A DNA stretch of 64,000 bases from Chloroflexota bacterium (lineage in GTDB: Bacteria > Chloroflexota > Dehalococcoidia > Lucifugimonadales > Lucifugimonadaceae). Below the pieces are notes generated by a model that saw only the letters and a list, made by a program, of their open reading frames with translations, searched no databases and had not been told where the DNA came from. A program made the translations under genes and the position numbers. The DNA is taken from NCBI GenBank assembly GCA_018650845.1, contig JABIFF010000006.1, positions 1-64,000 of the forward strand. The letters are read 5' to 3'. Positions 1 through 64,000 of the stretch are shown in pieces (within the stretch, counting starts at the first letter, position 1; each line of letters opens with the position of its first letter).

Positions 1-65
1 AACGGACGCGGACAGGCAGTGTGGGCAGGACATAAACAGATCTCCTCAGCAAATGAGGAATGATG

Positions 66-857
66 TTATTCCACCCCGACACTGAGTTCTGACAGAACCG
101 GAGCCCTGAACCAGTTCACTGATCCGCCGCTTGGAACGCGTTCTAGCCCTTCAGAGCTGAACCAATCTTTTTCGTAGTCTGTCTTCACAACAACCCAGCG
201 TTTGGCGACTCGACGCGCCATTTGTATCCAGTCTGGGTCAAGACCCGCAGGACTGGCGAACTTACGTAACACTTCAAAGCTGCCATCTGATCGTTTTGGG
301 ATGGAAAACATGGGATCGAGGATGACCACGTCAAAACTGTCAGCATCGGCGTTCGCCAGATAGCTTCGTGAATCGTCGAACACTGGCTGCACATCCGAGC
401 TTTCGTCGCCTGAATCGTACTGAGTCAGACCCTCGCTGATGAGCGTGAACAACGGCCAACTCGACTCAATGCCAACAACGCTGCCCTTTGGCCCAACAGC
501 CCGTGCTGCCACAATAGAATCGTGCCCAAGTCCTAGGGTGGCGTCGAGCACACGATCGTTGGCCTGAATTTCACCGACTCGAATAAGTGTTACCGGCTCG
601 CCGCGAGAGATCGCCTGCAGACGTAAAGCGGCTGTGCCCAAGTTGAACTTTAGATTCGACTCCCCAATCGACAGGCCTAGCCCGTCATGATCGTAGACAA
701 ATACCGCTTCGAAGGTGCCTGTGACATCAACGAGGGTTTCGTCGTGACGATCGAAATACGGCAGCTTCCAGTCCGACGCCTTTTGGCGCGCTTGGGCTCG
801 AATATCGGAGCTCGCACGTCGACTGGTTGTGACTACGAAATTTCGATCTTGTTCCAT
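66..857 (-). CDS. RsmJ-like class I SAM-dependent methyltransferase
   Basis: A 263-residue protein with a Rossmann methyltransferase core. Motif I reads DATLGLGHD (residues 105-113), where SAM should bind, and LDPMF (180-184) takes the place of the catalytic motif IV. Both resemble the RsmJ/YqiP type (PF04445), which methylates guanine in 16S rRNA, so an RNA substrate is inferred but not shown. The reading frame stays open up to a GTG at 902, which would overlap the upstream gene by 32 bases. I chose the ATG at 857 because homologues, as I know them, begin just before the VVTTSRR-type segment, which follows this ATG directly. It lies 13 bases downstream of the monooxygenase gene and is probably cotranscribed with it. 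Confidence 0.72.
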   Translation of the reverse strand: MEQDRNFVVTTSRRASSDIRAQARQKASDWKLPYFDRHDETLVDVTGTFEAVFVYDHDGLGLSIGESNLKFNLGTAALRLQAISRGEPVTLIRVGEIQANDRVLDATLGLGHDSIVAARAVGPKGSVVGIESSWPLFTLISEGLTQYDSGDESSDVQPVFDDSRSYLANADADSFDVVILDPMFSIPKRSDGSFEVLRKFASPAGLDPDWIQMARRVAKRWVVVKTDYEKDWFSSEGLERVPSGGSVNWFRAPVLSELSVGVE

Positions 858-870
858 TACTGAAGTGAAC

Positions 871-1905
871 CTAAACGCTGGCGTTTTCGATGCGCCCTTC
901 ACCGCTTAGGGCGAACGCTGCAGCCAGAAGCTCGTACGAACGCTGACGTTCGGCGTAGTCGGACGTAATAGTGAGAACGATCACATCGTCAGTCTCGTAC
1001 TCCTCCGCTAGATCTTCAATCTTGGCCTTCACGGTATCGGGATCACCCTCAACCGATTTCTCACGCTGCTGTTCTAGAAATTCTGCATCGGCACCGGTGA
1101 AGTTCATAGCCTTGATCTCATCGACCGATGGCACGCCCTTCATCTCTTGCCCCTTGTTGCGCATTAGGCGCATCACGTGACGGCACAGCGCAAGATCGTG
1201 GGCACGCTCTGCCGTATCGGCGGTGATAGCCGAAATACCGATGTTAACCCGCGGCTTATCGAACCATTCTGATGGCTCGAAATTATCGCGATACCACTTC
1301 ACGTTGTCCGGCCCACCGCCTTGAGTAATGAAGTGAGCGAATGAAAGCGGCAGCCCTAATCTCGCAGCGATACTCGCACTGCCCATCGAAGAACTAAGTA
1401 GCCATGGCACAGCCCAGTTTGATGCTGATGGCATCGCCTTGAGATGTCGGAATGGATGATCGTCGGGGAAGGTCTCGGTGAGATAACGCATCACATCGAA
1501 AACCTGTTGAGGGTACTTTTCTATTGGATAAGAATTTGGACCAGGTTGCAGTGCGAAACTTGCCACCTGATCGGAACCGGGAGCACGCCCAAGCCCCATG
1601 TCGACACGACCCGGAGCCAGTGCTTCCAGCATTCGAAATACTTCGGCGACCTTCAGCGAACTGTAGTGCGAAAGCATCACGCCACCGGAACCAATTCGAA
1701 TGTTCTTGGTTCTCGAACTCATCGCCGCAAGCAGGATTTCAGGACTCGCATCTGCCAGTGTTCCCGAACTGTGATGCTCGGCTAACCAGTATCGTGTGTA
1801 GCCCCACTTATCGGCCGCTTCTGCCAGATCGAGCGTTGCCTGAATGGCTTCATGTGGCGTTTTTCCGACGCCTATTGGTGATTGATCAAGAATCGAAAGT
1901 TTCAA
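871..1905 (-). CDS. LLM-class flavin-dependent oxidoreductase
   Basis: A 344-residue TIM-barrel protein of the bacterial luciferase-like monooxygenase family, close to the group-1 (MsnO8/YceB-like) branch. The N-terminal segment LDQSPIG, the WLAEHHSSG motif near residue 41 and the GLGRAPGSD motif near residue 105 are typical. Family members use reduced flavin and oxygen to oxidise small organic substrates, and many genomes of the presumed host group carry numerous copies. The substrate cannot be read from the sequence. The length is normal, with no sign of truncation. It is the first gene of a probable two-gene unit with the methyltransferase downstream. Confidence 0.88.
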   Translation of the reverse strand: MKLSILDQSPIGVGKTPHEAIQATLDLAEAADKWGYTRYWLAEHHSSGTLADASPEILLAAMSSRTKNIRIGSGGVMLSHYSSLKVAEVFRMLEALAPGRVDMGLGRAPGSDQVASFALQPGPNSYPIEKYPQQVFDVMRYLTETFPDDHPFRHLKAMPSASNWAVPWLLSSSMGSASIAARLGLPLSFAHFITQGGGPDNVKWYRDNFEPSEWFDKPRVNIGISAITADTAERAHDLALCRHVMRLMRNKGQEMKGVPSVDEIKAMNFTGADAEFLEQQREKSVEGDPDTVKAKIEDLAEEYETDDVIVLTITSDYAERQRSYELLAAAFALSGEGRIENASV

Positions 1906-1954
1906 TAATTCATACCGTGATTGAGATTAGAACCAGATGATGTAGCGGTTTTCG

Positions 1955-2704
1955 CTACCCGCGAAGCGCTTTGAGGAACTCGTTTCCGCCCGAAGTGATC
2001 CAGCCATTCACGGCGGTGTAGAAGAACTTCACGCCTTGATCCCGGAACTTGCCAACGTTGTCGTTCGAAACGGTAGTTCCTGCGATTTTGCCTGCAGCAA
2101 GAATTTTAGCGATTGATTCGTCGATAATCCGCTGCACCTCAGGATGCTCGTCGTCACCAATGTGACCCATCGACTGAGCAAGATCGCTTGGCGCAACGTG
2201 GTAAACGTCGATGTGATCTACTGCGAGTATTTCGTCGAGATTATTAACCGATTTGATGTCCTCGATCAGCACGACAGCCATCGTTTGATCGTTCGCTTTG
2301 CTCAGGTAGTCATCGACCCCAAAAGACTGACGAGGTTTGAACATCCCGCGGCGTCCGAGTGGCGCGTATTTTGTGGCCTCGACGACCGTTCGAGCTTCTT
2401 CCACAGTATCGACGTGTGGAACAACGACTCCCATCGCACCCATATCGAGCGTTCGATAAATCGTGCTGTAGTCGGCACTGCCAACTCGAACGAGAGAAGT
2501 CATGCCCCAGAGATCGGCAGCACGAGAGAGATTTCCGACGTCGTCATAGCTCACAGGGCCGTGTTCAGCCTCGAACCAAACAGCGTCGATTCCCATGTTT
2601 CCAACGAAATCGACTAGGTACGGATTGTCGATACCAGCGAGACAGGTGACGATTTCGCCGTTCGCCAACTTTTCTTTCGCTCGATTAGCTCTCAACTCTG
2701 CCAT
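1955..2704 (-). CDS. HpcH/HpaI family aldolase
   Basis: A 249-residue class II pyruvate aldolase of the HpcH/HpaI family, which cleaves 4-hydroxy-2-oxo acids to pyruvate and an aldehyde. The conserved WFEAEHGP segment (about residue 43), the metal-binding Glu148 in LIED and Asp174 in APSDLAQSMGH are present. The TTG at 2719 is open in frame, but a GGAG Shine-Dalgarno sequence overlaps it and sits 9 bases before the ATG at 2704, so that ATG is chosen. The enzyme would suit breakdown of 2-keto-3-deoxy acids such as those made by the enolase-superfamily and mannonate dehydratase-like proteins elsewhere in the window. That link is inference, because it is not in an operon with them. Confidence 0.88.
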   Translation of the reverse strand: MAELRANRAKEKLANGEIVTCLAGIDNPYLVDFVGNMGIDAVWFEAEHGPVSYDDVGNLSRAADLWGMTSLVRVGSADYSTIYRTLDMGAMGVVVPHVDTVEEARTVVEATKYAPLGRRGMFKPRQSFGVDDYLSKANDQTMAVVLIEDIKSVNNLDEILAVDHIDVYHVAPSDLAQSMGHIGDDEHPEVQRIIDESIAKILAAGKIAGTTVSNDNVGKFRDQGVKFFYTAVNGWITSGGNEFLKALRG

Positions 2705-2755
2705 GTGATTCGACTCCAACTCAGTAATCTCGAAAAATCAGAAGATAGCACGCAG

Positions 2756-3841
2756 TTAGCCACACAATGCGCTGGCGGCGATGTTTCCACAAGCTTTCAG
2801 AGTCGATCCTTCAGCATCGAGCAGCCCATTCGTAAGCACCACAAACACAACTCCTGATGCAGGATCAGCCCAAGTCAGCGTTCCAGTTGCGCCACCGTGC
2901 CCGAACGCCCTTGTAGGTACAGCCGATCCATACCAACCGGCACCACCATCACGCTGCAATCGCCAGCCGAGTCCCCACGACTCCTGTAAGCGACTTTCTG
3001 TCGATAGTTTTGGCTCTGCACTTGTGTTGTCAGTGAGCAATGTCCGAACGGTACCCGGCTCGAACACGCGTTCACCTGCTGCCGATACTCCGCCGTTTAG
3101 CATCACTTGGAGCAATCGAGCGATATCGGCGGTGTTGGTATGGGCGCCGCCCCACGGAGCGCCGAAGTCTTTCCAGTAGTCACTATTGTGATTCCAATGA
3201 CTACTGTAATCCGCATCCGAAACTTTCGCATCGACACGTCGACCCTCGAAATCACTTCTCCATCCGAGATGACTTGAATCCATGCCAGACGGTTTGAACA
3301 CCAACTCTGTGAGCTGCTCTCGAATCGACTTGCCTGTGATTCGCTCCGCTATTTCTGCAAGCATCAAAATACCTGCGCTCTGGTATCTAACCTGCGTACC
3401 GGGTTCGAACAGCAATCGAGCGTTGCAGGCCGCTGCCACGAAATCGCTCATAGGCGCATTTTGCTTGCGAAAATCTACGTCACCGGGAACCATGTCTGGG
3501 AGACCACTTGTGTGCGTGAGGCAGTTCCGAAGTGTGACTTTGCCTTTGCCGTGAGCGGCGAATTCAGGGACGTATTTCGCTACGGTGTCGTCGGCATCGA
3601 CAAGTCCTTGCTCGATGAGCAATGCGAAACAGCTTGTAACCATCGGCTTGGTGATCGATGCGATTAGAAAGATCGATTCGGTGTCGATTGCGGGTGAAGA
3701 TTTGTCGAACTCGTAGGTTCCGCCGGCCCAATCGAGCAGCACCTCGCCACGTTGTTCGATCCTGACGGCTGCGGCACTCATTGCGCCTGCATCGATTCGA
3801 TCTTGTAATCGCCGAATAATCAATTCTTTGTAATCGCTCAT
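2756..3841 (-). CDS. Beta-lactamase-family serine hydrolase
   Basis: A 361-residue class C beta-lactamase/esterase-fold protein (PF00144). It has the catalytic SxxK motif SITK (Ser62, Lys65), a YQS version of the YxN motif at Tyr153, and an HGG element near the C-terminus. No signal peptide is visible, so it is probably cytoplasmic and an esterase or amidase rather than a true beta-lactamase. The ATG at 3841 is preceded by GGAG at 4 bases. A second, unrelated-length family member lies at 24855-26255. The physiological substrate is unknown. Confidence 0.87.
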   Translation of the reverse strand: MSDYKELIIRRLQDRIDAGAMSAAAVRIEQRGEVLLDWAGGTYEFDKSSPAIDTESIFLIASITKPMVTSCFALLIEQGLVDADDTVAKYVPEFAAHGKGKVTLRNCLTHTSGLPDMVPGDVDFRKQNAPMSDFVAAACNARLLFEPGTQVRYQSAGILMLAEIAERITGKSIREQLTELVFKPSGMDSSHLGWRSDFEGRRVDAKVSDADYSSHWNHNSDYWKDFGAPWGGAHTNTADIARLLQVMLNGGVSAAGERVFEPGTVRTLLTDNTSAEPKLSTESRLQESWGLGWRLQRDGGAGWYGSAVPTRAFGHGGATGTLTWADPASGVVFVVLTNGLLDAEGSTLKACGNIAASALCG

Positions 3842-3971
3842 CGTTCTCCGTTCATCATCAGGTCGTTTCCCGGTCGTGCCTCGAACTGGGCCATCAGCAT
3901 TGCGCCGAGAATACTAATGGAATTCGCCAGTCGTAGCCCAACGAAAATCATTCATAGGTAAGCTTGCAGCC

Positions 3972-4781
3972 ATGGTTCCACACCCACTAATTCTCCTACC
4001 GCCATCCGAAGGTAAAGCCTCGGGCGGCGAAGGCCCGCCACTCGATCTCGAGTCGCTGTCGTTCGACGAATTCAACAAGAACCGAACGCTGCTGATCAAA
4101 TCGCTTGGTCAGCTCAGTAAGAAACCTCGAGTCGCTCAGAAAACACTCGGAGTCAAAGGCGTAGCACTGGATAAAGCTCGAGCCGACAACGCTGATGTGC
4201 TGAACAGTCCAACGCTTACGGCTATCGAACGATATACAGGCGTGATGTACGACTCGATCGACTATCAATCGTTGGATGAAGCCGCTAAGCGAGTTTTTGG
4301 TGAGAGCACTCTCATCATGTCGGGCTTATTCGGGATGGTTAGCCCCTACGATCTGATTCCCGCGTACAAGTTGAAGATGGGCGCAAAAATACGTCTAAAC
4401 AAAGCTTGTTCGGCTATCTGGAAACCTTTGATCACAAAAACACTGAAGACTGCCGCTGAAAATGGCGTTATTTGGGATCTGCTCCCAAACGAACACAGTG
4501 CTGCGTGGGATCCATCCAAAATCTCGTGCGATGTCAGATTCACAGTCAAATTTCTCGAAGCTGGACGCGACGGAAAGCTGAAAACTGTCAGCCACTGGTC
4601 GAAAGCACTCAAGGGAGCACTGGTTCGCCATTTAGTTGCGAACCCCGAACGGGCAGGGAGTGCCGATTCTGCTTTGAAATTGCTAGATGGATTCTCTCAC
4701 CCTGAAGGCTATAGATATCATCCTCAAATGACGGCGGTTGTAGACGGAGCGACCGAGATCGTCTTCTTGAAAACAGTGTAG
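3972..4781 (+). CDS. yaaA: YaaA/DUF328 family peroxide-stress protein
   Basis: A 269-residue protein of the YaaA family (UPF0246). The opening ILLPPSEGK and the later YTGVMYDSIDY and LSGLFGMV-like segments are characteristic. In Escherichia coli YaaA limits intracellular free iron during peroxide stress and has a DNA-binding fold, so a role in oxidative or DNA damage defence is likely here. The length is close to the family norm. It stands alone, divergent from the serine hydrolase at 2756-3841, with about 130 bases between the two starts. Confidence 0.85.
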   Translation: MVPHPLILLPPSEGKASGGEGPPLDLESLSFDEFNKNRTLLIKSLGQLSKKPRVAQKTLGVKGVALDKARADNADVLNSPTLTAIERYTGVMYDSIDYQSLDEAAKRVFGESTLIMSGLFGMVSPYDLIPAYKLKMGAKIRLNKACSAIWKPLITKTLKTAAENGVIWDLLPNEHSAAWDPSKISCDVRFTVKFLEAGRDGKLKTVSHWSKALKGALVRHLVANPERAGSADSALKLLDGFSHPEGYRYHPQMTAVVDGATEIVFLKTV

Positions 4782-4930
4782 CGCCGGCTGATCAACCTTG
4801 AACACTGCGTGATCCTCACAGAAAATTTCTGCCGAAAATGCATACTGGCGTTGAATAGATGAAACGAACCTGATTAAATTCGTTAAGTCGCTTCTACAGC
4901 TATGAGAAATTCCATGTTACGAGGCTAAAT

Positions 4931-5869
4931 ATGTCGATTGTAAATACCGTTCTCGGTCCCCGAGATTCCGCATCGCTAGGCTTCACACTTTCGCACGAAC
5001 ACATACTGCTGTCTTCGGCGGGAATTGAAGATACCTTTCCAGAATTCATCGATAAGGAATTCGCGATAAAGGAAGGCATTCGACAGCTCTCTGAAGCGAA
5101 ATCTGAGGGTGTCGAAACCATCATCGATTTATCGACGATGGATCTTGGAAGGAATATCCAAGTCATTAGAGAAGTCTCTGAAGGCAGCGGTGTGAACGTT
5201 GTCGTAGCTACAGGAACTTGGCTCGATATTCCTCGATCATTTGCGAATGCTTCGCCCGACGATATTGCGCCCTTATATATTCGAGAGCTGACCGAAGGAA
5301 TACAGGGAACAGAAACCAAAGCCGGGGTGATCAAGGTCGCCAACGAGCCAGAAGTTACCGATGCTGGCGAGATTATTTTGAGAGCAGCAGCTCGAGCACA
5401 TCGCGCCACTGGAGCTCCTATCTACACCCACACGATGGCGAAAAACAGGGTAGGGGATCGACAAGTTGAGATTTTCATAGATGAAAATGTCGATATGAAT
5501 CGAGTGTGTATCGGGCACAGCAACGATTCGACCGATATTGGCTATCTAACTGGGCTCATGGACAAAGGTGTTTGGCTTGGACTCGATAGGTATCCAGGGC
5601 AGGGCGTTACGTGGCAAGAGCGCACGAAAGTCTTATTCGATCTGATCGAGCGTGGATACGGTACAAGGCTGATGCTTAGCCACGACTGGAGCGTCTATGC
5701 AACGATGATGACGAAACAGCGATTGGCAGAACGTCCGCTTCAGAACCCCGACAACTACCTGTTCATCACCCGCAACGTACTTCCTATGCTCCTTGAACTC
5801 GGAGCTGATCAAGAGCAGATCGATGATCTGATGATTCACAACCCGAGGCATTTCTGGGAAGGCTCTTAG
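4931..5869 (+). CDS. Phosphotriesterase-family metal hydrolase
   Basis: A 312-residue amidohydrolase-superfamily protein of the phosphotriesterase type (PF02126). All binuclear metal ligands can be placed: HEH at His22/His24, the lysine that would be carbamylated at Lys135 (GVIKV), His167 (THT), His196 (GHSND) and Asp252 (SHDWS). Members hydrolyse phosphotriesters, lactones or sulfur/phosphate esters; the natural substrate here is unknown and lactonase activity is as likely as organophosphate cleavage. A GAGG sequence lies 6 bases before the ATG. The gene converges on the kinase-like gene that ends 6 bases downstream. Confidence 0.9.
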   Translation: MSIVNTVLGPRDSASLGFTLSHEHILLSSAGIEDTFPEFIDKEFAIKEGIRQLSEAKSEGVETIIDLSTMDLGRNIQVIREVSEGSGVNVVVATGTWLDIPRSFANASPDDIAPLYIRELTEGIQGTETKAGVIKVANEPEVTDAGEIILRAAARAHRATGAPIYTHTMAKNRVGDRQVEIFIDENVDMNRVCIGHSNDSTDIGYLTGLMDKGVWLGLDRYPGQGVTWQERTKVLFDLIERGYGTRLMLSHDWSVYATMMTKQRLAERPLQNPDNYLFITRNVLPMLLELGADQEQIDDLMIHNPRHFWEGS

Positions 5870-5875
5870 AGAGAA

Positions 5876-6952
5876 CTAGTCGAGCAGTTCTAATGCATTC
5901 GACTCAAGCACCGCAGAAGTAATTCTTGGGAGTAGCTCTAGCGCCAGATTGTGTGCTGGTGGGTAGTCTCGAGTTGTCAAAGCGATAGGTGCGGCCATCC
6001 GTACTAGCAACCCGTGTCGAAAGTCGTTCCAGAGGACCTGCTGAGTCAGATCTGTGATGCCTCGATTGTGCATAGCTTCGAGATATGTATTGAGTATTTC
6101 AGGAAACCTGTTGTGATCTTCGAGCCTCAGGCAATACGCCAGAACTACAGCTATCTCGATTCCGATGTTCCCACGGGTCAGCAGCGACCAGTCGAAAAAT
6201 ATCGGTGGTTGTGAAGGGTCGTTCGGTAAGAACAAATTCTTCGCTGCGACATCGTAATTGCACAACGTTATATTGGCCGAAAATCCAGCCTGTAGCTTTG
6301 GACCCCATTGCCCGGGTGTGTCGTACATCTTGTATATGTCAGGATGAAGATGTTCGCCGTATCGACTAATAAATCGCTTGCCGCTGTAGTGTCCTGATGC
6401 AAATAGTTTTGCACCACCTCTCATCACCTCTTCGAACGTTCTCACCTGCGATAGGCCGGCAAGCTCCACAGAGTTCCACCACTTCGCATGCATACCCGCT
6501 AGTGCCACTACGATGCGTTCGACATCTGGCACATCGAGATAGCTCTGGATAGTCCCGATGCTGCCACCTTGATCGAGATGTTCGAGAACGATGATCATCC
6601 CGTTGGAATCAACGTCGTACAGCGCAACATACGATTCCGGAGATTCGATCCCGGCGACATCGGCTAATTCTCGGTAGAACAAGACCTCATTCATCCCGCC
6701 TTGGTCGGCGTTTTCCGCTCCACCTTTGTCACGGAACTTTGCTATCAATCTTGCCTTCGAGCCCGAAATTAGTGTGCCGTCGATTCGGCGAACGGCGTTG
6801 CTCATCCCATCAAGTGCCCCGTGCGGTACGGAAATTTCTATCGACTTGAACAGCGGCTTATTCCACTTCTCTGAATCTTCGAGATATGAATTGAGAACTT
6901 CGACAGTTAGTTCACTAATCGTTACTGGCACGAGCTTGGGCATGCTTGTCAC
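5876..6952 (-). CDS. Aminoglycoside/choline phosphotransferase-like protein
   Basis: A 358-residue protein of the protein-kinase-like APH/ecdysteroid-kinase group. The catalytic loop reads NYDVAAKN (Asn232, Asp234, Asn239), so the usual His of the HxD motif is Asn while the catalytic Asp and metal-binding Asn are kept. The DFG-equivalent is FDW (Asp254). Such proteins phosphorylate small hydroxylated molecules; the substrate is unknown. A GTG at 6952 with GAGG 5 bases upstream is taken as the start; an ATG at 6943 is the alternative. A second member of the broad family is encoded at 40643-41734, and that one keeps HxD. Confidence 0.78.
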   Translation of the reverse strand: MTSMPKLVPVTISELTVEVLNSYLEDSEKWNKPLFKSIEISVPHGALDGMSNAVRRIDGTLISGSKARLIAKFRDKGGAENADQGGMNEVLFYRELADVAGIESPESYVALYDVDSNGMIIVLEHLDQGGSIGTIQSYLDVPDVERIVVALAGMHAKWWNSVELAGLSQVRTFEEVMRGGAKLFASGHYSGKRFISRYGEHLHPDIYKMYDTPGQWGPKLQAGFSANITLCNYDVAAKNLFLPNDPSQPPIFFDWSLLTRGNIGIEIAVVLAYCLRLEDHNRFPEILNTYLEAMHNRGITDLTQQVLWNDFRHGLLVRMAAPIALTTRDYPPAHNLALELLPRITSAVLESNALELLD

Positions 6953-7006
6953 TGAAACCTCTACTACTAGCGGATCGCTGAGCGTAGGCTATTCTCAGGA
7001 ACCCTC

Positions 7007-7035
7007 TTGATTTCAAGCCCCTCGTTACCTATAGT
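7007..7035 (+). promoter_or_regulatory. Candidate sigma-70-type promoter
   Basis: TTGATT (7007-7012) and TATAGT (7030-7035) are separated by exactly 17 bases. Each box differs from the TTGACA/TATAAT consensus at one or two positions. It would start transcription near 7042, only about 60 bases before a strong terminator. Confidence 0.55.
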
Positions 7036-7041
7036 CTGGGT

Positions 7042-7130
7042 AGAGAAGTAGAGTTGCTCCCACGCTGCTCTATTGAGATAGCAAATACAAAATGTCTAAA
7101 AAGACCCGGTTCGCCGGGTCGTTTTGTTTT
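7042..7130 (+). ncRNA. Putative ~90-nt small RNA or attenuated leader
   Basis: The stretch between the promoter at 7007-7035 and the terminator at 7103-7130 has no credible reading frame and lies between two divergently oriented genes. A possible internal hairpin pairs TAGAG (around 7054) with CTCTA (around 7072). It does not match 6S, tmRNA, SRP RNA or a riboswitch class I can recognise by eye. It could be a free small RNA, or a leader whose terminator attenuates the rhodanese gene starting 108 bases further on. Confidence 0.4.
7103..7130 (+). terminator. Intrinsic terminator
   Basis: A perfect 7-base-pair GC stem, GACCCGG (7103-7109) and CCGGGTC (7114-7120), with a TTCG tetraloop, followed by GTTTTGTTTT. 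The A-rich left flank could also make it work on the minus strand. Confidence 0.85.
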
Positions 7131-7237
7131 TGGTTGCATCTAACCAACGTCTGGCAAGCGTGGCAGATAAACGCAATTGGGCGTAGAGTCGAGTTATTCG
7201 GCGGCGCGCACCACTAGATCGAAGCAGAGAAACCAGA

Positions 7238-7588
7238 ATGAACCTGATCTCCCGGGATGACCTGAAAGCCAAACTCGATAACGGCGACGACTTCAAACTC
7301 GTTTGCGCTTTGAGCGAGTGGGCTTATCAGGCTAAGCACATCCCTGGCTCACTCCATATCGACAATCCTCAAGAAGGCTTGAAGCTTCTCGCCAAGAATG
7401 ATGAGATAGTCGTTTATTGCTCTGATCCAAACTGCCCATCAAGCAAGTATGCCTACCACATGCTCACCAGCGGAGGCTTCGAGAATGTTCGCCGCTACGA
7501 AGGCGGAATTCTCGATTGGGAAGAAGCAGGTTTTCCAATAGAGGGTGCGTGGTCAGATGCCAGCGCCGAGGCCGAAGCCACGAAATAA
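7238..7588 (+). CDS. Single-domain rhodanese-like protein
   Basis: A 116-residue rhodanese-fold protein. The likely active-site Cys61 opens the loop CSDPNCPSS, with a second cysteine at 66; the N-terminal HIPGSLHI and later GGILDWEEAGFPIEG segments are family signatures. Such proteins transfer sulfane sulfur or act as thiol redox modules. The loop lacks the classic CxxxxR ending, so thiosulfate is not necessarily the donor. No signal peptide is seen, so it is cytoplasmic. A terminator follows at 7615-7652, making this a single-gene unit. Confidence 0.85.
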   Translation: MNLISRDDLKAKLDNGDDFKLVCALSEWAYQAKHIPGSLHIDNPQEGLKLLAKNDEIVVYCSDPNCPSSKYAYHMLTSGGFENVRRYEGGILDWEEAGFPIEGAWSDASAEAEATK

Positions 7589-7614
7589 GACCTCGTTGAA
7601 ATAAGTTCACTCAA

Positions 7615-7652
7615 CAGCCCGATTCGCTTTCGAATTGGGCTGTTTTTATTTG
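7615..7652 (+). terminator. Intrinsic terminator after the rhodanese gene
   Basis: CAGCCCGATTCG (7615-7626) pairs imperfectly with CGAATTGGGCTG (7631-7642) around a short TTT-containing loop and is followed by TTTTATTT. Confidence 0.85.
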
Positions 7653-7793
7653 TGCCCGATTCCAAAACTATTTGCTTGAATCCCTCATTCTAAAACTGCT
7701 AACGATCGTTCTTCACGACGCTATAATCCGGGCATTCAAACCCGATGTGCGTCAACCACAAACGCTATAGAGCGAGCGAAACGAGAAGCAGTT

Positions 7794-8792
7794 ATGAAAG
7801 TCGGATTCAACATGGGAGTCGACCCGGTCGACTACAAGCAAGCCGAAGTCAACGAAGACGATCTGAAATTTGCTGCTCAGATGGGCGCAACCCACGTTGT
7901 GCTGCAGTCATACGCCAACGACGGAATCGTTCCGGGCGACGAACGCTGGGAGTTCGACGATCTGCTTCAGCTGCGACACAAAGTTGAAGAAGCTGGTCTT
8001 GTGCTCGAAGCTCTCGAAAACGTTCCGCTTAAGTTCTACGATCAGGTGATGCTGGGTGGCCCCAAACGTGATGAGCAGATCGAAAATATGGTCTACACGA
8101 TCAGGAACATTGCGCGTGCCGGTATTCCGATATTTGGCTACCACTGGATGCCTACTTTAGTAGGTCGTACCTCGCTCACAACTCAGATTCGAGCCGGAGC
8201 AAGAGTAACGTCATTCGATCTTGACGAGGCGAACAAAGCGCCGTTCTTGCACGGACGGCAGTACACAGAAGACGAGATGTGGGCGAACCTCGAACACTGG
8301 ATCAAGATCATTGTTCCCATTGCCGAAGAAGAGGGTATCCGCATCGGAATTCACCCCTGCGATCCACCCGTTGAAGATTTGAAAGGCATCCCGCAACTGT
8401 TCAGGAGTTTCGACGCGTACAAGCGACTAATAAGCATCGTTGAATCGCCTTCGAACTGCATCGAGTTTTGCCAGGGCACGTTCAGCGAAATGGCCGATGC
8501 CAAGGGCGATGGCATCTACGAAATGATCGAATATTTTGGCGAGCGAAAGAAGATCCTCTACGTTCACTTCCGAAACGTTTCAGACACCGTTCCGAAGTTC
8601 CAAGAGGAATTCATCAACACTGGCCACGTCGATATGTACCGAGCGATGCAGAGCTACAAAAAAGTGGGCTTTGACGGCATGTTCGTAGATGACCATGTGC
8701 CAGTTGTAGTTGGTGATAGCCCGTGGGGCCACCGAGGCCGTGCTTTTGCTAACGGCTACATACAGGCACTAATGAACGTCGTGGATCGGTAG
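7794..8792 (+). CDS. Mannonate dehydratase (UxuA)-like TIM-barrel protein
   Basis: A 332-residue protein of the UxuA/xylose-isomerase-like TIM-barrel superfamily. The segments IGIHPCDPP, IEFCQGTFSE and YVHFRNVS hold the conserved His, Cys and His expected of mannonate dehydratase, which dehydrates D-mannonate to 2-keto-3-deoxygluconate using a divalent metal. It diverges enough from characterised UxuA that a different sugar acid is possible. A TATAAT box lies at 7722-7727, without a clear -35 box. A paralogue at 61708-62757 shares the GGPKRDE, FCQGTFSEM and LYVHFRNVS segments. There is no adjacent sugar transporter. Confidence 0.8.
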   Translation: MKVGFNMGVDPVDYKQAEVNEDDLKFAAQMGATHVVLQSYANDGIVPGDERWEFDDLLQLRHKVEEAGLVLEALENVPLKFYDQVMLGGPKRDEQIENMVYTIRNIARAGIPIFGYHWMPTLVGRTSLTTQIRAGARVTSFDLDEANKAPFLHGRQYTEDEMWANLEHWIKIIVPIAEEEGIRIGIHPCDPPVEDLKGIPQLFRSFDAYKRLISIVESPSNCIEFCQGTFSEMADAKGDGIYEMIEYFGERKKILYVHFRNVSDTVPKFQEEFINTGHVDMYRAMQSYKKVGFDGMFVDDHVPVVVGDSPWGHRGRAFANGYIQALMNVVDR

Positions 8793-8806
8793 AAATCCGA
8801 AGCGAA

Positions 8807-9547
8807 CTACGCAGCTCGCTGTACTTGCAGATCGGTTCGAGCTGCGAACAGACTCAGGTCGATTGAAGTGTGAAGCGGCTTGAATACACCCTCTGGAAGT
8901 GGGCACGGAACGATGTTCGAGCCTGCCTCAATAAGAGTGTTGAAAATACCCGACATCGTTAGAGCCGAATCCGCAGCGTGTGTCTTCGTCAGTGCTTCGA
9001 CTGCTGCATCGAAGAACGTCTGTCCATCTTTGAAGTAGTACACACCAGCGTTCGCCATTTCAGAAATAACTCGGTGCTCCGACATTTCGACGACACGATT
9101 CTTGTAGATCATTGAAGTCGAATATTTTGGAGTGCGATCCCCGGGGAATGTAAGAACGGCAGCATCGGCGCCAACGTCCATTCCAGCAATGTAGAAACGA
9201 TCGAGGTCTACGTCGATGTACTGCTCACAAGCAGCGATCACCAACGGCTCGCTCATGTTTATAGATTCTCGTGCCATGCAAACTGCAGCTGCCATCGTTC
9301 GTGGCGCGCTCCAGCTGTAGACAACCTGTGAATCGGAAGAAATTCCGAGCGAGCGACGACGGTGCATCGTCATCACTTCCGGATCAACCACGTAGATGAA
9401 CTGATGCTCAAACGAAGGTCGAATATTATCGACAACGTGCTGAACTAGAGGTCGCCCTGAAACCGGAATAAATGGACGTGGTTCTGCGTGACCAGTGTCC
9501 TCTGTTTCCTTAGCCGGTAATGTGAGCGGTACCACTACGTTGATCAT
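8807..9547 (-). CDS. Sugar-nucleotidyltransferase-like protein
   Basis: A 246-residue protein with the general layout of NTP_transferase (GT-A fold) enzymes: an N-terminal PFIPVSGRPLVQHVVDNI segment, a central AACEQYIDVD where the metal-binding Asp is expected, and an NAGVYYFKDG segment. The classic GxGTRLxPLT nucleotide loop is not clear, so catalytic activity is uncertain. Close relatives are annotated as dTDP-glucose pyrophosphorylase-like. It starts 38 bases after the long CheY-P-docking protein and could be the tail of the chemotaxis transcript. The C-terminal third has no motif I recognise. Confidence 0.6.
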   Translation of the reverse strand: MINVVVPLTLPAKETEDTGHAEPRPFIPVSGRPLVQHVVDNIRPSFEHQFIYVVDPEVMTMHRRRSLGISSDSQVVYSWSAPRTMAAAVCMARESINMSEPLVIAACEQYIDVDLDRFYIAGMDVGADAAVLTFPGDRTPKYSTSMIYKNRVVEMSEHRVISEMANAGVYYFKDGQTFFDAAVEALTKTHAADSALTMSGIFNTLIEAGSNIVPCPLPEGVFKPLHTSIDLSLFAARTDLQVQRAA

Positions 9548-9584
9548 GTTTGCCCCAGTAATAATTTCAAATTGATGTTGTTTG

Positions 9585-10457
9585 CTAGATTCCGAGATTC
9601 AGATCTAGCCCGGCCAGAACATCGTCGGTTTCGGCTACGGCTTCCTGCACTGCAGTTTCTTCCGCTGCCTGATCGGCGTCATGTCCATCATGTGCATCAT
9701 GTTCCGGATGCGACCCCTTTTTGGACCTTTTGCCGAACCAACCTTCTTTTTCGCAATGTCCACAGCGTGATCGAACCTGTGCCTCACCCAAGTGGCCACA
9801 ACTTCCGCAAGTGAACTTTTCATATAGACCAAACACCGGAGAATTCTTAGCCCGTTCTTCCAATGTGTTCAGTCGGTCAAATAATGCGAGTACCCGTGGG
9901 TCTGGCTCAATCTTGGGTTCAGGCTTCTTCTTGATTCGATCGATCTCTTCTTCGAGTTCTGCGATTCGATCAAGTGCCATCTCGAGAGTATCGACTCGCT
10001 TCGATATTCTTGAAACCGATGCCTGAATAGGTGCTGATTCTGTTTCAGCAGCTTCACCGGCAATTTCGGTTGCTTCTTCTCGTGTAATTCCGCCCTTACC
10101 CGGTTGCGCAACCACAGGCGGCGGAACGAGAGGTGGGGGTGGTGGCAGCGGCTGATAAACAGGCGCAGGCGGGATTGGTGAATCACCCTGCGGAATTGGA
10201 GCTGCAGCGGGAGCTGCGGCTGGAGCAGCCGGTGCTGCAGCTGCTGGTGGAGGTGTTACCGCGATACCAAGTGCAGCAGCGCCGCCATCATCAGTAATTT
10301 CCGGATTCAGCGGAGGTGCTTCAACAACATTTACAACTGGCTCTTCTACAGCAGCTGGTGCAGCTTCAGCGGCAGGCGCGTCGGCAGGCGCATCTGAAGG
10401 AGCTGAGTTCAGAAGTGCGTCAATTGCGTCTTGTGAGAGGACTGCGCCGTTGTCCAA
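9585..10457 (-). CDS. CheY-P docking-peptide protein with coiled coil and zinc ribbon (FliM-like N-terminus only)
   Basis: A 290-residue protein that I do not recognise as a named family. Residues 7-16 read LSQDAIDALL, the N-terminal FliM/FliY peptide that binds phosphorylated CheY. Then follow an Ala/Pro-rich linker (about 20-125), an Ile/Glu-rich helical segment (about 130-180) that matches the short neighbour at 10727-11089, and a zinc ribbon with CGSCG and CGHCEK. The C-terminus is acidic and His-rich. No FliM middle domain or SpoA/FliN domain is present. Last chemotaxis-linked gene of the cheA operon. The start is TTG, with GGATTGGA upstream. Inferred role: a CheY-P effector or sink. Confidence 0.75.
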   Translation of the reverse strand: MDNGAVLSQDAIDALLNSAPSDAPADAPAAEAAPAAVEEPVVNVVEAPPLNPEITDDGGAAALGIAVTPPPAAAAPAAPAAAPAAAPIPQGDSPIPPAPVYQPLPPPPPLVPPPVVAQPGKGGITREEATEIAGEAAETESAPIQASVSRISKRVDTLEMALDRIAELEEEIDRIKKKPEPKIEPDPRVLALFDRLNTLEERAKNSPVFGLYEKFTCGSCGHLGEAQVRSRCGHCEKEGWFGKRSKKGSHPEHDAHDGHDADQAAEETAVQEAVAETDDVLAGLDLNLGI

Positions 10458-10726
10458 GTGAATCCAATCCGTAAACCAAACGATCTGATCGCCGAGATCA
10501 GTCCGTATCTATTGGTCTGCTTAATACAGTCTCAATGCCAAGCACGGATCGTTACAGTGGGTTACCCCCAAGAGAGGGGTGTGTGGATTCCGCTACTACG
10601 ATAGGACAGCGTTACACAGTTGGCGCTACGTGTAGCGTTTTATCGAGATGTTCAGATTCGTAGCAATACGGCAATATCAAGTCCGAGACTTGGTGGATTC
10701 TGATCCCGTATTTAGTGCTCGTAGTG

Positions 10727-11089
10727 CTATGCAGCGCGCTTTAGACGATCGACTTCTGCTTCGAGTTGAGCAATGCGAGCAACCATCTGCTCCATATTTC
10801 CAATTCGCTGGTAAATACGTGATATCGAATCATGAACAGGGGCAGCTTCAGCTTCAGCCGCCTGACCAGCGATAGTAATTACTTGCTCAAGCGTAACTTC
10901 AGAATCTGAACCTGAACTTTGTGACGGAGCTGGTGAAGACGTTACGACTTCAGGAGCGATATCGCCAGTAGGTGCTACAGAGGCTGGTGCCGTACTTGGC
11001 TCTGAAGCTGGTGCAGCATCAGTTCCAACACCACTCCCCGCTAGGAGCGCATCAATCGCATCTTGCGAAAGTATTGAATCTGAAGTCAT
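10727..11089 (-). CDS. Short CheY-P docking-peptide protein with coiled coil
   Basis: A 120-residue protein beginning with DSILSQDAIDALL, almost the same as the extreme N-terminus of FliM, whose EIDALL peptide is the CheY-P docking site. A low-complexity Ala/Ser/Pro linker (about 20-60) leads to a C-terminal helix with heptad character that ends in ERxxRIAQLEAEVDRLK-type sequence. The helix is clearly related to that of the 290-residue protein encoded next. The zinc ribbon is absent. The ATG at 11089 is preceded by GGTGGA; an upstream ATG-like start at 11116 has no support. No flagellar switch domain is present. Inferred partner: CheY encoded at 14186-14542. Confidence 0.75.
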   Translation of the reverse strand: MTSDSILSQDAIDALLAGSGVGTDAAPASEPSTAPASVAPTGDIAPEVVTSSPAPSQSSGSDSEVTLEQVITIAGQAAEAEAAPVHDSISRIYQRIGNMEQMVARIAQLEAEVDRLKRAA

Positions 11090-11154
11090 GCATCCACCAT
11101 TCAGGCGAGCGCTCACGAAACTGAATCATCAGCCCGTAAGCAGGCACTTGCCTA

Positions 11155-12207
11155 CTACCCGTACTCGACGGCGTCCTCAACAACGCGGTGTCGATGTTTT
11201 TCATCAGTCAAACTGATCTCGAATAGCTCTTTCATCTTGAAGCCATCTTTATCGGAGATCATGCGAAGAGTCGGGCGACCGATCTGCCCAATACCAGCAT
11301 CGATAACGTATCCAGTTTCGCCAGTGTTCAGGCGAACAAGAACTCCCGTTGGGTAAGCCGGCACCGAGCGTACGAACGCTTCGACAACCTTCGCGTCAAA
11401 TAAATCGCCACCGAATGCCATGATGTATTCCATTGCATCCTGACGTGACCACGGTTCGTGACCCGGTCGGGCAGAAATAAGGCTGTAGTAAGACTCAGCC
11501 ACACCCACGATACGCGCACCCATACTTATCGCATCGCCCTTGAGCCCCTGGGGGAAGCCTGAGCCATCGAGACGCTCGTGATGCTGCAAAACCGTAGCTG
11601 AAGTAATTGCCGAGATAAACGGCATGTCTTTCATCAGCACGTAGCTGTACACAGGGTGCTTCTGGTGCTCGTGTTCATCAGCGCCCGCGGCGATCTTTGC
11701 AGTACCAACATCCATCAGCAAGGCGCCAACGCAGATTTGTCCTGTGGTATCCATATCCATGCCTAAGCGAGCTGCAAGCATGGCCGCCAAACTCGCTGTA
11801 CGAGCAGGCATCAGATAGTCATATTCAGAGGCTGGAGAGATTGGTGCCGAATTAACTTCACCCAAAACTCGAGGAAATAGCGGTTTTGCCATTTCGTAGC
11901 CTGGCTGAACCGCCTGTTCAATAACGGCTGGTTCAACAGTGTTTGCAAATCCTGCCTCTTCATGGACAGTTCGTAGAGCCAATGCTGCCTTCGCTTCTAG
12001 CTCGGGCGGAACAAGTGGCTCAACCGGAACATCATCCAGTAGCGGATCAGCGATGAAAATTTCGCGGATACCGTACAGAGGAAGTTTTCCGATGTGTTCA
12101 GACGTTAGTTCTGTACCTTCACCGTAAACGGCGTTACCGAAAGCATCTACGATCGGTAACGCTAGTTCCATTCCAGCTTGAGCGTGCGAGGCAGCCAGTC
12201 TGATCAT
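11155..12207 (-). CDS. Degenerate HD-GYP domain protein
   Basis: A 350-residue protein whose C-terminal two thirds match the HD-GYP fold of cyclic-di-GMP phosphodiesterases. The GYP part is kept as HHERLDGSGFP followed by LKGD and ARIVGVAE. The HD dyad itself is changed: the segment that should read LLHDIGK reads LLMDVGTAK, and the first metal-binding His upstream is also missing. The N-terminal 70 residues match the DUF3391-like region often found before HD-GYP. It is therefore probably a sensor or scaffold rather than an active phosphodiesterase. It lies 18 bases after cheR in the same operon, suggesting cross-talk between chemotaxis and cyclic-di-GMP. Confidence 0.8.
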   Translation of the reverse strand: MIRLAASHAQAGMELALPIVDAFGNAVYGEGTELTSEHIGKLPLYGIREIFIADPLLDDVPVEPLVPPELEAKAALALRTVHEEAGFANTVEPAVIEQAVQPGYEMAKPLFPRVLGEVNSAPISPASEYDYLMPARTASLAAMLAARLGMDMDTTGQICVGALLMDVGTAKIAAGADEHEHQKHPVYSYVLMKDMPFISAITSATVLQHHERLDGSGFPQGLKGDAISMGARIVGVAESYYSLISARPGHEPWSRQDAMEYIMAFGGDLFDAKVVEAFVRSVPAYPTGVLVRLNTGETGYVIDAGIGQIGRPTLRMISDKDGFKMKELFEISLTDEKHRHRVVEDAVEYG

Positions 12208-12224
12208 TTGAAAACTTTCGGCTA

Positions 12225-13034
12225 CTAGGCTGCTCGGGTTATCTGGGCAGGAGCTGTGGATTTGCGGTAGAAAGCTGCGGCATCTCGGTCGAAACCGAAA
12301 TCTCTTGGATTCAGAATCGTTTCGGTGCCACCAATGAACAAAATTCCGTCGGGCTTAAGCGCTGCACTGAACTTTTTGTTCAGCCCATGCTTCGCCTCGT
12401 CAGAGAAGTAGATCACCACGTTTCGGCACATGATTAAATCAAATCCACCTTCGAAACGATCAGTGAGCAAGTTCTGCTCTTTGAACTTTACTTTCGAACG
12501 GATTTCTGAATTTACGTAGTGGCCATCTGCCTTCTTCTCCATGAATCGATCACGAAGAGAAGCTGAGATGTTTTTTGCTTCGGCGTCGGGGTACGGTCCG
12601 CCCGCGTTAGCTTGCGCAATAATATTGACGTCGAGATCAGTCCCAACGATTTGAGCCTTAGTTCCAGGCGCAATATCTTCGATCATCATTGCTACCGAGT
12701 AAGCCTCAGCTCCTCTTGATGAACCCGCACTCCAAATTTTTGGACGTGGGTTCTTCTTGAGAATCTCAGGCAACACAGTCGAGCGCAGCATGTCGAAGTG
12801 ACGTGTGTCTCGGAAGAACTCTGTCACATTGATGGTCATGAAGTTCATGACCTTCTCTCGCACATCAGCATCGGTTTCGATCAACGAACAGAATTCGTTG
12901 ACGTTGTCTGCTCCAACTCGGCCGATGAATCCTGCCAAGCGTCGCATCATCTGATTTGGCTTGTAAAAATCCAAATCAAGATTTAGGTGTTTCTTCACCG
13001 TAACCGTTACTTTTTGGTACTCCGCATCGTTCAA
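12225..13034 (-). CDS. cheR: Chemotaxis protein methyltransferase CheR
   Basis: A 269-residue CheR. The N-terminal all-alpha domain is followed by the SAM-binding domain; TEFFRD (about residue 72), the glycine-bearing WSAGSSRGAEAYS and CRNVVIYF are all in place. CheR adds methyl groups from SAM to glutamates of chemoreceptors, setting adaptation. The start codon overlaps the cheB stop by 4 bases, indicating translational coupling. No chemoreceptor gene is in the window, so its substrates must be encoded elsewhere. Confidence 0.95.
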   Translation of the reverse strand: MNDAEYQKVTVTVKKHLNLDLDFYKPNQMMRRLAGFIGRVGADNVNEFCSLIETDADVREKVMNFMTINVTEFFRDTRHFDMLRSTVLPEILKKNPRPKIWSAGSSRGAEAYSVAMMIEDIAPGTKAQIVGTDLDVNIIAQANAGGPYPDAEAKNISASLRDRFMEKKADGHYVNSEIRSKVKFKEQNLLTDRFEGGFDLIMCRNVVIYFSDEAKHGLNKKFSAALKPDGILFIGGTETILNPRDFGFDRDAAAFYRKSTAPAQITRAA

Positions 13035-14134
13035 CTGACTGCTCCAATGGGTTTTTTACTTCGATCATTCATGTAACCAGTGAGAATCGATGAAACTTTG
13101 TCGAGCGGAACAATTCTGTCCGCATAACCAGCCTCAGCAACCGCACGTGGCATGCCGTAGACGGCACAAGTTGATTCGTGCTCTACAACGCTGGATCCGC
13201 CAGCTGCCTTAATGGCTTTTACACCATCGCGTCCGTCCACACCCATTCCGGTTAAAACAGCGGTAATCGTGTTTGCACCGTAAAGTTTTGCTGCCGATTC
13301 CATCGTCACATCTGCAGCAGGTCGAACCCCATGAATTGTTGGTCCTTCATCGAGGCGGATTATTCCTCGTGAATCAACTTTCATGTGGAATCCACCAGGA
13401 GCCATTAGGCCGACTCCCGCTTCAAGCTTGTCGCCTTCTTCTGCCTCTCGGATTTCTAATGCCGAGGATCGATTTAGGCGATCAGCTAACGATTTAGTGA
13501 ACCCAGGTGGCATATGTTGAACAAACAAGTAACCCGTCGAACGATCAGCAGGTAGTTGCGGAACTACCACTGAAAGCGCTTTCGGCCCACCCGTTGAACT
13601 AGCAATTACAGCCAAGCAATCCATACCGAGTGATCGTCGAGATGACGGTCGCGGTTTGTTTGCAGCTGCGTTCAGCTGGTTCTCCATAGCCGCACGCATA
13701 ACAGCTTCATCAGTTGATGCCATCTTCGACAGCGTAACTGTTGCAGCTTGCTTGACGATATCCGCCAAGCGATCGAGGGCGGCTTTGCCCTCGGGCGTGC
13801 TTGTATCCGGTTTAAGGAAGAAGTCGACTGCGCCCAATTCAAGAGCTCGAATCGTGGTTTCGCTATCACCGTCGGTCAGGCCACTAACCATCACCACTGG
13901 TGTTGGTGCTGTAGCCATGATCTCGCTGAGAGCTTGCAAACCATCCATTCGAGGCATCTGTACGTCGAGCGTTACGACGTCTGGTTCGTAATCAATTAAC
14001 TTCTTGAGTGCTGAAACTCCGTCAGGAGCTGTTTCAACATCACCAATCGCTGGGTCATTCAACAAGCGTCGACGCACTCTAGTGCGCGCGAATGCTGAAT
14101 CATCAACGACTAGTACTTTTAAACCTTCCGCCAC
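13031..14134 (-). CDS. cheB: Chemotaxis response regulator protein-glutamate methylesterase CheB
   Basis: A 367-residue two-domain protein. The receiver domain (1-120) has the acidic pair Asp11/Asp12, phospho-acceptor Asp57 and Lys109; the methylesterase domain (about 170-360) has Ser181 in SSTGGP, His208 in VQHMPPGF and Asp301 in GMGVDGRDG, completing the catalytic triad. It removes methyl groups from, or deamidates, chemoreceptors when phosphorylated by CheA. The linker between domains is about 50 residues. It lies 51 bases after cheY and overlaps cheR by 4 bases. Confidence 0.96.
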   Translation of the reverse strand: MAEGLKVLVVDDSAFARTRVRRRLLNDPAIGDVETAPDGVSALKKLIDYEPDVVTLDVQMPRMDGLQALSEIMATAPTPVVMVSGLTDGDSETTIRALELGAVDFFLKPDTSTPEGKAALDRLADIVKQAATVTLSKMASTDEAVMRAAMENQLNAAANKPRPSSRRSLGMDCLAVIASSTGGPKALSVVVPQLPADRSTGYLFVQHMPPGFTKSLADRLNRSSALEIREAEEGDKLEAGVGLMAPGGFHMKVDSRGIIRLDEGPTIHGVRPAADVTMESAAKLYGANTITAVLTGMGVDGRDGVKAIKAAGGSSVVEHESTCAVYGMPRAVAEAGYADRIVPLDKVSSILTGYMNDRSKKPIGAVS

Positions 14135-14185
14135 TTTTCTTCACCCATTTTGAGTACTGTTATTTCAGTTCAATTGAAACCGAAA

Positions 14186-14542
14186 TTAGGCGACCAACTT
14201 GCCAACTGCTGCAAGAACTCGGTCAGCGTCGAATGGCTTCACTACGAAGTCCTTCGCACCAGCCTGGAGCGCTTCCATCACGATTGACTGTTGTCCCATT
14301 GCTGTAACCATTGCGACTCGGGCGTCACCGTCATGTGCTCGAATTTCTTTGAGCGCACTTAGTCCGTCCATGTCAGGCATGGTGATGTCGAGAAGAACAG
14401 CATCAGGCGAATTTGCCTTGTACTGATCAACAGCTTCTCGACCCGTTCCAGCTTCGACCACTTCATGGCCATTTTCGGTTAGTAGCTTGCTGCATCGCAT
14501 TCTCATGAAAGCAGCGTCGTCAACGACGAGGATTTTTGCCAC
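14186..14542 (-). CDS. cheY: Chemotaxis response regulator CheY
   Basis: A 118-residue single receiver domain with Asp8/Asp9 in the acidic pocket, phospho-acceptor Asp52, Thr80 and Lys102. It has no output domain, so it is expected to diffuse and bind a target when phosphorylated. The only sequences in the window resembling a CheY-P target are the LSQDAIDALL peptides at the start of the two proteins at the end of the same operon. It is encoded between cheD and cheB, with 11 bases to cheD. Confidence 0.95.
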   Translation of the reverse strand: MAKILVVDDAAFMRMRCSKLLTENGHEVVEAGTGREAVDQYKANSPDAVLLDITMPDMDGLSALKEIRAHDGDARVAMVTAMGQQSIVMEALQAGAKDFVVKPFDADRVLAAVGKLVA

Positions 14543-14553
14543 GTCATCCCCTC

Positions 14554-15051
14554 CTAGAGGTTAGTTTTGTCTGTGCCTGCAGTAACGACCGTCACTCGGC
14601 CAGATTCCACATCGAGGCGGACAGTCCGCCCGTTGTTTCCGCCGAGATCTTCGGCGATTGCCTTCAGGCCTAACTTTTTAAGTTCGGTCTTCACAGCGTC
14701 AATATTTCTGTCACCAATCCGCATCAGGGCCATGCCCGGACCACCGACTGGTGTCATGTGAGCGCCGCCAACAAGCTTGATCTCAAGCATTTTTGGGTTG
14801 GCACCCTTTTTCTTCATGTTCTCCACTAGCTCGGGAACCGCTATATCGGCGAATTTTGCCGTGGGTTCTCTTCCCGGAGTGCATTCCGGAAGAACAACGT
14901 GAGCCATAGCACCCTGCTTGTTCACTTTGTCCCAAGCAGAAACCGCTACACATGATCCCAATCCCAAACACGTCAGTTCATCGCCCGGTTCGTCGGCATA
15001 CTTGAGCTCACCAAGACCAACAACCAGTGAATCGAGAGTAATTCCAGCCAC
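14554..15051 (-). CDS. cheD: Chemoreceptor glutamine deamidase CheD
   Basis: A 165-residue CheD with catalytic Cys34 in LGLGSCVAV and His51 in MAHVVLP, plus the conserved GGAHM segment. CheD deamidates receptor glutamines and binds CheC, raising its CheY-P phosphatase activity. The frame is open to a TTG at 15066, but the GTG at 15051 is preferred: it has a GGGGGGTG Shine-Dalgarno sequence 5 bases upstream, shares one base with the cheC stop, and starts just before the VVGLGELK segment where family members begin. Confidence 0.92.
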   Translation of the reverse strand: MAGITLDSLVVGLGELKYADEPGDELTCLGLGSCVAVSAWDKVNKQGAMAHVVLPECTPGREPTAKFADIAVPELVENMKKKGANPKMLEIKLVGGAHMTPVGGPGMALMRIGDRNIDAVKTELKKLGLKAIAEDLGGNNGRTVRLDVESGRVTVVTAGTDKTNL

Positions 15052-15668
15052 TACTTCACCCCCCAAGAATCAATTACGTATCCTTGGATTTCTGGACTAG
15101 GCATTACGGCGAAGACACCGTCTACTTTGGCCTCTGCTGTGCCGTAGTTAGCTTCGATCATGGTCACTTCATCGGTTTCCATCATCAGTGAAGCAATTGC
15201 GTAGTCGAGAATTGCTCCGGTCATGTCCATGCGGACACTCGGAGGAGTTGGCTTGAGTTCATAACCGGTTTTATCGCCGATTGTGTTCAAGAAATAGCCG
15301 CCCATCACATTGCCCATCTCGCCAAGAGCTGAGATTTCCATTTCGCCGAGACCCGTAGTGGTGCCGATTTCGGAACCCATCAGGATGTCGACTACCTGGT
15401 AGGCAGTTGTTGGGGAGTGGATCAGTGCGATGTGGAATGACGGAACCTGTTCGATTCCGAGCATGACTCCAACCGCTACCTTTTCAGCGCCACCCAGAGA
15501 GTTTGGAATCTCGGTGACGTCGATCTTGTATGGCTGTACGAGAGTCGATTGAATATCTTGCCCCGACATATCTGTCAGAGCCTGGATCGAATTCTTTGCG
15601 GCATCGGTGATTAGTTCATCCCAAGCCGAAAGCTGTGTATCGGTAAATTTCGTTGGTTGCTGAAGCAT
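15051..15668 (-). CDS. cheC: CheC-type CheY-P phosphatase
   Basis: A 205-residue protein of the CheC/CheX/FliY phosphatase family. The second phosphatase site is intact, SALGEMGN with Glu117 and Asn120. The first site, near residues 19-26, keeps only Asn26 and lacks the catalytic Glu. One active site should suffice to dephosphorylate CheY-P. Its position directly before cheD fits the known CheC-CheD complex. It lacks the CheY-binding N-terminal peptide of FliY; instead, that peptide occurs in the two operon-end proteins. Confidence 0.88.
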   Translation of the reverse strand: MLQQPTKFTDTQLSAWDELITDAAKNSIQALTDMSGQDIQSTLVQPYKIDVTEIPNSLGGAEKVAVGVMLGIEQVPSFHIALIHSPTTAYQVVDILMGSEIGTTTGLGEMEISALGEMGNVMGGYFLNTIGDKTGYELKPTPPSVRMDMTGAILDYAIASLMMETDEVTMIEANYGTAEAKVDGVFAVMPSPEIQGYVIDSWGVK

Positions 15669-15684
15669 TGTTCTTTGGCGCCTT

Positions 15685-17859
15685 TTAGGCAGCGTCCTCC
15701 ACTTGTTCTGATGTTCTAGCTGCTTCTAATTCACGAAGCTCTTGGATTTCTTTGAGCTCGTTCTCGAGTTCTTCGATTTCCTTGAGTTCACTTTCAAGGT
15801 CGTCCTGCTGTTCATCAGCAATCGTTGCTTTTCTTGAACGCATACCAACGCCACTTATGAGTGTTGGAATATCCATAATCAGAACCACTCGACCATCACC
15901 GAGAATCGATGCGCCCGAGACACCGCGTGCTCCGCCGACGTATTCGCCAAGCGATTTCACTACGATTTCCTGTGGTTCATTCAGTTCATCAACCGCGAAG
16001 CCTGCGAGCCGATCTCCAACTCGTGCTACCACGACGTGAAGTTCTTCTTCCATATCTCGTTTGCCATCGGTAAGACCAGTAGCTTCAGATAATGAGATCA
16101 ACGGGATAACGTCGTCTCGTAATCGGAACACTTCTCGTCCACTGATAGTCGAAATCTCGGAAGGTTTCAGTTTCACAGCTTCTAGTACATATGCGAGAGG
16201 TACTGCACAAAGCGTGCCGTCCGTTTCAACCAATATCGATTGAACAGTTGCAAGCGTGAGTGGTAATCGGGCAGTGAATATAGATCCCTTGCCAACCGTG
16301 CTTTCCACTTCAACGAAACCATTGATGGCTTCGATGTTGGATTTCACGATGTCCATTCCCACACCACGACCCGAAACTTCGGTTGCCTGCTCCTTAGTAG
16401 AAGCTCCGGCCATCCAAATAAGCTCGACTGCCTCAGCATCCGTAAGGCGTGAAGCTGTTTCCTCGGTGATCAGTCCCTTCTTTACAAAGGAAGCTTTGAT
16501 CTTTTCAGGATGAATTCCGGCACCATCGTCTTCCACGGTTAGAACAATGTGATTCTGTTCGTGGAATGCAGAAAGCTTGATTACGCCCTCTTCAGGTTTG
16601 CCAGCAGCGACTCGGTCTTCTTTCGATTCAAGACCATGATCGAGCGCGTTCCTGAGCATGTGCACCAGGGGATCGCGGATCTTCTCGATAACAGTTCGAT
16701 CGATTTCAGTATCGCCACCCTCGATTTGTAGATCGATGGGCTTGTCGAGTGACTTCGAAAGGTCTCGCATCATTCGTGGGAACGATGAGAACACGGTTCC
16801 AACTGGAAGCATGCGGACTTTCATGAAGTCTTCTTGCAAATCATTTACGACTTTCACCACGTGTGATGAAGTCTTACCGAGTGATTCAATCAACTCGTCA
16901 GCTTTGTACTTTGCAGCGAGTGATCGTCCGATCTGCTGCAAGCGAGTTCGGTCAATAACCAGTTCACCGATCAGGTTCATCAGGTTGTCGAGTCGGTCGA
17001 CATCGATTCTGACAGTCGTAGCTGCAGCCTTCTTAGGAGCGTCTGCTGACCCACCGGCTGTTGGAACAACCTGTGCTGCTGCTACTGGAGCCGCTACCTG
17101 GGTCGCTTTTGCTGAATCTGCGTCGAATGGAGTGATCGAAACATCGCCAATGTCCTGAACAGCCAAAGCGAGCTGTGTCAGGTCGTCGATAGATTTGTCG
17201 GAACCGACAATCGCTGTGAAAGATTTCCCGTTAGCTTCAGCCTGAATATCATCAAGAGTGGGGTTGGCCGCGATTAGCCGAGCAGTGTCTGATAGTTCCG
17301 TGGTCAACTGGAACAGACGTATAGAGGCGAACATCTCATCGCCAGTTACAGCGGCGTTTATCTGGTAAACGGTCTCGCCTGAAGCCAATGATGTTGTGAT
17401 GTCGCTGAGGATTTCGTCTGTAATAGATATAGATGCGGAAGCGCCGTCGTCAGTCGACTCGGTGGCTTCGATGCCCATGCATGCTTCTAGCTCGGCAACG
17501 AGAGATGCGAAGTCAACTTCGACTCCCTGTTCATCGATGAGCTCGTCAGTGAGAACTCTAAGGACGTCGAGCGAGTGGAGTAGTGCATCGACTACTTGCG
17601 ATGTGACAGATACTTCTTGGTTGCGGAGTTTGTCGAGCAAGCTCTCCATAGCGTGGGCAACCTCGGTCATAGCCGTGTAGCCCAGCATTGCCGAAGAACC
17701 CTTAAGAGTATGAGCCGCACGGAAAATTCCGGCGAGGCCCTCCTCAGTGGTTTCTTTCTCAAGACGAATTACTTCGTCATCAAGAAGCTGAAGTTGTTCT
17801 TCAGCCTCTTCAAGAAATACTTTTAGATCCTCAGAAGTGATGTCATCCGCAAGTTGCAT
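15685..17859 (-). CDS. cheA: Chemotaxis histidine kinase CheA
   Basis: A 724-residue CheA. It has an Hpt domain with phosphorylated His50 in AAHTLKGSS, a linker and CheY/CheB-binding-like region (about 160-250), a dimerisation segment (about 285-345), an ATPase domain (about 345-535; N-box HMLRNALDHG with Asn404, G-boxes DDGAGI and GRGVGMD), a CheW-like regulatory domain (about 540-675) and an unusual acidic coiled-coil tail (about 678-724) made of repeated LESELKEIEEL-type blocks. It phosphorylates CheY and CheB in response to receptors. It is the first gene of the leftward che operon. No separate cheW is present nearby, so coupling must rely on a cheW elsewhere. Confidence 0.96.
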   Translation of the reverse strand: MQLADDITSEDLKVFLEEAEEQLQLLDDEVIRLEKETTEEGLAGIFRAAHTLKGSSAMLGYTAMTEVAHAMESLLDKLRNQEVSVTSQVVDALLHSLDVLRVLTDELIDEQGVEVDFASLVAELEACMGIEATESTDDGASASISITDEILSDITTSLASGETVYQINAAVTGDEMFASIRLFQLTTELSDTARLIAANPTLDDIQAEANGKSFTAIVGSDKSIDDLTQLALAVQDIGDVSITPFDADSAKATQVAAPVAAAQVVPTAGGSADAPKKAAATTVRIDVDRLDNLMNLIGELVIDRTRLQQIGRSLAAKYKADELIESLGKTSSHVVKVVNDLQEDFMKVRMLPVGTVFSSFPRMMRDLSKSLDKPIDLQIEGGDTEIDRTVIEKIRDPLVHMLRNALDHGLESKEDRVAAGKPEEGVIKLSAFHEQNHIVLTVEDDGAGIHPEKIKASFVKKGLITEETASRLTDAEAVELIWMAGASTKEQATEVSGRGVGMDIVKSNIEAINGFVEVESTVGKGSIFTARLPLTLATVQSILVETDGTLCAVPLAYVLEAVKLKPSEISTISGREVFRLRDDVIPLISLSEATGLTDGKRDMEEELHVVVARVGDRLAGFAVDELNEPQEIVVKSLGEYVGGARGVSGASILGDGRVVLIMDIPTLISGVGMRSRKATIADEQQDDLESELKEIEELENELKEIQELRELEAARTSEQVEDAA

Positions 17860-18240
17860 TATTCAACGCTTTCAATTCGCCCTTACTACCTATTACGACC
17901 GACTGACGAGCCAGTTGCGCAATATTCATAGAGGACGTGTGCCCCGTGATACACCGGCCGGAATCTAGTAGACATTTGCCCCCGTCTGACCAGATCCGTC
18001 TGCATCACTGTTCAAGTAAACGTCTGCCCAAGCTTCTAAACATCGGTGATTGAGCGGGAGCACCTTGCGGAATTCTGCAAGTAAGGCTCCCTATTGCATC
18101 TTGTGCAATCCACTGCAACACCTCCCCAAACTGGTGAAATAGAACCTGATTCGAACGTGTGGACCAATCGGAATTGGGCGCGCAAATTCGCCAACAGCAA
18201 GTTGATACTGCTGGCGATTATTCGCTAATGCTGAAGTGGT
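17860..18240. other. Intergenic region upstream of cheA
   Basis: The 381 bases between cheA and the ThDP enzyme gene hold no convincing reading frame. They should contain the che operon promoter, but no box pair stands out. Near the right end, 18189-18215 forms an imperfect inverted repeat (CGCCAACAG / CTGCTGGCG) that may end transcription of the ThDP gene; it lacks a good T-tract. Confidence 0.5.
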
Positions 18241-19899
18241 TTAGAGCGAACCGTCGATGATCATATCGATAACAGCTGGCTTACCTGAGTCGATTGCAGA
18301 ATTCACTGCTGAATCGATATCGGCAGGGTCTTCAACCCTGATTCCTTGCATACCGTAAGCCTGGGCTTGAGCCGCAAAATCGATCGGATTAGGGAAGTCC
18401 ATCGCAAAGTAGGAATCAGGCTGATCCAGCGCGTTCAAGCGGTGGTAGTGATTCATATTCACCTTGAGTACTCGGTATGAAGCGTTGTTACAAATAACGA
18501 ATACTGCTGGGATGTCTGAATTCACAGCGGTCCATAGAGCCTGCACCGTCATGATGGCACTTCCGTCGCCGATAACGCCAACTGCTGGCTGATCGGGGCT
18601 GCCGAGCTTCACGCCCATCACAGCTCCCATGCCCCAGCCAATCGCCTGCCCACGGCAACCGTAGTACGTTCCCTGCGTCGAAGGCGAGAGAGCCTCGAAC
18701 AGCAATCCGCCGGTGCTTACTGAATCGTTGAACACTGCTGAATTGTCGGGAAGAGCTTTTGCAAGATGATCGGCCATCATCGCCGGTGACATTGGTCGCC
18801 CTTTGGCAGAAATACCTGCGAGCTGTCTGAAGGCCTCGATTCGAGCCGCACTTTCCGCTGCAGCTTCCTGTTTGCGTCCCGTAGCGGCTTCCGATTGCGC
18901 ACCGTTAAGACCGCTTTGTAGTGCCTCGGCAAGCTGCCCGAGCGCCTTGCCAGGAGAAGCCAAGATACCCATATCGGTAGGTTCCGATTTTCCGATCTCA
19001 CCAGAGTTGATGTCGATGTGAATCAGTTTTGAGTTTGCAGCAACGAACTGACCCGGCTGATAGAAGAAATCTTCGAACACAGGACAACCGACAGCAACTA
19101 CAACATCGGCAGCGCGCACCGCTGCGACTGCTTCAGCCGTTCGCATGTTCAAGTTGCCCTGCCACAGCGGGTGATCAGCAGGGAAGTTGACGCTAGTCGA
19201 TCCATGACCGTAAGCGCGCATGCCTCCTGCTTCGGCAACGGCCACAGCAGCAGCAGTTCCCTGAGATTCACTGACACGATCGCCAACTATAAGGATGGGA
19301 CGATCTGCGCCTGCAACCAAACCGCAAATCTGATCGATGAGCTGTGGGTTGGCAGAAGGTGAAATATCGACATGTGCCGATGGAATTAGATCCACGTCAG
19401 CTTCGTCATCGAATGCGTTTGCTGACATAGCTACGAAAGCTGGTCCCGTCGGCGCAGTTCGCGCTTCCTGAAAAGCACGCCTTATTACTGAAGGAACTTG
19501 CTCAGCATGAGTAATCTCGGTGCTCCACTTGGAGTAAGGACGTGCCATATCGGCAAGATCAGATCGACCCGCAGCCAGCTTTCGGATGTCCTTGTTTCCA
19601 GCGGTCATAACCATGGGCGTTCCGCCGTAGAGCTGGTCGATCATTAAGGAAAGACCGTTCGACATACCGTTGTCGATGTGAAGGCTTACCAGTGGCACCT
19701 TGCCTGTCGAACGGGCGTAACCCTCGGCAAGCCCAACGGCGACACCTTCTTGCAGCACAAGCACATATTCGATCGATGGATATTGATCCATTACCGCCAT
19801 CATTGGCGCTTCGCTTGTGCCGGGGTTGCCGAACATGTATTCGACACCTTCTGCTTCGAACATCTTTAACAGTGCGTGCTTACCTGAGATCCGTGCCAA
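18241..19899 (-). CDS. Thiamine-diphosphate-dependent decarboxylase (benzoylformate decarboxylase-like)
   Basis: A 552-residue ThDP enzyme with the three usual domains. FGNPGTSE (about 23-30) and Glu51 in LQEGVAVG belong to the pyrimidine-binding domain; the diphosphate-binding motif runs from GDGSA (about 447) to CNNASY (about 477). The overall pattern is closest to benzoylformate decarboxylase (MdlC) and related 2-oxo acid decarboxylases, and less like acetolactate synthase, since no FAD-domain signature is obvious. It is the last gene of a leftward catabolic operon. The substrate is probably the 2-oxo acid made by the preceding enzymes, but that is inferred. Confidence 0.87.
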   Translation of the reverse strand: MARISGKHALLKMFEAEGVEYMFGNPGTSEAPMMAVMDQYPSIEYVLVLQEGVAVGLAEGYARSTGKVPLVSLHIDNGMSNGLSLMIDQLYGGTPMVMTAGNKDIRKLAAGRSDLADMARPYSKWSTEITHAEQVPSVIRRAFQEARTAPTGPAFVAMSANAFDDEADVDLIPSAHVDISPSANPQLIDQICGLVAGADRPILIVGDRVSESQGTAAAVAVAEAGGMRAYGHGSTSVNFPADHPLWQGNLNMRTAEAVAAVRAADVVVAVGCPVFEDFFYQPGQFVAANSKLIHIDINSGEIGKSEPTDMGILASPGKALGQLAEALQSGLNGAQSEAATGRKQEAAAESAARIEAFRQLAGISAKGRPMSPAMMADHLAKALPDNSAVFNDSVSTGGLLFEALSPSTQGTYYGCRGQAIGWGMGAVMGVKLGSPDQPAVGVIGDGSAIMTVQALWTAVNSDIPAVFVICNNASYRVLKVNMNHYHRLNALDQPDSYFAMDFPNPIDFAAQAQAYGMQGIRVEDPADIDSAVNSAIDSGKPAVIDMIIDGSL

Positions 19900-19958
19900 A
19901 ACAACAATTCCTTTTAGTTACTAGTGCTTATTTATTCGTGCTTCATGCGGGCTTCTGG

Positions 19959-21134
19959 TCAATTGCCGGAAGCTGCGTCAATCAAAATATTTCTAAACGC
20001 TTCTGCGACCTGTTCCACTTCACCGTCTTGAAGGTTCAGTGGGTCGATCCACATTAGATCAGGCTCGGGACGATAATCGACCTGAGCGTATATTCGTGGC
20101 GAACCCGATTTCAGACGTTCAGCGATCTCTGAATAGCTCGGACCCTTCCAGTTTTCGGCGAACGTTACCACCGTATGAGGTATGTAGTGGTCGTAGTTAT
20201 GCTTCACTTCTGCGGAAAGTCCGGGAATTTCAGTAATTTGATCGACGATGAAGTTCATCTGATCTCGATACCGCTTGGTCTCGGCTTCTTCATCAGTTGC
20301 GATGAACGCTTCTAGAGAGGCGAGTAATCCTGCGATCTCTTCCTTCGAGACTTTTTGCGCACGTGTCACGCCCGGGTTGGGAGCGTTGTTCAGTCGGGCG
20401 TATTCGATCCATTCCGGCTTACCCACTAAGAACCCGGTGCTCTGAGGTCCACGAACCGCCTTGCCGCCAGAGAAGCTGACGAGATCGGCACCCTGTGCGG
20501 TGAACTTCGTCAAATTTTCGCGTGGTGGAAGCATCGACGCACAATCGGCCAGAACGGGTAGTCCATGGCTATGAGCGAGATCAGCAAGATCTGGCAATGG
20601 AACTCCGAGTCCCTCTTTAAAGGGAGATTCAAGGTGAATCACGCCAGCCGTGTTTGGCCCTATAGCTGCTTCGATCTCTTCGATAGTGCAGTCGGTAGGG
20701 CGTCCCACCTCCACAAAACTAGAGCCGGGGCCAAGGTAGAGATGGTCGTATACAAATCGGTGACCACGCTGAATGATTAACTCGCTGGGCATGCCGTCGG
20801 TGATTGGCAATTGCTTAATCCGCGCTGGATCATCTTTCGCCATTGCAGCCGCCGCCTGAACGACCAATCCTCCAGATGCACCTGAGGTGATAGTGGCTGC
20901 TTCGTTTCCTGTGAGCTCAGCGATGCGTTCGCCAGCAGCAAGCAACAGTTCGTCCATATCGACGAATACTTCACTCATGGCTTCCATCGCCTCTATGGCT
21001 TCAGGACGCGGACGAGATCCGGAGTGCTTAGTATTTGGCCCACCAGCGTTGATGAGCGGCACAACTCCGAGCGAATCGATGATCGAGCGACCTGTCAGTC
21101 CACCCGCTAATTCGTCACCAGAGTGAGTTGCCAT
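19959..21134 (-). CDS. SelA-fold PLP-dependent lyase/aminotransferase-like enzyme
   Basis: A 391-residue PLP enzyme of the SelA/DgaE branch of fold type I. Asp197 in LADCAS and Lys225 in SFSGGKAVRGPQS are the expected cofactor ligands. The N-terminal LINAGGPNTKHSGSRP is typical of the group that includes D-glucosaminate-6-phosphate ammonia-lyase. It is about 70 residues shorter than true selenocysteine synthase and lies among catabolic genes, so I do not call it SelA. GGAG lies 9 bases before the ATG, within the end of the MFS gene (4-base gap), showing tight coupling. Confidence 0.82.
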   Translation of the reverse strand: MATHSGDELAGGLTGRSIIDSLGVVPLINAGGPNTKHSGSRPRPEAIEAMEAMSEVFVDMDELLLAAGERIAELTGNEAATITSGASGGLVVQAAAAMAKDDPARIKQLPITDGMPSELIIQRGHRFVYDHLYLGPGSSFVEVGRPTDCTIEEIEAAIGPNTAGVIHLESPFKEGLGVPLPDLADLAHSHGLPVLADCASMLPPRENLTKFTAQGADLVSFSGGKAVRGPQSTGFLVGKPEWIEYARLNNAPNPGVTRAQKVSKEEIAGLLASLEAFIATDEEAETKRYRDQMNFIVDQITEIPGLSAEVKHNYDHYIPHTVVTFAENWKGPSYSEIAERLKSGSPRIYAQVDYRPEPDLMWIDPLNLQDGEVEQVAEAFRNILIDAASGN

Positions 21135-21138
21135 GTGA

Positions 21139-22506
21139 TCAGTCTCCGCCCGCCGGACGAGCCTCTGCAGTAGTTAAATCTGAACCAGGAATCTCACCGG
21201 GTTTCTGTTCCATCTCTGGCCAGTTCGGAATCAGCTGCTTTCGAGTGTTTTCTAGAAGAACGATTGCCAGCGAGCCCATGAGGCTGAACGCTGCCGACAA
21301 GATGATGGCCCACGTGTAGCCACCTGTGATGTCGAACACCATTCCCGGAATCACTCCACCCAGCGCCATTCCAAGCCCTGCGCCCAGCAGCTGCCAGCCG
21401 TAGGTTGTACCCATTGGCGTGTGACCAAAGTATTTTCGAATAAGCACTGGGAAGGCAGTGCCTTCACCGCCGTAAGGAATCGCCCAGACGACTGCGAAAA
21501 TGTAGAAATCGAGAGTCGAATCTGCGGTGAGTAGAAGGAATACTCCAACTCCCTGACCGAAGAACGACAGGAACATAACTGCCTTCGGGCTCATTTTCTC
21601 CGAAAGCACTGGCGCCAAGAAACGAGTCGAAACACTGACAATCGATATGGTCGTCAGCACTCCTGCGGCAGTTAGAGGACCCAGTCCCTTGGATATTCCA
21701 AGTGGAATAATTCCAACCAGAATTACGGCGTGCCCGACACAACCTAAGAAGTGAATATTAATCAGGTTCCAGAAAGCGTTTGTCTTGTAGACGTAGCCCT
21801 GGAATTCCTTCTGGGTCGATACAAATACGTTCCCGCTGGTTATCAACGGATTGTCGTCGGCTTTGGTGCCGTAGGCGATCTTTCCTGCGTCTTCTGGGGT
21901 GTTTTTGAAGAACAGCAGGATGACTATCAGTGTGCCTGTGCCGACTATGCCGACCACCATGAACGCCTGACTCCAACCTACGGTAGCGAATAGCACTGCG
22001 AGTGCCTGAACAACAAGCGCAGGACCGAGGCTCCAGGAAACCATCATTATTCCGGTGCCGAGCCCCAGATGTCGTCTGAACCATGCTGCTACAGCCGGTA
22101 CAACTGGAACCAGCAACAGAGCTTGAGAAACACCAAACACGATGCCGTATGCAACGTAGAGTTCCCAGATTTCTTTGGTCTGCGAAGTCCACATCATTCC
22201 GATGAAGAACAACACTGTTCCAGCGGTCATAGTTCTTCGTGCGCCAAATCGATTTCCGAGCCAACCTGCCATTGGCGAGGATAGGGCGGTGACGATCGAC
22301 ATTAGGGCATATGCGAGACCGATAGATCCCGGCGACCATCCAAACGCTTCCACGAGAGGATCGACCAATACACCGAATGCCATTCGTATGGCGGCTCCAA
22401 CCATTTGAACCACGCCGGCGATAGCGACGATCACCCATGCGTAATGAGCGATGGTGTGCTCTTCGAGGCCAAATTTTCTGTCGAACCAGAGTGCTGCGTT
22501 TCGCAT
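21139..22506 (-). CDS. MFS transporter
   Basis: A 455-residue major facilitator superfamily permease with about 12 hydrophobic segments and the loop 2-3 motif GWLGNRFGARRT. It resembles oxalate:formate antiporter/monocarboxylate porter-like MFS proteins of the OFA type (PF07690), which carry organic acids. It lies between an enolase-superfamily enzyme and a PLP enzyme, so it probably imports the acid that the operon degrades. It ends with a cytoplasmic Pro/Glu-rich tail. The preceding one-helix protein gene is only 11 bases upstream. Confidence 0.9.
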   Translation of the reverse strand: MRNAALWFDRKFGLEEHTIAHYAWVIVAIAGVVQMVGAAIRMAFGVLVDPLVEAFGWSPGSIGLAYALMSIVTALSSPMAGWLGNRFGARRTMTAGTVLFFIGMMWTSQTKEIWELYVAYGIVFGVSQALLLVPVVPAVAAWFRRHLGLGTGIMMVSWSLGPALVVQALAVLFATVGWSQAFMVVGIVGTGTLIVILLFFKNTPEDAGKIAYGTKADDNPLITSGNVFVSTQKEFQGYVYKTNAFWNLINIHFLGCVGHAVILVGIIPLGISKGLGPLTAAGVLTTISIVSVSTRFLAPVLSEKMSPKAVMFLSFFGQGVGVFLLLTADSTLDFYIFAVVWAIPYGGEGTAFPVLIRKYFGHTPMGTTYGWQLLGAGLGMALGGVIPGMVFDITGGYTWAIILSAAFSLMGSLAIVLLENTRKQLIPNWPEMEQKPGEIPGSDLTTAEARPAGGD

Positions 22507-22517
22507 GGATCAGTTAT

Positions 22518-22778
22518 TTAGTGAAGAGGACAGGCAAATACGAGCCCGTCTTCCCACCATTCACCCTCAACCTGAGTTTCTGAGATCCCTGCTGCTTGGG
22601 CCCTATTTTCAATTCGATCAGACGAAGCCCACGCACCAAAATAGATCAGCACTGCGAGAGTGCCGATGACAGACGACATGAGAAGTCCGAACCCGAGCAT
22701 GGGGCGGCGTTTTATCTCGAAACCGTCGAGCTCTGGCGAGTTGCCATCAAGTGGCTGAATTGGTGCATCCGCTTTCAT
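22518..22778 (-). CDS. Small single-helix membrane protein
   Basis: An 86-residue protein with one strong transmembrane helix (about 27-50: a run of Leu, Met, Val, Ile and Ala ending in IYFGAWAS). The N-terminus is polar and ends in the basic KRR, predicting a cytoplasmic N-terminus; the C-terminal 35 residues would be outside and contain one Cys. No family is recognised. Its place between the enolase-type gene and the MFS gene suggests an accessory subunit of the transporter, as seen with small partners of other carriers, but this is inference. Confidence 0.6.
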   Translation of the reverse strand: MKADAPIQPLDGNSPELDGFEIKRRPMLGFGLLMSSVIGTLAVLIYFGAWASSDRIENRAQAAGISETQVEGEWWEDGLVFACPLH

Positions 22779-22836
22779 CGGAAGATCATACGCCGCCCCG
22801 AGGGTGTTTAGGCGAACGATCAGTCGAAGGTTATGA

Positions 22837-23952
22837 CTATGAAAGCGTGGCTATTTTGTGTGCCGCAATCCACTCTTCATCGAGTTCGATTCCGAGTCCG
22901 GGTCCTGTCGGAACTTCCAGATTGCCGCGTTCGTTGATCTTCAGCTCCTCTTTTACACCCCACTGATGTACCTCTTTAGGCATCCAATATTCGAAGTATG
23001 TGCAGTTCATCGATGAGCAGATCACGTGTAGGTTAGCGGCGTTCAATGCAGAACTGCCGGCAAGCCCGACTTCGCAAACCTTGTGGAATCCTTCGACGAG
23101 AGCCATCTGCTTTTTGAGACCGGTGATCCCGAGTTTTCGTACCGTTCCGCGAACCAATCGCACCGCGTTCTGTTGGAGGAAATTAGCTGCCTCATGGAAC
23201 AAGAAGCCTGTTGTGTCGCTCATGTTCAATGGTGTTTCTAGTCGATTGGTCAATTCCTTGATTGCCTCGATATCGTTGGCCGGAATCGGGTCTTCGTACC
23301 AAAAATAGTCGTTCGCATCGAGTGCATGCCCGACGTACAGAGCTTCACGGAACGTGTAGCCATGGTTGCGATCGAGCATCAGCGTCATTTCATCGCCAAC
23401 TGCCTCACGCACCTTCGCAGCTGCTATCGCTGCCTGCTTGTAGTGAAGAGGTCCAGGGTGCATTTTGTATGCACTAAATCCGTCGGCCTTGAGTTGCAAA
23501 GCCTCTTCAACAAATCCTTCTACCGTGTCGTGGCGCGGCGGGTAAGTTGCGTAGATAGGCACTTCAGTTCGAGCGGTTCCGAGCAATTTGTGAATCGGCT
23601 GCCCGGCTGCTTTGCCTTCGATGTCCCAGAGCGCTACATCCAGCGGCGCCCATACGGGTTCGATCACTGCGCCGTGTCCGGCGATCACATCAAGCTGACT
23701 CCACAACCACTCTCGATCAGACGAATCACGCCCCATCATCGCTGGCTTCAGCGTTTTGATCAGTGTGTCCATCCACTGCGACGAATTCCCGGCTTGAGTT
23801 CCAACAAACGCGTGACCCTCAATGCCGTTGTCAGTGGTCACCCTAAGCACGCCCTGAGTGGTCGTGCCGCCAAGATCAGCTCGTTCATCCTGAACTCTTA
23901 CAGGGGGAGTGCGTCGTTCGATTACGTCGATAGTGATATCGGTGATTTTCAT
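22837..23952 (-). CDS. Mandelate racemase/muconate lactonizing enzyme (enolase superfamily)
   Basis: A 371-residue enolase-superfamily enzyme. The barrel shows Lys163 in YKMHPG, and metal ligands Asp194 in MLDRNHGY, Glu220 in WYEDP and Asp246 in MSDTTG. The pattern suits a sugar-acid dehydratase or racemase, but the general acid at the end of the barrel is not obvious. The frame is open to 24045, yet family members begin at the MKITDITI-type start, so the ATG at 23952 is chosen. First gene of a five-gene leftward operon with a transporter, PLP enzyme and ThDP decarboxylase. Confidence 0.87.
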   Translation of the reverse strand: MKITDITIDVIERRTPPVRVQDERADLGGTTTQGVLRVTTDNGIEGHAFVGTQAGNSSQWMDTLIKTLKPAMMGRDSSDREWLWSQLDVIAGHGAVIEPVWAPLDVALWDIEGKAAGQPIHKLLGTARTEVPIYATYPPRHDTVEGFVEEALQLKADGFSAYKMHPGPLHYKQAAIAAAKVREAVGDEMTLMLDRNHGYTFREALYVGHALDANDYFWYEDPIPANDIEAIKELTNRLETPLNMSDTTGFLFHEAANFLQQNAVRLVRGTVRKLGITGLKKQMALVEGFHKVCEVGLAGSSALNAANLHVICSSMNCTYFEYWMPKEVHQWGVKEELKINERGNLEVPTGPGLGIELDEEWIAAHKIATLS

Positions 23953-24213
23953 ATTTCTGTAGATGGCCTCAAACCGTGAGTTGGATACATGCCGATTCGC
24001 TAATTGATCTGACACGAATTTCTGCATTGGGGATACTACATGCACTCTCCCGCTAGTGCCGCAATAGGGCTTTTCTCCTAGTCGACTTGCAACTTACACG
24101 GTTACGTTGGTGGCTATGCTTTCGAGACAATCGAATAACTAATACCACCTCCGTAACGCTTAATTGCGGTTACGTCAGATGCGGCTAATCCCGCGGAGGC
24201 GCTTGTACTAAAT

Positions 24214-24741
24214 ATGGATCACTGGACAGACGATCGACGAATTCACTCGCTCATGACTCATCTCGGAAAAACCGGGAAGACAGGTAAACCCACTCGTAGC
24301 GCTTTTGTTGCTGAGCAGGTTAGCGACATCATGATCAAGATCGAGCCGCGTGTTGCGGAGCTACGTACAGTGAACAAAGAGCTTGACAGTCATCTTGCAA
24401 AGCTAGGCGCTATGCAAGATCTGATCGCCAACAAAGCTCGGCACGCCGAAGGTATCAAGATCGAATTCGAAGGTGCTAAAGAAGACCTTCTGAGCCAGAA
24501 TCCAAATGCCGATGTCGATGCTTTCAACAAAGACCTCCGATCCGCTTTGGCTGATCTTGAGGACGACTTCAAGAAGGCAAGTAAAGATATCGATGGCGTA
24601 AAGCAGACAATTCGTGTGAAACGAACTACGATGCGAGGCATCGAAGACCGCATGAAAATGTACGAAAATCAGGTCTTCAAGCACATTAATCAGCTGATGA
24701 AAGCTGCTCAGAGTAAAGCTGCTCAGCAGAAATCTGCGTAA
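24214..24741 (+). CDS. Coiled-coil protein of unknown function
   Basis: A 175-residue hydrophilic protein with no recognised family. After a basic N-terminus (about 1-30), nearly the whole chain is predicted helix with heptad-like spacing, rich in Lys, Asp and Glu, ending in a short KAAQSKAAQQKS tail. No signal peptide or membrane segment is present. The ATG at 24214 follows GGAGG by 14 bases, which is long; an in-frame ATG at 24253 is possible. A strong terminator follows at 24802-24830, so it is transcribed alone. Confidence 0.65.
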   Translation: MDHWTDDRRIHSLMTHLGKTGKTGKPTRSAFVAEQVSDIMIKIEPRVAELRTVNKELDSHLAKLGAMQDLIANKARHAEGIKIEFEGAKEDLLSQNPNADVDAFNKDLRSALADLEDDFKKASKDIDGVKQTIRVKRTTMRGIEDRMKMYENQVFKHINQLMKAAQSKAAQQKSA

Positions 24742-24801
24742 CGTCAAAGCTGAGCGGCTGATAAACAGTTCGCAACAAGCTTCCTGAATAAGTAATCTAA
24801 C

Positions 24802-24830
24802 GGCACCTAGTTTCTAGGTGTCGTTTTCTT
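24802..24830 (+). terminator. Intrinsic terminator
   Basis: GGCACCTAG (24802-24810) pairs with CTAGGTGTC (24814-24822), with one G-T pair, around TTT, followed by GTTTTCTT. It ends transcription of the coiled-coil gene, and the next gene begins 25 bases later. Confidence 0.85.
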
Positions 24831-24854
24831 TTGCCTATCTGTTGGGAGATTCTG

Positions 24855-26255
24855 TTGTCGAACAGTTCCGATCTATCCGCCCTCGAACCGAAAATCGCCG
24901 AACTTGCTTCGGAGTCGATGTCGCAAGATCGCATCCCCGGTTTGTCGATAGGTATCGTCCGTGGCGATTCGCTTGCCGAACACTATTCGTTCGGCACGCA
25001 GACACTTGGCGAAGATAAGCCAGCAACCCCGCAGACGATTTCTCGCATCGCTTCGATAACGAAGACGTTCACTGGAACGGCGATACTGCAGTTGCGTGAT
25101 CTTGGACAGCTGGAACTCGACGATCCGTTACTGGTTCACATGCCCGATTTCACGATCGCGAATGCGCTTCGTGGAACGCTTGAGGGCGTGACTCTTCGCA
25201 GATTGATGACTCACTACTCGGGTTTACGCACTGAGCACCCGCTAACCGATTGGAACGCGCCGTCGTTCCCAACAAGCGAAGAACTGCTCGATAATCTCGC
25301 CGAAATCGATGTCGTCATTCCGCAAGACAGCCAATGGAAATATTCGAACTTGGCTGTGGGGCTGCTCGGGCAGGTCGTCGAGCAACTAAGCGGCGTTCCG
25401 TATGAGCAGTACATCTACGAGGAAATAACAGGTCCACTCGGGCTAACTAACACTCGGTTTGACCTCGACGACTCTCAGGCCGTGCTCAAAGCAACCGGCT
25501 ACAGCCATCCTCTCCCCGGCACCGACGATCTTCGAATCGCACCGTACGCATCGTTACGTGGAATATCGGCTGCAGGCCAGCTTCACTCGAACGTCGAAGA
25601 TCTCGCAAAATGGATGTCATTCCAGTTCAGTTCAGGGCGTTCAACGCATTCAAGCAAAGTTCTTTCATCGGATTCTCTCGCCGAAATGCACCGACCCGTA
25701 TATATGTCGAACGACTGGTCGAACGGGCAGGCACTATCGTGGCGTATGAATCGTCGAGACGATCTCGTGATGCACAATCATGGCGGCGGTATTCAGGGCT
25801 ACGCATCGAACTTTGTGTTCAGCGTGAAAGCGCAGACCGGAGTGATAGTTCTAGCCAACATCTGGCCAGCGCCAACTCCATACGTCCTCGCTGAAGATAT
25901 CGCCGAGCTTGTTATTCATGAACTAGGACCAGTCGCTGAACCTGACACTAGCGATCTCGTAGCTGTATCTGAACAAGATGCCTCGCCGTATCTCGGACGA
26001 TTCTGGGCTGAACCGGGAGCGTACGTCGACGTAGTGTTCAGTGATGGCCGGTTTGGACTAGGCTCACCTCGTGAAGGCGATTACACACTTCACGGTCCTG
26101 CTGGCTTGGCTAGCGACCCAGCGGTTGCCGATTCGAATTCGTTCCGCACCGTTGGTGGCCGCGGGGCAGGCGAACTTGCTGAATTCTTTATGAACGACCA
26201 AGGCAAAGCGGAGTCGTTCCGACTCGGCGGATTCCTATACAAACGTGTCGACTAA
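24855..26255 (+). CDS. Beta-lactamase-family serine hydrolase with C-terminal domain
   Basis: A 466-residue protein. The class C beta-lactamase fold has SITK (Ser67, Lys70), YSN (Tyr163) and HNHGGG near residue 308. About 100 further residues form a C-terminal beta-rich domain, as in the DUF3471-type tails of such hydrolases. No signal peptide is seen. A TTG at 24855 is chosen because GGGAG lies 6 bases upstream; the frame is open 24 bases earlier but that part overlaps the preceding terminator. It is an esterase, peptidase or amidase of unknown substrate. The next gene starts 25 bases after the stop. Confidence 0.83.
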   Translation: MSNSSDLSALEPKIAELASESMSQDRIPGLSIGIVRGDSLAEHYSFGTQTLGEDKPATPQTISRIASITKTFTGTAILQLRDLGQLELDDPLLVHMPDFTIANALRGTLEGVTLRRLMTHYSGLRTEHPLTDWNAPSFPTSEELLDNLAEIDVVIPQDSQWKYSNLAVGLLGQVVEQLSGVPYEQYIYEEITGPLGLTNTRFDLDDSQAVLKATGYSHPLPGTDDLRIAPYASLRGISAAGQLHSNVEDLAKWMSFQFSSGRSTHSSKVLSSDSLAEMHRPVYMSNDWSNGQALSWRMNRRDDLVMHNHGGGIQGYASNFVFSVKAQTGVIVLANIWPAPTPYVLAEDIAELVIHELGPVAEPDTSDLVAVSEQDASPYLGRFWAEPGAYVDVVFSDGRFGLGSPREGDYTLHGPAGLASDPAVADSNSFRTVGGRGAGELAEFFMNDQGKAESFRLGGFLYKRVD

Positions 26256-26280
26256 TAGCACCGACGGAGAAGTGAAAAAC

Positions 26281-27951
26281 ATGGCTGGAGTATTTGAAAT
26301 CGCCGACGGCTTTATCGATACCGTTGCGAAGCATCACCCGATGTCGGCTACCCACATGGGAGTCAAGGGTTTCGATCACCTCATGGCCGATTATTCGCCA
26401 GAGGCTTCGGAAGCGTTTCACTCTGACGTGCTATCAGCAATGAAAGAGATGCAGGCGGCAGTTCCTGCAAATGAACGCGAACGAATGTGCAAAGACACGT
26501 TCATCGACGAGATTTCACTTTCGGTTGAACAGTACGAATCTCGTGAGCATCTGCGGGATATGAACGTTCTCTTCTCGCCAGTGCAAAGCGTTCGATCCAT
26601 CTTCGACCTCATGCCGCAAGACTCGGTTGAAGCATGGGAGAACATCGCTTCTCGAATGGAGAAGATAGGTGGCTCGCTGGCTGGCTACCGTCAAACGCTT
26701 GATATCGGTCGTTCAGAAGGATTGGTTACATCAGAGCGACAGGTAAACGGCACAGCTGAACAATGTGAAGCATGGGCCGGAGGTGGCGATAATTCGCCTT
26801 TCTTCGATTCGCTTGTAAACGCACTCGCATCTTCTGATATCAACGACGATTCACTTGCAGCGCGCATCGAAGATGCAGCAGCCTCCGCAACTGAAGCCTA
26901 TGACGAGATGGGCGACTATTTGCGCAATTCCTACTTGCCAGATGCAACGCCCGTCGATGGGGTTGGGCGAGACCGATACGCACTTTCGGCCAAGGGCTAT
27001 CTGGGGTCGGAAATCGATCCTGAAGAGACCTACGATTGGGGTTGGGAGCAACTGGAATGGGTTCGTTCCGAAATGACCAAAACGGCAGAACTGATCAAGC
27101 CCGGTGCTTCGATTGGTGAGGCAGTCGAGCTTCTCGAAACCGACCCTGCCAAGATGATCAAAGGCGAAGACGAATTCCGGCAGTGGATGCAAGATCTTCA
27201 AGACAAAACCATCGCTGAGATGGACGGTACCCACTTCGACATTCTCGACCCAGTTCGTAAGATCGAAGCTTTAATCTCACCTCCCGGTGGCGCTCTGGCG
27301 ATGTACTACACCGGTCCTTCGGAAGATTTTTCGCGGCCCGGCAGAACGTGGTACCCAACCGGCGGCAAGACCGAATTCCCTATCTGGCGTGAAGTGTCTA
27401 TCGCCTATCACGAAGGCGTGCCGGGGCACCATTTTCAAATAGCGACCAACGTTGCGATGACCGACGAACTATCACGGTTCCAACGACTGCTTGCTGGCAC
27501 ATCAGGTCACGCTGAAGGCTGGGCGCTCTACGCTGAGCGGCTAATGGGCGAACTCGGATATCTGGAAAATCCCGACTATTACATGGGCATGCTCGATGCT
27601 CAAGCGCTCCGCAGCGTGCGAGTAATCGTCGATATCGGAATGCATCTCGGTTTGAAAATCCCAAAGCATTCGGAGTTTCATCCTGGCGAAGTCTGGAACG
27701 GTGATCTTGCGCTGGAGTTCATGCAGGAGCGAGTTCACTTCCCCGCTGATTTCGTGGCTTCGGAAGTTGATCGATATCTCGGAATACCGGGACAAGCTAT
27801 CAGCTACAAAGTGGGCGAACGAGTGTGGCTCGAAGCTCGTGAATCGGCAAAGCAGTCATTGGGAGCAGATTTCGATTTGAAAGAATGGCACAACAAGGCG
27901 CTCAAGCTAGGGCCCATGGGACTCGCCCAAATGAAACGAGAGCTGACGTAG
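26281..27951 (+). CDS. DUF885 family putative metallopeptidase
   Basis: A 556-residue DUF885 (PF05960) protein. The zinc motif reads YHEGVPGHHFQ (about residue 386), the signature of this family, which is distantly related to M32-type carboxypeptidases. A second conserved acidic segment, SGHAEGWALYAE, follows about 30 residues on. No signal peptide is present. A GTG at 26245 in the upstream gene is in frame, but the ATG at 26281, with GGAG 11 bases upstream, gives the usual N-terminus. Probably cotranscribed with the serine hydrolase; together they may handle amide- or peptide-bonded substrates. Confidence 0.85.
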   Translation: MAGVFEIADGFIDTVAKHHPMSATHMGVKGFDHLMADYSPEASEAFHSDVLSAMKEMQAAVPANERERMCKDTFIDEISLSVEQYESREHLRDMNVLFSPVQSVRSIFDLMPQDSVEAWENIASRMEKIGGSLAGYRQTLDIGRSEGLVTSERQVNGTAEQCEAWAGGGDNSPFFDSLVNALASSDINDDSLAARIEDAAASATEAYDEMGDYLRNSYLPDATPVDGVGRDRYALSAKGYLGSEIDPEETYDWGWEQLEWVRSEMTKTAELIKPGASIGEAVELLETDPAKMIKGEDEFRQWMQDLQDKTIAEMDGTHFDILDPVRKIEALISPPGGALAMYYTGPSEDFSRPGRTWYPTGGKTEFPIWREVSIAYHEGVPGHHFQIATNVAMTDELSRFQRLLAGTSGHAEGWALYAERLMGELGYLENPDYYMGMLDAQALRSVRVIVDIGMHLGLKIPKHSEFHPGEVWNGDLALEFMQERVHFPADFVASEVDRYLGIPGQAISYKVGERVWLEARESAKQSLGADFDLKEWHNKALKLGPMGLAQMKRELT

Positions 27952-27961
27952 GAGAATGACT

Positions 27962-28116
27962 TCCCGACCCCTGCGGAGGGACCTTCGGTGGGGTCGGGGG
28001 ATGTGTAAGACGTATTCCGAGCCGAGTCTGCGTAGTCGAAGAATTTGGGATGGAGACGCTCTAAGGTGACACTCCACCAAGCCCATCCGCCGAAGATCCC
28101 TCCACAGGAGTCGGGA
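27962..28116. repeat. Inverted-repeat element, copy 1 (two 30-base arms)
   Basis: The left arm 27962-27991 and the right arm 28087-28116 are reverse complements at 26 of 30 positions; both contain TCCCGAC, GGAGGGA and CTTCGG. All four differences are C/T changes that become G-U pairs in a minus-strand RNA. About 95 bases lie between the arms. Related arms occur at 57888-58002 and 41786-41824. Confidence 0.75.
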
Positions 28117-28222
28117 TGATAGGTAGCGATCATAACTTGCTGAATCTCTCACGCAGCCGTTAGCATCGAAGCGTAATAACTTGATCGACAACGAAGGTCG
28201 GTCCGGTACTCAAGAGTAAAAA

Positions 28223-28516
28223 ATGCAACTTCTGATTACAGACGCAGCGAAAGAGTTCCTAAACGGTCGTGAACGACCTGTGGCGCTCGACTATCTCGCC
28301 GGACTCGGCTGAGGCGGTCACGCCTCGGTATCGGTCGATACCTACGCAAAGAAAGCCAACAAATCGGCTTACCAATTGGTCAAAGAAAAGGGCGTCGAGA
28401 TTCTCGTCTCGAAGAACCTTGCATCTAAAGCTGCAGCGATATTAGTTGAACAGAAAAAATTCTTGTTCTTCAAATGGATAACCGTAAGAGCCCAACTCTA
28501 CGGTCACGACACCTGA
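28223..28516 (+). CDS. HesB-like selenoprotein (UGA read as selenocysteine at residue 30)
   Basis: An ATG at 28223 opens a frame that meets TGA at 28310-28312 (codon 30), then continues without another stop for 67 codons to a TGA at 28514. Read through, the 97-residue product starts MQLLITDAAKEFL and has GLG-Sec-GG where HesB/IscA A-type carriers have GGGCSG, then GVEILVSKNL and FLFFKW, as in the HesB-like (seleno)protein family. It contains no cysteine at all. A SECIS-like hairpin with a GGTC loop starts 15 bases after the UGA. Likely an iron-sulfur or metal-handling protein. The alternative is a pseudogene, but the conserved position and hairpin argue against it. Confidence 0.78.
28327..28342 (+). 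promoter_or_regulatory. Bacterial SECIS-like hairpin
   Basis: GGTATC (28327-28332) and GATACC (28337-28342) form a perfect 6-base-pair stem with loop GGTC. The loop begins 21 bases after the UGA, within the range for bacterial SECIS elements, and GGUC matches the core of the Escherichia coli fdhF loop bound by SelB. A second perfect hairpin, GAGGCG/CGCCTC with loop GTCA (28311-28326), lies directly between the UGA and this one. Confidence 0.7.
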
Positions 28517-28561
28517 AGCCACGGATAACCATTTGGCCGTGAGCCGGATACAAGCAAACAA

Positions 28562-28600
28562 AAACAGCCCCGATTCCATTCTCAGGAATTGGGGCTGTTT
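28562..28600. terminator. Bidirectional intrinsic terminator
   Basis: AAACAGCCCCGATTCC (28562-28577) pairs with GGAATTGGGGCTGTTT (28585-28600), with one G-T pair. The T-run on the plus strand and the A-run at the left edge let it serve both the selenoprotein gene and the convergent membrane protein gene. Confidence 0.88.
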
Positions 28601-28636
28601 GATTATCAAGCTAAGTTCAATATTGAATGAACGCTC

Positions 28637-29107
28637 TTACGAGAACGATTCGTAGAGGCCACCAACTAGAAGTCCGAAGAGTATGTGAACTACTAGCGCA
28701 CCCATTGCGGTGGGCATGCCGAGCTTGAGGGCGAAGAAGCCAGGAGCGGCGACTGCGCCATCTTTGATACCACGGTGGATCGATGGGCCGATCATGCCGA
28801 AGAACATTCCTGTGCCGATGAAGTGAACGATTCCGAAAACAATTCCGATTGCATAACTGCTTTCGATATCGAGCCAGAGATAGAACGCTGCGTGAGCTGA
28901 AGCAAATATGAGGCTCATCACAAGGTGAATCATAAGACCGACGCCGTAGGTCATTCCGCCCACAGGCATCATCATTGTGCCGAGCATCTTCAGAAGATCC
29001 ATCTTCATCTGCTCGGGCATCATCATTCGACCCAGATAGATCGGTACAAGCATTGCGAGTCCGCCAAGGATGCCTGCGGTTAGTGCTGCTGACGAGTTGT
29101 ATTCCAT
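28637..29107 (-). CDS. Four-helix integral membrane protein
   Basis: A 156-residue, very hydrophobic protein rich in Met, Gly and Leu, with about four membrane segments (near 8-26, 45-70, 80-105 and 130-152). I do not recognise a family. A Met-rich stretch (MMMPEQMKMDLLKML and MMMP) lies in the first loop. The ATG at 29107 has GGAGG 9 bases upstream; a TTG two codons earlier is too close to that site. It is transcribed towards the selenoprotein and shares the bidirectional terminator. Confidence 0.75.
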   Translation of the reverse strand: MEYNSSAALTAGILGGLAMLVPIYLGRMMMPEQMKMDLLKMLGTMMMPVGGMTYGVGLMIHLVMSLIFASAHAAFYLWLDIESSYAIGIVFGIVHFIGTGMFFGMIGPSIHRGIKDGAVAAPGFFALKLGMPTAMGALVVHILFGLLVGGLYESFS

Positions 29108-29307
29108 GACCAAAATCCTCCACTTAGGTTGTCCGTGCCGAGATCAAGTTCCGATCCCGCTGCCGTGTTCGGTCAATAAATGTGATGCGGTCGGGGACAA
29201 GAACGGTTCTGCGTCGTTTTGGGTCGAGTCGACATCCAACTGCAATAAGCTTTAGCTTAGGGCGACTGAAAATCGCCGATGAATTTGGAAAATTGGAGAA
29301 GTGCTGA

Positions 29308-30843
29308 GTGGCTACAGATCGCAAACAATCCGACTCGACTTCTCCTAAGCGAATCATGAAAACAGCCGATTCCGTATTTCACGAGCTCACTCGTTCTATG
29401 TGTCCCGAGTGCAAAGACATCATCAACGGCGAAATACATCTCACCGATGGCAAGGTTGTCCTGAGGAAGCGATGCCCGCGAGGCTGCAATAACGGCAAGC
29501 AGTGGGAAGTGCTGATCTCTCCAGATGCCGAGGGCTATCTAGATCAACAGCGCTACAACAAGCCCGGAACTATCCCGCTCGAGTTCAGCACCGAGATCAA
29601 TGAAGGTTGCCCCTACGACTGCGGCCTCTGCCCAGATCATAAGCAGCATGCCTGTCTCGTTTTGATCGAAGTGAACACAGCGTGCGATCTGGCGTGTCCT
29701 ACTTGCTTCGCTGATGCCGGACCGGGCTTCAACATCACCATGGACGAATGCGAGACGATGCTGGATACGTTCGTCCGCACGGAAGCTGAACCCGAAGCGA
29801 TCCAGTTCTCAGGCGGTGAGCCAACACTGCATCCACAACTTTTCGATTTCATGAAACTCGCCAAAGCCAAAGGCGTGCGCCACGTTATGGTCAACACGAA
29901 CGGACTTCGCATCGTTCGTGATCCCGAATGGGCTGCCGAGTTCGCAGCGCTCAACCCAACCGTCTATTTCCAATTCGACGGCCTTCGAGATTCAACGTAC
30001 GAAGCACTACGTGGCGAACCGCTCCTCGAAGAAAAGTTGAAGGTGCTCGACAAGCTTGCCGAATTCGATCTCAATACGATTCTCGTTGCCGCTATTGAAC
30101 GTGACGTAAACGAAGATGAAATTCCAGAGATTATAAAATTCGGACTCAAGCATCCAGCCGTTCGCGCTGTCATGTTTCAGCCGGTTACTCACACAGGTCG
30201 TCACCTTGAATTCGATCCCATGAACCGGGTCACGATTCCAGAAGTAATCGAGCGTATTGACGGTGGAACCGATGGCATTTTTGTGAAGAGTGATTTCGTG
30301 CCAGTGCCGTGTTGTCACCCTTCATGCCAATCGGTGACTTACTCGTATATCGACGAAGATGGCGGGGTCGTGCCTTTGCCTAGAATCGTCGACGTAGACG
30401 AATATCTCGACTACATCACCAATCGAACTTTTCCCGATATTACCGGCGAAGTTCGTGATGCGCTCGAGGGCCTGTGGTCGTCATCAGCCACTCCCGGCGG
30501 AAACAAGCTCGCCGACGATTTCTGCGCCGCCTGTGCCGACCTCGGATTGTTCAATGGTGAATCGAAAGAGATCGCCAAACGTATTTTCTCGATATCAATC
30601 AAAGACTTTCAAGATCCCTATACGTTCGACATCAAGAAGCTGATGAAATGTTGCGTCGAGATTGCTACACCAGACGGTCGACTGATTCCGTTCTGCTCGT
30701 ACAACAACGTGGGCTATCGGGAGGAAGTGAAAGAGGAGCTGATGAAACAGCGAGCGAGAGATCGAATCAGCCGAATCAACGCTAGCGCGCTGAGCAAAAC
30801 GGATGCTGGTAAATCGGCAGCTACCGAACAGGATGAGAGTTAG
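29308..30843 (+). CDS. Radical SAM enzyme of the tetraether synthase (Tes/MJ0619)-like family
   Basis: A 511-residue protein. N-terminal MCPEC (Cys32, Cys35) and CPRGC (Cys56, Cys60) pairs lead to GCPYDCGLCPDHKQHAC (Cys101, 105, 108, 116). The radical SAM site is the canonical CX3CX2C (Cys126, 130, 133), followed by SGGEPT (168-173). Further cysteine groups (CCHPSCQ, CAAC, KCC) fill the C-terminal half. This arrangement belongs to the family that includes archaeal Tes, which joins lipid alkyl chains tail to tail; many bacterial members are uncharacterised. GGAG lies 9 bases before the GTG. First gene of a three-gene unit. Confidence 0.82.
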   Translation: MATDRKQSDSTSPKRIMKTADSVFHELTRSMCPECKDIINGEIHLTDGKVVLRKRCPRGCNNGKQWEVLISPDAEGYLDQQRYNKPGTIPLEFSTEINEGCPYDCGLCPDHKQHACLVLIEVNTACDLACPTCFADAGPGFNITMDECETMLDTFVRTEAEPEAIQFSGGEPTLHPQLFDFMKLAKAKGVRHVMVNTNGLRIVRDPEWAAEFAALNPTVYFQFDGLRDSTYEALRGEPLLEEKLKVLDKLAEFDLNTILVAAIERDVNEDEIPEIIKFGLKHPAVRAVMFQPVTHTGRHLEFDPMNRVTIPEVIERIDGGTDGIFVKSDFVPVPCCHPSCQSVTYSYIDEDGGVVPLPRIVDVDEYLDYITNRTFPDITGEVRDALEGLWSSSATPGGNKLADDFCAACADLGLFNGESKEIAKRIFSISIKDFQDPYTFDIKKLMKCCVEIATPDGRLIPFCSYNNVGYREEVKEELMKQRARDRISRINASALSKTDAGKSAATEQDES

Positions 30844-30849
30844 TTCAGA

Positions 30850-31422
30850 GTGGCGCATATTCCAATAGAACTGCCTGATCAGTCGATACATATCCACGCC
30901 CAGCGAGAGCTAGCGTTCGAAATGGTTTCCGCGCTTGGAGTCACGGATGCGAATTCGACCAAGTCGGGCAGTTCCAGTGCAGGTTCCACTCCAATGATCA
31001 GGGTGATCGCCACCAATGGCGATCGTCAACTGGTTGAATTCCGCACACCGCTGAAAATCGGATCTCTGAGCACTAATTGGAAAACGACGGAATGGGTGAC
31101 ACCGATCAAACCGCGTTCGATTGATTTCGACTTGCTGCCTGACAAGGGGATTTTGAGTGGTGGTCTTCGGCAGCTCAATGATCGCTTTGAGTTTTCGGAA
31201 GAGGGGAATTGCACTGTACTCACGTACAAAAGTACGTTCGGGATTCGATGGTCGATTGGTGGCTGGTTACTCGGTAAAACGGTGGTTGAGCGGATCATAA
31301 AATCACACATGATCGAACACCTCGACGAGGTGAAAGAGATGATCGAAAATCGTGCGAAACGCAGCCGGGTATATCCACAACAGGCGTGCCTGCAAGGCAG
31401 TACTCCGCCGGGCGGGAGTTAG
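30850..31422 (+). CDS. SRPBCC-fold protein
   Basis: A 190-residue protein with the alternating pattern of the SRPBCC (Bet v1/polyketide cyclase-like) fold: an N-terminal beta strand VSIHIHAQRELAFEMV-like start, several beta strands in the middle and a long C-terminal amphipathic helix (about 145-175). Such proteins bind hydrophobic ligands in a deep pocket. The last 20 residues are low complexity. It starts 6 bases after the radical SAM gene and ends 5 bases before the methyltransferase, so the three work together. A lipid intermediate as ligand is plausible but inferred. Confidence 0.65.
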   Translation: MAHIPIELPDQSIHIHAQRELAFEMVSALGVTDANSTKSGSSSAGSTPMIRVIATNGDRQLVEFRTPLKIGSLSTNWKTTEWVTPIKPRSIDFDLLPDKGILSGGLRQLNDRFEFSEEGNCTVLTYKSTFGIRWSIGGWLLGKTVVERIIKSHMIEHLDEVKEMIENRAKRSRVYPQQACLQGSTPPGGS

Positions 31423-31427
31423 CGCTG

Positions 31428-32231
31428 GTGAACGTAAAAAAACTCGATGAGCAACCAGTCGGCGCGTGCTGCTCGATTATCTACAGCCATCCGCTTGCTA
31501 CTTGGCTGATCGGCGAATCGTTCCACCCCGGCGGATTAGCCCTCACCGACGAACTCGCTTTGCTAACGGAACTAGGTCCCGGGATGCGCTTGCTCGATGC
31601 AGGATGTGGCAGGGGGACGAGCACGGTTCATCTCGCTGAATCGACCGGATGCGAGGCGGTTGGACTCACACTGGAATCTGATGGAGTGCAACGAGGTCAA
31701 TCACTTGCAACCGCCACGGGTGTCGAAGATCGGGTTCGCTTCGTTCAAGACGATATCTTGCGTATGGATAGGGTTAGCGGCGAGTTCGATGTAGTGCTGA
31801 TGGAATGCGTGCTGTCGACTCTAGAGCGAAAGCCAGAATCACTGCGTCAGCTGTATCGGATCACCAAACCTGGCGGATTTATCGCTCTTACCGATGTGAC
31901 GATGGCTGCCGAGCTTCCTGAAGAGCTTAGTGGCTCGATTGGTGCTGCGTTGTGTATGGCCGATGCACGTGATCTCGACGAGTACATGAGCTTGGTCGAA
32001 GAAGCCGGATTCAAGGTGAAGGAGTATCGATCGGCGAAAGAAGCAGTTCAAGAACTTATCAAGAAGATCGGAACTCGCTTGTTGATCGCCGACGCGGCAA
32101 TCGGACTAGGCAGTCTGAAAGTGGATCGTTCGCTTATCGTCGCCGCCCGTGACGCCCTCAAGACCGCTTCAAAATTAGTAGAAGAGGGCACTTTGGGTTA
32201 CGGGCTAATCGTGGCACAGCGAGTGGGCTGA
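31428..32231 (+). CDS. Class I SAM-dependent methyltransferase
   Basis: A 267-residue methyltransferase. SAM motif I is LLDAGCGRGTS (Asp57 region), followed by VGLTLESDG and VLMECVLSTL. Before the fold lies a SHPLATWLIGESFHPGGLALT segment typical of a subset of methyltransferases (DVU_1556-like) found beside radical SAM genes. The GTG at 31428 with GGGAG 9 bases upstream is preferred to an earlier in-frame start inside the SRPBCC gene. The substrate is unknown; it may methylate a lipid or cofactor made with the radical SAM enzyme. Its stop touches the stop of the convergent plsY gene. Confidence 0.8.
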   Translation: MNVKKLDEQPVGACCSIIYSHPLATWLIGESFHPGGLALTDELALLTELGPGMRLLDAGCGRGTSTVHLAESTGCEAVGLTLESDGVQRGQSLATATGVEDRVRFVQDDILRMDRVSGEFDVVLMECVLSTLERKPESLRQLYRITKPGGFIALTDVTMAAELPEELSGSIGAALCMADARDLDEYMSLVEEAGFKVKEYRSAKEAVQELIKKIGTRLLIADAAIGLGSLKVDRSLIVAARDALKTASKLVEEGTLGYGLIVAQRVG

Positions 32232-32855
32232 CTACTCCAGCAATCCAACCTTGCGCCAGTTCCTATCACGTAGAGCCTGCTTCAATTCGGTGAATTCCCG
32301 AGCGAAGTGAGTGACGATGACGAGAAGACTCAACACCAAGCAAAGCACGATGCAAAGAGTCGGCGCACCGGCGATGATGAATATTGCATTGATAGCGATG
32401 ATCCCGGCCCCAAAAGCCCAAACCCAGCTTCGAGTCGCAAAGTAAATCGCAAACACTAGCGGACCCGCCATCATCGATAACACCGGCGCCATCGCCAGCG
32501 ATATTCCAAAGATAACTGCAACGCCCTTACCGCCCTTGAACCCGATGTACGGCGACCAGTTGTGACCCGCGGTAACCGCAATAGCCATGGCAAACAGTGT
32601 GTAGTCGGAAGCCCCGGCCAATCGACCAATTCCTATAACCGCTGCTCCTTTCGCCGCATCAGCCGCCAGCACCAGCAATCCGGAGCGTAACCCTAAAGTT
32701 CGAACAGCATTAACCGTGCCGACGTTGCCGTTGCCATGCTCACGAATATCTACCCCGCGTTGAATCTTGGCGCCAAGGTAGGCAGCAGGTATTCCGCCAA
32801 TCAAATAGGCGATAAGAACAAGCAGGGCGGTGGTCAACAGTTCAGAGGGCATCAT
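32232..32855 (-). CDS. plsY: Glycerol-3-phosphate acyltransferase PlsY
   Basis: A 207-residue membrane protein with about seven hydrophobic segments and both PlsY signatures: GNGNVGTVNAVRTLG (41-55) and GHNWSPYIGFKGGKGVA (about 97-113). PlsY uses acyl phosphate to acylate glycerol-3-phosphate, the first step of bacterial phospholipid synthesis. It therefore indicates ester lipids in this organism, of interest beside the Tes-like gene. It converges on the methyltransferase with no intergenic bases. Confidence 0.93.
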   Translation of the reverse strand: MMPSELLTTALLVLIAYLIGGIPAAYLGAKIQRGVDIREHGNGNVGTVNAVRTLGLRSGLLVLAADAAKGAAVIGIGRLAGASDYTLFAMAIAVTAGHNWSPYIGFKGGKGVAVIFGISLAMAPVLSMMAGPLVFAIYFATRSWVWAFGAGIIAINAIFIIAGAPTLCIVLCLVLSLLVIVTHFAREFTELKQALRDRNWRKVGLLE

Positions 32856-32915
32856 CGGATATTAGATGCCCAACCGGAACATACGTTGCCGCTCAAGAAA
32901 ACCAGCCTCTGTCTG

Positions 32916-33779
32916 CTAAACGTCGATGGCCATTAGTTCTTCGGAGAAGATGACCTGTCCGCTGAACGCTTCTCGAATGTCGCCGATGCCCTTTTCGAGC
33001 GGACCATGTGAGGCGATGTGCGCTCCCATATGGACGAGGATCAGCTTCTTTACGCCAGCTTCTTCAGCCATGCGAGCCGCACCCGTCGTGCCGCACTGAC
33101 CCGGTGATTCGCCATCGGCGTCCATGCACTCTTGGTCGTCCCAGCACATAGAAATTAGAACATCAGCACCTTTAGCCAGATCGATAATCGACTGGCACGG
33201 TTGAGTATCGCCAGTGAACACTACCGACTTGCCTGATCTCGTTTCGATTCGGTAGGCGAGTGAGTCGAGATAAGGCTGAACGTGCTCAGCGTTTGCCGAA
33301 GTTACTTCCCAATTCTTAGCGGTGTGAACCGTTCCCACTCCAACGTCACGAGCTGCGATCTTTGGCGCTCGACGAGGCATGATTCCGCCACGGTTCATGT
33401 AAACCTTCTGCGAAAGCGGGTGATAGATACGTGCTTTCCAGTCGTGAGAGAAGATTCCGTTTTCACCAATCACGCCTTCGGTGATTTTCTCGGTGAGTGT
33501 TGGACCGAATACCTGCAGCTGGTTTTCCTTGCCGATCGACTGGTCGAATCGGGTTAGGAGGAAGCATGGGTAGTCGATATCGTGATCGAAGTGGTGGTGA
33601 GTGAAGAAGATGTAGTCGATATCGAGCGGCCACAGACCCGACTGCACTAGCTTATGCGTCGTGGCAGGACCGCAGTCGAACATGATTTTTTCGCCCTCGA
33701 TTTCGAGAACGTATGCGGAGCCAAATCGAGTTGGTGTTGGGGTTGGTGTGCCCGCCCCCAAAATGTAGAGCCTTGCCAT
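32916..33779 (-). CDS. MBL-fold metallo-hydrolase (RNase Z-like)
   Basis: A 287-residue metallo-beta-lactamase-fold protein. The metal motif is HHHFDHD (61-67), with later ligands in FTGDTQ and LVHMGAH. The N-terminal GAGTPTPTPTRFG segment and the fold resemble RNase Z/ElaC and arylsulfatase-like members. It lacks the exosite of a true tRNase Z as far as can be read, so the substrate is open. It stands alone, transcribed leftward, 60 bases upstream of plsY. Confidence 0.82.
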   Translation of the reverse strand: MARLYILGAGTPTPTPTRFGSAYVLEIEGEKIMFDCGPATTHKLVQSGLWPLDIDYIFFTHHHFDHDIDYPCFLLTRFDQSIGKENQLQVFGPTLTEKITEGVIGENGIFSHDWKARIYHPLSQKVYMNRGGIMPRRAPKIAARDVGVGTVHTAKNWEVTSANAEHVQPYLDSLAYRIETRSGKSVVFTGDTQPCQSIIDLAKGADVLISMCWDDQECMDADGESPGQCGTTGAARMAEEAGVKKLILVHMGAHIASHGPLEKGIGDIREAFSGQVIFSEELMAIDV

Positions 33780-34109
33780 TCGATAGTGCCTCCGAGAATC
33801 GCAGCCGTCTTGCTAGTGCACCGTTCACAGCTACAAGAAATATGGGTAGCAACGGCACATGGTGTGAAGCATATTCTTGCCCCAGTCGAGTCACTTCACA
33901 TCACTAATGCGGGATTCATGGATTTCTGAAGAATCTTTGAATCTGCGAAATTTCACAAAAAACGCAAAAATGACGAAAACTCGTAAAAAACGGCACTAGG
34001 AACGTTTTAGCCGTTACCGGATAGGATGCCGCTCGTTCGGTCCACGCGTCATATGCGTGTGTGACTTCAAACACCACGGTGTCCGCCGTGATCATATGGA
34101 GGCGTTACG
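33780..34109. other. Intergenic region between divergent genes
   Basis: These 330 bases hold the promoters of the divergent MBL and zinc-ribbon genes. The centre (about 33930-34000) is A-rich. Two short dyads precede the zinc-ribbon gene: CACGC/GCGTG (34043-34059) and CACGG/CCGTG (34075-34090). The second sits 7 bases before the GGAGG ribosome-binding site and could hinder its use. No reading frame here looks real. Confidence 0.5.
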
Positions 34110-34424
34110 GTGCTTTATTTTAAATCTTGCTTACGTTGCAAAGACGGTACGGTCGAGCTTGGATCCGACAACTTCGGGTCGTTCTTGAGCTGCATTACCT
34201 GCGGCTACACGATCAATTCTCGCTCTATTAGGGCGAATGGCTCGATCGAACAACCAAATAATCTCGAAGAAGACGTTGTGATGGCTCCTCAGCTTGAGCC
34301 AGTAGCGACCATCTCTGAAGTAGACGAACTTGAGATAGACGATCTCGACATGCATGAAGATGATGTCGACGAAATCGAAGCTCTCGCAGAAGAAGTCGTC
34401 GAACTCGAACGCGCCGCCATTTAG
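34110..34424 (+). CDS. Zinc-ribbon protein with acidic tail
   Basis: A 104-residue protein. Residues 7-32 form a zinc-ribbon-like unit with CLRC and CITC pairs; the rest (about 45-104) is strongly acidic, rich in Glu and Asp, and probably helical at the end. The architecture recalls small transcription- or RNA-polymerase-associated proteins, but no family is recognised. A GGAGG sequence lies 7 bases before the GTG start. It is an isolated gene followed by repeats. Confidence 0.68.
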   Translation: MLYFKSCLRCKDGTVELGSDNFGSFLSCITCGYTINSRSIRANGSIEQPNNLEEDVVMAPQLEPVATISEVDELEIDDLDMHEDDVDEIEALAEEVVELERAAI

Positions 34425-34446
34425 GTAGCTGCGCTTGCTTCACAGG

Positions 34447-34528
34447 TCCTCTCCCTCAAGGGAGAGGATTTAGGTGTGGGTGGAATCCCAGAGCCACGTC
34501 ATCCTGAACTTGATTCAGGACATCGAAC
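34447..34528. repeat. Two short palindromic interspersed repeats
   Basis: CCTCTCCCT/AGGGAGAGG (about 34448-34468) is one near-perfect hairpin; TCCTGAACTTGATTCAGGA (34502-34520) is a second. The latter is related to the dyads at 63149-63174 and 63245-63270. They fill the gap between the zinc-ribbon gene and the first Ldh gene. Confidence 0.7.
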
Positions 34529-34563
34529 AGGCACGAAGTAGCTCTTCGCTTCGAGAGCCGCCC

Positions 34564-35652
34564 TCAGCTCTCGATTCGTCCGAGCCGTTCCAGTTTCAAA
34601 TCGTCAGACGCTGAGTCGAACCATTCGACTACCTCGCGGTGAAGCGGAATGCCATCTCGCTCACGAATCTCTGTTTCTTCATGTTCGGGCAGACCCGCGT
34701 AGTAGACACGGTCATGACCCGGAGCCGGTGGCGTATCGACCAGATACGTCAGGAACTCGTCCATCGAATCCTTGAACTCGGCAACATCTCGGAACGCATC
34801 GATGCTGAACGCTCCGACAAACTGCGCACCGTTGCCCGGTGGATTGCTCACGCCGAACAGACCTGCCGAAAGAATTCCCGAAAAGACCTGACCGATAACG
34901 GCCATGCCATAGCCCTTGTGGGATCCAAGCTCTCGAGTTGAACCCCACGGAAGTAATCGAGTGGTTTCAGGCACATCTTGAGCTTCCATAAGCGGCGTTC
35001 CGTCTTCACCGGCAAGTAGACCAGGCAACAAATCAGCCCCGGTTCGTCTAAGCAGGTTTATCTTGTTCGCTGCCACAGATGAAGATGAAATATCCAGAAC
35101 GAACGGCGGCATATCGCCAGCAGGAACCGCCCAAGCGTGAGGAACTGCGCCAACGCGCGGCTCGGCACCGAATGTCGGCACCATCACAGCACCGCCGCCA
35201 GTGATCGCATAGCCGATCATGTCGTGCGGCATTGCCCGCATTGCGTGGTACGCCATCATTCCAGCGTGGGTGCTGTTGTGAATCGTCACCGCACCGATAC
35301 CGACCTTCTTGGCCTTCTCGATAGCGATGTCCATTGCACGAGGGCAGATCACCAAACCATGAGCTTTGTCGGCTTCGATGGTCGCCACGGCTTTTGTCTC
35401 GTGAGTGATCTTCCAGTCTGGCGTCGGGTTGATCTTGCCATCGGCGAAAGCCTGCACGTACGCCCGCAGCATGTTCGAAACACCGTGCGTCTCGCAGCCA
35501 CGAATATCGGCAGTAACCAATCCGTCGGCGGCCAATTCAGCGTCGTCACGAGGCATGCCCATCGCTTCGAAAATATCCGTCGTGGTCTTGAGCAGATCCG
35601 CATGACGGATCATTACTCGGTCTTCTTCTGGAACATGAAAGTGTTCAAGCAT
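34564..35652 (-). CDS. Ldh-family (malate/L-lactate-type) oxidoreductase, copy 2
   Basis: A 362-residue NAD(P)-dependent dehydrogenase of the Ldh_2 family (PF02615), which covers malate, L-lactate, ureidoglycolate and sulfolactate dehydrogenases. The segments RGCETHGVSNM, HNSTHAGMMAYHAM and GSHKGYGMAV are typical, and include the catalytic His of the THG motif. The start follows AGGAG by 7 bases. It lies 10 bases after a paralogue (35663-36739) with which it shares the opening MLEHFHV and most motifs; together they look like a tandem duplication. The substrate is not known. Confidence 0.88.
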   Translation of the reverse strand: MLEHFHVPEEDRVMIRHADLLKTTTDIFEAMGMPRDDAELAADGLVTADIRGCETHGVSNMLRAYVQAFADGKINPTPDWKITHETKAVATIEADKAHGLVICPRAMDIAIEKAKKVGIGAVTIHNSTHAGMMAYHAMRAMPHDMIGYAITGGGAVMVPTFGAEPRVGAVPHAWAVPAGDMPPFVLDISSSSVAANKINLLRRTGADLLPGLLAGEDGTPLMEAQDVPETTRLLPWGSTRELGSHKGYGMAVIGQVFSGILSAGLFGVSNPPGNGAQFVGAFSIDAFRDVAEFKDSMDEFLTYLVDTPPAPGHDRVYYAGLPEHEETEIRERDGIPLHREVVEWFDSASDDLKLERLGRIES

Positions 35653-35662
35653 TTTTAAACTC

Positions 35663-36739
35663 CTATCGTTCCAGTGAGGTTAGGCCGAATTCGGCGGTCG
35701 CTTGATCGAACCATTCGACCACTTCGTGATGAAGCGGGATGCCACGTTCATGACGATCGATCGATTCCTCGTGTTCAGGTAAGCCTGCGTAATAAACACG
35801 ATCGTGACCCGGTGCTGGAGGAGTCTCTCGTAGGTACTTCATGAAATCGTCCATTGATTCCTTGAATCGTTGAACATCGGTGAATGCCTCGATCGAGTAG
35901 GCGGCAACGAAGTGTGACATGTGCCCATTTTGATAATCGCCAAACGCTCCGTCGGAAAGAATTCCGCCGAATACCTGAGCAACAGCACTGAGACCATAGC
36001 CCTTGTGCGATCCAAGCTCTCGGGTCGCGCCGTTCGGCAGCACAATGGTTTCTTCGGGAACAGGACGTTCATCCATGATCGGCGTTCCATCAGCTTCAGC
36101 CATCATTCCGGGGATGGTCATCGAGTTCATTCGTCTTAAAAGCTGAACCTTGTTGGCTGCCACCGACGATGAAGATATATCGAGAACAAACGGTGGTTCC
36201 TTGTCGCCAGGAACTGCCCATGCGTGCGGGTTGGGGGCCAAACGAGGTTCTGCACCAAACGTAGGAGGCATGCTCTGGCCGCCAGCAGTAATGGCGTAGC
36301 CGATCATGTCGTGTGGCAGAGCCATCATTGCGTGATAGGCGATCATTCCAGCGTGACGACCGTTGCCCATCGTGATCGCACCAATGCCGGTGTCACGAGC
36401 TTTTTCGATAGCCAGTTCCATTACTTGCGGGATAACGGCGATGCCGAGTCCTCGGTCGCAATCGACGTTCGCAGTTGTCGGAGTTTCCCGAGTGATCGTC
36501 CATTTTGGAGTTGGGTTGATGAACCCTTCTGCAACGCCCTCGATGTATCGACGCATCATGTTCGAAACGCCGTGTGTATCTACACCGCGGGTATCCGAAA
36601 GCAGCAGCACGTCGGTCGATTGCCAGGCGTCCTGCTCAGAAAATCCGATCTTCAGGAAGAGTTCGTTGACGGTCTTTCGAAGAGCGTCCGGCATGATTCG
36701 GACTTCGTCTTCTTCAGCAACATGAAAATGTTCAAGCAT
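35663..36739 (-). CDS. Ldh-family (malate/L-lactate-type) oxidoreductase, copy 1
   Basis: A 358-residue Ldh_2-family enzyme, first gene of the tandem pair. It has RGVDTHGVSNM, NGRHAGMIAYHAM and GSHKGYGLS in the same places as its neighbour. The two differ throughout, for example in the active-site loop (GNGRHAG versus HNSTHAG), so they may act on different 2-hydroxy acids. There is no strong Shine-Dalgarno sequence at 36739. A promoter region of about 225 bases separates it from the divergent nitrilase operon. Confidence 0.88.
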   Translation of the reverse strand: MLEHFHVAEEDEVRIMPDALRKTVNELFLKIGFSEQDAWQSTDVLLLSDTRGVDTHGVSNMMRRYIEGVAEGFINPTPKWTITRETPTTANVDCDRGLGIAVIPQVMELAIEKARDTGIGAITMGNGRHAGMIAYHAMMALPHDMIGYAITAGGQSMPPTFGAEPRLAPNPHAWAVPGDKEPPFVLDISSSSVAANKVQLLRRMNSMTIPGMMAEADGTPIMDERPVPEETIVLPNGATRELGSHKGYGLSAVAQVFGGILSDGAFGDYQNGHMSHFVAAYSIEAFTDVQRFKESMDDFMKYLRETPPAPGHDRVYYAGLPEHEESIDRHERGIPLHHEVVEWFDQATAEFGLTSLER

Positions 36740-36965
36740 TTTTAGAAATTTTTCTCACTGGTGGCATCAGCGAATCAGCAACTGGCGCTATCCAGCCTGA
36801 TCGCCCGCGTGCGGCACACCCTACGCCTGATTCTTCAGCGCGTAAATGCAATAAGCTTCGGCAATTCTCGTTCGAACGCCGATTGCTGCCGACCGTTATC
36901 AGTCCGATATCTAATGTACGATTCAGCCATATTTGGAATTAGAAGACGAGTACCCGGAGCGAACT

Positions 36966-37817
36966 TTGCAGGATGTAACGATAGCGACGATACAGATGAC
37001 GTCGATTGTGGGCGATATTGAAGGCAATCTCGCCTCGATAGACCGTCTTCTTGGTGGTGCGGTTGCCAAAGGCGCCGATATCGCCTGTTTTCCTGAACTT
37101 TCAGTAAGCGGTTACAACACCAGCGAACGTTCTGGTGATCCCGCCAACGGCACTCGAATACCGCCAACTGTAGAAATTCCTAGCGAGACAACAAACGCAC
37201 TCGAAGCGATCGGTAAAAGGCACGGAATCTGGTTCTTAGTCGGGCTCCTCGAACGTGATTCGTCAGGGATCGTCTACAACACCCAGCTTGTGATTTCGCC
37301 AAACGGAATCGAAGGCAAATATCGCAAAACCCACGTGCCAACTACCGAAATTGGCACATGGCGACACGGCGACGATCTGCCGATATTTGATCATCCGAAA
37401 ATACGATTCGGCATCGAAATTTGCTACGACACCCACTTCCCAGAAGTTTCGGCAGCACTCGCCAACAAAGGCGCTGAGCTGATCTTCATGCCGCACGCTT
37501 CTGGCGGCCCAGAACCTGCCCCCGACAAGCAAGCGCGCTGGGAACGATATGTTCCAGCAAGGGCGTACGACAACACCGTCTTCGCTGCAATATGTAACCA
37601 GGTTGGAGACAACGAGGCAGGACATACTTTCGAAGGCGTGACGTTCGTTTGCGATCCCGTTGGCAAAGTTATGGCGCAATCGAACGACGGATCGATTGAA
37701 GATATCGTCATCGCCCAACTCGAAGCTTCAGTGCTGGAAGACGCAAGGCATGTTCCTGAAACCTTCTTCAGGCACTTCCGCAGACCCGAAATATACGAAG
37801 CTTGGGGCGACAAATAG
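36966..37817 (+). CDS. Carbon-nitrogen hydrolase (nitrilase superfamily)
   Basis: A 283-residue nitrilase-superfamily amidase with a full catalytic triad: Glu44 in FPELS, Lys121 in GKYRKTHVP and Cys153 in IEICYDTHFPE. Members cleave amides, nitriles or carbamoyl groups. A TTG at 36966 with GGAG 6 bases upstream is chosen over an in-frame TTG 33 bases earlier. It heads a unit with CinA-like and NMNAT-like genes, so a substrate linked to pyridine nucleotides (for example a deamidation or glutamine-dependent step) is possible, but this is inferred from context only. Confidence 0.85.
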   Translation: MQDVTIATIQMTSIVGDIEGNLASIDRLLGGAVAKGADIACFPELSVSGYNTSERSGDPANGTRIPPTVEIPSETTNALEAIGKRHGIWFLVGLLERDSSGIVYNTQLVISPNGIEGKYRKTHVPTTEIGTWRHGDDLPIFDHPKIRFGIEICYDTHFPEVSAALANKGAELIFMPHASGGPEPAPDKQARWERYVPARAYDNTVFAAICNQVGDNEAGHTFEGVTFVCDPVGKVMAQSNDGSIEDIVIAQLEASVLEDARHVPETFFRHFRRPEIYEAWGDK

Positions 37818-38368
37818 TGGCAACCAACGTCACTCCTCAAGAGATCGCTAAAAAGCTTCACAGTCTGCCCGGGCGCGGCTGCATCGTGGTGACCGGTTCT
37901 GGAATTCAAGCCATAAGCGATTTATTCTCGGAACCGGGCGCATCCCGAACTATTCTCGAAGCCCAAGTGCCATATTCCCGCAAAGCACTTCATGAATTTG
38001 TCGGCGAACCAACCGAGCAGCACGTATCTGCCCTAGAGGCTCAGCTAATGGCACGTGCGGCCCTGAAGCGAGCTGAGCACCTTGCGGAGGGCGATGACGG
38101 CGACCAGCCGCTGTTCGGCGTGGGATGTACGGCTGCGGTGGCAACAGATAGAGTGCGTCGTGGTGAAGATCGAGCTCATATTGCTTGGGCAACAAGCACC
38201 GCATCTGGCGGTGCGTCGATCTGGTTCGACAAGCAAGTTCGAACACGTGCGGATGAGGATGCGATTGTTTCGGCCGTTGTGCTGAATTCAATCGCCGAGG
38301 CTTTAGATATCGAAGAGCGGCTGGAAATTGACGTTCTTGAAACGGAACGATTTGATGAAATCGATTGA
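37817..38368 (+). CDS. CinA C-terminal-like protein (nicotinamide-nucleotide amidase-like)
   Basis: A 183-residue protein resembling the CinA C-terminal/PncC domain: VTGSGIQAISDLFSEPGASRT and GVGCTAAVATD occupy the places of the GG- and Ser/Thr-rich loops. The family deamidates nicotinamide mononucleotide. The usual ESCTGG active-site start is replaced by VTGSG, so activity is uncertain. The GTG at 37817 shares its first base with the last base of the nitrilase stop. The next gene, a nucleotidyltransferase, overlaps it by 14 bases; a similar pair is fused in some eukaryotes, as far as I recall. Confidence 0.72.
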   Translation: MATNVTPQEIAKKLHSLPGRGCIVVTGSGIQAISDLFSEPGASRTILEAQVPYSRKALHEFVGEPTEQHVSALEAQLMARAALKRAEHLAEGDDGDQPLFGVGCTAAVATDRVRRGEDRAHIAWATSTASGGASIWFDKQVRTRADEDAIVSAVVLNSIAEALDIEERLEIDVLETERFDEID

Positions 38369-38975
38369 TCGGCTTTACGCAGAAGAAATTGGTGCGCTCG
38401 TAATTTCGCCCAATGGCGATGTGAGCGAAGAACTGCCAGAGCATCCACTTGTTCTTGCGGGATCGTTTAATCCCCTGCACGACGGTCATCGTTCCATGCT
38501 CAACGCAGCTTCGAAAGTCGTGAGTGGACCGGCGTTCTACGAAATATCGATCACCAATGTCGATAAACCGATGCTCCCTTTGGCAGAGCTCGAAAAGCGA
38601 ACCTCTCAGATAATGGCTGAAGGCAGTTCGTTGATAGTCACGAGCGCCCCTCGATTCACCGAGAAATCGTCATTGCTACCCGGCGCAACGTTCGTGATCG
38701 GATTCGATACGTATATCCGCCTGATGGACAAGCGTTACTACCCGGACCACGTAGCTGGGACTCACTCCTCAGTCGAAAATTCTCTTGATTTGATTCACGA
38801 AAACGGCTGTAGATTTGTAGTTGCTGGCAGGGTTGATGATCACAGTCAGTTCCGTGGCTTGCACGACATCGAATTCGAAGTGCCTGCCAGATTCCGCAGC
38901 ATGTTCACAGAGCTGAGCGAATCGGATTTTCGGTCTGATCTCTCATCGACCGCCATTCGCAACAAAGCTAACTGA
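38355..38975 (+). CDS. NMNAT/cytidylyltransferase-like nucleotidyltransferase
   Basis: A 206-residue nucleotidyltransferase with GSFNPLHDGH (HxGH at 42-45) and SSTAIR near the C-terminus, the two signatures of the NMNAT/PPAT/cytidylyltransferase superfamily. An N-terminal extension of about 30 residues precedes the fold. Next to a CinA-like gene it most likely acts on a mononucleotide related to NAD, but a cytidylyltransferase is possible. GGAA lies about 10 bases before the ATG at 38355, inside the end of the CinA-like gene. Confidence 0.78.
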   Translation: MKSIDRLYAEEIGALVISPNGDVSEELPEHPLVLAGSFNPLHDGHRSMLNAASKVVSGPAFYEISITNVDKPMLPLAELEKRTSQIMAEGSSLIVTSAPRFTEKSSLLPGATFVIGFDTYIRLMDKRYYPDHVAGTHSSVENSLDLIHENGCRFVVAGRVDDHSQFRGLHDIEFEVPARFRSMFTELSESDFRSDLSSTAIRNKAN

Positions 38976-39082
38976 ACAGTTTTCTCACCGAACAAGCATC
39001 TTTTTCGTACCAGCGCGCATCTAACGCCTGTTAGCAGGCGCGATTCAAACAACTGAACTGATTTACGGGACACCGAGTATTT

Positions 39083-39673
39083 ATGACCAACGGCGATTCG
39101 AAGAATTCACGACAAGCGAGTGCAAGCGTAGAGCCGATGTTCATCGAACGCTGGTCTTCGAAAGCGTTCGCCGACAAGCCTTTGGCAGATGACGAGATCG
39201 CTTCATTGTTCGAGGCTGCCCACTGGGCCCCATCTGCTAGTAACCGGCAGCCCTGGGTATTTGTTTACGCTACCGATGGTCCCGATCGTGAACGCTTCAA
39301 TGCTTTGCTGAGCGAAGGTAATGCCCGGTATGCCCCCAACGCCGCAATGATGGTGCTGGTGTTCGCTCGAACGGTCGATGATGAAGGCAACAAGATTCGA
39401 ACTGCGCAGTTCGACACTGGAGCAGCGTGGATGTCGTTAGCTCTACAGGCGAACCGGATGGGGCTGAACACTCGTGCGATGGGCGGTATCGATCTCGATG
39501 CCGCTTACGATGTCGCCGGGGTGTCTCGAGACAATTTTGAGACGATCTGCGCAATTGCTGTAGGTACCCGTGGCACAGACGACGATATTCACCCTCGAAT
39601 GGTGAAGCAGAATCTCGCCAACGACCGAAAAGACGTCAGCGATATCGCGTTCAAAGGTTCGTACACGGGGTAG
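39083..39673 (+). CDS. Nitroreductase-family protein
   Basis: A 196-residue FMN-dependent nitroreductase-fold protein. The flavin-binding segments WSSKAFADKP (about 24), AAHWAPSASNRQPW (about 46) and the later LGLNTRAMGG-like stretch are typical. Such enzymes reduce nitro groups, quinones or flavins with NAD(P)H. It ends 5 bases before the stop of the convergent SDR gene. It may belong to the nitrilase transcript, from which it is separated by about 108 bases, but no promoter or terminator is clear there. Confidence 0.87.
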   Translation: MTNGDSKNSRQASASVEPMFIERWSSKAFADKPLADDEIASLFEAAHWAPSASNRQPWVFVYATDGPDRERFNALLSEGNARYAPNAAMMVLVFARTVDDEGNKIRTAQFDTGAAWMSLALQANRMGLNTRAMGGIDLDAAYDVAGVSRDNFETICAIAVGTRGTDDDIHPRMVKQNLANDRKDVSDIAFKGSYTG

Positions 39674-39678
39674 TGAGC

Positions 39679-40518
39679 CTAAGGCAGCTTCGTATCCGGA
39701 TTCGCCCTGATGTACTCAGCCTGTCGGGTGCCAAACCGTTCCTGAAGCTGAATACTCAAACCACCATCGATCGTCAGTGTGTGACCCGTGATGAACGATG
39801 CATCTTGCGAACACAGGAACGCTATGCCGTTTGCAATATCGTCAGGTAGCCCCGTGCGCCGAAGCGGGTACTGATCTGCGAAAAATTTGTGACCGGAAGG
39901 ATTCTCTTCCCACATCTTCGCCAAGCCTTCACCAACAATATGGCCCGGTGCGATTGCGTTCACACGAATACCGTCAGGCCCAAAGTCGGTAGCCATCTGG
40001 CGAGTCATGCCCACAACACCAGCCTTCGCTGCCTCGTAGACAAGCATTCCCGGCTCCTGAAGCAGGCTGTGGACCGATGCGAGGTTGATGATGCTGCCAC
40101 CGCCGTTCGCTCGCATGTGAGGAATGGCGTTCTTGGGGCCGAGATACAAAGCTTTTAGCAAAATATCGATGCCGTAGTCCCAGCTATCTTCTTCAACCGT
40201 AAGAGCAGTTCCGTGAATCTGTGATTCCCCGGCCATCACACCGAAAGCGTTCTGAACAAGAATGTCGAGTCGGCCGTATAGATCGACCGCTTCATTCACC
40301 ATTCGGGCGATATCTTCACTAATCGATACATCGACGTGACTAGCAGCAGCGGTGCCGCCAGCGTGCTGAATGCGTTCGACGTTCGCAGCTGCGGCCGCAT
40401 CATCGATATCGGCGATAAACACTTTGGCTCCCTCAGACGCCAGTTTTCGAGCTGTTGCCCCGCCAATACCCAGCGCTCCGCCTGTTATTACCGCTACCTG
40501 ACCTTCGAACCTGCTCAT
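39679..40518 (-). CDS. Short-chain dehydrogenase/reductase
   Basis: A 279-residue classical SDR. The cofactor loop is TGGALGIGG (12-20), the catalytic residues are Ser148, Tyr161 and Lys165 (YEAAK), and an Asp37 after the second strand (ADIDD) favours NAD over NADP. The C-terminal TIDGGLSIQ is standard. About 30 residues longer than the minimum. The substrate is unknown. The start is divergent from the kinase-like gene at 40643, leaving 124 bases for both promoters. Confidence 0.92.
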   Translation of the reverse strand: MSRFEGQVAVITGGALGIGGATARKLASEGAKVFIADIDDAAAAANVERIQHAGGTAAASHVDVSISEDIARMVNEAVDLYGRLDILVQNAFGVMAGESQIHGTALTVEEDSWDYGIDILLKALYLGPKNAIPHMRANGGGSIINLASVHSLLQEPGMLVYEAAKAGVVGMTRQMATDFGPDGIRVNAIAPGHIVGEGLAKMWEENPSGHKFFADQYPLRRTGLPDDIANGIAFLCSQDASFITGHTLTIDGGLSIQLQERFGTRQAEYIRANPDTKLP

Positions 40519-40642
40519 GTCGCCTCTTCACTTAGCTGCGTGTTTGTTGGTGGTCGTCCTAATGTGCGAAATGGTATCGGAAGTTGCGGTTCGAAATGAT
40601 CTCGTTGTGGACTTGAACCTCGTCAGGTGTGACACTTTCGGC

Positions 40643-41734
40643 ATGTCAACGATTCCGATTCGCCGAGAAGAAATTACAACCGAGTGGCTTACCGCCATGT
40701 TGGCGAGCGCCGGTGAGTGCGTGATATCGGGTCTGCATCTGGAAACTATGACCGGGTATAACCCCGAACTGTCGCAGTTGTTTCGAGTGCGGATAGATTA
40801 TGCAGTTCGCACTGAAGCTCACCCCGTCGTGGTCATCGCCAAGATTCCCCCAGTTGACGGCTTTGTGCGCCTCCGAGAATCGAAATTCGGTCCTTACGCC
40901 AGCGAATTAGGCTGCTATCGATTGCTTGAAGAATTTCAGGGTGGATCGATTGCTCGAATGTACGGTGCGGTCGAAGACCTCGAAGAGGAGACCGCCAGCT
41001 TCGTATTTGAAGACCTTGGTGTTTTTCCTGAAGGGCAGAAGTATGCTCGGATAGATCTCGATGTAGCGAAGTCGACACTAGACTTCATGGCGACGTTCCA
41101 CGCTCGCTATTGGCGAGATGATTCACTTGAGGGTAAGAGCTGGATTCGCGACGACGACTGGGCGTTTTTGTTCAACCAAGATCCGCTTGGGTCAGCAACT
41201 GGCTGGCAAGTCATCAAAGACGATGATCGGTTCGACAAGAGCGGTGGGCTTGTAGTTGCTGGTGAGTATCTCGGTGCTCGACTTACCGATCTCAGAGACG
41301 CCATGCGGAGTCGACCTCGAACACTTACCCACAACGATTTTCACCAAGGAAACGTACTGCTTCGGGAGACTCCGATTGGTCAGCAGCCCGTAATTATCGA
41401 CTGGCAAATGCCGGCATATTCGGGCGGGACAAACGATCTCGCCAAGTTCATGATGACAGCTGTTCCGTTCGAGATTCTTGCTGAGCACGAGACGGCACTT
41501 GTTGCCCGCTATGCCGAAAGTCTGAAGACCAACGGCGTAACTGGATATTCGTTCGAGGAATGCTGGCGTGACTACCGTCGTGCTCAAGTCGCAACGTTCG
41601 GCAATTACGCCATCAGTTGTTATGAGACGTCAGCCGATGGCGGCCTGATCGAGTCATCAGGCGATTCGACGCATGCCGTGATCAAAGCACTGACGCTGGC
41701 TGATCCGGCGGAACTCAAAAAGTTCCTGCCGTAG
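40643..41734 (+). CDS. Aminoglycoside phosphotransferase-like kinase
   Basis: A 363-residue APH/choline-kinase-like protein. The catalytic loop HNDFHQGN (His230, Asp232, Asn237) and metal-binding IIDWQM (about 253) are intact. It resembles the ecdysteroid-kinase-like group used on small hydroxylated compounds. The frame is open to 40517, which would add a hydrophobic stretch and overlap the divergent SDR start; I chose the ATG at 40643 where the family fold begins. The better conserved of the two kinase-like proteins in the window. Confidence 0.82.
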   Translation: MSTIPIRREEITTEWLTAMLASAGECVISGLHLETMTGYNPELSQLFRVRIDYAVRTEAHPVVVIAKIPPVDGFVRLRESKFGPYASELGCYRLLEEFQGGSIARMYGAVEDLEEETASFVFEDLGVFPEGQKYARIDLDVAKSTLDFMATFHARYWRDDSLEGKSWIRDDDWAFLFNQDPLGSATGWQVIKDDDRFDKSGGLVVAGEYLGARLTDLRDAMRSRPRTLTHNDFHQGNVLLRETPIGQQPVIIDWQMPAYSGGTNDLAKFMMTAVPFEILAEHETALVARYAESLKTNGVTGYSFEECWRDYRRAQVATFGNYAISCYETSADGGLIESSGDSTHAVIKALTLADPAELKKFLP

Positions 41735-41785
41735 ATCGCAGCTGTTGTCTAGCTCCTCTACGGCTTCCAGCTCACATCACACTCG

Positions 41786-41824
41786 CGTCCCTACACCAGA
41801 TCCCTCGGCTGCACTCGGGAAATT
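41786..41824. repeat. Inverted-repeat element, copy 3 (single arm)
   Basis: On the minus strand this reads TTCCCGAGTGCAGCCGAG followed by GGATCTGGTG and ending GGGACGCG. It agrees with the left arm of copy 2 (57888-57924) at nearly every position. No opposing arm is seen in the 127-base gap, so it looks like a remnant. Confidence 0.7.
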
Positions 41825-41861
41825 GAATGTGGGCAGTCGCTGAACGAACCCGGAGTCCGAA

Positions 41862-43061
41862 CTACTTGCTGCTCTTCGATGGTTGGCTAAACAGGGCGAA
41901 ACTCGCCGAGTAGCCATGCAGGAACGTCTGATCTCCAATAGGACCAATCTCACCATTCGAGAAGAACCCGGCGATCGGAATATCGGCAACCATGTCGGTA
42001 AACATCGTCGTGTCATGATCGGGTGAACCATAGAGGTACTGACCCCGTCCGAGACAACTGAACAGCAGGGCAGAGGCTGGCACATCACGTTCGTCGAGAT
42101 TGTCGATGTACTCTTCGAGCATCATTCGCAAATCTTCATCGGCCGCCTGAGCGTCACGAACGAAGAACTGCACAACCTGTCCTTCTTGAACAAGTTCGCC
42201 GACAGCGAGAGTGCCATCGTCTTCGTCAGCCCCAAGCACGTTCCTGATGAGGAACTCGCCTTCGGTGCTGTCTTGCGCAAGTCGATCCATGATGATTCCG
42301 ATTTGAAGCGATCGACGAATCAGGCGTTTTTCGCGTGTTTCAGCTGCCTCAAATAGATCACGAAGAACTTCGAGTGGAGTCTGGTCGCCAAGCTTTGAAA
42401 TAACGTTGATTTCAGATTCGGTTACAACGAGTGGCTCACCGATAGGTCGGCACCCCTGTGCAACAACAGTCTCAACGGCAAGATCGCCAGTAAACGCCAC
42501 ACCTACTGCTCCTGAACGAACCGATTTGTCATTCATGAACAGAGCGTTAGTTCCCGGCTGACCCCCACCGCTGGCGAGTCCGCCAATTTTCACGGCAGAC
42601 GGATAAGCGAAATCTAAACCAGCCAGCAAATGATCGCTGCGGAGCGTGAACGGATCTGGCAAAAGCATGATCGCAGGACAGGCTTCAGGGCGAATGCCTA
42701 GAAGGTCATGCCAAGCTTCGGGACCCGCGTCAGGGCTAGGAAGTTCGTCCTGGTTAAGGTGAAAAGGGGAGAGTTCTACTCCCGGAAGAACGGCTGCAGA
42801 AATAGCGATTCCCGGCCTGCGTTCAACTTCTTGTCCGCCACCAATTACACCCGCTGCTGAACAGCCGATAACAACCTTGGCTCCAAGCGCTTCAGCAATA
42901 ACTTCTGGCGCTGTGAAATACGAAGGGGTGTGGTGAGATGAAATAAATACCACTGCCAAATCTGGATGTTGTCCATCCAAATTCGAAAGAATTTGCTCAG
43001 ATGCCTGAGTGACCGCCTCGGTGAATGAAGGCGAATCTGATACGGCAGAACTCCACTGCAA
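41862..43061 (-). CDS. FIST-domain sensory protein
   Basis: A 399-residue protein with a FIST_N region (about 20-210; VVIGCSAAGVIGGGQEVE and KIGGLASGG) followed by FIST_C (about 220-390; ALLFSCLGRGQYLYG and GFFSNGEIGPIG). FIST domains are thought to bind small ligands such as amino acids in signal transduction. Here there is no kinase or receiver fused to it. It may be cytoplasmic and free-standing. The nearest signalling genes are the histidine kinase at 44564 and, further off, the che operon. No operon partner is evident. Confidence 0.85.
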   Translation of the reverse strand: MQWSSAVSDSPSFTEAVTQASEQILSNLDGQHPDLAVVFISSHHTPSYFTAPEVIAEALGAKVVIGCSAAGVIGGGQEVERRPGIAISAAVLPGVELSPFHLNQDELPSPDAGPEAWHDLLGIRPEACPAIMLLPDPFTLRSDHLLAGLDFAYPSAVKIGGLASGGGQPGTNALFMNDKSVRSGAVGVAFTGDLAVETVVAQGCRPIGEPLVVTESEINVISKLGDQTPLEVLRDLFEAAETREKRLIRRSLQIGIIMDRLAQDSTEGEFLIRNVLGADEDDGTLAVGELVQEGQVVQFFVRDAQAADEDLRMMLEEYIDNLDERDVPASALLFSCLGRGQYLYGSPDHDTTMFTDMVADIPIAGFFSNGEIGPIGDQTFLHGYSASFALFSQPSKSSK

Positions 43062-43117
43062 GTTTTGCTTCTCCTATCCCGTAAAAAGCCCACTGCTCTT
43101 ACGAGAAGTACCCTGTC

Positions 43118-43156
43118 TCTCTGCGCCGATGCTGTTCATAAACACCGGCGCAGAGA
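43118..43156. repeat. Perfect 11-base-pair inverted repeat
   Basis: TCTCTGCGCCG (43118-43128) and CGGCGCAGAGA (43146-43156) with a 17-base loop. It lies just after the HemL-like stop and may end or stabilise its transcript, but no T-tract follows on the minus strand. Confidence 0.6.
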
Positions 43157-43164
43157 AAATTTCT

Positions 43165-44472
43165 CTACAGGGTCGGTAGAACAGCAGCCGCAGCAGCGAC
43201 AGTCTTGTCTATGTCTTCGTCTGTGTGTGCTGAAGAAAGGTGAATTCGACCGTTTGAAGACAGTCGGATGCCTTGCTTCAACATCTCTTTGGCGAACCGT
43301 GCGTACTTGCTGTCATCGCAGTTACGGGCATGGTCTCGCCAATTGGTTATTTCTTGTTTCGTGGTGAACGATATAGCGAATACCGATCCAACGCCTTGTA
43401 CATGTAAGTCGGACTCTAGCGATTTTGCGACATCGCGAAGTCCTTCCATTAAGCGTAGACCTTTGCCATTCAGATCATCGTAAAAAGCGTCACCTTGCTC
43501 CTCAATGTATTTGAGTGAAGCGTAGGTAGCAGCTATCGACATTACGTTGGAATTGAAGCTGCCACCGTGGTAAACAGTGCCGTCTCCAATTAGGTCCATA
43601 ACGTCTCGTCGACCGAGGATCATCGCAATGGGAAATCCACCCGCCATCGATTTTGCGTAAGTTGCCAAATCTGGGGTAACGCCCAAGTACTCTTGCGCTC
43701 CGCCACGGGCTACGCGGAAGCCTGTAATGACTTCGTCGAACGCCAGCAGGCTGCCGTTTTCCTTGCAGAGTCGTTGTAGACCTTCAAGGAATTCAGCGCC
43801 GGGAACGATGCAGTTGGTGTTGGCGAGAATCGGCTCCATGATGACACCGGCGATTTCGTGCCCGTGCTTCTTGAAGATAATCTCAAGCTTCTCAAGATCG
43901 TTCCACTGGCTGATCACTAATCCGTCAGCAGTAGCTTGATCCATGCCCTCAGATTCGCCTACGGCAATCGGAGCATCTTCCGGTCCTGCCTGATCGAGAG
44001 GAGGGTGAACGCTCCAGTTAACTGAATCCATCCAGCCGTGGTAGTGGCCTTCAAACTTCAAAATCTTTGGTCGGCCAGTGAACCCGCGCATTGTGCGGAA
44101 AAGAAGCTGGTCAATCTCGGTACCAGATGAAGCGAAGCGCACAGTTGCGTCTTTCATCCCCACCATATCGAGAACCATCTCAGCAACTTCCAGCTCTTGC
44201 TCGAACTGGGCTGAGAATACGTAGCCCTTCTCCATCTGTTCATTTACTTGCTTGTTAATGAAGTCTGGAGAGTGCCCGAACAAGTTCGGACCCATTCCCA
44301 TAATGAAGTCGATGTATTCGTTTCCATCGACGTCCCACATCTTAGAACCCTTAGCGTGGGTGAAGAAGAGCGGGGTGTCCGCCGGTTCAGCGACTCTGAT
44401 TTGGCTTGATACGCCACCGGCAACAAGTTCTTTCGCCTTCTCAAACAGGCGCGCAGAACGTTCGTGATTCAT
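43165..44472 (-). CDS. Class III aminotransferase, glutamate-1-semialdehyde aminomutase-like
   Basis: A 435-residue fold-type I PLP enzyme. Asp246 in AFDEVITGFR and Lys274 in YAKSMAGGFP are the cofactor residues, and SSGTEID (115-121) is the usual phosphate-binding segment. It resembles HemL closely in layout, but residues near the N-terminus (GGVSSQIRV) and the lack of other tetrapyrrole genes nearby suggest one of the HemL-like aminotransferases found in catabolic settings. An 11-base-pair inverted repeat follows the stop. Confidence 0.84.
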   Translation of the reverse strand: MNHERSARLFEKAKELVAGGVSSQIRVAEPADTPLFFTHAKGSKMWDVDGNEYIDFIMGMGPNLFGHSPDFINKQVNEQMEKGYVFSAQFEQELEVAEMVLDMVGMKDATVRFASSGTEIDQLLFRTMRGFTGRPKILKFEGHYHGWMDSVNWSVHPPLDQAGPEDAPIAVGESEGMDQATADGLVISQWNDLEKLEIIFKKHGHEIAGVIMEPILANTNCIVPGAEFLEGLQRLCKENGSLLAFDEVITGFRVARGGAQEYLGVTPDLATYAKSMAGGFPIAMILGRRDVMDLIGDGTVYHGGSFNSNVMSIAATYASLKYIEEQGDAFYDDLNGKGLRLMEGLRDVAKSLESDLHVQGVGSVFAISFTTKQEITNWRDHARNCDDSKYARFAKEMLKQGIRLSSNGRIHLSSAHTDEDIDKTVAAAAAVLPTL

Positions 44473-44563
44473 TGAAGTATTACCTCTGAAAAATCCCTTA
44501 CTCGAACCGAGTGTGGAAATTGTAGCCCTGCGAAACCCAAACCGCGCGTAGCGACGAGGTGAA

Positions 44564-46789
44564 TTATCGTGTGAAGCTTGTGTCGTTCGGGCTGGTGATT
44601 ACCTGTGGCCAGAGCGACTCATCATCCGTCTCAGTTACGCCGGAACTTTCATCGGAAGTGTCATCATCGAGCAAGTCTAGACTCGAAGCAGGAAGCTTGA
44701 GCACGAACGTGCTGCCTTCCTGAACGCCATCCGATTCAACCGAGAGCGTACCGTCGTGCAATTCAGTCAGGTACCTGGCGATAGACAGTCCAAGCCCTGA
44801 GCCTTGTACAGGGGATGTATCGGCGAGCTTGCCACGGTAGTAAGGAGAGAAGACCGCTTCGGCTTCGTCTTCACTAATTCCGGGGCCTTCATCGATGACA
44901 CGGATGACTTGATCTTCGTCCTCACGTTTGATTTCGATCCTGATCAGACCGCCCTTAGGAGAATATTTGTGGGCGTTGCTAATCAGGTTCGCAATTACAC
45001 GTTCAACCCGCTGTTCGTCGATCATAAGCGGGTGCAGCGATTCATCAATATCGTATTCCATGATCTGGTCACGGGCGGTTATCGATGGCTGTAGAAGGGC
45101 TACCGCTTCTTCGACGATGCTGTCGAGTCGAACCGGTTGTCGGTTCAGCTCAAGATGGGCGCTCTGCATCGCTGCGTAATCGAGCGATTCAGATGTCAGG
45201 CGTTCGAGTCGCTGAATACCGTACTTCAGTGTAGCAATCAGTCGGTCACGTTGTTCGACCGTTGCGTTGCCGTTCGATACATGGTCAAGCAATTCAGTAG
45301 AAAGCTTGATGGCAGTGATAGGCGACTTTAGTTCGTGCGAGACGGTTTGTAGCAAGATGGATTTCAAGCCGTCGAGACGTTCCAGTTCTTCACGACGTTT
45401 GGCTTCAATTGCGTAAGCACGAGCATTGTTGATAGCCATTGCCGATTGATCGGCAGCAGCCGATACGAAATCGAGTTCAGCTGCTGTGTAGTGACCGCCG
45501 ACAAGCTTTGGACCCATGTAGAGAAATCCAGTTAGTTCACCACCCGCTTTGAGCGGAACAACCATTTCTGCCTGTAAATCTCGAATCGTAGAACGTTCGA
45601 TTTCGCTAGCAGCTTGTAGATATGGGTCTGTAGCAAGATCAGAACGGAAGATCGGTCGGTCTTCAGATGTGAGTCGACGAGCCAGTAGACCGTCTAGATC
45701 GAGTGTTAGTCGGCCTGTGTGCCCACGGGTATCGTAGTAAACCTCGAACGACTGTTCCGCGGCATCTGGGAGAACTACTCCAACCCAGTCGGTTCGCAGA
45801 ATCTCTCGAACGTTTTCACCGAGCTTTGAAACAACCGATTCAAAGTCGGTAATGTCTCGAAGGCCGGAGTTCAGTTCAGCGAGAGCGTTGAGCATGTCGA
45901 ACCGCTCTCTAAAGAAGAGCCTGTCGACAGTAGTCTGCGCCTTTTGAAGAAGAGGCTGTATGAACAACCCCGTGATAAAGATTGTCGCAACACCAGCAAT
46001 AACTGCCGCGGCGGTACTCAGTTCAGGGACTATAAGCCAAAGAACGCCGACTGCTACACCGTAGATGCCGAGAGTCATCGTGCTTATGGCTGTGTATGCC
46101 AAACCACGACGAGCAACCATGCGCAGTTCCATCAGGCGGTATCGAGTCAGCGCCCAAGTGGTGATCAGTGCGAAACCGATATTGCCCAGAACTCCCATCG
46201 GGTAGATGTTGAGTCCGAGCGATGGGATGAAATCACTGGTGGCACCGAGTAGAGATACGATCGCACCCATACGAAGCAATCGAAGCTGATTGGCTCGGCG
46301 AGAGTGGGAGTTTTGAAGCGCTTTTCGGATATCCCAAATAGCTAGCGCGACCGGTGGGTATGAAGCTAGGAGGACCAGACCGAATAGTGGGGTGAGTCCC
46401 GGAGCAAACCCGTAGAATTTTGTGACCATTCCGTCGATTGTCAACCCGAGTAACGATAAAACTCCGGCTGAAATTCCCAAGCCATAGAAACTTAGTAGTA
46501 CCGACTTGTTTCTCTTCACGCCCGCAAACGCATATACGAAGTGGTAGAAGAAGATGCTTGTGAATGGGATGGCTGCGAGAGCGATCTTTTCGACTGTGAG
46601 CGCACGAGCTGCGTCCGGGAACGCATCTCGCATAAGGAAGATCGTTATGCCCCAGGTTCCAAGTGCAACCAAGAACGCTGTGAATATCCGGTTCAACCGG
46701 TCACTTGGTGCGCTAAGCAGTACGACACTGACCAGCAAAACGCTGATCACGAACTGCACCATTGGTAGGAAAATGTAAATCTCGTTCAT
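44564..46789 (-). CDS. Multi-helix sensor histidine kinase with GAF domain
   Basis: A 741-residue hybrid-topology sensor kinase. The first 285 residues hold seven to eight membrane helices similar to the HisKA_7TM sensor region. A GAF domain (about 305-460) follows, then HisKA with His485 in SHELKSP, and HATPase (about 590-705; NLISNAHKYSP, DEGPGIS, GSGLGLSIA). The C-terminus is acidic. It probably pairs with the OmpR-type regulator at 48646-49353, the GH3-like gene lying between the two in the same direction, 15 bases upstream. The signal is unknown; a membrane-dissolved or lipid-like ligand is conceivable. Confidence 0.9.
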   Translation of the reverse strand: MNEIYIFLPMVQFVISVLLVSVVLLSAPSDRLNRIFTAFLVALGTWGITIFLMRDAFPDAARALTVEKIALAAIPFTSIFFYHFVYAFAGVKRNKSVLLSFYGLGISAGVLSLLGLTIDGMVTKFYGFAPGLTPLFGLVLLASYPPVALAIWDIRKALQNSHSRRANQLRLLRMGAIVSLLGATSDFIPSLGLNIYPMGVLGNIGFALITTWALTRYRLMELRMVARRGLAYTAISTMTLGIYGVAVGVLWLIVPELSTAAAVIAGVATIFITGLFIQPLLQKAQTTVDRLFFRERFDMLNALAELNSGLRDITDFESVVSKLGENVREILRTDWVGVVLPDAAEQSFEVYYDTRGHTGRLTLDLDGLLARRLTSEDRPIFRSDLATDPYLQAASEIERSTIRDLQAEMVVPLKAGGELTGFLYMGPKLVGGHYTAAELDFVSAAADQSAMAINNARAYAIEAKRREELERLDGLKSILLQTVSHELKSPITAIKLSTELLDHVSNGNATVEQRDRLIATLKYGIQRLERLTSESLDYAAMQSAHLELNRQPVRLDSIVEEAVALLQPSITARDQIMEYDIDESLHPLMIDEQRVERVIANLISNAHKYSPKGGLIRIEIKREDEDQVIRVIDEGPGISEDEAEAVFSPYYRGKLADTSPVQGSGLGLSIARYLTELHDGTLSVESDGVQEGSTFVLKLPASSLDLLDDDTSDESSGVTETDDESLWPQVITSPNDTSFTR

Positions 46790-46804
46790 AGGTCTTCTAG
46801 CTTC

Positions 46805-48454
46805 CTACGAGATTATCGGTTCTGGATCGGACGCCAGATTTATAAGATCGGAAACATCATGTTCGCTCGAATTCATCCTTGGTGGGACAAGGTCGTGAAG
46901 TTCGAGGCCTTGTTTCAGGCGATCATCGTAGTAGCGATCCCAAGTGCCGGAAGGTAGGAGGGTGATAGCCAGAGGACGAATTCCAAGCATGTCTTCAAGA
47001 TCACGGTAGAAATCGTCTTCGTTGCGAAGAGCTGAATGTATTTTGTCTTCAGCTACCGTTTGCGATATTTCTTCGTTCGCCTCTGCATAAAGGTGAAGAA
47101 TCGGCTTGCCATCTCGACTTTCGGTCCGAGCGGTCCAAGAGCCAATTGGCAATCCAGTACCTTCAACTGCCTGCCACATCGTCTTCTCATCGATACGAGT
47201 AAACCCAGCGATATCGAGCCGGTCGTCGGAACGGCCTAAGAACTCGAATTCGGGTAATCCATTTGATTCAGACGAGTTCGACTTTTTCAGGAACCGCACT
47301 TGGTGTCCAAGTCGGTAACGGACAAATGGCATTCCGTAGAAACTTGAAATAACGACTTCGTACATTTCGCCAGTAACGATTTCGTTGAGCAGATGCGTTT
47401 TGCCCTGATACGAAGAATCTTGTTCCATCTTCACTGCTTCTGAAGCAGGAAGGAACTCGACGAAGTTCATGTATGGGTTGAACACCATTCCATCGGAATC
47501 GCGACCCTGAACGCCCATTACTCCGCCTTCAGTACAGGCGTAGATCTCTCGAGGCGACATGCCCCAGTGGCCCTCAACGCGGTCACGGAATATAGGAGTG
47601 TCGACCCCCCATCCGATTATTCCTTTGGCATCCCAAACATCACCAGCGCGTGCCTTGCGACCGCTGATGGCGGCCTTTAGTACAGCCGCAGCTAGTTTGA
47701 TCTTGGCGCGCCAGCCGAGTTTTGCCTTGGCTTCACGAGTCTTCTTTTTGCTCTTATGGCGTGAAAGAGAATCGCTGAACTGTTCACCAGCACTAACGAG
47801 CACGGAGGTCATCGAAATTATTAAGTCGACCTTGCGTTCCATCGCTGTTTCGAAGTTCGTGCGGATCTTTGTCTTGAACTCCATGTGCTCAGCAACTGCT
47901 GGCTCCAGCACCCCTTTGAGTCCGAAGCGTCGTTCCATGCCAAACGCCGCAAACCCAGAAAGGTACGGTCGTGGTGGAACGTTGTACATGATCGAAGAAC
48001 CAGGCCCGATTCTTACGTCGCCCGGTTCGCGTGCTGTCGAAAGGAGGAACGCACCCATCAAGTTATCGAGCATGCGCGTGTACGCACGTCGTGTGTAAGG
48101 CACGTACTTGTAACGAGCCTGAGCGCCAGTTGTGTGCGCCCACATGTATTCGAACGCTGGAAGATCTTGGCGAGCGCTGGGGTCGAGATACTTGGTGTAG
48201 TCGGCGTACGTCGTAAGCGGAATCGTAGCCCTGAAGTCTTCAACGTTGGTGGGCTTTGTCATCCGAAGCAGTCGGGCACCAAGCTTGCTGGCACCGATGG
48301 TTCGGATTTGCTCGACAAGTAGCTGCTCTTGAATTTCGCAGAACTGATCAGTCGTTAGATTTCGAAATCCGGTGAACCGCTCCCAAGCAGTGTCCTGATC
48401 CCAATTTGCGATTGGAACCTGCATTTGTGAATTTAATTCAGACGCTGAGAGCAT
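46805..48454 (-). CDS. GH3-family acyl-acid amido synthetase-like protein
   Basis: A 549-residue ANL-type adenylate-forming enzyme of the GH3 family. TTGAQARYKYVPYT (about 109-122) is the ATP-loop equivalent, YACTEGG (about 309) the acyl-AMP motif, and FVRYRLGHQVRF with GRSDDRLDIAG covers the conserved Tyr/Arg and hinge Asp. GH3 enzymes activate carboxylic acids and join them to amino acids. A basic KSKKKTREAKAK insertion lies near residue 235. The gene is between an OmpR-type regulator (191 bases upstream) and its probable partner kinase (15 bases downstream), so the product or substrate may feed the signal. This is inference. Confidence 0.85.
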   Translation of the reverse strand: MLSASELNSQMQVPIANWDQDTAWERFTGFRNLTTDQFCEIQEQLLVEQIRTIGASKLGARLLRMTKPTNVEDFRATIPLTTYADYTKYLDPSARQDLPAFEYMWAHTTGAQARYKYVPYTRRAYTRMLDNLMGAFLLSTAREPGDVRIGPGSSIMYNVPPRPYLSGFAAFGMERRFGLKGVLEPAVAEHMEFKTKIRTNFETAMERKVDLIISMTSVLVSAGEQFSDSLSRHKSKKKTREAKAKLGWRAKIKLAAAVLKAAISGRKARAGDVWDAKGIIGWGVDTPIFRDRVEGHWGMSPREIYACTEGGVMGVQGRDSDGMVFNPYMNFVEFLPASEAVKMEQDSSYQGKTHLLNEIVTGEMYEVVISSFYGMPFVRYRLGHQVRFLKKSNSSESNGLPEFEFLGRSDDRLDIAGFTRIDEKTMWQAVEGTGLPIGSWTARTESRDGKPILHLYAEANEEISQTVAEDKIHSALRNEDDFYRDLEDMLGIRPLAITLLPSGTWDRYYDDRLKQGLELHDLVPPRMNSSEHDVSDLINLASDPEPIIS

Positions 48455-48585
48455 GTTTTGCTTGTGACCACTACTGTCACACCCGGTTTATCGGATGTTT
48501 TTCGAAATACGTAGAAACTGGAGGAGATGCTACTTCGCTGATTCCAGCTTGCGCGACGTGAATGGTATTGATCCGGTTGGGAGAA

Positions 48586-48618
48586 AGGTGGTGAAAAGGT
48601 GTGCGTTAGGTTTGATCG
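48586..48618 (+). promoter_or_regulatory. Three 11-base-phased AGGTGTG-type repeats
   Basis: AGGTGGTGAAA (48586-48596), AGGTGTGCGTT (48597-48607) and AGGTTTGATCG (48608-48618) follow one another with exact 11-base spacing. Such phased direct repeats are typical of OmpR/PhoB-family operators. The site lies between the regulator gene and the GH3-like gene. Confidence 0.5.
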
Positions 48619-48645
48619 AGTTAGAGCACGCCTTGTAAAACGCTT

Positions 48646-49353
48646 TTACTCGATTTCGCTGACATAGCGATATCCGACGCCGCGTTCGTTGACAATTCCT
48701 GTCTCCGAAGTGGGGTCGTCATTCAGCTTTTCTCGAAGCGTTCGGATGTGCGTCTTGATGTAGCCAGTAGCGTCGGTGTATTCCTCACCCCAGCCAGCTC
48801 GAAGCAGTTCTTCGTGCGTTACAACACGGTTCGCATTCCTAAGTAAATATTCCAGCAAGCTGAACTCGGTCGGCGTCAGGCGAGCCGTCTCGTCGTCAAC
48901 ACTCACCGAACGTCGATCGAAATCGACAGTGAGTCGAGAATCGGTGTAGGAAGAGTCTGGTGCCGACCCTTGCGTGCGTCGTAACACCGCTTGCAATCGA
49001 GCGAGAAACTGTAGGTGGCTAAACGGCTTGGTTACGTAATCGTCAGCTCCGGCGTTTAGGCCTTTGACGATGTCGATCTCTCGATCACGCGCTGTCAGCA
49101 TGACGATAGGAATCGATGATTCCGCTCGTAATTTCTCGCAAACTTCGAGTCCGTCGATGTCGGGCAAGCCCAGATCCAATATAACGACGTCAGGCGTGTG
49201 CTCACGCGCGAGATCTAGTCCTGTAAGACCGTCGGCAGCTGTGTAAACGGTGGACTTTGGCCAGTTCAATTCGATGGCGAGTGAAACCATGTCTTGAATA
49301 CCTGGATCATCGTCAACTATCAGTGCGGATATGACTCTATCGGACTGTTGCAA
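48646..49353 (-). CDS. OmpR/PhoB-family response regulator
   Basis: A 235-residue regulator. The receiver domain (1-120) has Asp14-16, phospho-acceptor Asp60, Thr and Lys in the usual places (LTARDR, YVTKPF). A winged-helix DNA-binding domain (about 135-232; LTPTEFSLLEYLLRNANRVV and GYIKTHIRTLREKL) follows. It probably receives phosphate from the kinase at 44564-46789. Phased repeats in the downstream gap (48586-48618) and upstream of the divergent secreted-protein gene (49641-49673) are candidate binding sites. Confidence 0.93.
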   Translation of the reverse strand: MQQSDRVISALIVDDDPGIQDMVSLAIELNWPKSTVYTAADGLTGLDLAREHTPDVVILDLGLPDIDGLEVCEKLRAESSIPIVMLTARDREIDIVKGLNAGADDYVTKPFSHLQFLARLQAVLRRTQGSAPDSSYTDSRLTVDFDRRSVSVDDETARLTPTEFSLLEYLLRNANRVVTHEELLRAGWGEEYTDATGYIKTHIRTLREKLNDDPTSETGIVNERGVGYRYVSEIE

Positions 49354-49737
49354 GGATCACCGTTCTCCAGTAGCTGCCAGTGACCGAGACGATTCGAAGG
49401 CGAGTGCGCATCCGAGTAACGATCAGGCGGGCGAATGAGTGGGTGCGAAGCGGCCAATTTTCCACCGGCTGTTCACATTGACGCAAAGAATACCAAAAAA
49501 CATTCCATTAATGAGCAGTGCTTTACCAAGATCACACCCAAGCATGTTTTATTTGCCGATATGCTCGCTGCCTGAAAGATGAGCCATAGAGGTCATCAAT
49601 GTGGTACTTGTTCATGTGACACAATGTTCGGAATAGTTAAAGATGTGTGTCAGGTGTGCCGAAGGTGTGATCAACACTGTTAGGCAAAGCAGCGATTTGT
49701 TCTTCCGGCCGAATAAATCACTACTGGAGACATAGGT
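49354..49737. other. Divergent intergenic region
   Basis: These 384 bases separate the response regulator gene from the secreted-protein gene and have no credible reading frame. The right half carries the 11-base-phased repeats at 49641-49673. A weak TTGTTC (49608-49613) with AATAGT 18 bases on may be the promoter of the secreted-protein gene. Confidence 0.5.
49641..49673 (+). promoter_or_regulatory. Three 11-base-phased AGGTGTG-type repeats
   Basis: AGATGTGTGTC (49641-49651), AGGTGTGCCGA (49652-49662) and AGGTGTGATCA (49663-49673) have exact 11-base phasing and lie 65-97 bases before the start of the secreted-protein gene. They match the array at 48586-48618. Confidence 0.55.
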
Positions 49738-50559
49738 ATGTTGGGTAAGAAAATGTTTTATAAGCGCAGTGTGATGATCGCAATCGCGGTCATGGCACTC
49801 ATGACGCTAACCGCCGGTGTGGCTGCTGCGAAGGCCAATAAGGCGAATTTCAGTACATCGGGTGATGTCCTCGGAGTTGCGCTTTCAACGAATCCGTTGA
49901 ATCCGCCATCAGTAACGACCGAGTTCAAGCTCGATAAAAAGACCTCCGATATCAAATCTGTCAAAATTCACACGGTGAATGAGCAGGTTTTCGGAATGCT
50001 TTCGGCAGCTGCTCCCGATTGCAAAGAATCGGATAAAAAGTCTGGGACTGCATGTGACAGCGTGACTGCAATTCTTGCCGGTGCGTTCATTGAAAGCACT
50101 CACGAATCTACTGCCACTCTGAAAGTCACAAAACAGCCGGAGTACTACGAAGTCGTTCCTTTCACGGGAGCGTACATCCATGTGATCACTGGCACGCTCA
50201 AAGGCAAGCTTGCTGCTGACCTCGATGCAACCGGTAGCCAAGGGCTGCTAGAAGGTACAGCTAAACTCAAGATCAGAGGCACGGATCAAGTTCGATATGC
50301 CTGTGTAGTTGGCGGTACACCACTTGAGCCAGTGTTCGGTTTGATCGACCACTGCCAATTCGGGCCTGGACTACTAGTTCCGATCGAGCTGCACGTCAAA
50401 GACACCGGAAACTTCAAAATTGAAGGTGCGGACTCCTCCGTACGCGGTAAGTTGACCGTAACCGTTGACTCTGGTTTTGCGCTTGTTGACGGTGAAGTTC
50501 AGTTTGTGACTACTGGTGGAATAGAAATCAGTAAGGCAATGGCTGAATTCGGCAACTAG
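49738..50559 (+). CDS. Secreted protein of unknown function
   Basis: A 273-residue protein with a clear Sec signal peptide: KKMFYKR, then a hydrophobic core (about 11-28), and an AAA cleavage region near residue 31. The mature part is rich in Thr, Val, Lys and Gly, with alternating hydrophobic positions that suggest beta structure; four cysteines could form two disulfides (Cys91 and Cys100; two near residues 186 and 206). No family is recognised. GGAG lies 8 bases before the ATG. Phased repeats upstream suggest control by the adjacent regulator. A strong bidirectional terminator follows. Confidence 0.78.
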   Translation: MLGKKMFYKRSVMIAIAVMALMTLTAGVAAAKANKANFSTSGDVLGVALSTNPLNPPSVTTEFKLDKKTSDIKSVKIHTVNEQVFGMLSAAAPDCKESDKKSGTACDSVTAILAGAFIESTHESTATLKVTKQPEYYEVVPFTGAYIHVITGTLKGKLAADLDATGSQGLLEGTAKLKIRGTDQVRYACVVGGTPLEPVFGLIDHCQFGPGLLVPIELHVKDTGNFKIEGADSSVRGKLTVTVDSGFALVDGEVQFVTTGGIEISKAMAEFGN

Positions 50560-50575
50560 CCAAATCATTAGCATG

Positions 50576-50609
50576 AAAAAGAACCTCAGGAATCTCCTGA
50601 GGTTCTTTT
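50576..50609. terminator. Bidirectional intrinsic terminator
   Basis: GAACCTCAGGA (50581-50591) and TCCTGAGGTTC (50595-50605) form a perfect 11-base-pair stem with loop ATC, flanked by AAAAA and TTTT. It serves the secreted-protein gene and the convergent HAD gene. Confidence 0.92.
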
Positions 50610-50641
50610 GATTAACGTGATGCTTTGCGATAGTGCCTGAA

Positions 50642-51382
50642 CTACTCAGGGCCATCGTCACCAGATGTATTCGGAGGATTCGCAATGAACTTGCGAATTG
50701 ATTCGCCCAATTCCTCAACCGTGTACACATCAGCATGTGGTGCTTCGTTCCATGAACGAGGCTGTTGCTCAGAGTGACGACCCGAAACGAACCGAATCGC
50801 CGCCATGCCCAGCATTCTTGCTGGAACGATGTCATTGTCGATGCGATCGCCAACCATAATCGCTTCTTCAGGCTGAACGCCAAGTCCTTGGCATGAATGC
50901 AGCAGCAATCGAGGATCAGGCTTACGCAGATTAATCGATCCTGATACTTCCTTGTAGGTGAAGTATTTTGCGATGCCGAATCGTTCCATCTTCACTACCG
51001 TATGGGCCGGCTGGTTTGCAGCAAGCCCAAGAAGCAAACCTTCCTCAGAAAGCTTTGCAAGCAGTTCTGGCATGCCCTCACGAAGTTCAAAGTCGCCCCG
51101 TAGCTCGTCACGCTGTGGAACCGTTTCCATGAGCTCGGCTTCGACCCTTATGATCAAATCCATATCGCCATCAGCTATCTTCCACATGATCGAGTGATAC
51201 GTCTTGGCGGCGAATACATCGACCGCCCAGAGATTCACGTCTGCGTACTCAGCATCGGATATAGCGATTCCGTTGTTCCTGAACGACAGCTTGATCTGTT
51301 CGTCGATCTCTCGATCCATGATTGTCTCGGTGTCCAAAGGGCCACCGACATCGAACAGAACTGCTTTTATCTGATGTGTCAT
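50642..51382 (-). CDS. HAD-superfamily hydrolase
   Basis: A 246-residue haloacid dehalogenase-fold protein with a helical cap. Motif I is LFDVGGPLDT: nucleophile Asp11 is kept but the second Asp is Gly, as in dehalogenase- and some phosphatase-like members. Motif III Lys is in RKPDPR (about 153) and motif IV is VGDRIDNDI. It might be a phosphatase or a dehalogenase; the altered motif I makes an ordinary phosphatase less certain. It ends near the bidirectional terminator and starts 6 bases from the end of the formamidase gene, so the two are probably cotranscribed. Confidence 0.84.
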   Translation of the reverse strand: MTHQIKAVLFDVGGPLDTETIMDREIDEQIKLSFRNNGIAISDAEYADVNLWAVDVFAAKTYHSIMWKIADGDMDLIIRVEAELMETVPQRDELRGDFELREGMPELLAKLSEEGLLLGLAANQPAHTVVKMERFGIAKYFTYKEVSGSINLRKPDPRLLLHSCQGLGVQPEEAIMVGDRIDNDIVPARMLGMAAIRFVSGRHSEQQPRSWNEAPHADVYTVEELGESIRKFIANPPNTSGDDGPE

Positions 51383-51388
51383 CAGTCG

Positions 51389-52312
51389 CTAAACCAAGTA
51401 CTTCTTGGCGACCTTCGCCACGTATGAGTATGTTGGGTTCACAAACTGGGTGACCCGAGCTTCAAGACACTGTGACAGGAAGATGTAAGCCTCGCCCTGC
51501 GACATTCCGTAGGATGCCTCCAGCCACAAAATCATCTCGCTCAAAGCGATTCGGAATGCATCCTCAGCAGGCTTCTCGCAAGCCGTGGTCATGATGTACT
51601 CGTCGTTCTCGATACGAGGCCATGTCATCTCAGCAGGCTTCTCACTAAGTGAAACCTTTAACGTCACTGAACCACCGGTTTCAATACCGCCGCCGCCACA
51701 GATTTCCCCATCACCTTGTCGAGCGTGCATATCGCCAACATGAAGCAGCGCACCTTCGTGGTTCACGGGAATGCTTAGCTTCGCACCGTTGGTAACTTCC
51801 TGAATATCGAAGTTTCCGCCCCATTCACCTGCCCAAGCGTTGCTTCGAGCTTCTCGTTCAGGAGCGACACCAATCACACCCATCATTGGCTCAACCGGGA
51901 ATCGAAGCTTGTCGTTCCAGATGATCTCGTCGTTCTCGATTCGGCAAATACGGAACTGCTCGCCAATGTTTGAAGGTCCCAAGTAGCCGGGCATTGCTCC
52001 TGTCGATCCACGGTAGCGAGTCCAGCCCACTGGGTGAACCTTGATTTCGCCAACTTCAACCGTAAGCAAATCGCCGGGCTTCGCACCCTCAACATAAATA
52101 CTTCCTGATGAAGCGTTGCCGCGATCGTTTGGCTGATCGTCGGAACGATACTGGTTGTACAGATCTCGAATATCGTCTGGCACACGATCGGCATCAGGCC
52201 CACGGTTCATCTGGGTTTCGACTTCGAACCATTCTCCCGGCTTCACGGTGAGAGTCACCGGATTGGCAGCAGAGTGTTCGTAGTAGAGAGTTTCGGTAGT
52301 AGCTTTCAGCAT
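51389..52312 (-). CDS. Acetamidase/formamidase-family protein
   Basis: A 307-residue member of the FmdA/AmdA family (PF03069), which hydrolyses formamide or acetamide to ammonia and the acid. HVGDMHARQGDGEICGGGGIE and the MMGVIGVAPE segment are strong signatures. The frame is open to 52393, but the ATG at 52312 gives the standard N-terminus and is preceded by GGTGAAG. It forms a probable two-gene unit with the HAD gene. With the nitrilase at 36966, the cell appears able to use amides as nitrogen sources. Confidence 0.9.
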   Translation of the reverse strand: MLKATTETLYYEHSAANPVTLTVKPGEWFEVETQMNRGPDADRVPDDIRDLYNQYRSDDQPNDRGNASSGSIYVEGAKPGDLLTVEVGEIKVHPVGWTRYRGSTGAMPGYLGPSNIGEQFRICRIENDEIIWNDKLRFPVEPMMGVIGVAPEREARSNAWAGEWGGNFDIQEVTNGAKLSIPVNHEGALLHVGDMHARQGDGEICGGGGIETGGSVTLKVSLSEKPAEMTWPRIENDEYIMTTACEKPAEDAFRIALSEMILWLEASYGMSQGEAYIFLSQCLEARVTQFVNPTYSYVAKVAKKYLV

Positions 52313-52426
52313 ATTTTCTTCACCGTGGCAGCGTGTTTGATAAGTCGGGCGTGTCGCTGGACGGAAGTTTAGCCCGACACCGCAGCCACGCAACTACTAA
52401 TTTGCAACAAACGCGCCGGGTTAACG

Positions 52427-52459
52427 AAAAAGACCCGAGGAATAAACCTCGGGTCTTTC
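52427..52459 (-). terminator. Intrinsic terminator
   Basis: On the minus strand CCTCGGGTC... GACCCGAGG-type arms (52432-52440 and 52447-52455) form a perfect 9-base-pair stem with a 6-base loop and end in TTTTT. It ends the gene at 52482-53216. Confidence 0.9.
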
Positions 52460-52481
52460 AAATTCGTTCTTGAAGTACTGA

Positions 52482-53216
52482 CTACGCAGCCTTGCGAGCA
52501 GAAGTCGACTTAGAGGATCGCTTCTTCGCAGTGCTTGCTTTAGTAGCTTTCTTTCGAGGAGCTGGAGTGAACTCAACAGGAGCGTCAGCTTCCTGAGCAA
52601 CTTCAGCGGTTAGGCCAGCTGAGAACGCTCGAACACGAGCAGTCTCACTAAGCAGTCGCTGGGTTTCGAGTTCATCTTCAGCAGATGCACGGGCAACTTC
52701 GATATCGGCGAGAACCTTGCGGATGTCCTCAGCAGAATCAGATCGCATGCGGGTCGCTAGTTCTTCGGCACCAACACGAGTCTGGTCCATCAGTGCATCG
52801 GCCGCACCACGTGCGCTGCCTTCGAGCTTCTCGGCATATGCCCGAGCATTAGCCCGGATTCGAGCGGCGTCATCGAGACGGAACTGAATTTCTTCTTCCA
52901 TAGATGCTTGCCACTCAAGTGCGTCGGAGCGGATTCGCTCTGCCTTAGACAGAGTAAGATCGGCCTGAGCCAGGTTGTCGTCAGCCTGAGCTCGTGCGTC
53001 AACACAGTAGTTCTTAGTAGATGTAATCGCTTCTGATTCAGCTTGTGCTCGTACAACTTGAGCCTGAGCTAGCCGCTTCTGCGACTTAACTCGTTCGTTG
53101 TTCCCGATGTCACGATAGGCGAGAGCTTCTCGCCATGCCGCATCAACAGATGCGTCGTTCGATGTGAACTGATCAAAATTCGAAATGGGCGACGATGTGC
53201 GCGATCGCTTTGCCAT
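52482..53216 (-). CDS. Coiled-coil protein with histone-H1-like basic tail, copy A
   Basis: A 244-residue protein with no named family. The N-terminal 190 residues are almost entirely helix with an Ala/Glu/Arg/Gln heptad pattern; the segment ARASAEDELETQRLL is nearly the same in the neighbour at 53468-54247. The last 25 residues, KKATKASTAKKRSSKSTS and so on, form a Lys/Ala/Ser tail like those of histone H1 or bacterial Hc1-like proteins. It may bind DNA or polyanions and organise the nucleoid or cell envelope. The ATG at 53216 follows GAGG by 7 bases; its own terminator follows. Confidence 0.75.
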   Translation of the reverse strand: MAKRSRTSSPISNFDQFTSNDASVDAAWREALAYRDIGNNERVKSQKRLAQAQVVRAQAESEAITSTKNYCVDARAQADDNLAQADLTLSKAERIRSDALEWQASMEEEIQFRLDDAARIRANARAYAEKLEGSARGAADALMDQTRVGAEELATRMRSDSAEDIRKVLADIEVARASAEDELETQRLLSETARVRAFSAGLTAEVAQEADAPVEFTPAPRKKATKASTAKKRSSKSTSARKAA

Positions 53217-53407
53217 TAATATGCCTCGCTTAGGACGTTTGTGCCGGGTGTCAGGTGAGCACGTGATTGATAACACTTCCTACGATGCACCGGATGTATT
53301 CGATCGTGTGTTGGCTGACGGGCGAGAAATATTGTGTTCTAGGTGTGCATCGTGTTGAAAACAGTTGCTTTCCAGTTGGATTGCGTAAAACAGGGCGTTA
53401 AACAAAT

Positions 53408-53448
53408 CAGGGCCCCCAACCGAAGTTGAGAGCCCTGAAATTTTTGCT
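53408..53448 (-). terminator. Intrinsic terminator
   Basis: CAGGGCCCCCAAC (53408-53420) and GTTGAGAGCCCTG (53425-53437) pair with two wobble positions around CGAA; on the minus strand it is followed by ATTTGTTT. It ends the gene at 53468-54247. Confidence 0.8.
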
Positions 53449-53467
53449 TGTTTAGCTAGAAGCTAAC

Positions 53468-54247
53468 TTACGCAGCCTTGCGGATGGAAGTTACCTTGCC
53501 CTTGCGAGCAACAGTCTTCTTCGCAGTTGCCTTCTTAGCAACAGGCTTTGCTTTTCGAACCGAAGCACGCTTCTTTGCAGGAGCGGGAGCTGCTTCAGGC
53601 TGGTTCGTTCGAGCCATCTCGTCGTCGGCGTTCTCAGCGGCTAGGCCGTGTGAGAATGCTCGTACTCGAGCTGTCTCTGTAAGGATTCGCTGGGTTTCCA
53701 GTTCGTCCTCAGCTGATGCTCGTGCTACCTCAACGTCGGTGAGGATCTTTCGGATGTCTTCCGAAGTCTCACGTCGCATTCGGCTAGCCATCTCGTCAGC
53801 ACCGGCTCGTGTCTGGCTCATAAGAGCTTCAGCAGCAACTCGTGCGTTGTTCTGAATCTCTTCAGAATGAGTCTCTGCGTCTTCACGAATCTTTACTGAG
53901 TTACCAAGTTCAGTGTCGATGTTGACCTGAACTCGTGCTGCATATGCATCAGCATTGCTCTTTACGCGTTCTGCTTCAGTCAGAGTGTCCTCTGCTTCTT
54001 GAAGCTTCATGCGTGCCTGAGCCTGAAGCTCAGAACAAAGCTGTTTGGTGGCTGTAATAGCCTCGTTTTCCGCGTATTCCTTGGCAGCTTCTGCCTCGGC
54101 GCGGCGTTTTCGGGCGGTTACACGCTCATCTCGAGAAAGTTCTCGAAGTAGTAGCGCTTGTCGCCATGCTGCTTCAGCCGACGCATTGTCGGTTGGCAGC
54201 GAACTCAAGCTTGCTAGCAATGAGTCTTTTTTAGATCGCTGGGCCAT
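53468..54247 (-). CDS. Coiled-coil protein with histone-H1-like basic tail, copy B
   Basis: A 259-residue paralogue of the 52482-53216 product. Shared features are DNASAEAAWRQAL near the N-terminus, long Ala/Glu/Arg helices, SRMRRETSEDIRKIL and ARASAEDELETQRIL before the tail. The tail is longer (about 45 residues), with KKRASVRKAKPVAKKATAK and further Lys/Ala/Val repeats. GAGGAG lies 4 bases before the ATG at 54247. Each copy has its own terminator, so they are separately transcribed. The function is unknown; a nucleoid-associated or scaffolding role is inferred from the tail. Confidence 0.75.
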   Translation of the reverse strand: MAQRSKKDSLLASLSSLPTDNASAEAAWRQALLLRELSRDERVTARKRRAEAEAAKEYAENEAITATKQLCSELQAQARMKLQEAEDTLTEAERVKSNADAYAARVQVNIDTELGNSVKIREDAETHSEEIQNNARVAAEALMSQTRAGADEMASRMRRETSEDIRKILTDVEVARASAEDELETQRILTETARVRAFSHGLAAENADDEMARTNQPEAAPAPAKKRASVRKAKPVAKKATAKKTVARKGKVTSIRKAA

Positions 54248-54521
54248 GATTCTCCTCATTCATTCCTATAACCCTGGTGGCACCTGGTTGACGCCCCGGC
54301 CTGTCGGCGCCCCCCATTGAGAGCATTACCTGCACGGTTCGTTATTCACACCTGACGCTTAGTACCGTAGCCTTGCTCCTGAGTTCGACCCATGTTGCTA
54401 ACAACGTGTGTCCCTGTGTGTATGCACACAAAAACGGCCGACAGCCCCTTTAGCAATCACGGACCGCTCTCGTTATGCAACGTCGGAATCTCTTCAAGCC
54501 CCAGCGAGCCGATCACTTTTC

Positions 54522-55331
54522 ATGACCCAAAACTTCGAACAGCTAGCAGGCACGCTGCCTGTTATCGGTACGCAGATATCTCATATGGAAATGACCACGT
54601 CGACCATGGATGTCGCTTGGGAGTTAGCTCGGGATGGCGCGCCGGACGGAACTGTGGTCATTGCAGATCGCCAGTCGGCAGGACGTGGCAGGCACGATCG
54701 ATCATGGGTTTCAGGGCAAGCACAAGATATTTTGTGCTCAGTGGTTCTACGCCCCCGGGTGGCATTAGCGGGTGAGCTTCTAATGCTTGCGGCACTCGCC
54801 GCCGCCGATGTAGCCGCGGGGTTCGGTATCGACGCTGGAATCAAGTGGCCAAACGATGTGCAGGTCTCCGGGAAGAAGCTGGCGGGCGTAATCGCTGAAT
54901 CGAAGACAGGACCTGAATCGGGCGCACAAGACGATTCGCTGGCTGAGCACATTACAGCGGTGATCGGTATCGGCCTGAATGTGAATTTCGATCCTGCATC
55001 TGCAATCGAATCAGCACCCGATTCAACGAGTCTCGCCACTGAGCTTGGCAGAGATTTCGATAGGCAAGACGTATTCCAACGTCTAATGCAATCGCTCGAT
55101 ACTCACTATTCGTCCATTACAGCTGGTGGAACCGTAGTGCCGGTTTGGCGCGAACGGCTTACGACTCTGGGTCGTGAAGTGACGATAGCCAGTGGCAAGC
55201 CTGATGAACCTGCGGAACTAACGGGTCTTGCTCACGACGTCGATTCGATAGGGCGTTTGATCGTACGAGACGAAAACGGTCGTGACTGGCCAGTATCAGC
55301 AGGCGAAGTTACCGTGCGGAGCATCAAGTAG
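54522..55331 (+). CDS. birA: Biotin--[acetyl-CoA-carboxylase] ligase
   Basis: A 269-residue biotin protein ligase with SAGRGRHDRSW (about 53-63) and IKWPNDVQVSGKKLAG (about 107-122), the ATP/biotin-binding signatures, followed by the C-terminal SH3-like domain. It lacks the N-terminal winged helix of repressor-type BirA, so it is a class I enzyme without DNA binding. The frame is open to 54408; the ATG at 54522 is chosen from family length, as no good ribosome site distinguishes them. It attaches biotin to carboxylases such as acetyl-CoA carboxylase. yggU follows after 4 bases. Confidence 0.93.
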   Translation: MTQNFEQLAGTLPVIGTQISHMEMTTSTMDVAWELARDGAPDGTVVIADRQSAGRGRHDRSWVSGQAQDILCSVVLRPRVALAGELLMLAALAAADVAAGFGIDAGIKWPNDVQVSGKKLAGVIAESKTGPESGAQDDSLAEHITAVIGIGLNVNFDPASAIESAPDSTSLATELGRDFDRQDVFQRLMQSLDTHYSSITAGGTVVPVWRERLTTLGREVTIASGKPDEPAELTGLAHDVDSIGRLIVRDENGRDWPVSAGEVTVRSIK

Positions 55332-55335
55332 CCCT

Positions 55336-55611
55336 GTGGCAGTCAAGTCAGCACGAATCACTGTTCGCCTTCAACCAAGGGCATCTCGTGATGAGATTCT
55401 TGGCTGGAATGAAGAAGGTGCGCTGCGTGTGCGCGTGAAAGCGCCGCCGGTTGACGGGGCAGCGAATGCGGCTTTGATTCAACTGCTAGCGAAAACGGTA
55501 GGCGTACCGAAAAGCAGGGTGACGTTAGTTTCGGGCGCGACCGCACGGAACAAGATCATTGAAGTTGATGGGCTTTCGAACGTCGAGCTGAAGAAGCAGT
55601 TGGCGAACTAA
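55336..55611 (+). CDS. yggU: DUF167/YggU-family protein
   Basis: A 91-residue protein of the UPF0235 (DUF167) family, with LQPRASRDEI and VKAPPVDGAANAAL as signatures. The biochemical role is unknown; it is often encoded next to yggT and proC, and here it faces them. The GTG at 55336 fits the family N-terminus and the 4-base spacing after birA. It overlaps the stop of convergent yggT by 4 bases. Confidence 0.9.
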   Translation: MAVKSARITVRLQPRASRDEILGWNEEGALRVRVKAPPVDGAANAALIQLLAKTVGVPKSRVTLVSGATARNKIIEVDGLSNVELKKQLAN

Positions 55612-55859
55612 GCTCGGCGCAGTGCATCCGAAACGGTGAACAGAACGAGAATCACGATCATCGGGCTGATGTCGATCATTCCGATTCGCGGAATTATGCG
55701 AGAAGCCGGAATCATTACTGGGTCAGTCACCTGATACAGCATCTGCACGATCGGGTGCTGCCGTGCATCAGGAAACCACGACGACAGCGCACGGGCAACA
55801 ATCAAGTAGCCGAATATCTGCATCAACCATCCGATGTACGCGAGAAATCCGTCGGTCAT
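55608..55859 (-). CDS. yggT: YggT-family membrane protein
   Basis: An 83-residue protein with two hydrophobic segments (about 8-25 and 62-80) around the conserved SSWFPDARQHPIVQMLYQVTDP region. YggT proteins have been linked to osmotic or cell-division functions; the mechanism is not settled. It overlaps the proC stop by 4 bases (ATGA), so the two are translationally coupled. Confidence 0.92.
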   Translation of the reverse strand: MTDGFLAYIGWLMQIFGYLIVARALSSWFPDARQHPIVQMLYQVTDPVMIPASRIIPRIGMIDISPMIVILVLFTVSDALRRA

Positions 55860-56656
55860 TTGCCGCCAGCCAGTTCTTCACCACGTTCGTAAGCTGAACG
55901 AACCGCATTGGCGATAGTCGCCCTGAACGCACCGTTCTCAAGCTCAGCCAAACCAGCAGCCGTCGTTCCGCCCGGTGAAGTAACCATGTTGCGAAGCTCG
56001 GCAGGGTGCTTTCCAGACTCACGCTGAAGGGCAGCACTACCCAGAACGGTTTGCGAAGCCAGATGGCGCGCCACGTGCACAGGTAAGCCGAGTTCGACTC
56101 CTGCATCGGCAAGCGCTTCGATCATTACAAATACATAGCCGGGACCGCTTCCGCTTAGCGCAGTAGCGATATCGATATTCTTCTCATCGCTGAACTTCAG
56201 TTCATCGCCAATAGCTTTGAGCATGCTGCCAACGAAATCGATAGTCGCCTGATCGACGCTGTCAGAAGCGTGCCAAGCAGAAATTCCCTTGCGAATTTGG
56301 GCAGGGGTGTTCGGCATTACTCGAATGAGTTTCGTGTGACCCAGCTTCAACCCGATCGAGTGCATCTTCACTCCGGCCATGATCGAAAGAACGGTCTGGT
56401 CGGAATTCAGCACACCTTTAAGCTCACCCGCAACCGCGTCGAGCTGCTGAGGTTTTACGGCAAGCACAATAATGTCGGCGCCAGTTACGGCTTCCTTATT
56501 GTTATCGGTCGCCTCAACGCCAAGATCGTTCTTCAGCGACTCGCGCCGCATCTCGAAAGGCTCACCAACAATGATGCTGGCATCAAGCCCCGCATCTTTA
56601 ACTCCGGCAATAATGGCCTGTGCCATCACCCCGCCACCAATAAACGCAATTCTCAT
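55856..56656 (-). CDS. proC: Pyrroline-5-carboxylate reductase
   Basis: A 266-residue ProC. IGGGVMAQAII (6-16) is the Rossmann dinucleotide loop, VMPNTPAQI (about 114) and the C-terminal VTSPGGTTAAGLAELE motif complete the family signature. It makes L-proline from pyrroline-5-carboxylate with NAD(P)H. It is encoded directly before yggT, a common pairing, and about 145 bases downstream of pdxA. Confidence 0.95.
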   Translation of the reverse strand: MRIAFIGGGVMAQAIIAGVKDAGLDASIIVGEPFEMRRESLKNDLGVEATDNNKEAVTGADIIVLAVKPQQLDAVAGELKGVLNSDQTVLSIMAGVKMHSIGLKLGHTKLIRVMPNTPAQIRKGISAWHASDSVDQATIDFVGSMLKAIGDELKFSDEKNIDIATALSGSGPGYVFVMIEALADAGVELGLPVHVARHLASQTVLGSAALQRESGKHPAELRNMVTSPGGTTAAGLAELENGAFRATIANAVRSAYERGEELAGGK

Positions 56657-56801
56657 GATTTTTCTCTTGCCCTCAGGAACGTTCCTGGAAAGCGTGTTCT
56701 GCCCGGTTTGTGTTCCGATTATACGGACGACGCGCTGACTAAAGCCCGCACTGCCACTACTGAGTTTTGGTGCTTGCCAATCTTCGATACAAGTGTCGAC
56801 G

Positions 56802-57809
56802 CTAAGTAGAGAGTCCCTTTTTCGATGCTAGAGACGCACCGAGCTTGAGCGCTTCGATCATGCTCACTTCGCTTGCGATTCCGGTTCCTGCAATGTCGAA
56901 AGCCGTGCCGTGATCGACAGATGTTCGAAGGAACGGAAGCCCCAAGTTCACGGTTACCGATTCCTCGACGCCGTACACCTTAATAGGGATGTGACCCTGA
57001 TCGTGATACATAACTACAACCACATCGTACTTTCCAGTTGATGCACTGTTGAACACGGTGTCGGCAGGGTGCGGACCGCTTGCGTCGATACCTTCTGAAA
57101 TGGCCTGTTTCACCGCAGGAGCGATCTCGTCAGCTTCCTCGCTACCGATCAAACCGTTGTCTGATGCGTGCGGGTTCAGTGCTGCGATTGCGATTCGTGG
57201 GTTTTCGAATCCCCACTCGATAAACATTTTTTGGGTGAGCCTCGTGGCGGTCATGATGTTCTCGGTAGTTACGTACTTCACCGCTTCGCCCAGCGACTTG
57301 TGAGTCGATAGGTGCATGCAGCGCATTGGTCCGCTCACGAGCATCGTCGCTACGTAGCTGGAACCTGAAAGGCGCCTGAACACTTCCATGTGCCCAGTGT
57401 CCTTACTACCGCCCATATTCCACGATTCCTTATTAACGGGAGCCGTGACCATGCCCTCAACATCGCCAGCCATGCATAGCTTTGCGGCCTCTTCGACCCA
57501 CAGGTGGCTTGCAGACCCGGAACCGGCGTCGTGTTTGCCTACAGGGAATTCGGTGCCTTCCCAGTCGGCTGGCGAAATGACTTCGATGACGCCCGGTTCG
57601 CACTTGGCATCGGCCGCTGAATCGACGCCAACCACGGTGTCTGACGATTTGATGGCTTTCACGGCGTTTTGCATCACGTTTACTGTGCCGACAAGCACTG
57701 GACGCATGATGTCGTACATCGATCGGTCCTGAAGTGCTTTGGCGACCACTTCCGGTCCGACCCCAGAAGGATCACCAATAGTTACTGCGAGAAGAGGTTT
57801 GTCAGTCAT
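56802..57809 (-). CDS. pdxA: 4-hydroxythreonine-4-phosphate dehydrogenase
   Basis: A 335-residue PdxA with ITIGDPSGVGPE-like start, metal-binding His residues in TGHMEV, NPHASD and MYHDQGHIPIKV. It oxidises 4-phospho-L-hydroxythreonine in the DXP-dependent route to vitamin B6; some homologues act instead on 4-hydroxythreonate or terephthalate-derived diols. No other pdx gene is in the window, so a catabolic PdxA2-like role cannot be excluded. The sequence is complete. Confidence 0.88.
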   Translation of the reverse strand: MTDKPLLAVTIGDPSGVGPEVVAKALQDRSMYDIMRPVLVGTVNVMQNAVKAIKSSDTVVGVDSAADAKCEPGVIEVISPADWEGTEFPVGKHDAGSGSASHLWVEEAAKLCMAGDVEGMVTAPVNKESWNMGGSKDTGHMEVFRRLSGSSYVATMLVSGPMRCMHLSTHKSLGEAVKYVTTENIMTATRLTQKMFIEWGFENPRIAIAALNPHASDNGLIGSEEADEIAPAVKQAISEGIDASGPHPADTVFNSASTGKYDVVVVMYHDQGHIPIKVYGVEESVTVNLGLPFLRTSVDHGTAFDIAGTGIASEVSMIEALKLGASLASKKGLST

Positions 57810-57887
57810 GTGTGGGAGTTTTCGATTCTGAACTACTGTTACTGAAAAATGTTGGATAAGGGTAACTCAACATAAGCACTGAATTGA

Positions 57888-58002
57888 CTTCCCGAGTGCC
57901 GCCGAGGGATCTGGTGGGGACGCGTTCTGGGACTTTAACCGTTGTGAAGATAGCGCGACACCTCACCAGGTCCCTCGATTCCGCAGAGCCTCCACTCGGG
58001 AA
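57888..58002. repeat. Inverted-repeat element, copy 2
   Basis: The left arm 57888-57924 (TTCCCGAGTG, CCGAGGGATCTGGTG, GGGACGCG) and the right arm 57954-58002 (reverse complement with TTCCCGAGTG, CGAGGGACCTGGTGAGG) match except for an extra 12 bases in the right arm. It lies between the divergent-free ends of pdxA and nrdJ. Confidence 0.72.
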
Positions 58003-58029
58003 ATCCACACCGTCCTTTCGGCAATACGC

Positions 58030-58064
58030 AAAAAAAAAGACCGACCAGATTACTCCGGTCGGCC
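58030..58064 (-). terminator. Intrinsic terminator after nrdJ
   Basis: Arms 58055-58064 and 58039-58048 form a 10-base-pair stem with G-U pairs (GGCCGACCGG and CTGGTCGGTC as read on the minus strand), followed by nine T residues. Confidence 0.92.
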
Positions 58065-58086
58065 TTTTCAAATATCGACTAAGCGA

Positions 58087-60531
58087 TTAGCACTTGCTGT
58101 ATCCGCAAGAGAAGCACTTGAGGCAGCCCTCAACGTGCGCAACTGTCGATGAGCATTCAGGGCAAAGCTCGCCAGTCATTGCTCCAACCGGAACAGCAAC
58201 CTTCTCTTCATTTGCCATCATAGGAACTGCCTGAGCAGTCGGCATTCCGAGTTCTTTAGGCGTAGGAGCGTTGAACATTCCGGCCTGACTCGACTCAGCT
58301 TCACTGAGTTCTTCTTGCGTTGGCAATGCAGCCGCTTCGGCGTTGATGCGGTCGAGCACAGAAGCGATAGCGTCTGGAACCGACCTGATCATCTCACCTT
58401 CGTCCCAAGCAGGAACATCGGTGATTCCACGAAGCTGCTCAGCAACATCGACAGGGTCAATGCCTGAACGTAGCGACAATGAAGCCATTCGAGAAACGGC
58501 TTCCGCCATCGCAGCATCGTTACCACCGGCTTTACCGTGGGTAGCGAATACTTCGAACGGCCGGCCATCGCTTGCCATGTTCACCGTAACGAAGAGGTTT
58601 CCTCGTCCGGTACGTACTCGACGTGTGATTCCGTTGAGCATCGCAGGTCGCTCCTGAGGAGTGATGTACTGCGGAATGCTAATGGTGTTCTCGTCTGAAG
58701 CATCATCGGTCTGAGCTTTATCGTTCGTACCTGTAGTCAGCACTTCCTTGTCACGTGAACCTGCTCGGTACACAGTGATTCCCTTGCAGGCGGTTTCCCA
58801 CGCAAGCAAGTAAGCATCTTCAACATCTTCAACAGTCGCTTCGTTAGGGAAGTTGACCGTCTTTGAAATACCAGCGTCAGTGCTCTCCTGGAAAGCAGCC
58901 TGCATAAGTACGTGGTCACGAGGCGAAATGTCGGAAGCAACGTGGAACAAACGCTTCACGTCTTCAGGCACATCTTCTCGATCCTGCAATGAACCACCGT
59001 CGGAAAGGTGTTCCAGCAGGTCTTCACTGTAGAAGCCACGTTCCTTAGAAATTCGTTCGAAGTTCTTGTCGACGTAGAACAGAGTCTGTCCACCAAGAAT
59101 GTTCTGCTTGCGGAACGCTAGAGCGAAGATAGGCTCGATACCGCTAGAAGCACCAGCGATCATCGAGATTGTTCCCGTAGGAGCAACAGTTAGTCGGCAA
59201 GCGTTGCGGTAAGGCTTGTCGCCTCGCTTTGCTGCTTCAGAATCGTGCCAAGCTGGGAACGCACCGCGCTCTTCACCCATTGCCATCGACTCTTGGTCAG
59301 CGTGATCACGAATGAACGCCATCAGCTTGCGACCGAGTTCAACCGCTTCGTCAGTGTCGTAAGGAATACCGAGCTGAACAAGCATGTCGGCGAAGCCCAT
59401 CAGGCCAAGTCCCAGCTTTCGAGTCGACTGTGTCATCGTTTCGATGGCAGGCACTGCGTACTTATTAGCGTCGATAACGTTATCGAGCATGCGAGTTGCT
59501 GTGCGAACAGTCTCACCGAGTCGGTTCCAGTTGAGGTCGGTCATACCGGCTTCATCAGTTTCGAGGAACTTTGCAACGTCGATAGAACCGAGGTTGCAAG
59601 ATTCGTTCGGAAGCAAAGGCTGCTCACCACATGGGTTCGTAGCTGTGATTCGTCCGAGGTGAATAACCGGGCTGTTCCGGTTTACCTCGTCCAAGAAAAT
59701 CATTCCTGGCTCACCATTTCGCCATGCACCGTAAACGATCTTGCTGAAGACCTCACGAGCGTTGAGGCGGTCTACCTCGACCATTCCGCTGTCGAGATCT
59801 GAAGGATCACGTAGCGCACGCAATGCGTACGTCGTGTCGTCCTTCACAGCCTGCATGAATTCGTCGGAAGCACCAACAGAAATGTTGAAGTTGTGGATTT
59901 CGCCCTCAACCTGCTTACAGTCGATAAATTCGAGAATATCTGGGTGGTGAACATCCATCACCGCCATGTTTGCACCGTCTCGCTTGCCACCCTGAGTTAC
60001 AAGAGTGGAAACCGATGAAAGGTGACGTAGAACCTGAATAGGTCCGCATGCCTTGCCGTGAGTTGTTGCGATGCCAGCACCAGTAGGGCGGAGCTCCGAA
60101 AGTGCGAAACCAGTTCCGCCACCGAACTTCTGAACCATCGCAGCATCGTGAGCTGCGCCCATGATGCCTTCCATGCTGTCGGTAAGAGGAAGCACGAAAC
60201 AGGCGGAAAGAGTTCCTGCGCCTGTGCCAGCGTTCATCATCGTAGGAGAGTTAGGCAGGTACTCAAGGCTCGCCATCATCTGGAAGAAGCTCTCTTCAAT
60301 AGCAGCTACTTCGTCCGGGGTCTTTTCGTACTTGAATTCTGGAGCAGCAAGAGCCTTTGCTACTCGACGGAACATGCCTTCTGGGGTTTCAACAAGATCC
60401 CCCGCATCGTTCTTTTGCAAATAACGTTTTTCCAGAACCACACTGGCATTATCTGAAATCACTGCCGGTGTGAATTCTTCTGTTGGGGTTGTGCCGCTTG
60501 TGCTCATGTGTGTGTCCTGTGTAGTGGTCAT
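58087..60531 (-). CDS. nrdJ: Adenosylcobalamin-dependent (class II) ribonucleotide reductase
   Basis: An 814-residue NrdJ. The ten-stranded barrel has SACFVLPL (first redox Cys), GGKRDGANMAV, NPCGEQPLLPNESCNLGS (radical-site Cys and Glu) and APTGTISMIAG. The C-terminal 30 residues hold a zinc-ribbon-like CPEC/CLKC unit ending in GYSKC, where the shuttle cysteines of this class lie. It makes deoxyribonucleotides without oxygen dependence but needs vitamin B12. It lies 105 bases after nrdR on the same strand and is probably controlled by it. Confidence 0.95.
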   Translation of the reverse strand: MTTTQDTHMSTSGTTPTEEFTPAVISDNASVVLEKRYLQKNDAGDLVETPEGMFRRVAKALAAPEFKYEKTPDEVAAIEESFFQMMASLEYLPNSPTMMNAGTGAGTLSACFVLPLTDSMEGIMGAAHDAAMVQKFGGGTGFALSELRPTGAGIATTHGKACGPIQVLRHLSSVSTLVTQGGKRDGANMAVMDVHHPDILEFIDCKQVEGEIHNFNISVGASDEFMQAVKDDTTYALRALRDPSDLDSGMVEVDRLNAREVFSKIVYGAWRNGEPGMIFLDEVNRNSPVIHLGRITATNPCGEQPLLPNESCNLGSIDVAKFLETDEAGMTDLNWNRLGETVRTATRMLDNVIDANKYAVPAIETMTQSTRKLGLGLMGFADMLVQLGIPYDTDEAVELGRKLMAFIRDHADQESMAMGEERGAFPAWHDSEAAKRGDKPYRNACRLTVAPTGTISMIAGASSGIEPIFALAFRKQNILGGQTLFYVDKNFERISKERGFYSEDLLEHLSDGGSLQDREDVPEDVKRLFHVASDISPRDHVLMQAAFQESTDAGISKTVNFPNEATVEDVEDAYLLAWETACKGITVYRAGSRDKEVLTTGTNDKAQTDDASDENTISIPQYITPQERPAMLNGITRRVRTGRGNLFVTVNMASDGRPFEVFATHGKAGGNDAAMAEAVSRMASLSLRSGIDPVDVAEQLRGITDVPAWDEGEMIRSVPDAIASVLDRINAEAAALPTQEELSEAESSQAGMFNAPTPKELGMPTAQAVPMMANEEKVAVPVGAMTGELCPECSSTVAHVEGCLKCFSCGYSKC

Positions 60532-60636
60532 CTATCTTCTTTTCGTGCGTTCGTGTGGTGTTTTAGTTGTCGCCAGCTCTGGCAGTTCGGGTGTAACTGC
60601 CGCCATTCACTCTGGCCGGAGTTCGATACAAGGTGG

Positions 60637-61182
60637 TCAGCCCTGTCTTGCCCTCCGGCGGCGGCCTCGTTGAGCCAGCCGGGGGACATCATCCTCTATC
60701 AGCCGTAATTGGCTTTTTGATCCGTTGTCATCGTCATCCGGATCAGTCAATGCCTCTACCTCTTTAGTAAAGGAATCGACATCCTGAAAATCTCGATACA
60801 CCGAAGCGAACCTTATGTAGGCAACTCGGTCGAGAACTTTCAGTCGTTCAATGCACATTTCTCCGAGCACTCGCGCTTCCACTTCTGCTTTGGCGAGTTT
60901 GTGCAACTCGTTTTCGATATCGATAACCATCTTTGAAATGGCGCCGATCTCCAAGGGCCTCTTGGCACACGCTGTTTGCAGCGAACGCTCTAGCTTGTCG
61001 GTCGAAAATGCCTCGCGGCGGCCATCCCGCTTGGCAATCATCAAAGGCATCGAATGCACTTTTTCATATGTAGTGAACCGCAGTTCACAACGTATGCATT
61101 CACGTCTGCGCCGCACGCCATCAGGTGCTTCACGCGAGTCGATCACGCGTGATTCATTGTTTCCGCAAAAGGGACAATGCAT
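60637..61182 (-). CDS. nrdR: Transcriptional repressor NrdR
   Basis: A 181-residue NrdR. The N-terminal zinc ribbon has CPFCG (3-7) and CIRCELRFTTYE (about 31-42); an ATP-cone domain (about 49-139; KRDGRREAFS) senses ATP/dATP. The protein represses ribonucleotide reductase genes by binding NrdR boxes. A polar tail of about 30 residues, rich in Arg at the end, is longer than in most relatives. It is the first gene of the nrdR-nrdJ unit. Confidence 0.96.
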   Translation of the reverse strand: MHCPFCGNNESRVIDSREAPDGVRRRRECIRCELRFTTYEKVHSMPLMIAKRDGRREAFSTDKLERSLQTACAKRPLEIGAISKMVIDIENELHKLAKAEVEARVLGEMCIERLKVLDRVAYIRFASVYRDFQDVDSFTKEVEALTDPDDDDNGSKSQLRLIEDDVPRLAQRGRRRRARQG

Positions 61183-61334
61183 TCCTGATTAGTACCTTGC
61201 TAACTTGATCCGTTAAAACCACGAGGAATCCGTTCCGCATTGGTCTCAAATCTAACGATTCAGAACCAGTTTGCGGAGCAGTGTGTAAAACGGATTGTTG
61301 AACACGCCACCTAGCGGCTGCGGACACAGCCAAG

Positions 61335-61351
61335 CACCACATTTAGTGGTG
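61335..61351. promoter_or_regulatory. Perfect palindrome upstream of nrdR
   Basis: CACCAC (61335-61340) and GTGGTG (61346-61351) flank ATTTA. It lies about 155 bases before nrdR. Its TAGTG/CACTA core recalls part of the NrdR box, but it is 17 bases long rather than 16 and a clear second box was not found. Confidence 0.35.
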
Positions 61352-61437
61352 TGCAACGGAGACTACCACTAGGCATAGAGGGTGTGTCAATCCTCGGTGT
61401 CATTGAGATTCGGTGGATTCTTCTCGAAATAACAGAC

Positions 61438-61466
61438 TTGCAACTCACAAAAATGGTCTATCTAAT
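61438..61466 (+). promoter_or_regulatory. Candidate promoter of the UxuA-like gene
   Basis: TTGCAA (61438-61443) and TCTAAT (61461-61466) are separated by 17 bases, in an A/T-rich stretch. Confidence 0.45.
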
Positions 61467-61707
61467 TTTGTGAAAAATTGCGCAAAGATTTCGACGAATT
61501 TCGTCGCCCCAGTTGGGCCTAAGTAGGGCTCCAGTTCAAGAATTCAGTTTCCCTAAAAGCTGGGAATTGATTTCTTATCAGGTATCGATACCTGATTATC
61601 AACGTAAGATTCGTTATCGACTAGATAGCGACGCTATCAATTTCTTAAATTGTCGATGGTTTCCGGCGACCGCGACCGACCAAAAAGTACCTACAGGGCA
61701 TTACGCG

Positions 61708-62757
61708 ATGAAAAACGCTTGGGCAGTAAGAATTGCCACCGATGAAGTTTTAGAAACTTCTGTTCAACTTGGTGTAAAGAACATCATCTTTTACGGAGGC
61801 CCCGGAGTTGATCTTCTACCGGCAAGCGATCAACCCCACGGCAAAAAGCGAAACACTTACGAAGATTACGTCGCTCTTCGTGAGCGGATTGAATCGTACG
61901 GCCTCAAAGTCGTCGGTTGCGAAAACGGTTTCATCTCCAACCCAAAGTTCTACGATATTGCGTTCGGTGGTCCTAAGCGTGACGAGCTGATCGAAGAGCT
62001 CGCAGCTGAAATCACCGATATGGGACGAGCCGGAATTCCGATTCTCGCCTACAACTGGATGCCCAACTCGGTTTGGCGCTCGGCAGGTACACAGCTTCGT
62101 GGCAACACCGATGTGACTGCATGGGATAGCGATTCACCCGATCAGAGTTCGATTCTCGATATTTCACCAGAAACCGAAGAACTGCTCGCCAACTACGACA
62201 CCTCACGAGAAAACATGTGGGAGTGCCTTGAGTACTGGATCAAGACGATCACGCCTATCGCAGAGTCGGCAGGTATCAAACTGGGTATTCACCCTGATGA
62301 CCCGCCTGTGCCTGAATTAGGCGGTGTTCCTAGGCTTCTAGGTAGCTTCGACGGATTCAAGCGGCTCACCGAGATCGTAGATAGCCCGTACAACGGTATC
62401 GAGTTCTGTCAGGGAACTTTCTCTGAGATGGAAGATGCTCGAGACGGCGGCATCTACGAGATGATCAAGTACTTCGCCGAGCGAGACAAAGTTTTGTACG
62501 TTCACTTCCGTAACGTTTCTGGAACGGTGCCCAAGTTCAACGAAGAGTTCATTAACACTGGCTACGTGGATATGAAGAAGGCGATGGAGACGTATCACGC
62601 CGCTGGGTACAAGGGCACGTTCATGGATGACCACTGTCCAGAGATTGTTGGCGATTCGGAGTTCCCAGGAAACTGGGGCGGCTACCGTTCACGTATCTTC
62701 GCTCAGGGCTACATCCAGGCGATGCTAGAGGCCGTGACAGGCGAACGACCCGAATAG
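61708..62757 (+). CDS. Mannonate dehydratase (UxuA)-like TIM-barrel protein, paralogue
   Basis: A 349-residue paralogue of the 7794-8792 product. It shares GGPKRDE (about 91), RAGIPI.AYNWMP-type sequence, LGIHPDDPPVP (about 191), IEFCQGTFSEM and LYVHFRNVSGTVPKFNEEFINTG. The conserved His and Cys residues expected for metal binding in UxuA are kept. It has an extra segment near residues 112-160 compared with the first copy. The frame stays open to 61513, but the ATG at 61708 aligns with the start of the first copy. Likely a sugar-acid dehydratase; substrate uncertain. Confidence 0.78.
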   Translation: MKNAWAVRIATDEVLETSVQLGVKNIIFYGGPGVDLLPASDQPHGKKRNTYEDYVALRERIESYGLKVVGCENGFISNPKFYDIAFGGPKRDELIEELAAEITDMGRAGIPILAYNWMPNSVWRSAGTQLRGNTDVTAWDSDSPDQSSILDISPETEELLANYDTSRENMWECLEYWIKTITPIAESAGIKLGIHPDDPPVPELGGVPRLLGSFDGFKRLTEIVDSPYNGIEFCQGTFSEMEDARDGGIYEMIKYFAERDKVLYVHFRNVSGTVPKFNEEFINTGYVDMKKAMETYHAAGYKGTFMDDHCPEIVGDSEFPGNWGGYRSRIFAQGYIQAMLEAVTGERPE

Positions 62758-63292
62758 GGCGTTCGTCACCGAGGTAGTCGTGCACTCTGTCATTGCGAGG
62801 AGTCCGATGACGTGGCAATCAACGCCACCGGGCAACGCTGTGAACATGTGTGGAACTCTCTCGCATTCACCAGCAGCGTTGCTCGAAATTACTGATTGCC
62901 ACGTCCTTCGTACCTCAGTCCTCGCAATGACAGTTTGGTTAGTTGTCACCCCGGTAAATCACCGCCAATTGTCATCCTGAATTCATTTTCAGGATCTAAC
63001 GTACATCGGCCAAGCTACGTTCGAGTAAGAGACGGCTTCTCTCATTCGCCAACGGCGTTGCTGAGAATTACTGATTGCCACGTCCTTCGTACCCCAGTGC
63101 TCGCAATGACAACTTGCAGATTGTTCCTAGTTGGCCACCAACGTCGAATGTCATGCTGAACTTGATTCAGTATCACGAACAACCGCCACAATCCTTGTGG
63201 TTAGTGAACACGTACCCTAAGTCTCTCGTTTGCTCCGCTTACAGAGATACTGAATCAAGTTCAGCATGACAGCTGTCGAAGCGACCGGTTCT
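62758..63292. repeat. Cluster of interspersed palindromic repeats
   Basis: This 535-base gap is filled with repeats. An approximately 85-base unit occurs at about 62855-62940 and 63033-63118; both contain ACTGATTGCCACGTCCTTCG and end CTCGCAATGACA. The opposite orientation of its core starts at 62791 (TCATTGCGAGGAGTCCG ... GTGGCAATCA). A hairpin ATCCTGAA/TTCAGGAT lies near 62974-62995. A perfect 26-base inverted pair lies at 63149-63174 and 63245-63270. No reading frame looks real. Confidence 0.85.
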
Positions 63293-63724
63293 CTACCTGT
63301 CGACCATCTGCTTGTTGATAACTGCGTTGCTCTTTAGGAATTTGATCAGCACGGCCTCTATGCGCTCCCTGAGCACCTTGTTGTCGATTCGAACGTATGA
63401 AGCAGATTGAACTATCGGCGGTCTGAACCAGAATTTGTCGAAGTGGTAACGAACACGCTTATCGATCGATCGACCCTGTCCGATGTACAACGGGCGTTCG
63501 CTAATGTCGTAGAGGACGTAGATCCCGCCGACTCTCGGGTACTTGGTGGGGTCATGCGGGTTGAACTCAACTAGGTCGCCGATACTGGAATTCAAACTGG
63601 CTAACTGCCCCGCTGCGGCCAAACGCTGAACGTCGCCACCAGAATTAATCGAACGTTCCAGCCCATCCAATCTCTCTCTCAACCTGGTTCGCTTCATATC
63701 CGTTACGTAATACCCTTGCTGCAT
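63293..63724 (-). CDS. GIY-YIG domain protein
   Basis: A 143-residue protein. An N-terminal basic helical region (about 1-50) is followed by a GIY-YIG nuclease-like domain: GGIYVLYD (66-73), LYIGQGRS (79-86), Arg90, and a Glu near residue 117. The minimal domain occurs in DNA-repair nucleases, homing endonucleases and uncharacterised bacterial proteins. No intron or restriction partner is nearby, so a stand-alone nuclease is the modest call. GAGG lies 8 bases before the ATG. Confidence 0.75.
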   Translation of the reverse strand: MQQGYYVTDMKRTRLRERLDGLERSINSGGDVQRLAAAGQLASLNSSIGDLVEFNPHDPTKYPRVGGIYVLYDISERPLYIGQGRSIDKRVRYHFDKFWFRPPIVQSASYVRIDNKVLRERIEAVLIKFLKSNAVINKQMVDR

Positions 63725-63803
63725 ACCGCTGCCCTCGCTGATGCAAATAGTAATGCAGGGCGTGCGTCAAGTATTGGGTGCGAGTACCAATCGCCTATAG
63801 CAA

Positions 63804-63839
63804 AAGACCCCGAGAGAAACATTCTTCTCTCGGGGTCTT
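63804..63839. terminator. Strong intrinsic terminator at the right edge
   Basis: AAGACCCCGAGAGAA (63804-63818) and TTCTCTCGGGGTCTT (63825-63839) form a perfect 15-base-pair stem. It probably ends a leftward gene that enters from the right edge. Confidence 0.85.
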
Positions 63840-63925
63840 GATTTGACTCATACCTCAGATGCTTTTGAAGAACGTCTGGGCAGAGCTATTTATAAGTGGT
63901 TTGACTTATTTAGTGCGAATACCGC

Positions 63926-64000
63926 TTAGTCGCTTGCTGCCATCTCGCGAGCTGAGCGACGTCGAGCTGAACGGTGGTGTCGAAGGAACGGTGGAAGATC
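63926..64000 (-). CDS. Possible C-terminal end of a basic protein, cut by the window edge
   Basis: Reading leftwards from the edge, one frame gives DLPPFLRHHRSARRRS and ends at TAA (63926-63928), 85 bases before the terminator. The Arg-rich composition suggests a nucleic-acid-binding protein, but the other two minus frames are also open here, so the frame is uncertain. No family is assigned. Confidence 0.25.
   Translation of the reverse strand, partial: DLPPFLRHHRSARRRSAREMAASD

Follow-up and report, generated by a model that had tools for sequence, protein, structure and literature searches.

A short gene of Lucifugimonadaceae (Chloroflexota) probably encoding an IscA-like protein with two selenocysteines

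Results

The locus

The window analysed here is a stretch of 64,000 nucleotides from a Chloroflexota bacterium of the Lucifugimonadaceae (GenBank assembly GCA_018650845.1, contig JABIFF010000006.1, positions 1 to 64,000 of the forward strand). The source genome is 2.48 Mb in 24 contigs and is 87% complete. The following features were assigned around a short frame interrupted by UGA.

28223..28528, plus strand: candidate gene of a double-selenocysteine (Sec) IscA-like protein; ATG start, 101 residues with predicted Sec30 and Sec98, stop TAA (from translation and the alignment of relatives)
28310..28312, plus strand: first probable Sec codon UGA, codon 30, at about the place of the first conserved cysteine of IscA; TGA in 53 of 55 distinct genes
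28327..28342, plus strand: candidate SECIS 1, GGUAUC-GGUC-GAUACC (from comparative pair counts and folding)
28514..28516, plus strand: second likely Sec codon UGA, codon 98, earlier read as a stop; TGA and a short histidine tail in 45 of 53 genes
28517..28525, plus strand: putative C-terminal tail Ser-His-Gly after Sec98; tail histidine in 50 of 50 genes with the TGA or Cys form
28526..28528, plus strand: probable real stop codon TAA (from comparison of relatives on reading on)
28531..28549, plus strand: candidate SECIS 2, AUUUGGC-CGUGA-GCCGGAU, beyond the stop, its loop 21 nt after UGA98; covariation across 45 genes
28564..28598, no strand assigned: strong hairpin of 14 bp, with convergent reading frames on either side (28564-28604: -25.2 kcal/mol, z -6.0)

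With TGA translated as Sec (U), the region 28223-28516 is a frame of 97 codons with a lone internal TGA, codon 30, in the context GLG-U-GG; it has no cysteine and is closed by a TGA. Everything that the initial annotation had listed as seen in this region, the translation as well as the hairpin, was found again. Its end at 28516 and its length of 97 residues are probably wrong, because the closing TGA probably is a second Sec codon with a hairpin of its own, the stop being TAA at 28526-28528. The product of 101 residues would end in ...YGHDT-U-SHG.

Upstream there are two frames, one peptidase-like (DUF885) and one serine-hydrolase-like, that the window shares with ten further loci of the genus. 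The neighbours differ between clades and therefore the gene context gives no function. The hairpin at 28564-28598 probably is a two-way transcription terminator shared by the convergent frames. No tRNA gene was found within the window.

Distribution and sequence sets

The gene was observed in 19 of 60 relatives, the own genome included, and every copy has an in-frame TGA. A complete genome of the same genus (G013) contains it at 95% identity. Six of 19 genus members gave no match to the gene, though selB was found there. In a sample of the class, 27 of 393 genomes contain the gene, with one TGA inside each match. An order-wide search matched 85 of 250 genomes, with at least one internal TGA in each among the matches listed. 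In a phylum sample of 400 genomes, the family profile matched the own genome and G649, from which locus L095 comes; thus outside the class the gene is rare, this count of two including the own genome. A search of 400 phylum genomes with the NCBIfam model NF041239 gave three matches, all weak, and missed the own genome; this miss is uninformative, since the protein scan does match this model.

The genome collection contains 35 loci of the gene. The 55 distinct genes considered below are the deduplicated finds together with three loci from the NF041239 search of 400 phylum genomes; the set of 53 leaves out two cysteine forms, L093 and L094. Alignments A2 and A4 each consist of the window gene and 33 of the 35 genome-collection loci (L057 and L061, or L061 and L067, respectively, being left out). 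Alignment A3 contains 51 of the 53 genes, without L087 and L095, which have a one-codon shift, and A5 contains 49 of the 53, without L061, L065, L087 and L095.

The UGA at codon 30

Site 1 is TGA in 53 of the 55 distinct genes, the window's included, and Cys in two. The latter, L093 and L094, are distant NF041239-like forms reached through another search, that with NF041239, and have Cys-Cys at this site; L095 has Cys-Sec. In a rescan of the loci fetched for the order-wide search (genome G039 left out), all 90 matches have TGA at site 1. The codon persists in relatives with as little as about 31-40% protein identity. Random codons at position 30 in close relatives had been named as a test of the Sec assignment, and only TGA was found there.

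Between the window gene and its closest relative, L010, codons 31-97 differ by 18 synonymous and 2 non-synonymous codons, and we conclude from these counts that this part evolves as a protein. In codons 1-29 there are 4 synonymous and 2 non-synonymous differences. The first part is less clear in more distant members of the genus, e.g. 6 synonymous and 9 non-synonymous differences in L020.

Downstream of UGA30 there is a perfect stem with a GGTC loop at 28327-28342, as claimed initially, the stem starting 14 nt and the loop 20 nt after the codon. The criteria for bacterial SECIS elements (bSECIS) given in PMC13188914 include a loop of 3-9 nt, a stem of 4-16 bp, a G in the first two loop bases, a loop position 16-37 nt after the UGA, and a minimum free energy of at most -7.5. 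SECIS 1 of the window lies within all these limits, including that on energy, in a 39-nt fold of -14.8 that includes a second small hairpin. The 51 nt from UGA30 on fold into two neighbouring small hairpins with -19.6 kcal/mol (z -3.6). Isolated SECIS 1 hairpins reach -7.5 in 37 of the 53 genes.

The Rfam scan of the window gave nothing at gathering scores, and thus the SECIS elements were judged by comparison. All six pairs of SECIS 1 are kept in 41 of 51 genes, compared with a mean of 5.0 and a maximum of 12 in 2000 replicates of a null with redrawn synonymous codons; as the genes are related, such shuffle figures are not to be taken as probabilities. By this comparison of sequences, the hairpin is kept at synonymous sites far too often for the null. 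At the third bases of Val36 and Asp39, the 53 genes have 43 G-C, seven A-U and two G-U pairs, and one A-C mismatch. Among 48 distinct rows, standard pairs make up 96.2% compared with 93.9% after shuffling, and there are 7 double-changed cells compared with 1.3. Double changes occur in two of the pairs, a number that is not unusual (126 of 500 shuffles). RNAalifold by itself proposes only four of the six pairs. Some genes have broken pairs, e.g. by replacement of Ser37 with Ala or Pro in six of 53.

One could imagine that UGA30 is a nonsense mutation in a broken gene, or that it is simply read through by the tryptophan tRNA or another near-cognate tRNA. This is scarcely credible given the retention of the codon in relatives as distant as those above, the predominance of synonymous changes, before as well as after it, among the nearest relatives, the selection acting on the downstream hairpin, and the Sec machinery of the same genome. 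Thus TGA at codon 30 very probably is a Sec codon, and short of an experiment its recoding is close to certain. The assignment as a selenoprotein with a SelB-type SECIS element, made initially for this codon, is supported by codon conservation, the hairpin and the Sec machinery.

Selenocysteine machinery

The presence of selA, selB, selC and selD in the genome had been proposed as a further test, and all four genes were found. The selA match scores 516.5 bits. That of selB, on the same contig as the gene, scores 329.8 bits, or 350.2 bits with its neighbour in the frame. It is located at 82675-84516 of this contig (C13), about 54 kb from the gene at 28223-28528; in the complete genome G013 of the same genus, the distance from selB to the gene is about 52 kb. 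The tRNA-Sec match (selC) scores 66.4 bits, and ARAGORN also calls a tRNA-SeC. There are two such matches on contig ends, at the end of L001 and at the start of L002, overlapping by 99 identical bases. As the contig ends share these bases, the two matches probably are one gene, and the assembly breaks at it. The selD match (L034, C21:78185-79111 of the own genome) scores 368.3 bits. This gene has an in-frame UGA of its own (ATCAG-U-AGK), followed by a hairpin with a GGUCU loop, and by this sequence pattern it encodes a Sec-containing selenophosphate synthetase.

The UGA at codon 98

The main addition to the initial annotation is that the TGA closing the 97-codon frame most likely encodes a second Sec and has a separate hairpin. 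Site 2 of the 53 genes is TGA with a histidine tail in 45, Cys in five, and neither in three (L026, L087, L095). In the 45 TGA forms the codon is followed by two to four further codons including His and then by a stop, TAA in 22 genes, TGA in 15 and TAG in eight. Cys stands exactly at site 2 in L064, L066, L078, L083 and L086, e.g. as PT-C-RH-stop. The tail histidine is encoded by CAC in 40 and CAT in 10 of the 50 genes with the TGA or Cys form. Both codons being used, it is the amino acid that is kept. The background of TGA with such a tail is 193 of 17,983 TGA triplets, counted in all frames of the loci fetched to that point, and none of the 53 genes has such a tail behind a TAA or TAG.

In the order-wide rescan, the 90 matches are divided into 38 with the TGA tail, one with Cys, 50 without a tail and one unclassified. 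The 38 consist of 37 classed as TGA-tail forms and L126, whose tail follows an extra TGA; its transfer reduced the forms without a tail from 51 to 50. These 50 end with TAA or TAG in 41 cases and with TGA in nine, so that a constant TGA is no general rule. A tree of 52 of the 53 genes (L065 left out) gives no count of changes at site 2.

SECIS 2 is a second candidate hairpin. In the 45 genes it is found 17-27 nt downstream of UGA98, at the real stop or past it. Its loop mostly begins with C-G-U, having G at position 2 in 44 of 45 genes and U at position 3 in all 45, figures to be read with the fact that the search itself allowed only G or U at the former and only U at the latter. The arms are paired in 249 of 270 cells, compared with 163 on average and at most 191 in 5000 shuffles of whole 3' arms. 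Single positions show G-C, C-G and A-U pairs, the stem sequence varying freely yet staying paired. The register was picked for each sequence; a mononucleotide-shuffle null with equal freedom gives five or six pairs in 3.1% of tries, compared with 42 of 45 genes observed. Among the five Cys forms, no candidate was found at the place of SECIS 2 in three; the candidates of the other two have three and four of six pairs. In L133, from the order-wide set, the loop is readable as GGUC on a seven-pair stem.

The energy of the isolated SECIS 2 of the window is -6.6 kcal/mol, above the limit of -7.5, its loop, stem and distance from the UGA lying within the bSECIS limits, and a longer 51-nt stretch containing it prefers another fold (-9.5). 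Isolated hairpins of this kind reach -7.5 in 33 of 45 genes.

This weakness of the window's SECIS 2 by itself would agree with a protein having a single Sec, in which only UGA30 is recoded, UGA98 is the stop, and the hairpin behind it is a weak terminator or a product of chance. The occurrence of site 1 alone in 50 of the 90 matches of the wider order points the same way, as does L026, where site 2 is TAG, followed by Pro-His-Gln and no near stop. We nevertheless consider it improbable. It accounts neither for the 45 genes with TGA, a short histidine tail and a stop, as against none with TAA or TAG before such a tail, nor for the endings of the tail-less forms of the wider order, mainly TAA or TAG. 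The five Cys forms, in which Cys stands exactly at site 2 and the hairpin is absent or poorly paired, also argue against it. Finally, the hairpin at 28564-28598, further on, is far stronger and terminator-like, and no T run follows SECIS 2. On these comparative grounds, the reading of the TGA at codon 98 as a second Sec codon is very likely.

Several other endings were observed. L061 has an additional TGA before site 2, near residue 85, where a Trp is otherwise conserved; it may be a sequencing error, a mutation or a third recoded codon. L126 (genome G837) has the same combination of tail and extra TGA. In L161 (G780) and L165 (G776), both from the order, C-P-E directly precedes a TGA and a stop comes after two more codons; this TGA may encode a further C-terminal Sec, of the CxxU kind. 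In one family of the order, genomes G902, G903, G909, G919 and G920, the form with site 1 only occurs in neighbouring tandem copies (loci L138, L153, L137, L150 and L142, respectively).

Predicted fold and related families

AlphaFold2 models with Sec replaced by Cys have a mean pLDDT of 75 for the 97-residue form and 78 for the 101-residue form; residues 91-100 have 65 and residue 101 has 45. The top five Foldseek matches of both models are chains of HI1723, SufA and IscA, with SufA and IscA of E. coli among them (E 6e-4 to 4.4e-3, probability 1.00, TM-score by query 0.50-0.65). Only one match over both model searches has E<=0.001. Thus an IscA/SufA-like fold is predicted with moderate confidence.

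The conserved cysteines of IscA are Cys35 and the C-terminal CxC. None of the three is present in the window protein, which has predicted Sec at two roughly corresponding places. The own genome encodes a canonical A-type carrier, L096, with the motifs GGGCSG and CGCG. A profile alignment to it sets Sec30 on the cysteine of GGGC-SG, with a poor score (E 0.077). Sec98 lies outside the aligned range, and in our own reading its position would be near the CGCG tail of the carrier. The Pfam model of A-type carriers, PF01521, does not match the window protein; it matches seven of the 49 A5 members at E<=1, the best E being 0.021. Hence the window protein resembles IscA and SufA in predicted fold, in the position of Sec30 at about the first conserved Cys and in that of Sec98 in the region of the CxC tail, but differs from them in the absence of cysteines, the histidine-containing tail and the failure to match PF01521.

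The closest NCBIfam model is NF041239 (Moor_selen_rel), the CC/Se motif family (seleno)protein. The window protein matches it with E 2e-6 and scores 27.8-27.9 bits, the cut-off being 40. At E<=1 the model is matched by each of the 49 A5 members. Of nine proteins scanned singly, two exceed the cut-off, L026 (49.6 bits) and L024 (42.6 bits). The protein is a divergent relative of this family, below its cut-off, homologous over residues 1-88 and with Sec at the same place. However, it has Gly and not Cys just before Sec, and a second Sec at the C-terminus; the Cys that NF041239 has at -1 (CC/CU) or -3 (CxxU) is absent from G-L-G-U of the window. In Table 1 of PMC13188914, NF041239 appears as a 'hypothetical protein predicted in Moorella thermoacetica' with one Sec.

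Membership in the HesB-like family TIGR01911, suggested initially as a check, did not hold, as this model has no match to the window protein at E<=10; NF038090 (IscA_HesB_Se) matches with E 0.1 only. In TIGR01911 Sec presumably lies near the place of the first IscA cysteine. The window protein, with its IscA-like predicted fold, is similar to TIGR01911 and NF038090 in having Sec near this place, but the UxGP motif, listed for HesB-like selenoproteins in PMC13188914, is UGGH here. The HesB/IscA-like assignment of the initial annotation therefore stands on the predicted fold and, weakly, on the place of Sec30 in the poorly scoring profile alignment, and fails on TIGR01911. Its interpretation as a whole is retained for the SelB-type selenoprotein and the predicted IscA-like fold, and is replaced in respect of TIGR01911, the C-terminus and the length.

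Several double selenoproteins of other kinds are listed in PMC13188914, with Sec proposed as a metal ligand in some. The window protein shares with MbdU (NF045648), UXX-star (NF041114, NF041211) and KCU-star (NF033934) two Sec residues and/or, judging by the names, Sec near the C-terminus. These families, which we assume to have other folds, are absent from its three NCBIfam matches at E<=10, the presence of each model in the library being assumed. No match to NF049953 ('hypothetical protein DG', motif GUxG) was observed in the own genome, and the controls gave none either. A sequence search of PDB gave one weak match to a cytochrome construct (E 0.03), and Pfam gave matches to EpmC and Nitro_FeMo-Co below the cut-off; none of these is believed. 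Among the literature matches listed on HesB/IscA, SAR202 and Chloroflexi selenoproteins there is no description of a double-Sec IscA-like protein. The main text of the cultivation paper on Candidatus Lucifugimonas marina, PMC10444878, as available to us, contains no word beginning with 'selen'.

Overall, we consider it highly probable that this single gene encodes a double-selenocysteine protein of IscA/HesB-like fold, with Sec30 and Sec98.

Possible mechanism and function

Both UGA codons have a separate hairpin with a G-U loop, located 17-27 nt further on. Most genes of the close family retain UGA98; some relatives have Cys in its place, and in these its hairpin was not found. This suggests that SelB with Sec-tRNA(Sec) would bind SECIS 1, so that UGA30 is decoded. 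SECIS 2, which in the window belongs to the 3' untranslated region behind the real stop, would be bound next and lead to decoding of UGA98. Translation would then end at the TAA, four codons on from Sec98. Less certain is the idea that both selenols meet the histidines of the tail at the place where three cysteines hold the cluster in IscA, which would give a site for a soft metal or a metal cluster, or else a redox pair of the diselenide/selenolate type.

The predicted fold and the places of Sec30 and of the C-terminal Sec98 could also mean that the protein is a true A-type iron-sulphur carrier in the role of IscA or SufA, simply with Sec for Cys. This is unlikely: the window protein has neither Cys nor a CxC tail and is unmatched by PF01521, and a housekeeping role of this kind becomes less likely because the genome already has the canonical carrier L096 with GGGCSG and CGCG. 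Somewhat better, although still tentative, is a selenium version of the A-type carrier site, with Sec30, Sec98 and the tail His in place of the three cluster cysteines. Such a site might, equally tentatively, hold a soft metal (mercury, copper, silver) or a cluster of the iron-sulphur or iron-selenium type. Our cautious leaning as to the molecular function, drawn from sequence and model comparison, is thus towards a selenolate/histidine metal or cluster site, a redox pair being about as likely.

If the carrier-like selenium site is real, it is built by one short gene with one SECIS inside the frame and one beyond the stop. Gene finders stopping at UGA leave 29 codons of such a gene, and a program reading through one UGA still misses the C-terminal Sec. 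The data indicate that selenocysteine is used in the genus to which Candidatus Lucifugimonas marina, a cultured SAR202 bacterium, belongs. The clade of these bacteria is found throughout the ocean. With a cultured isolate having a complete genome, the double-Sec protein is open to testing.

A second homologue of A-type carriers, L097 (C5:182269-182568), was observed in the own genome. It lacks the first cysteine and ends with a long Gly/Cys-rich tail.
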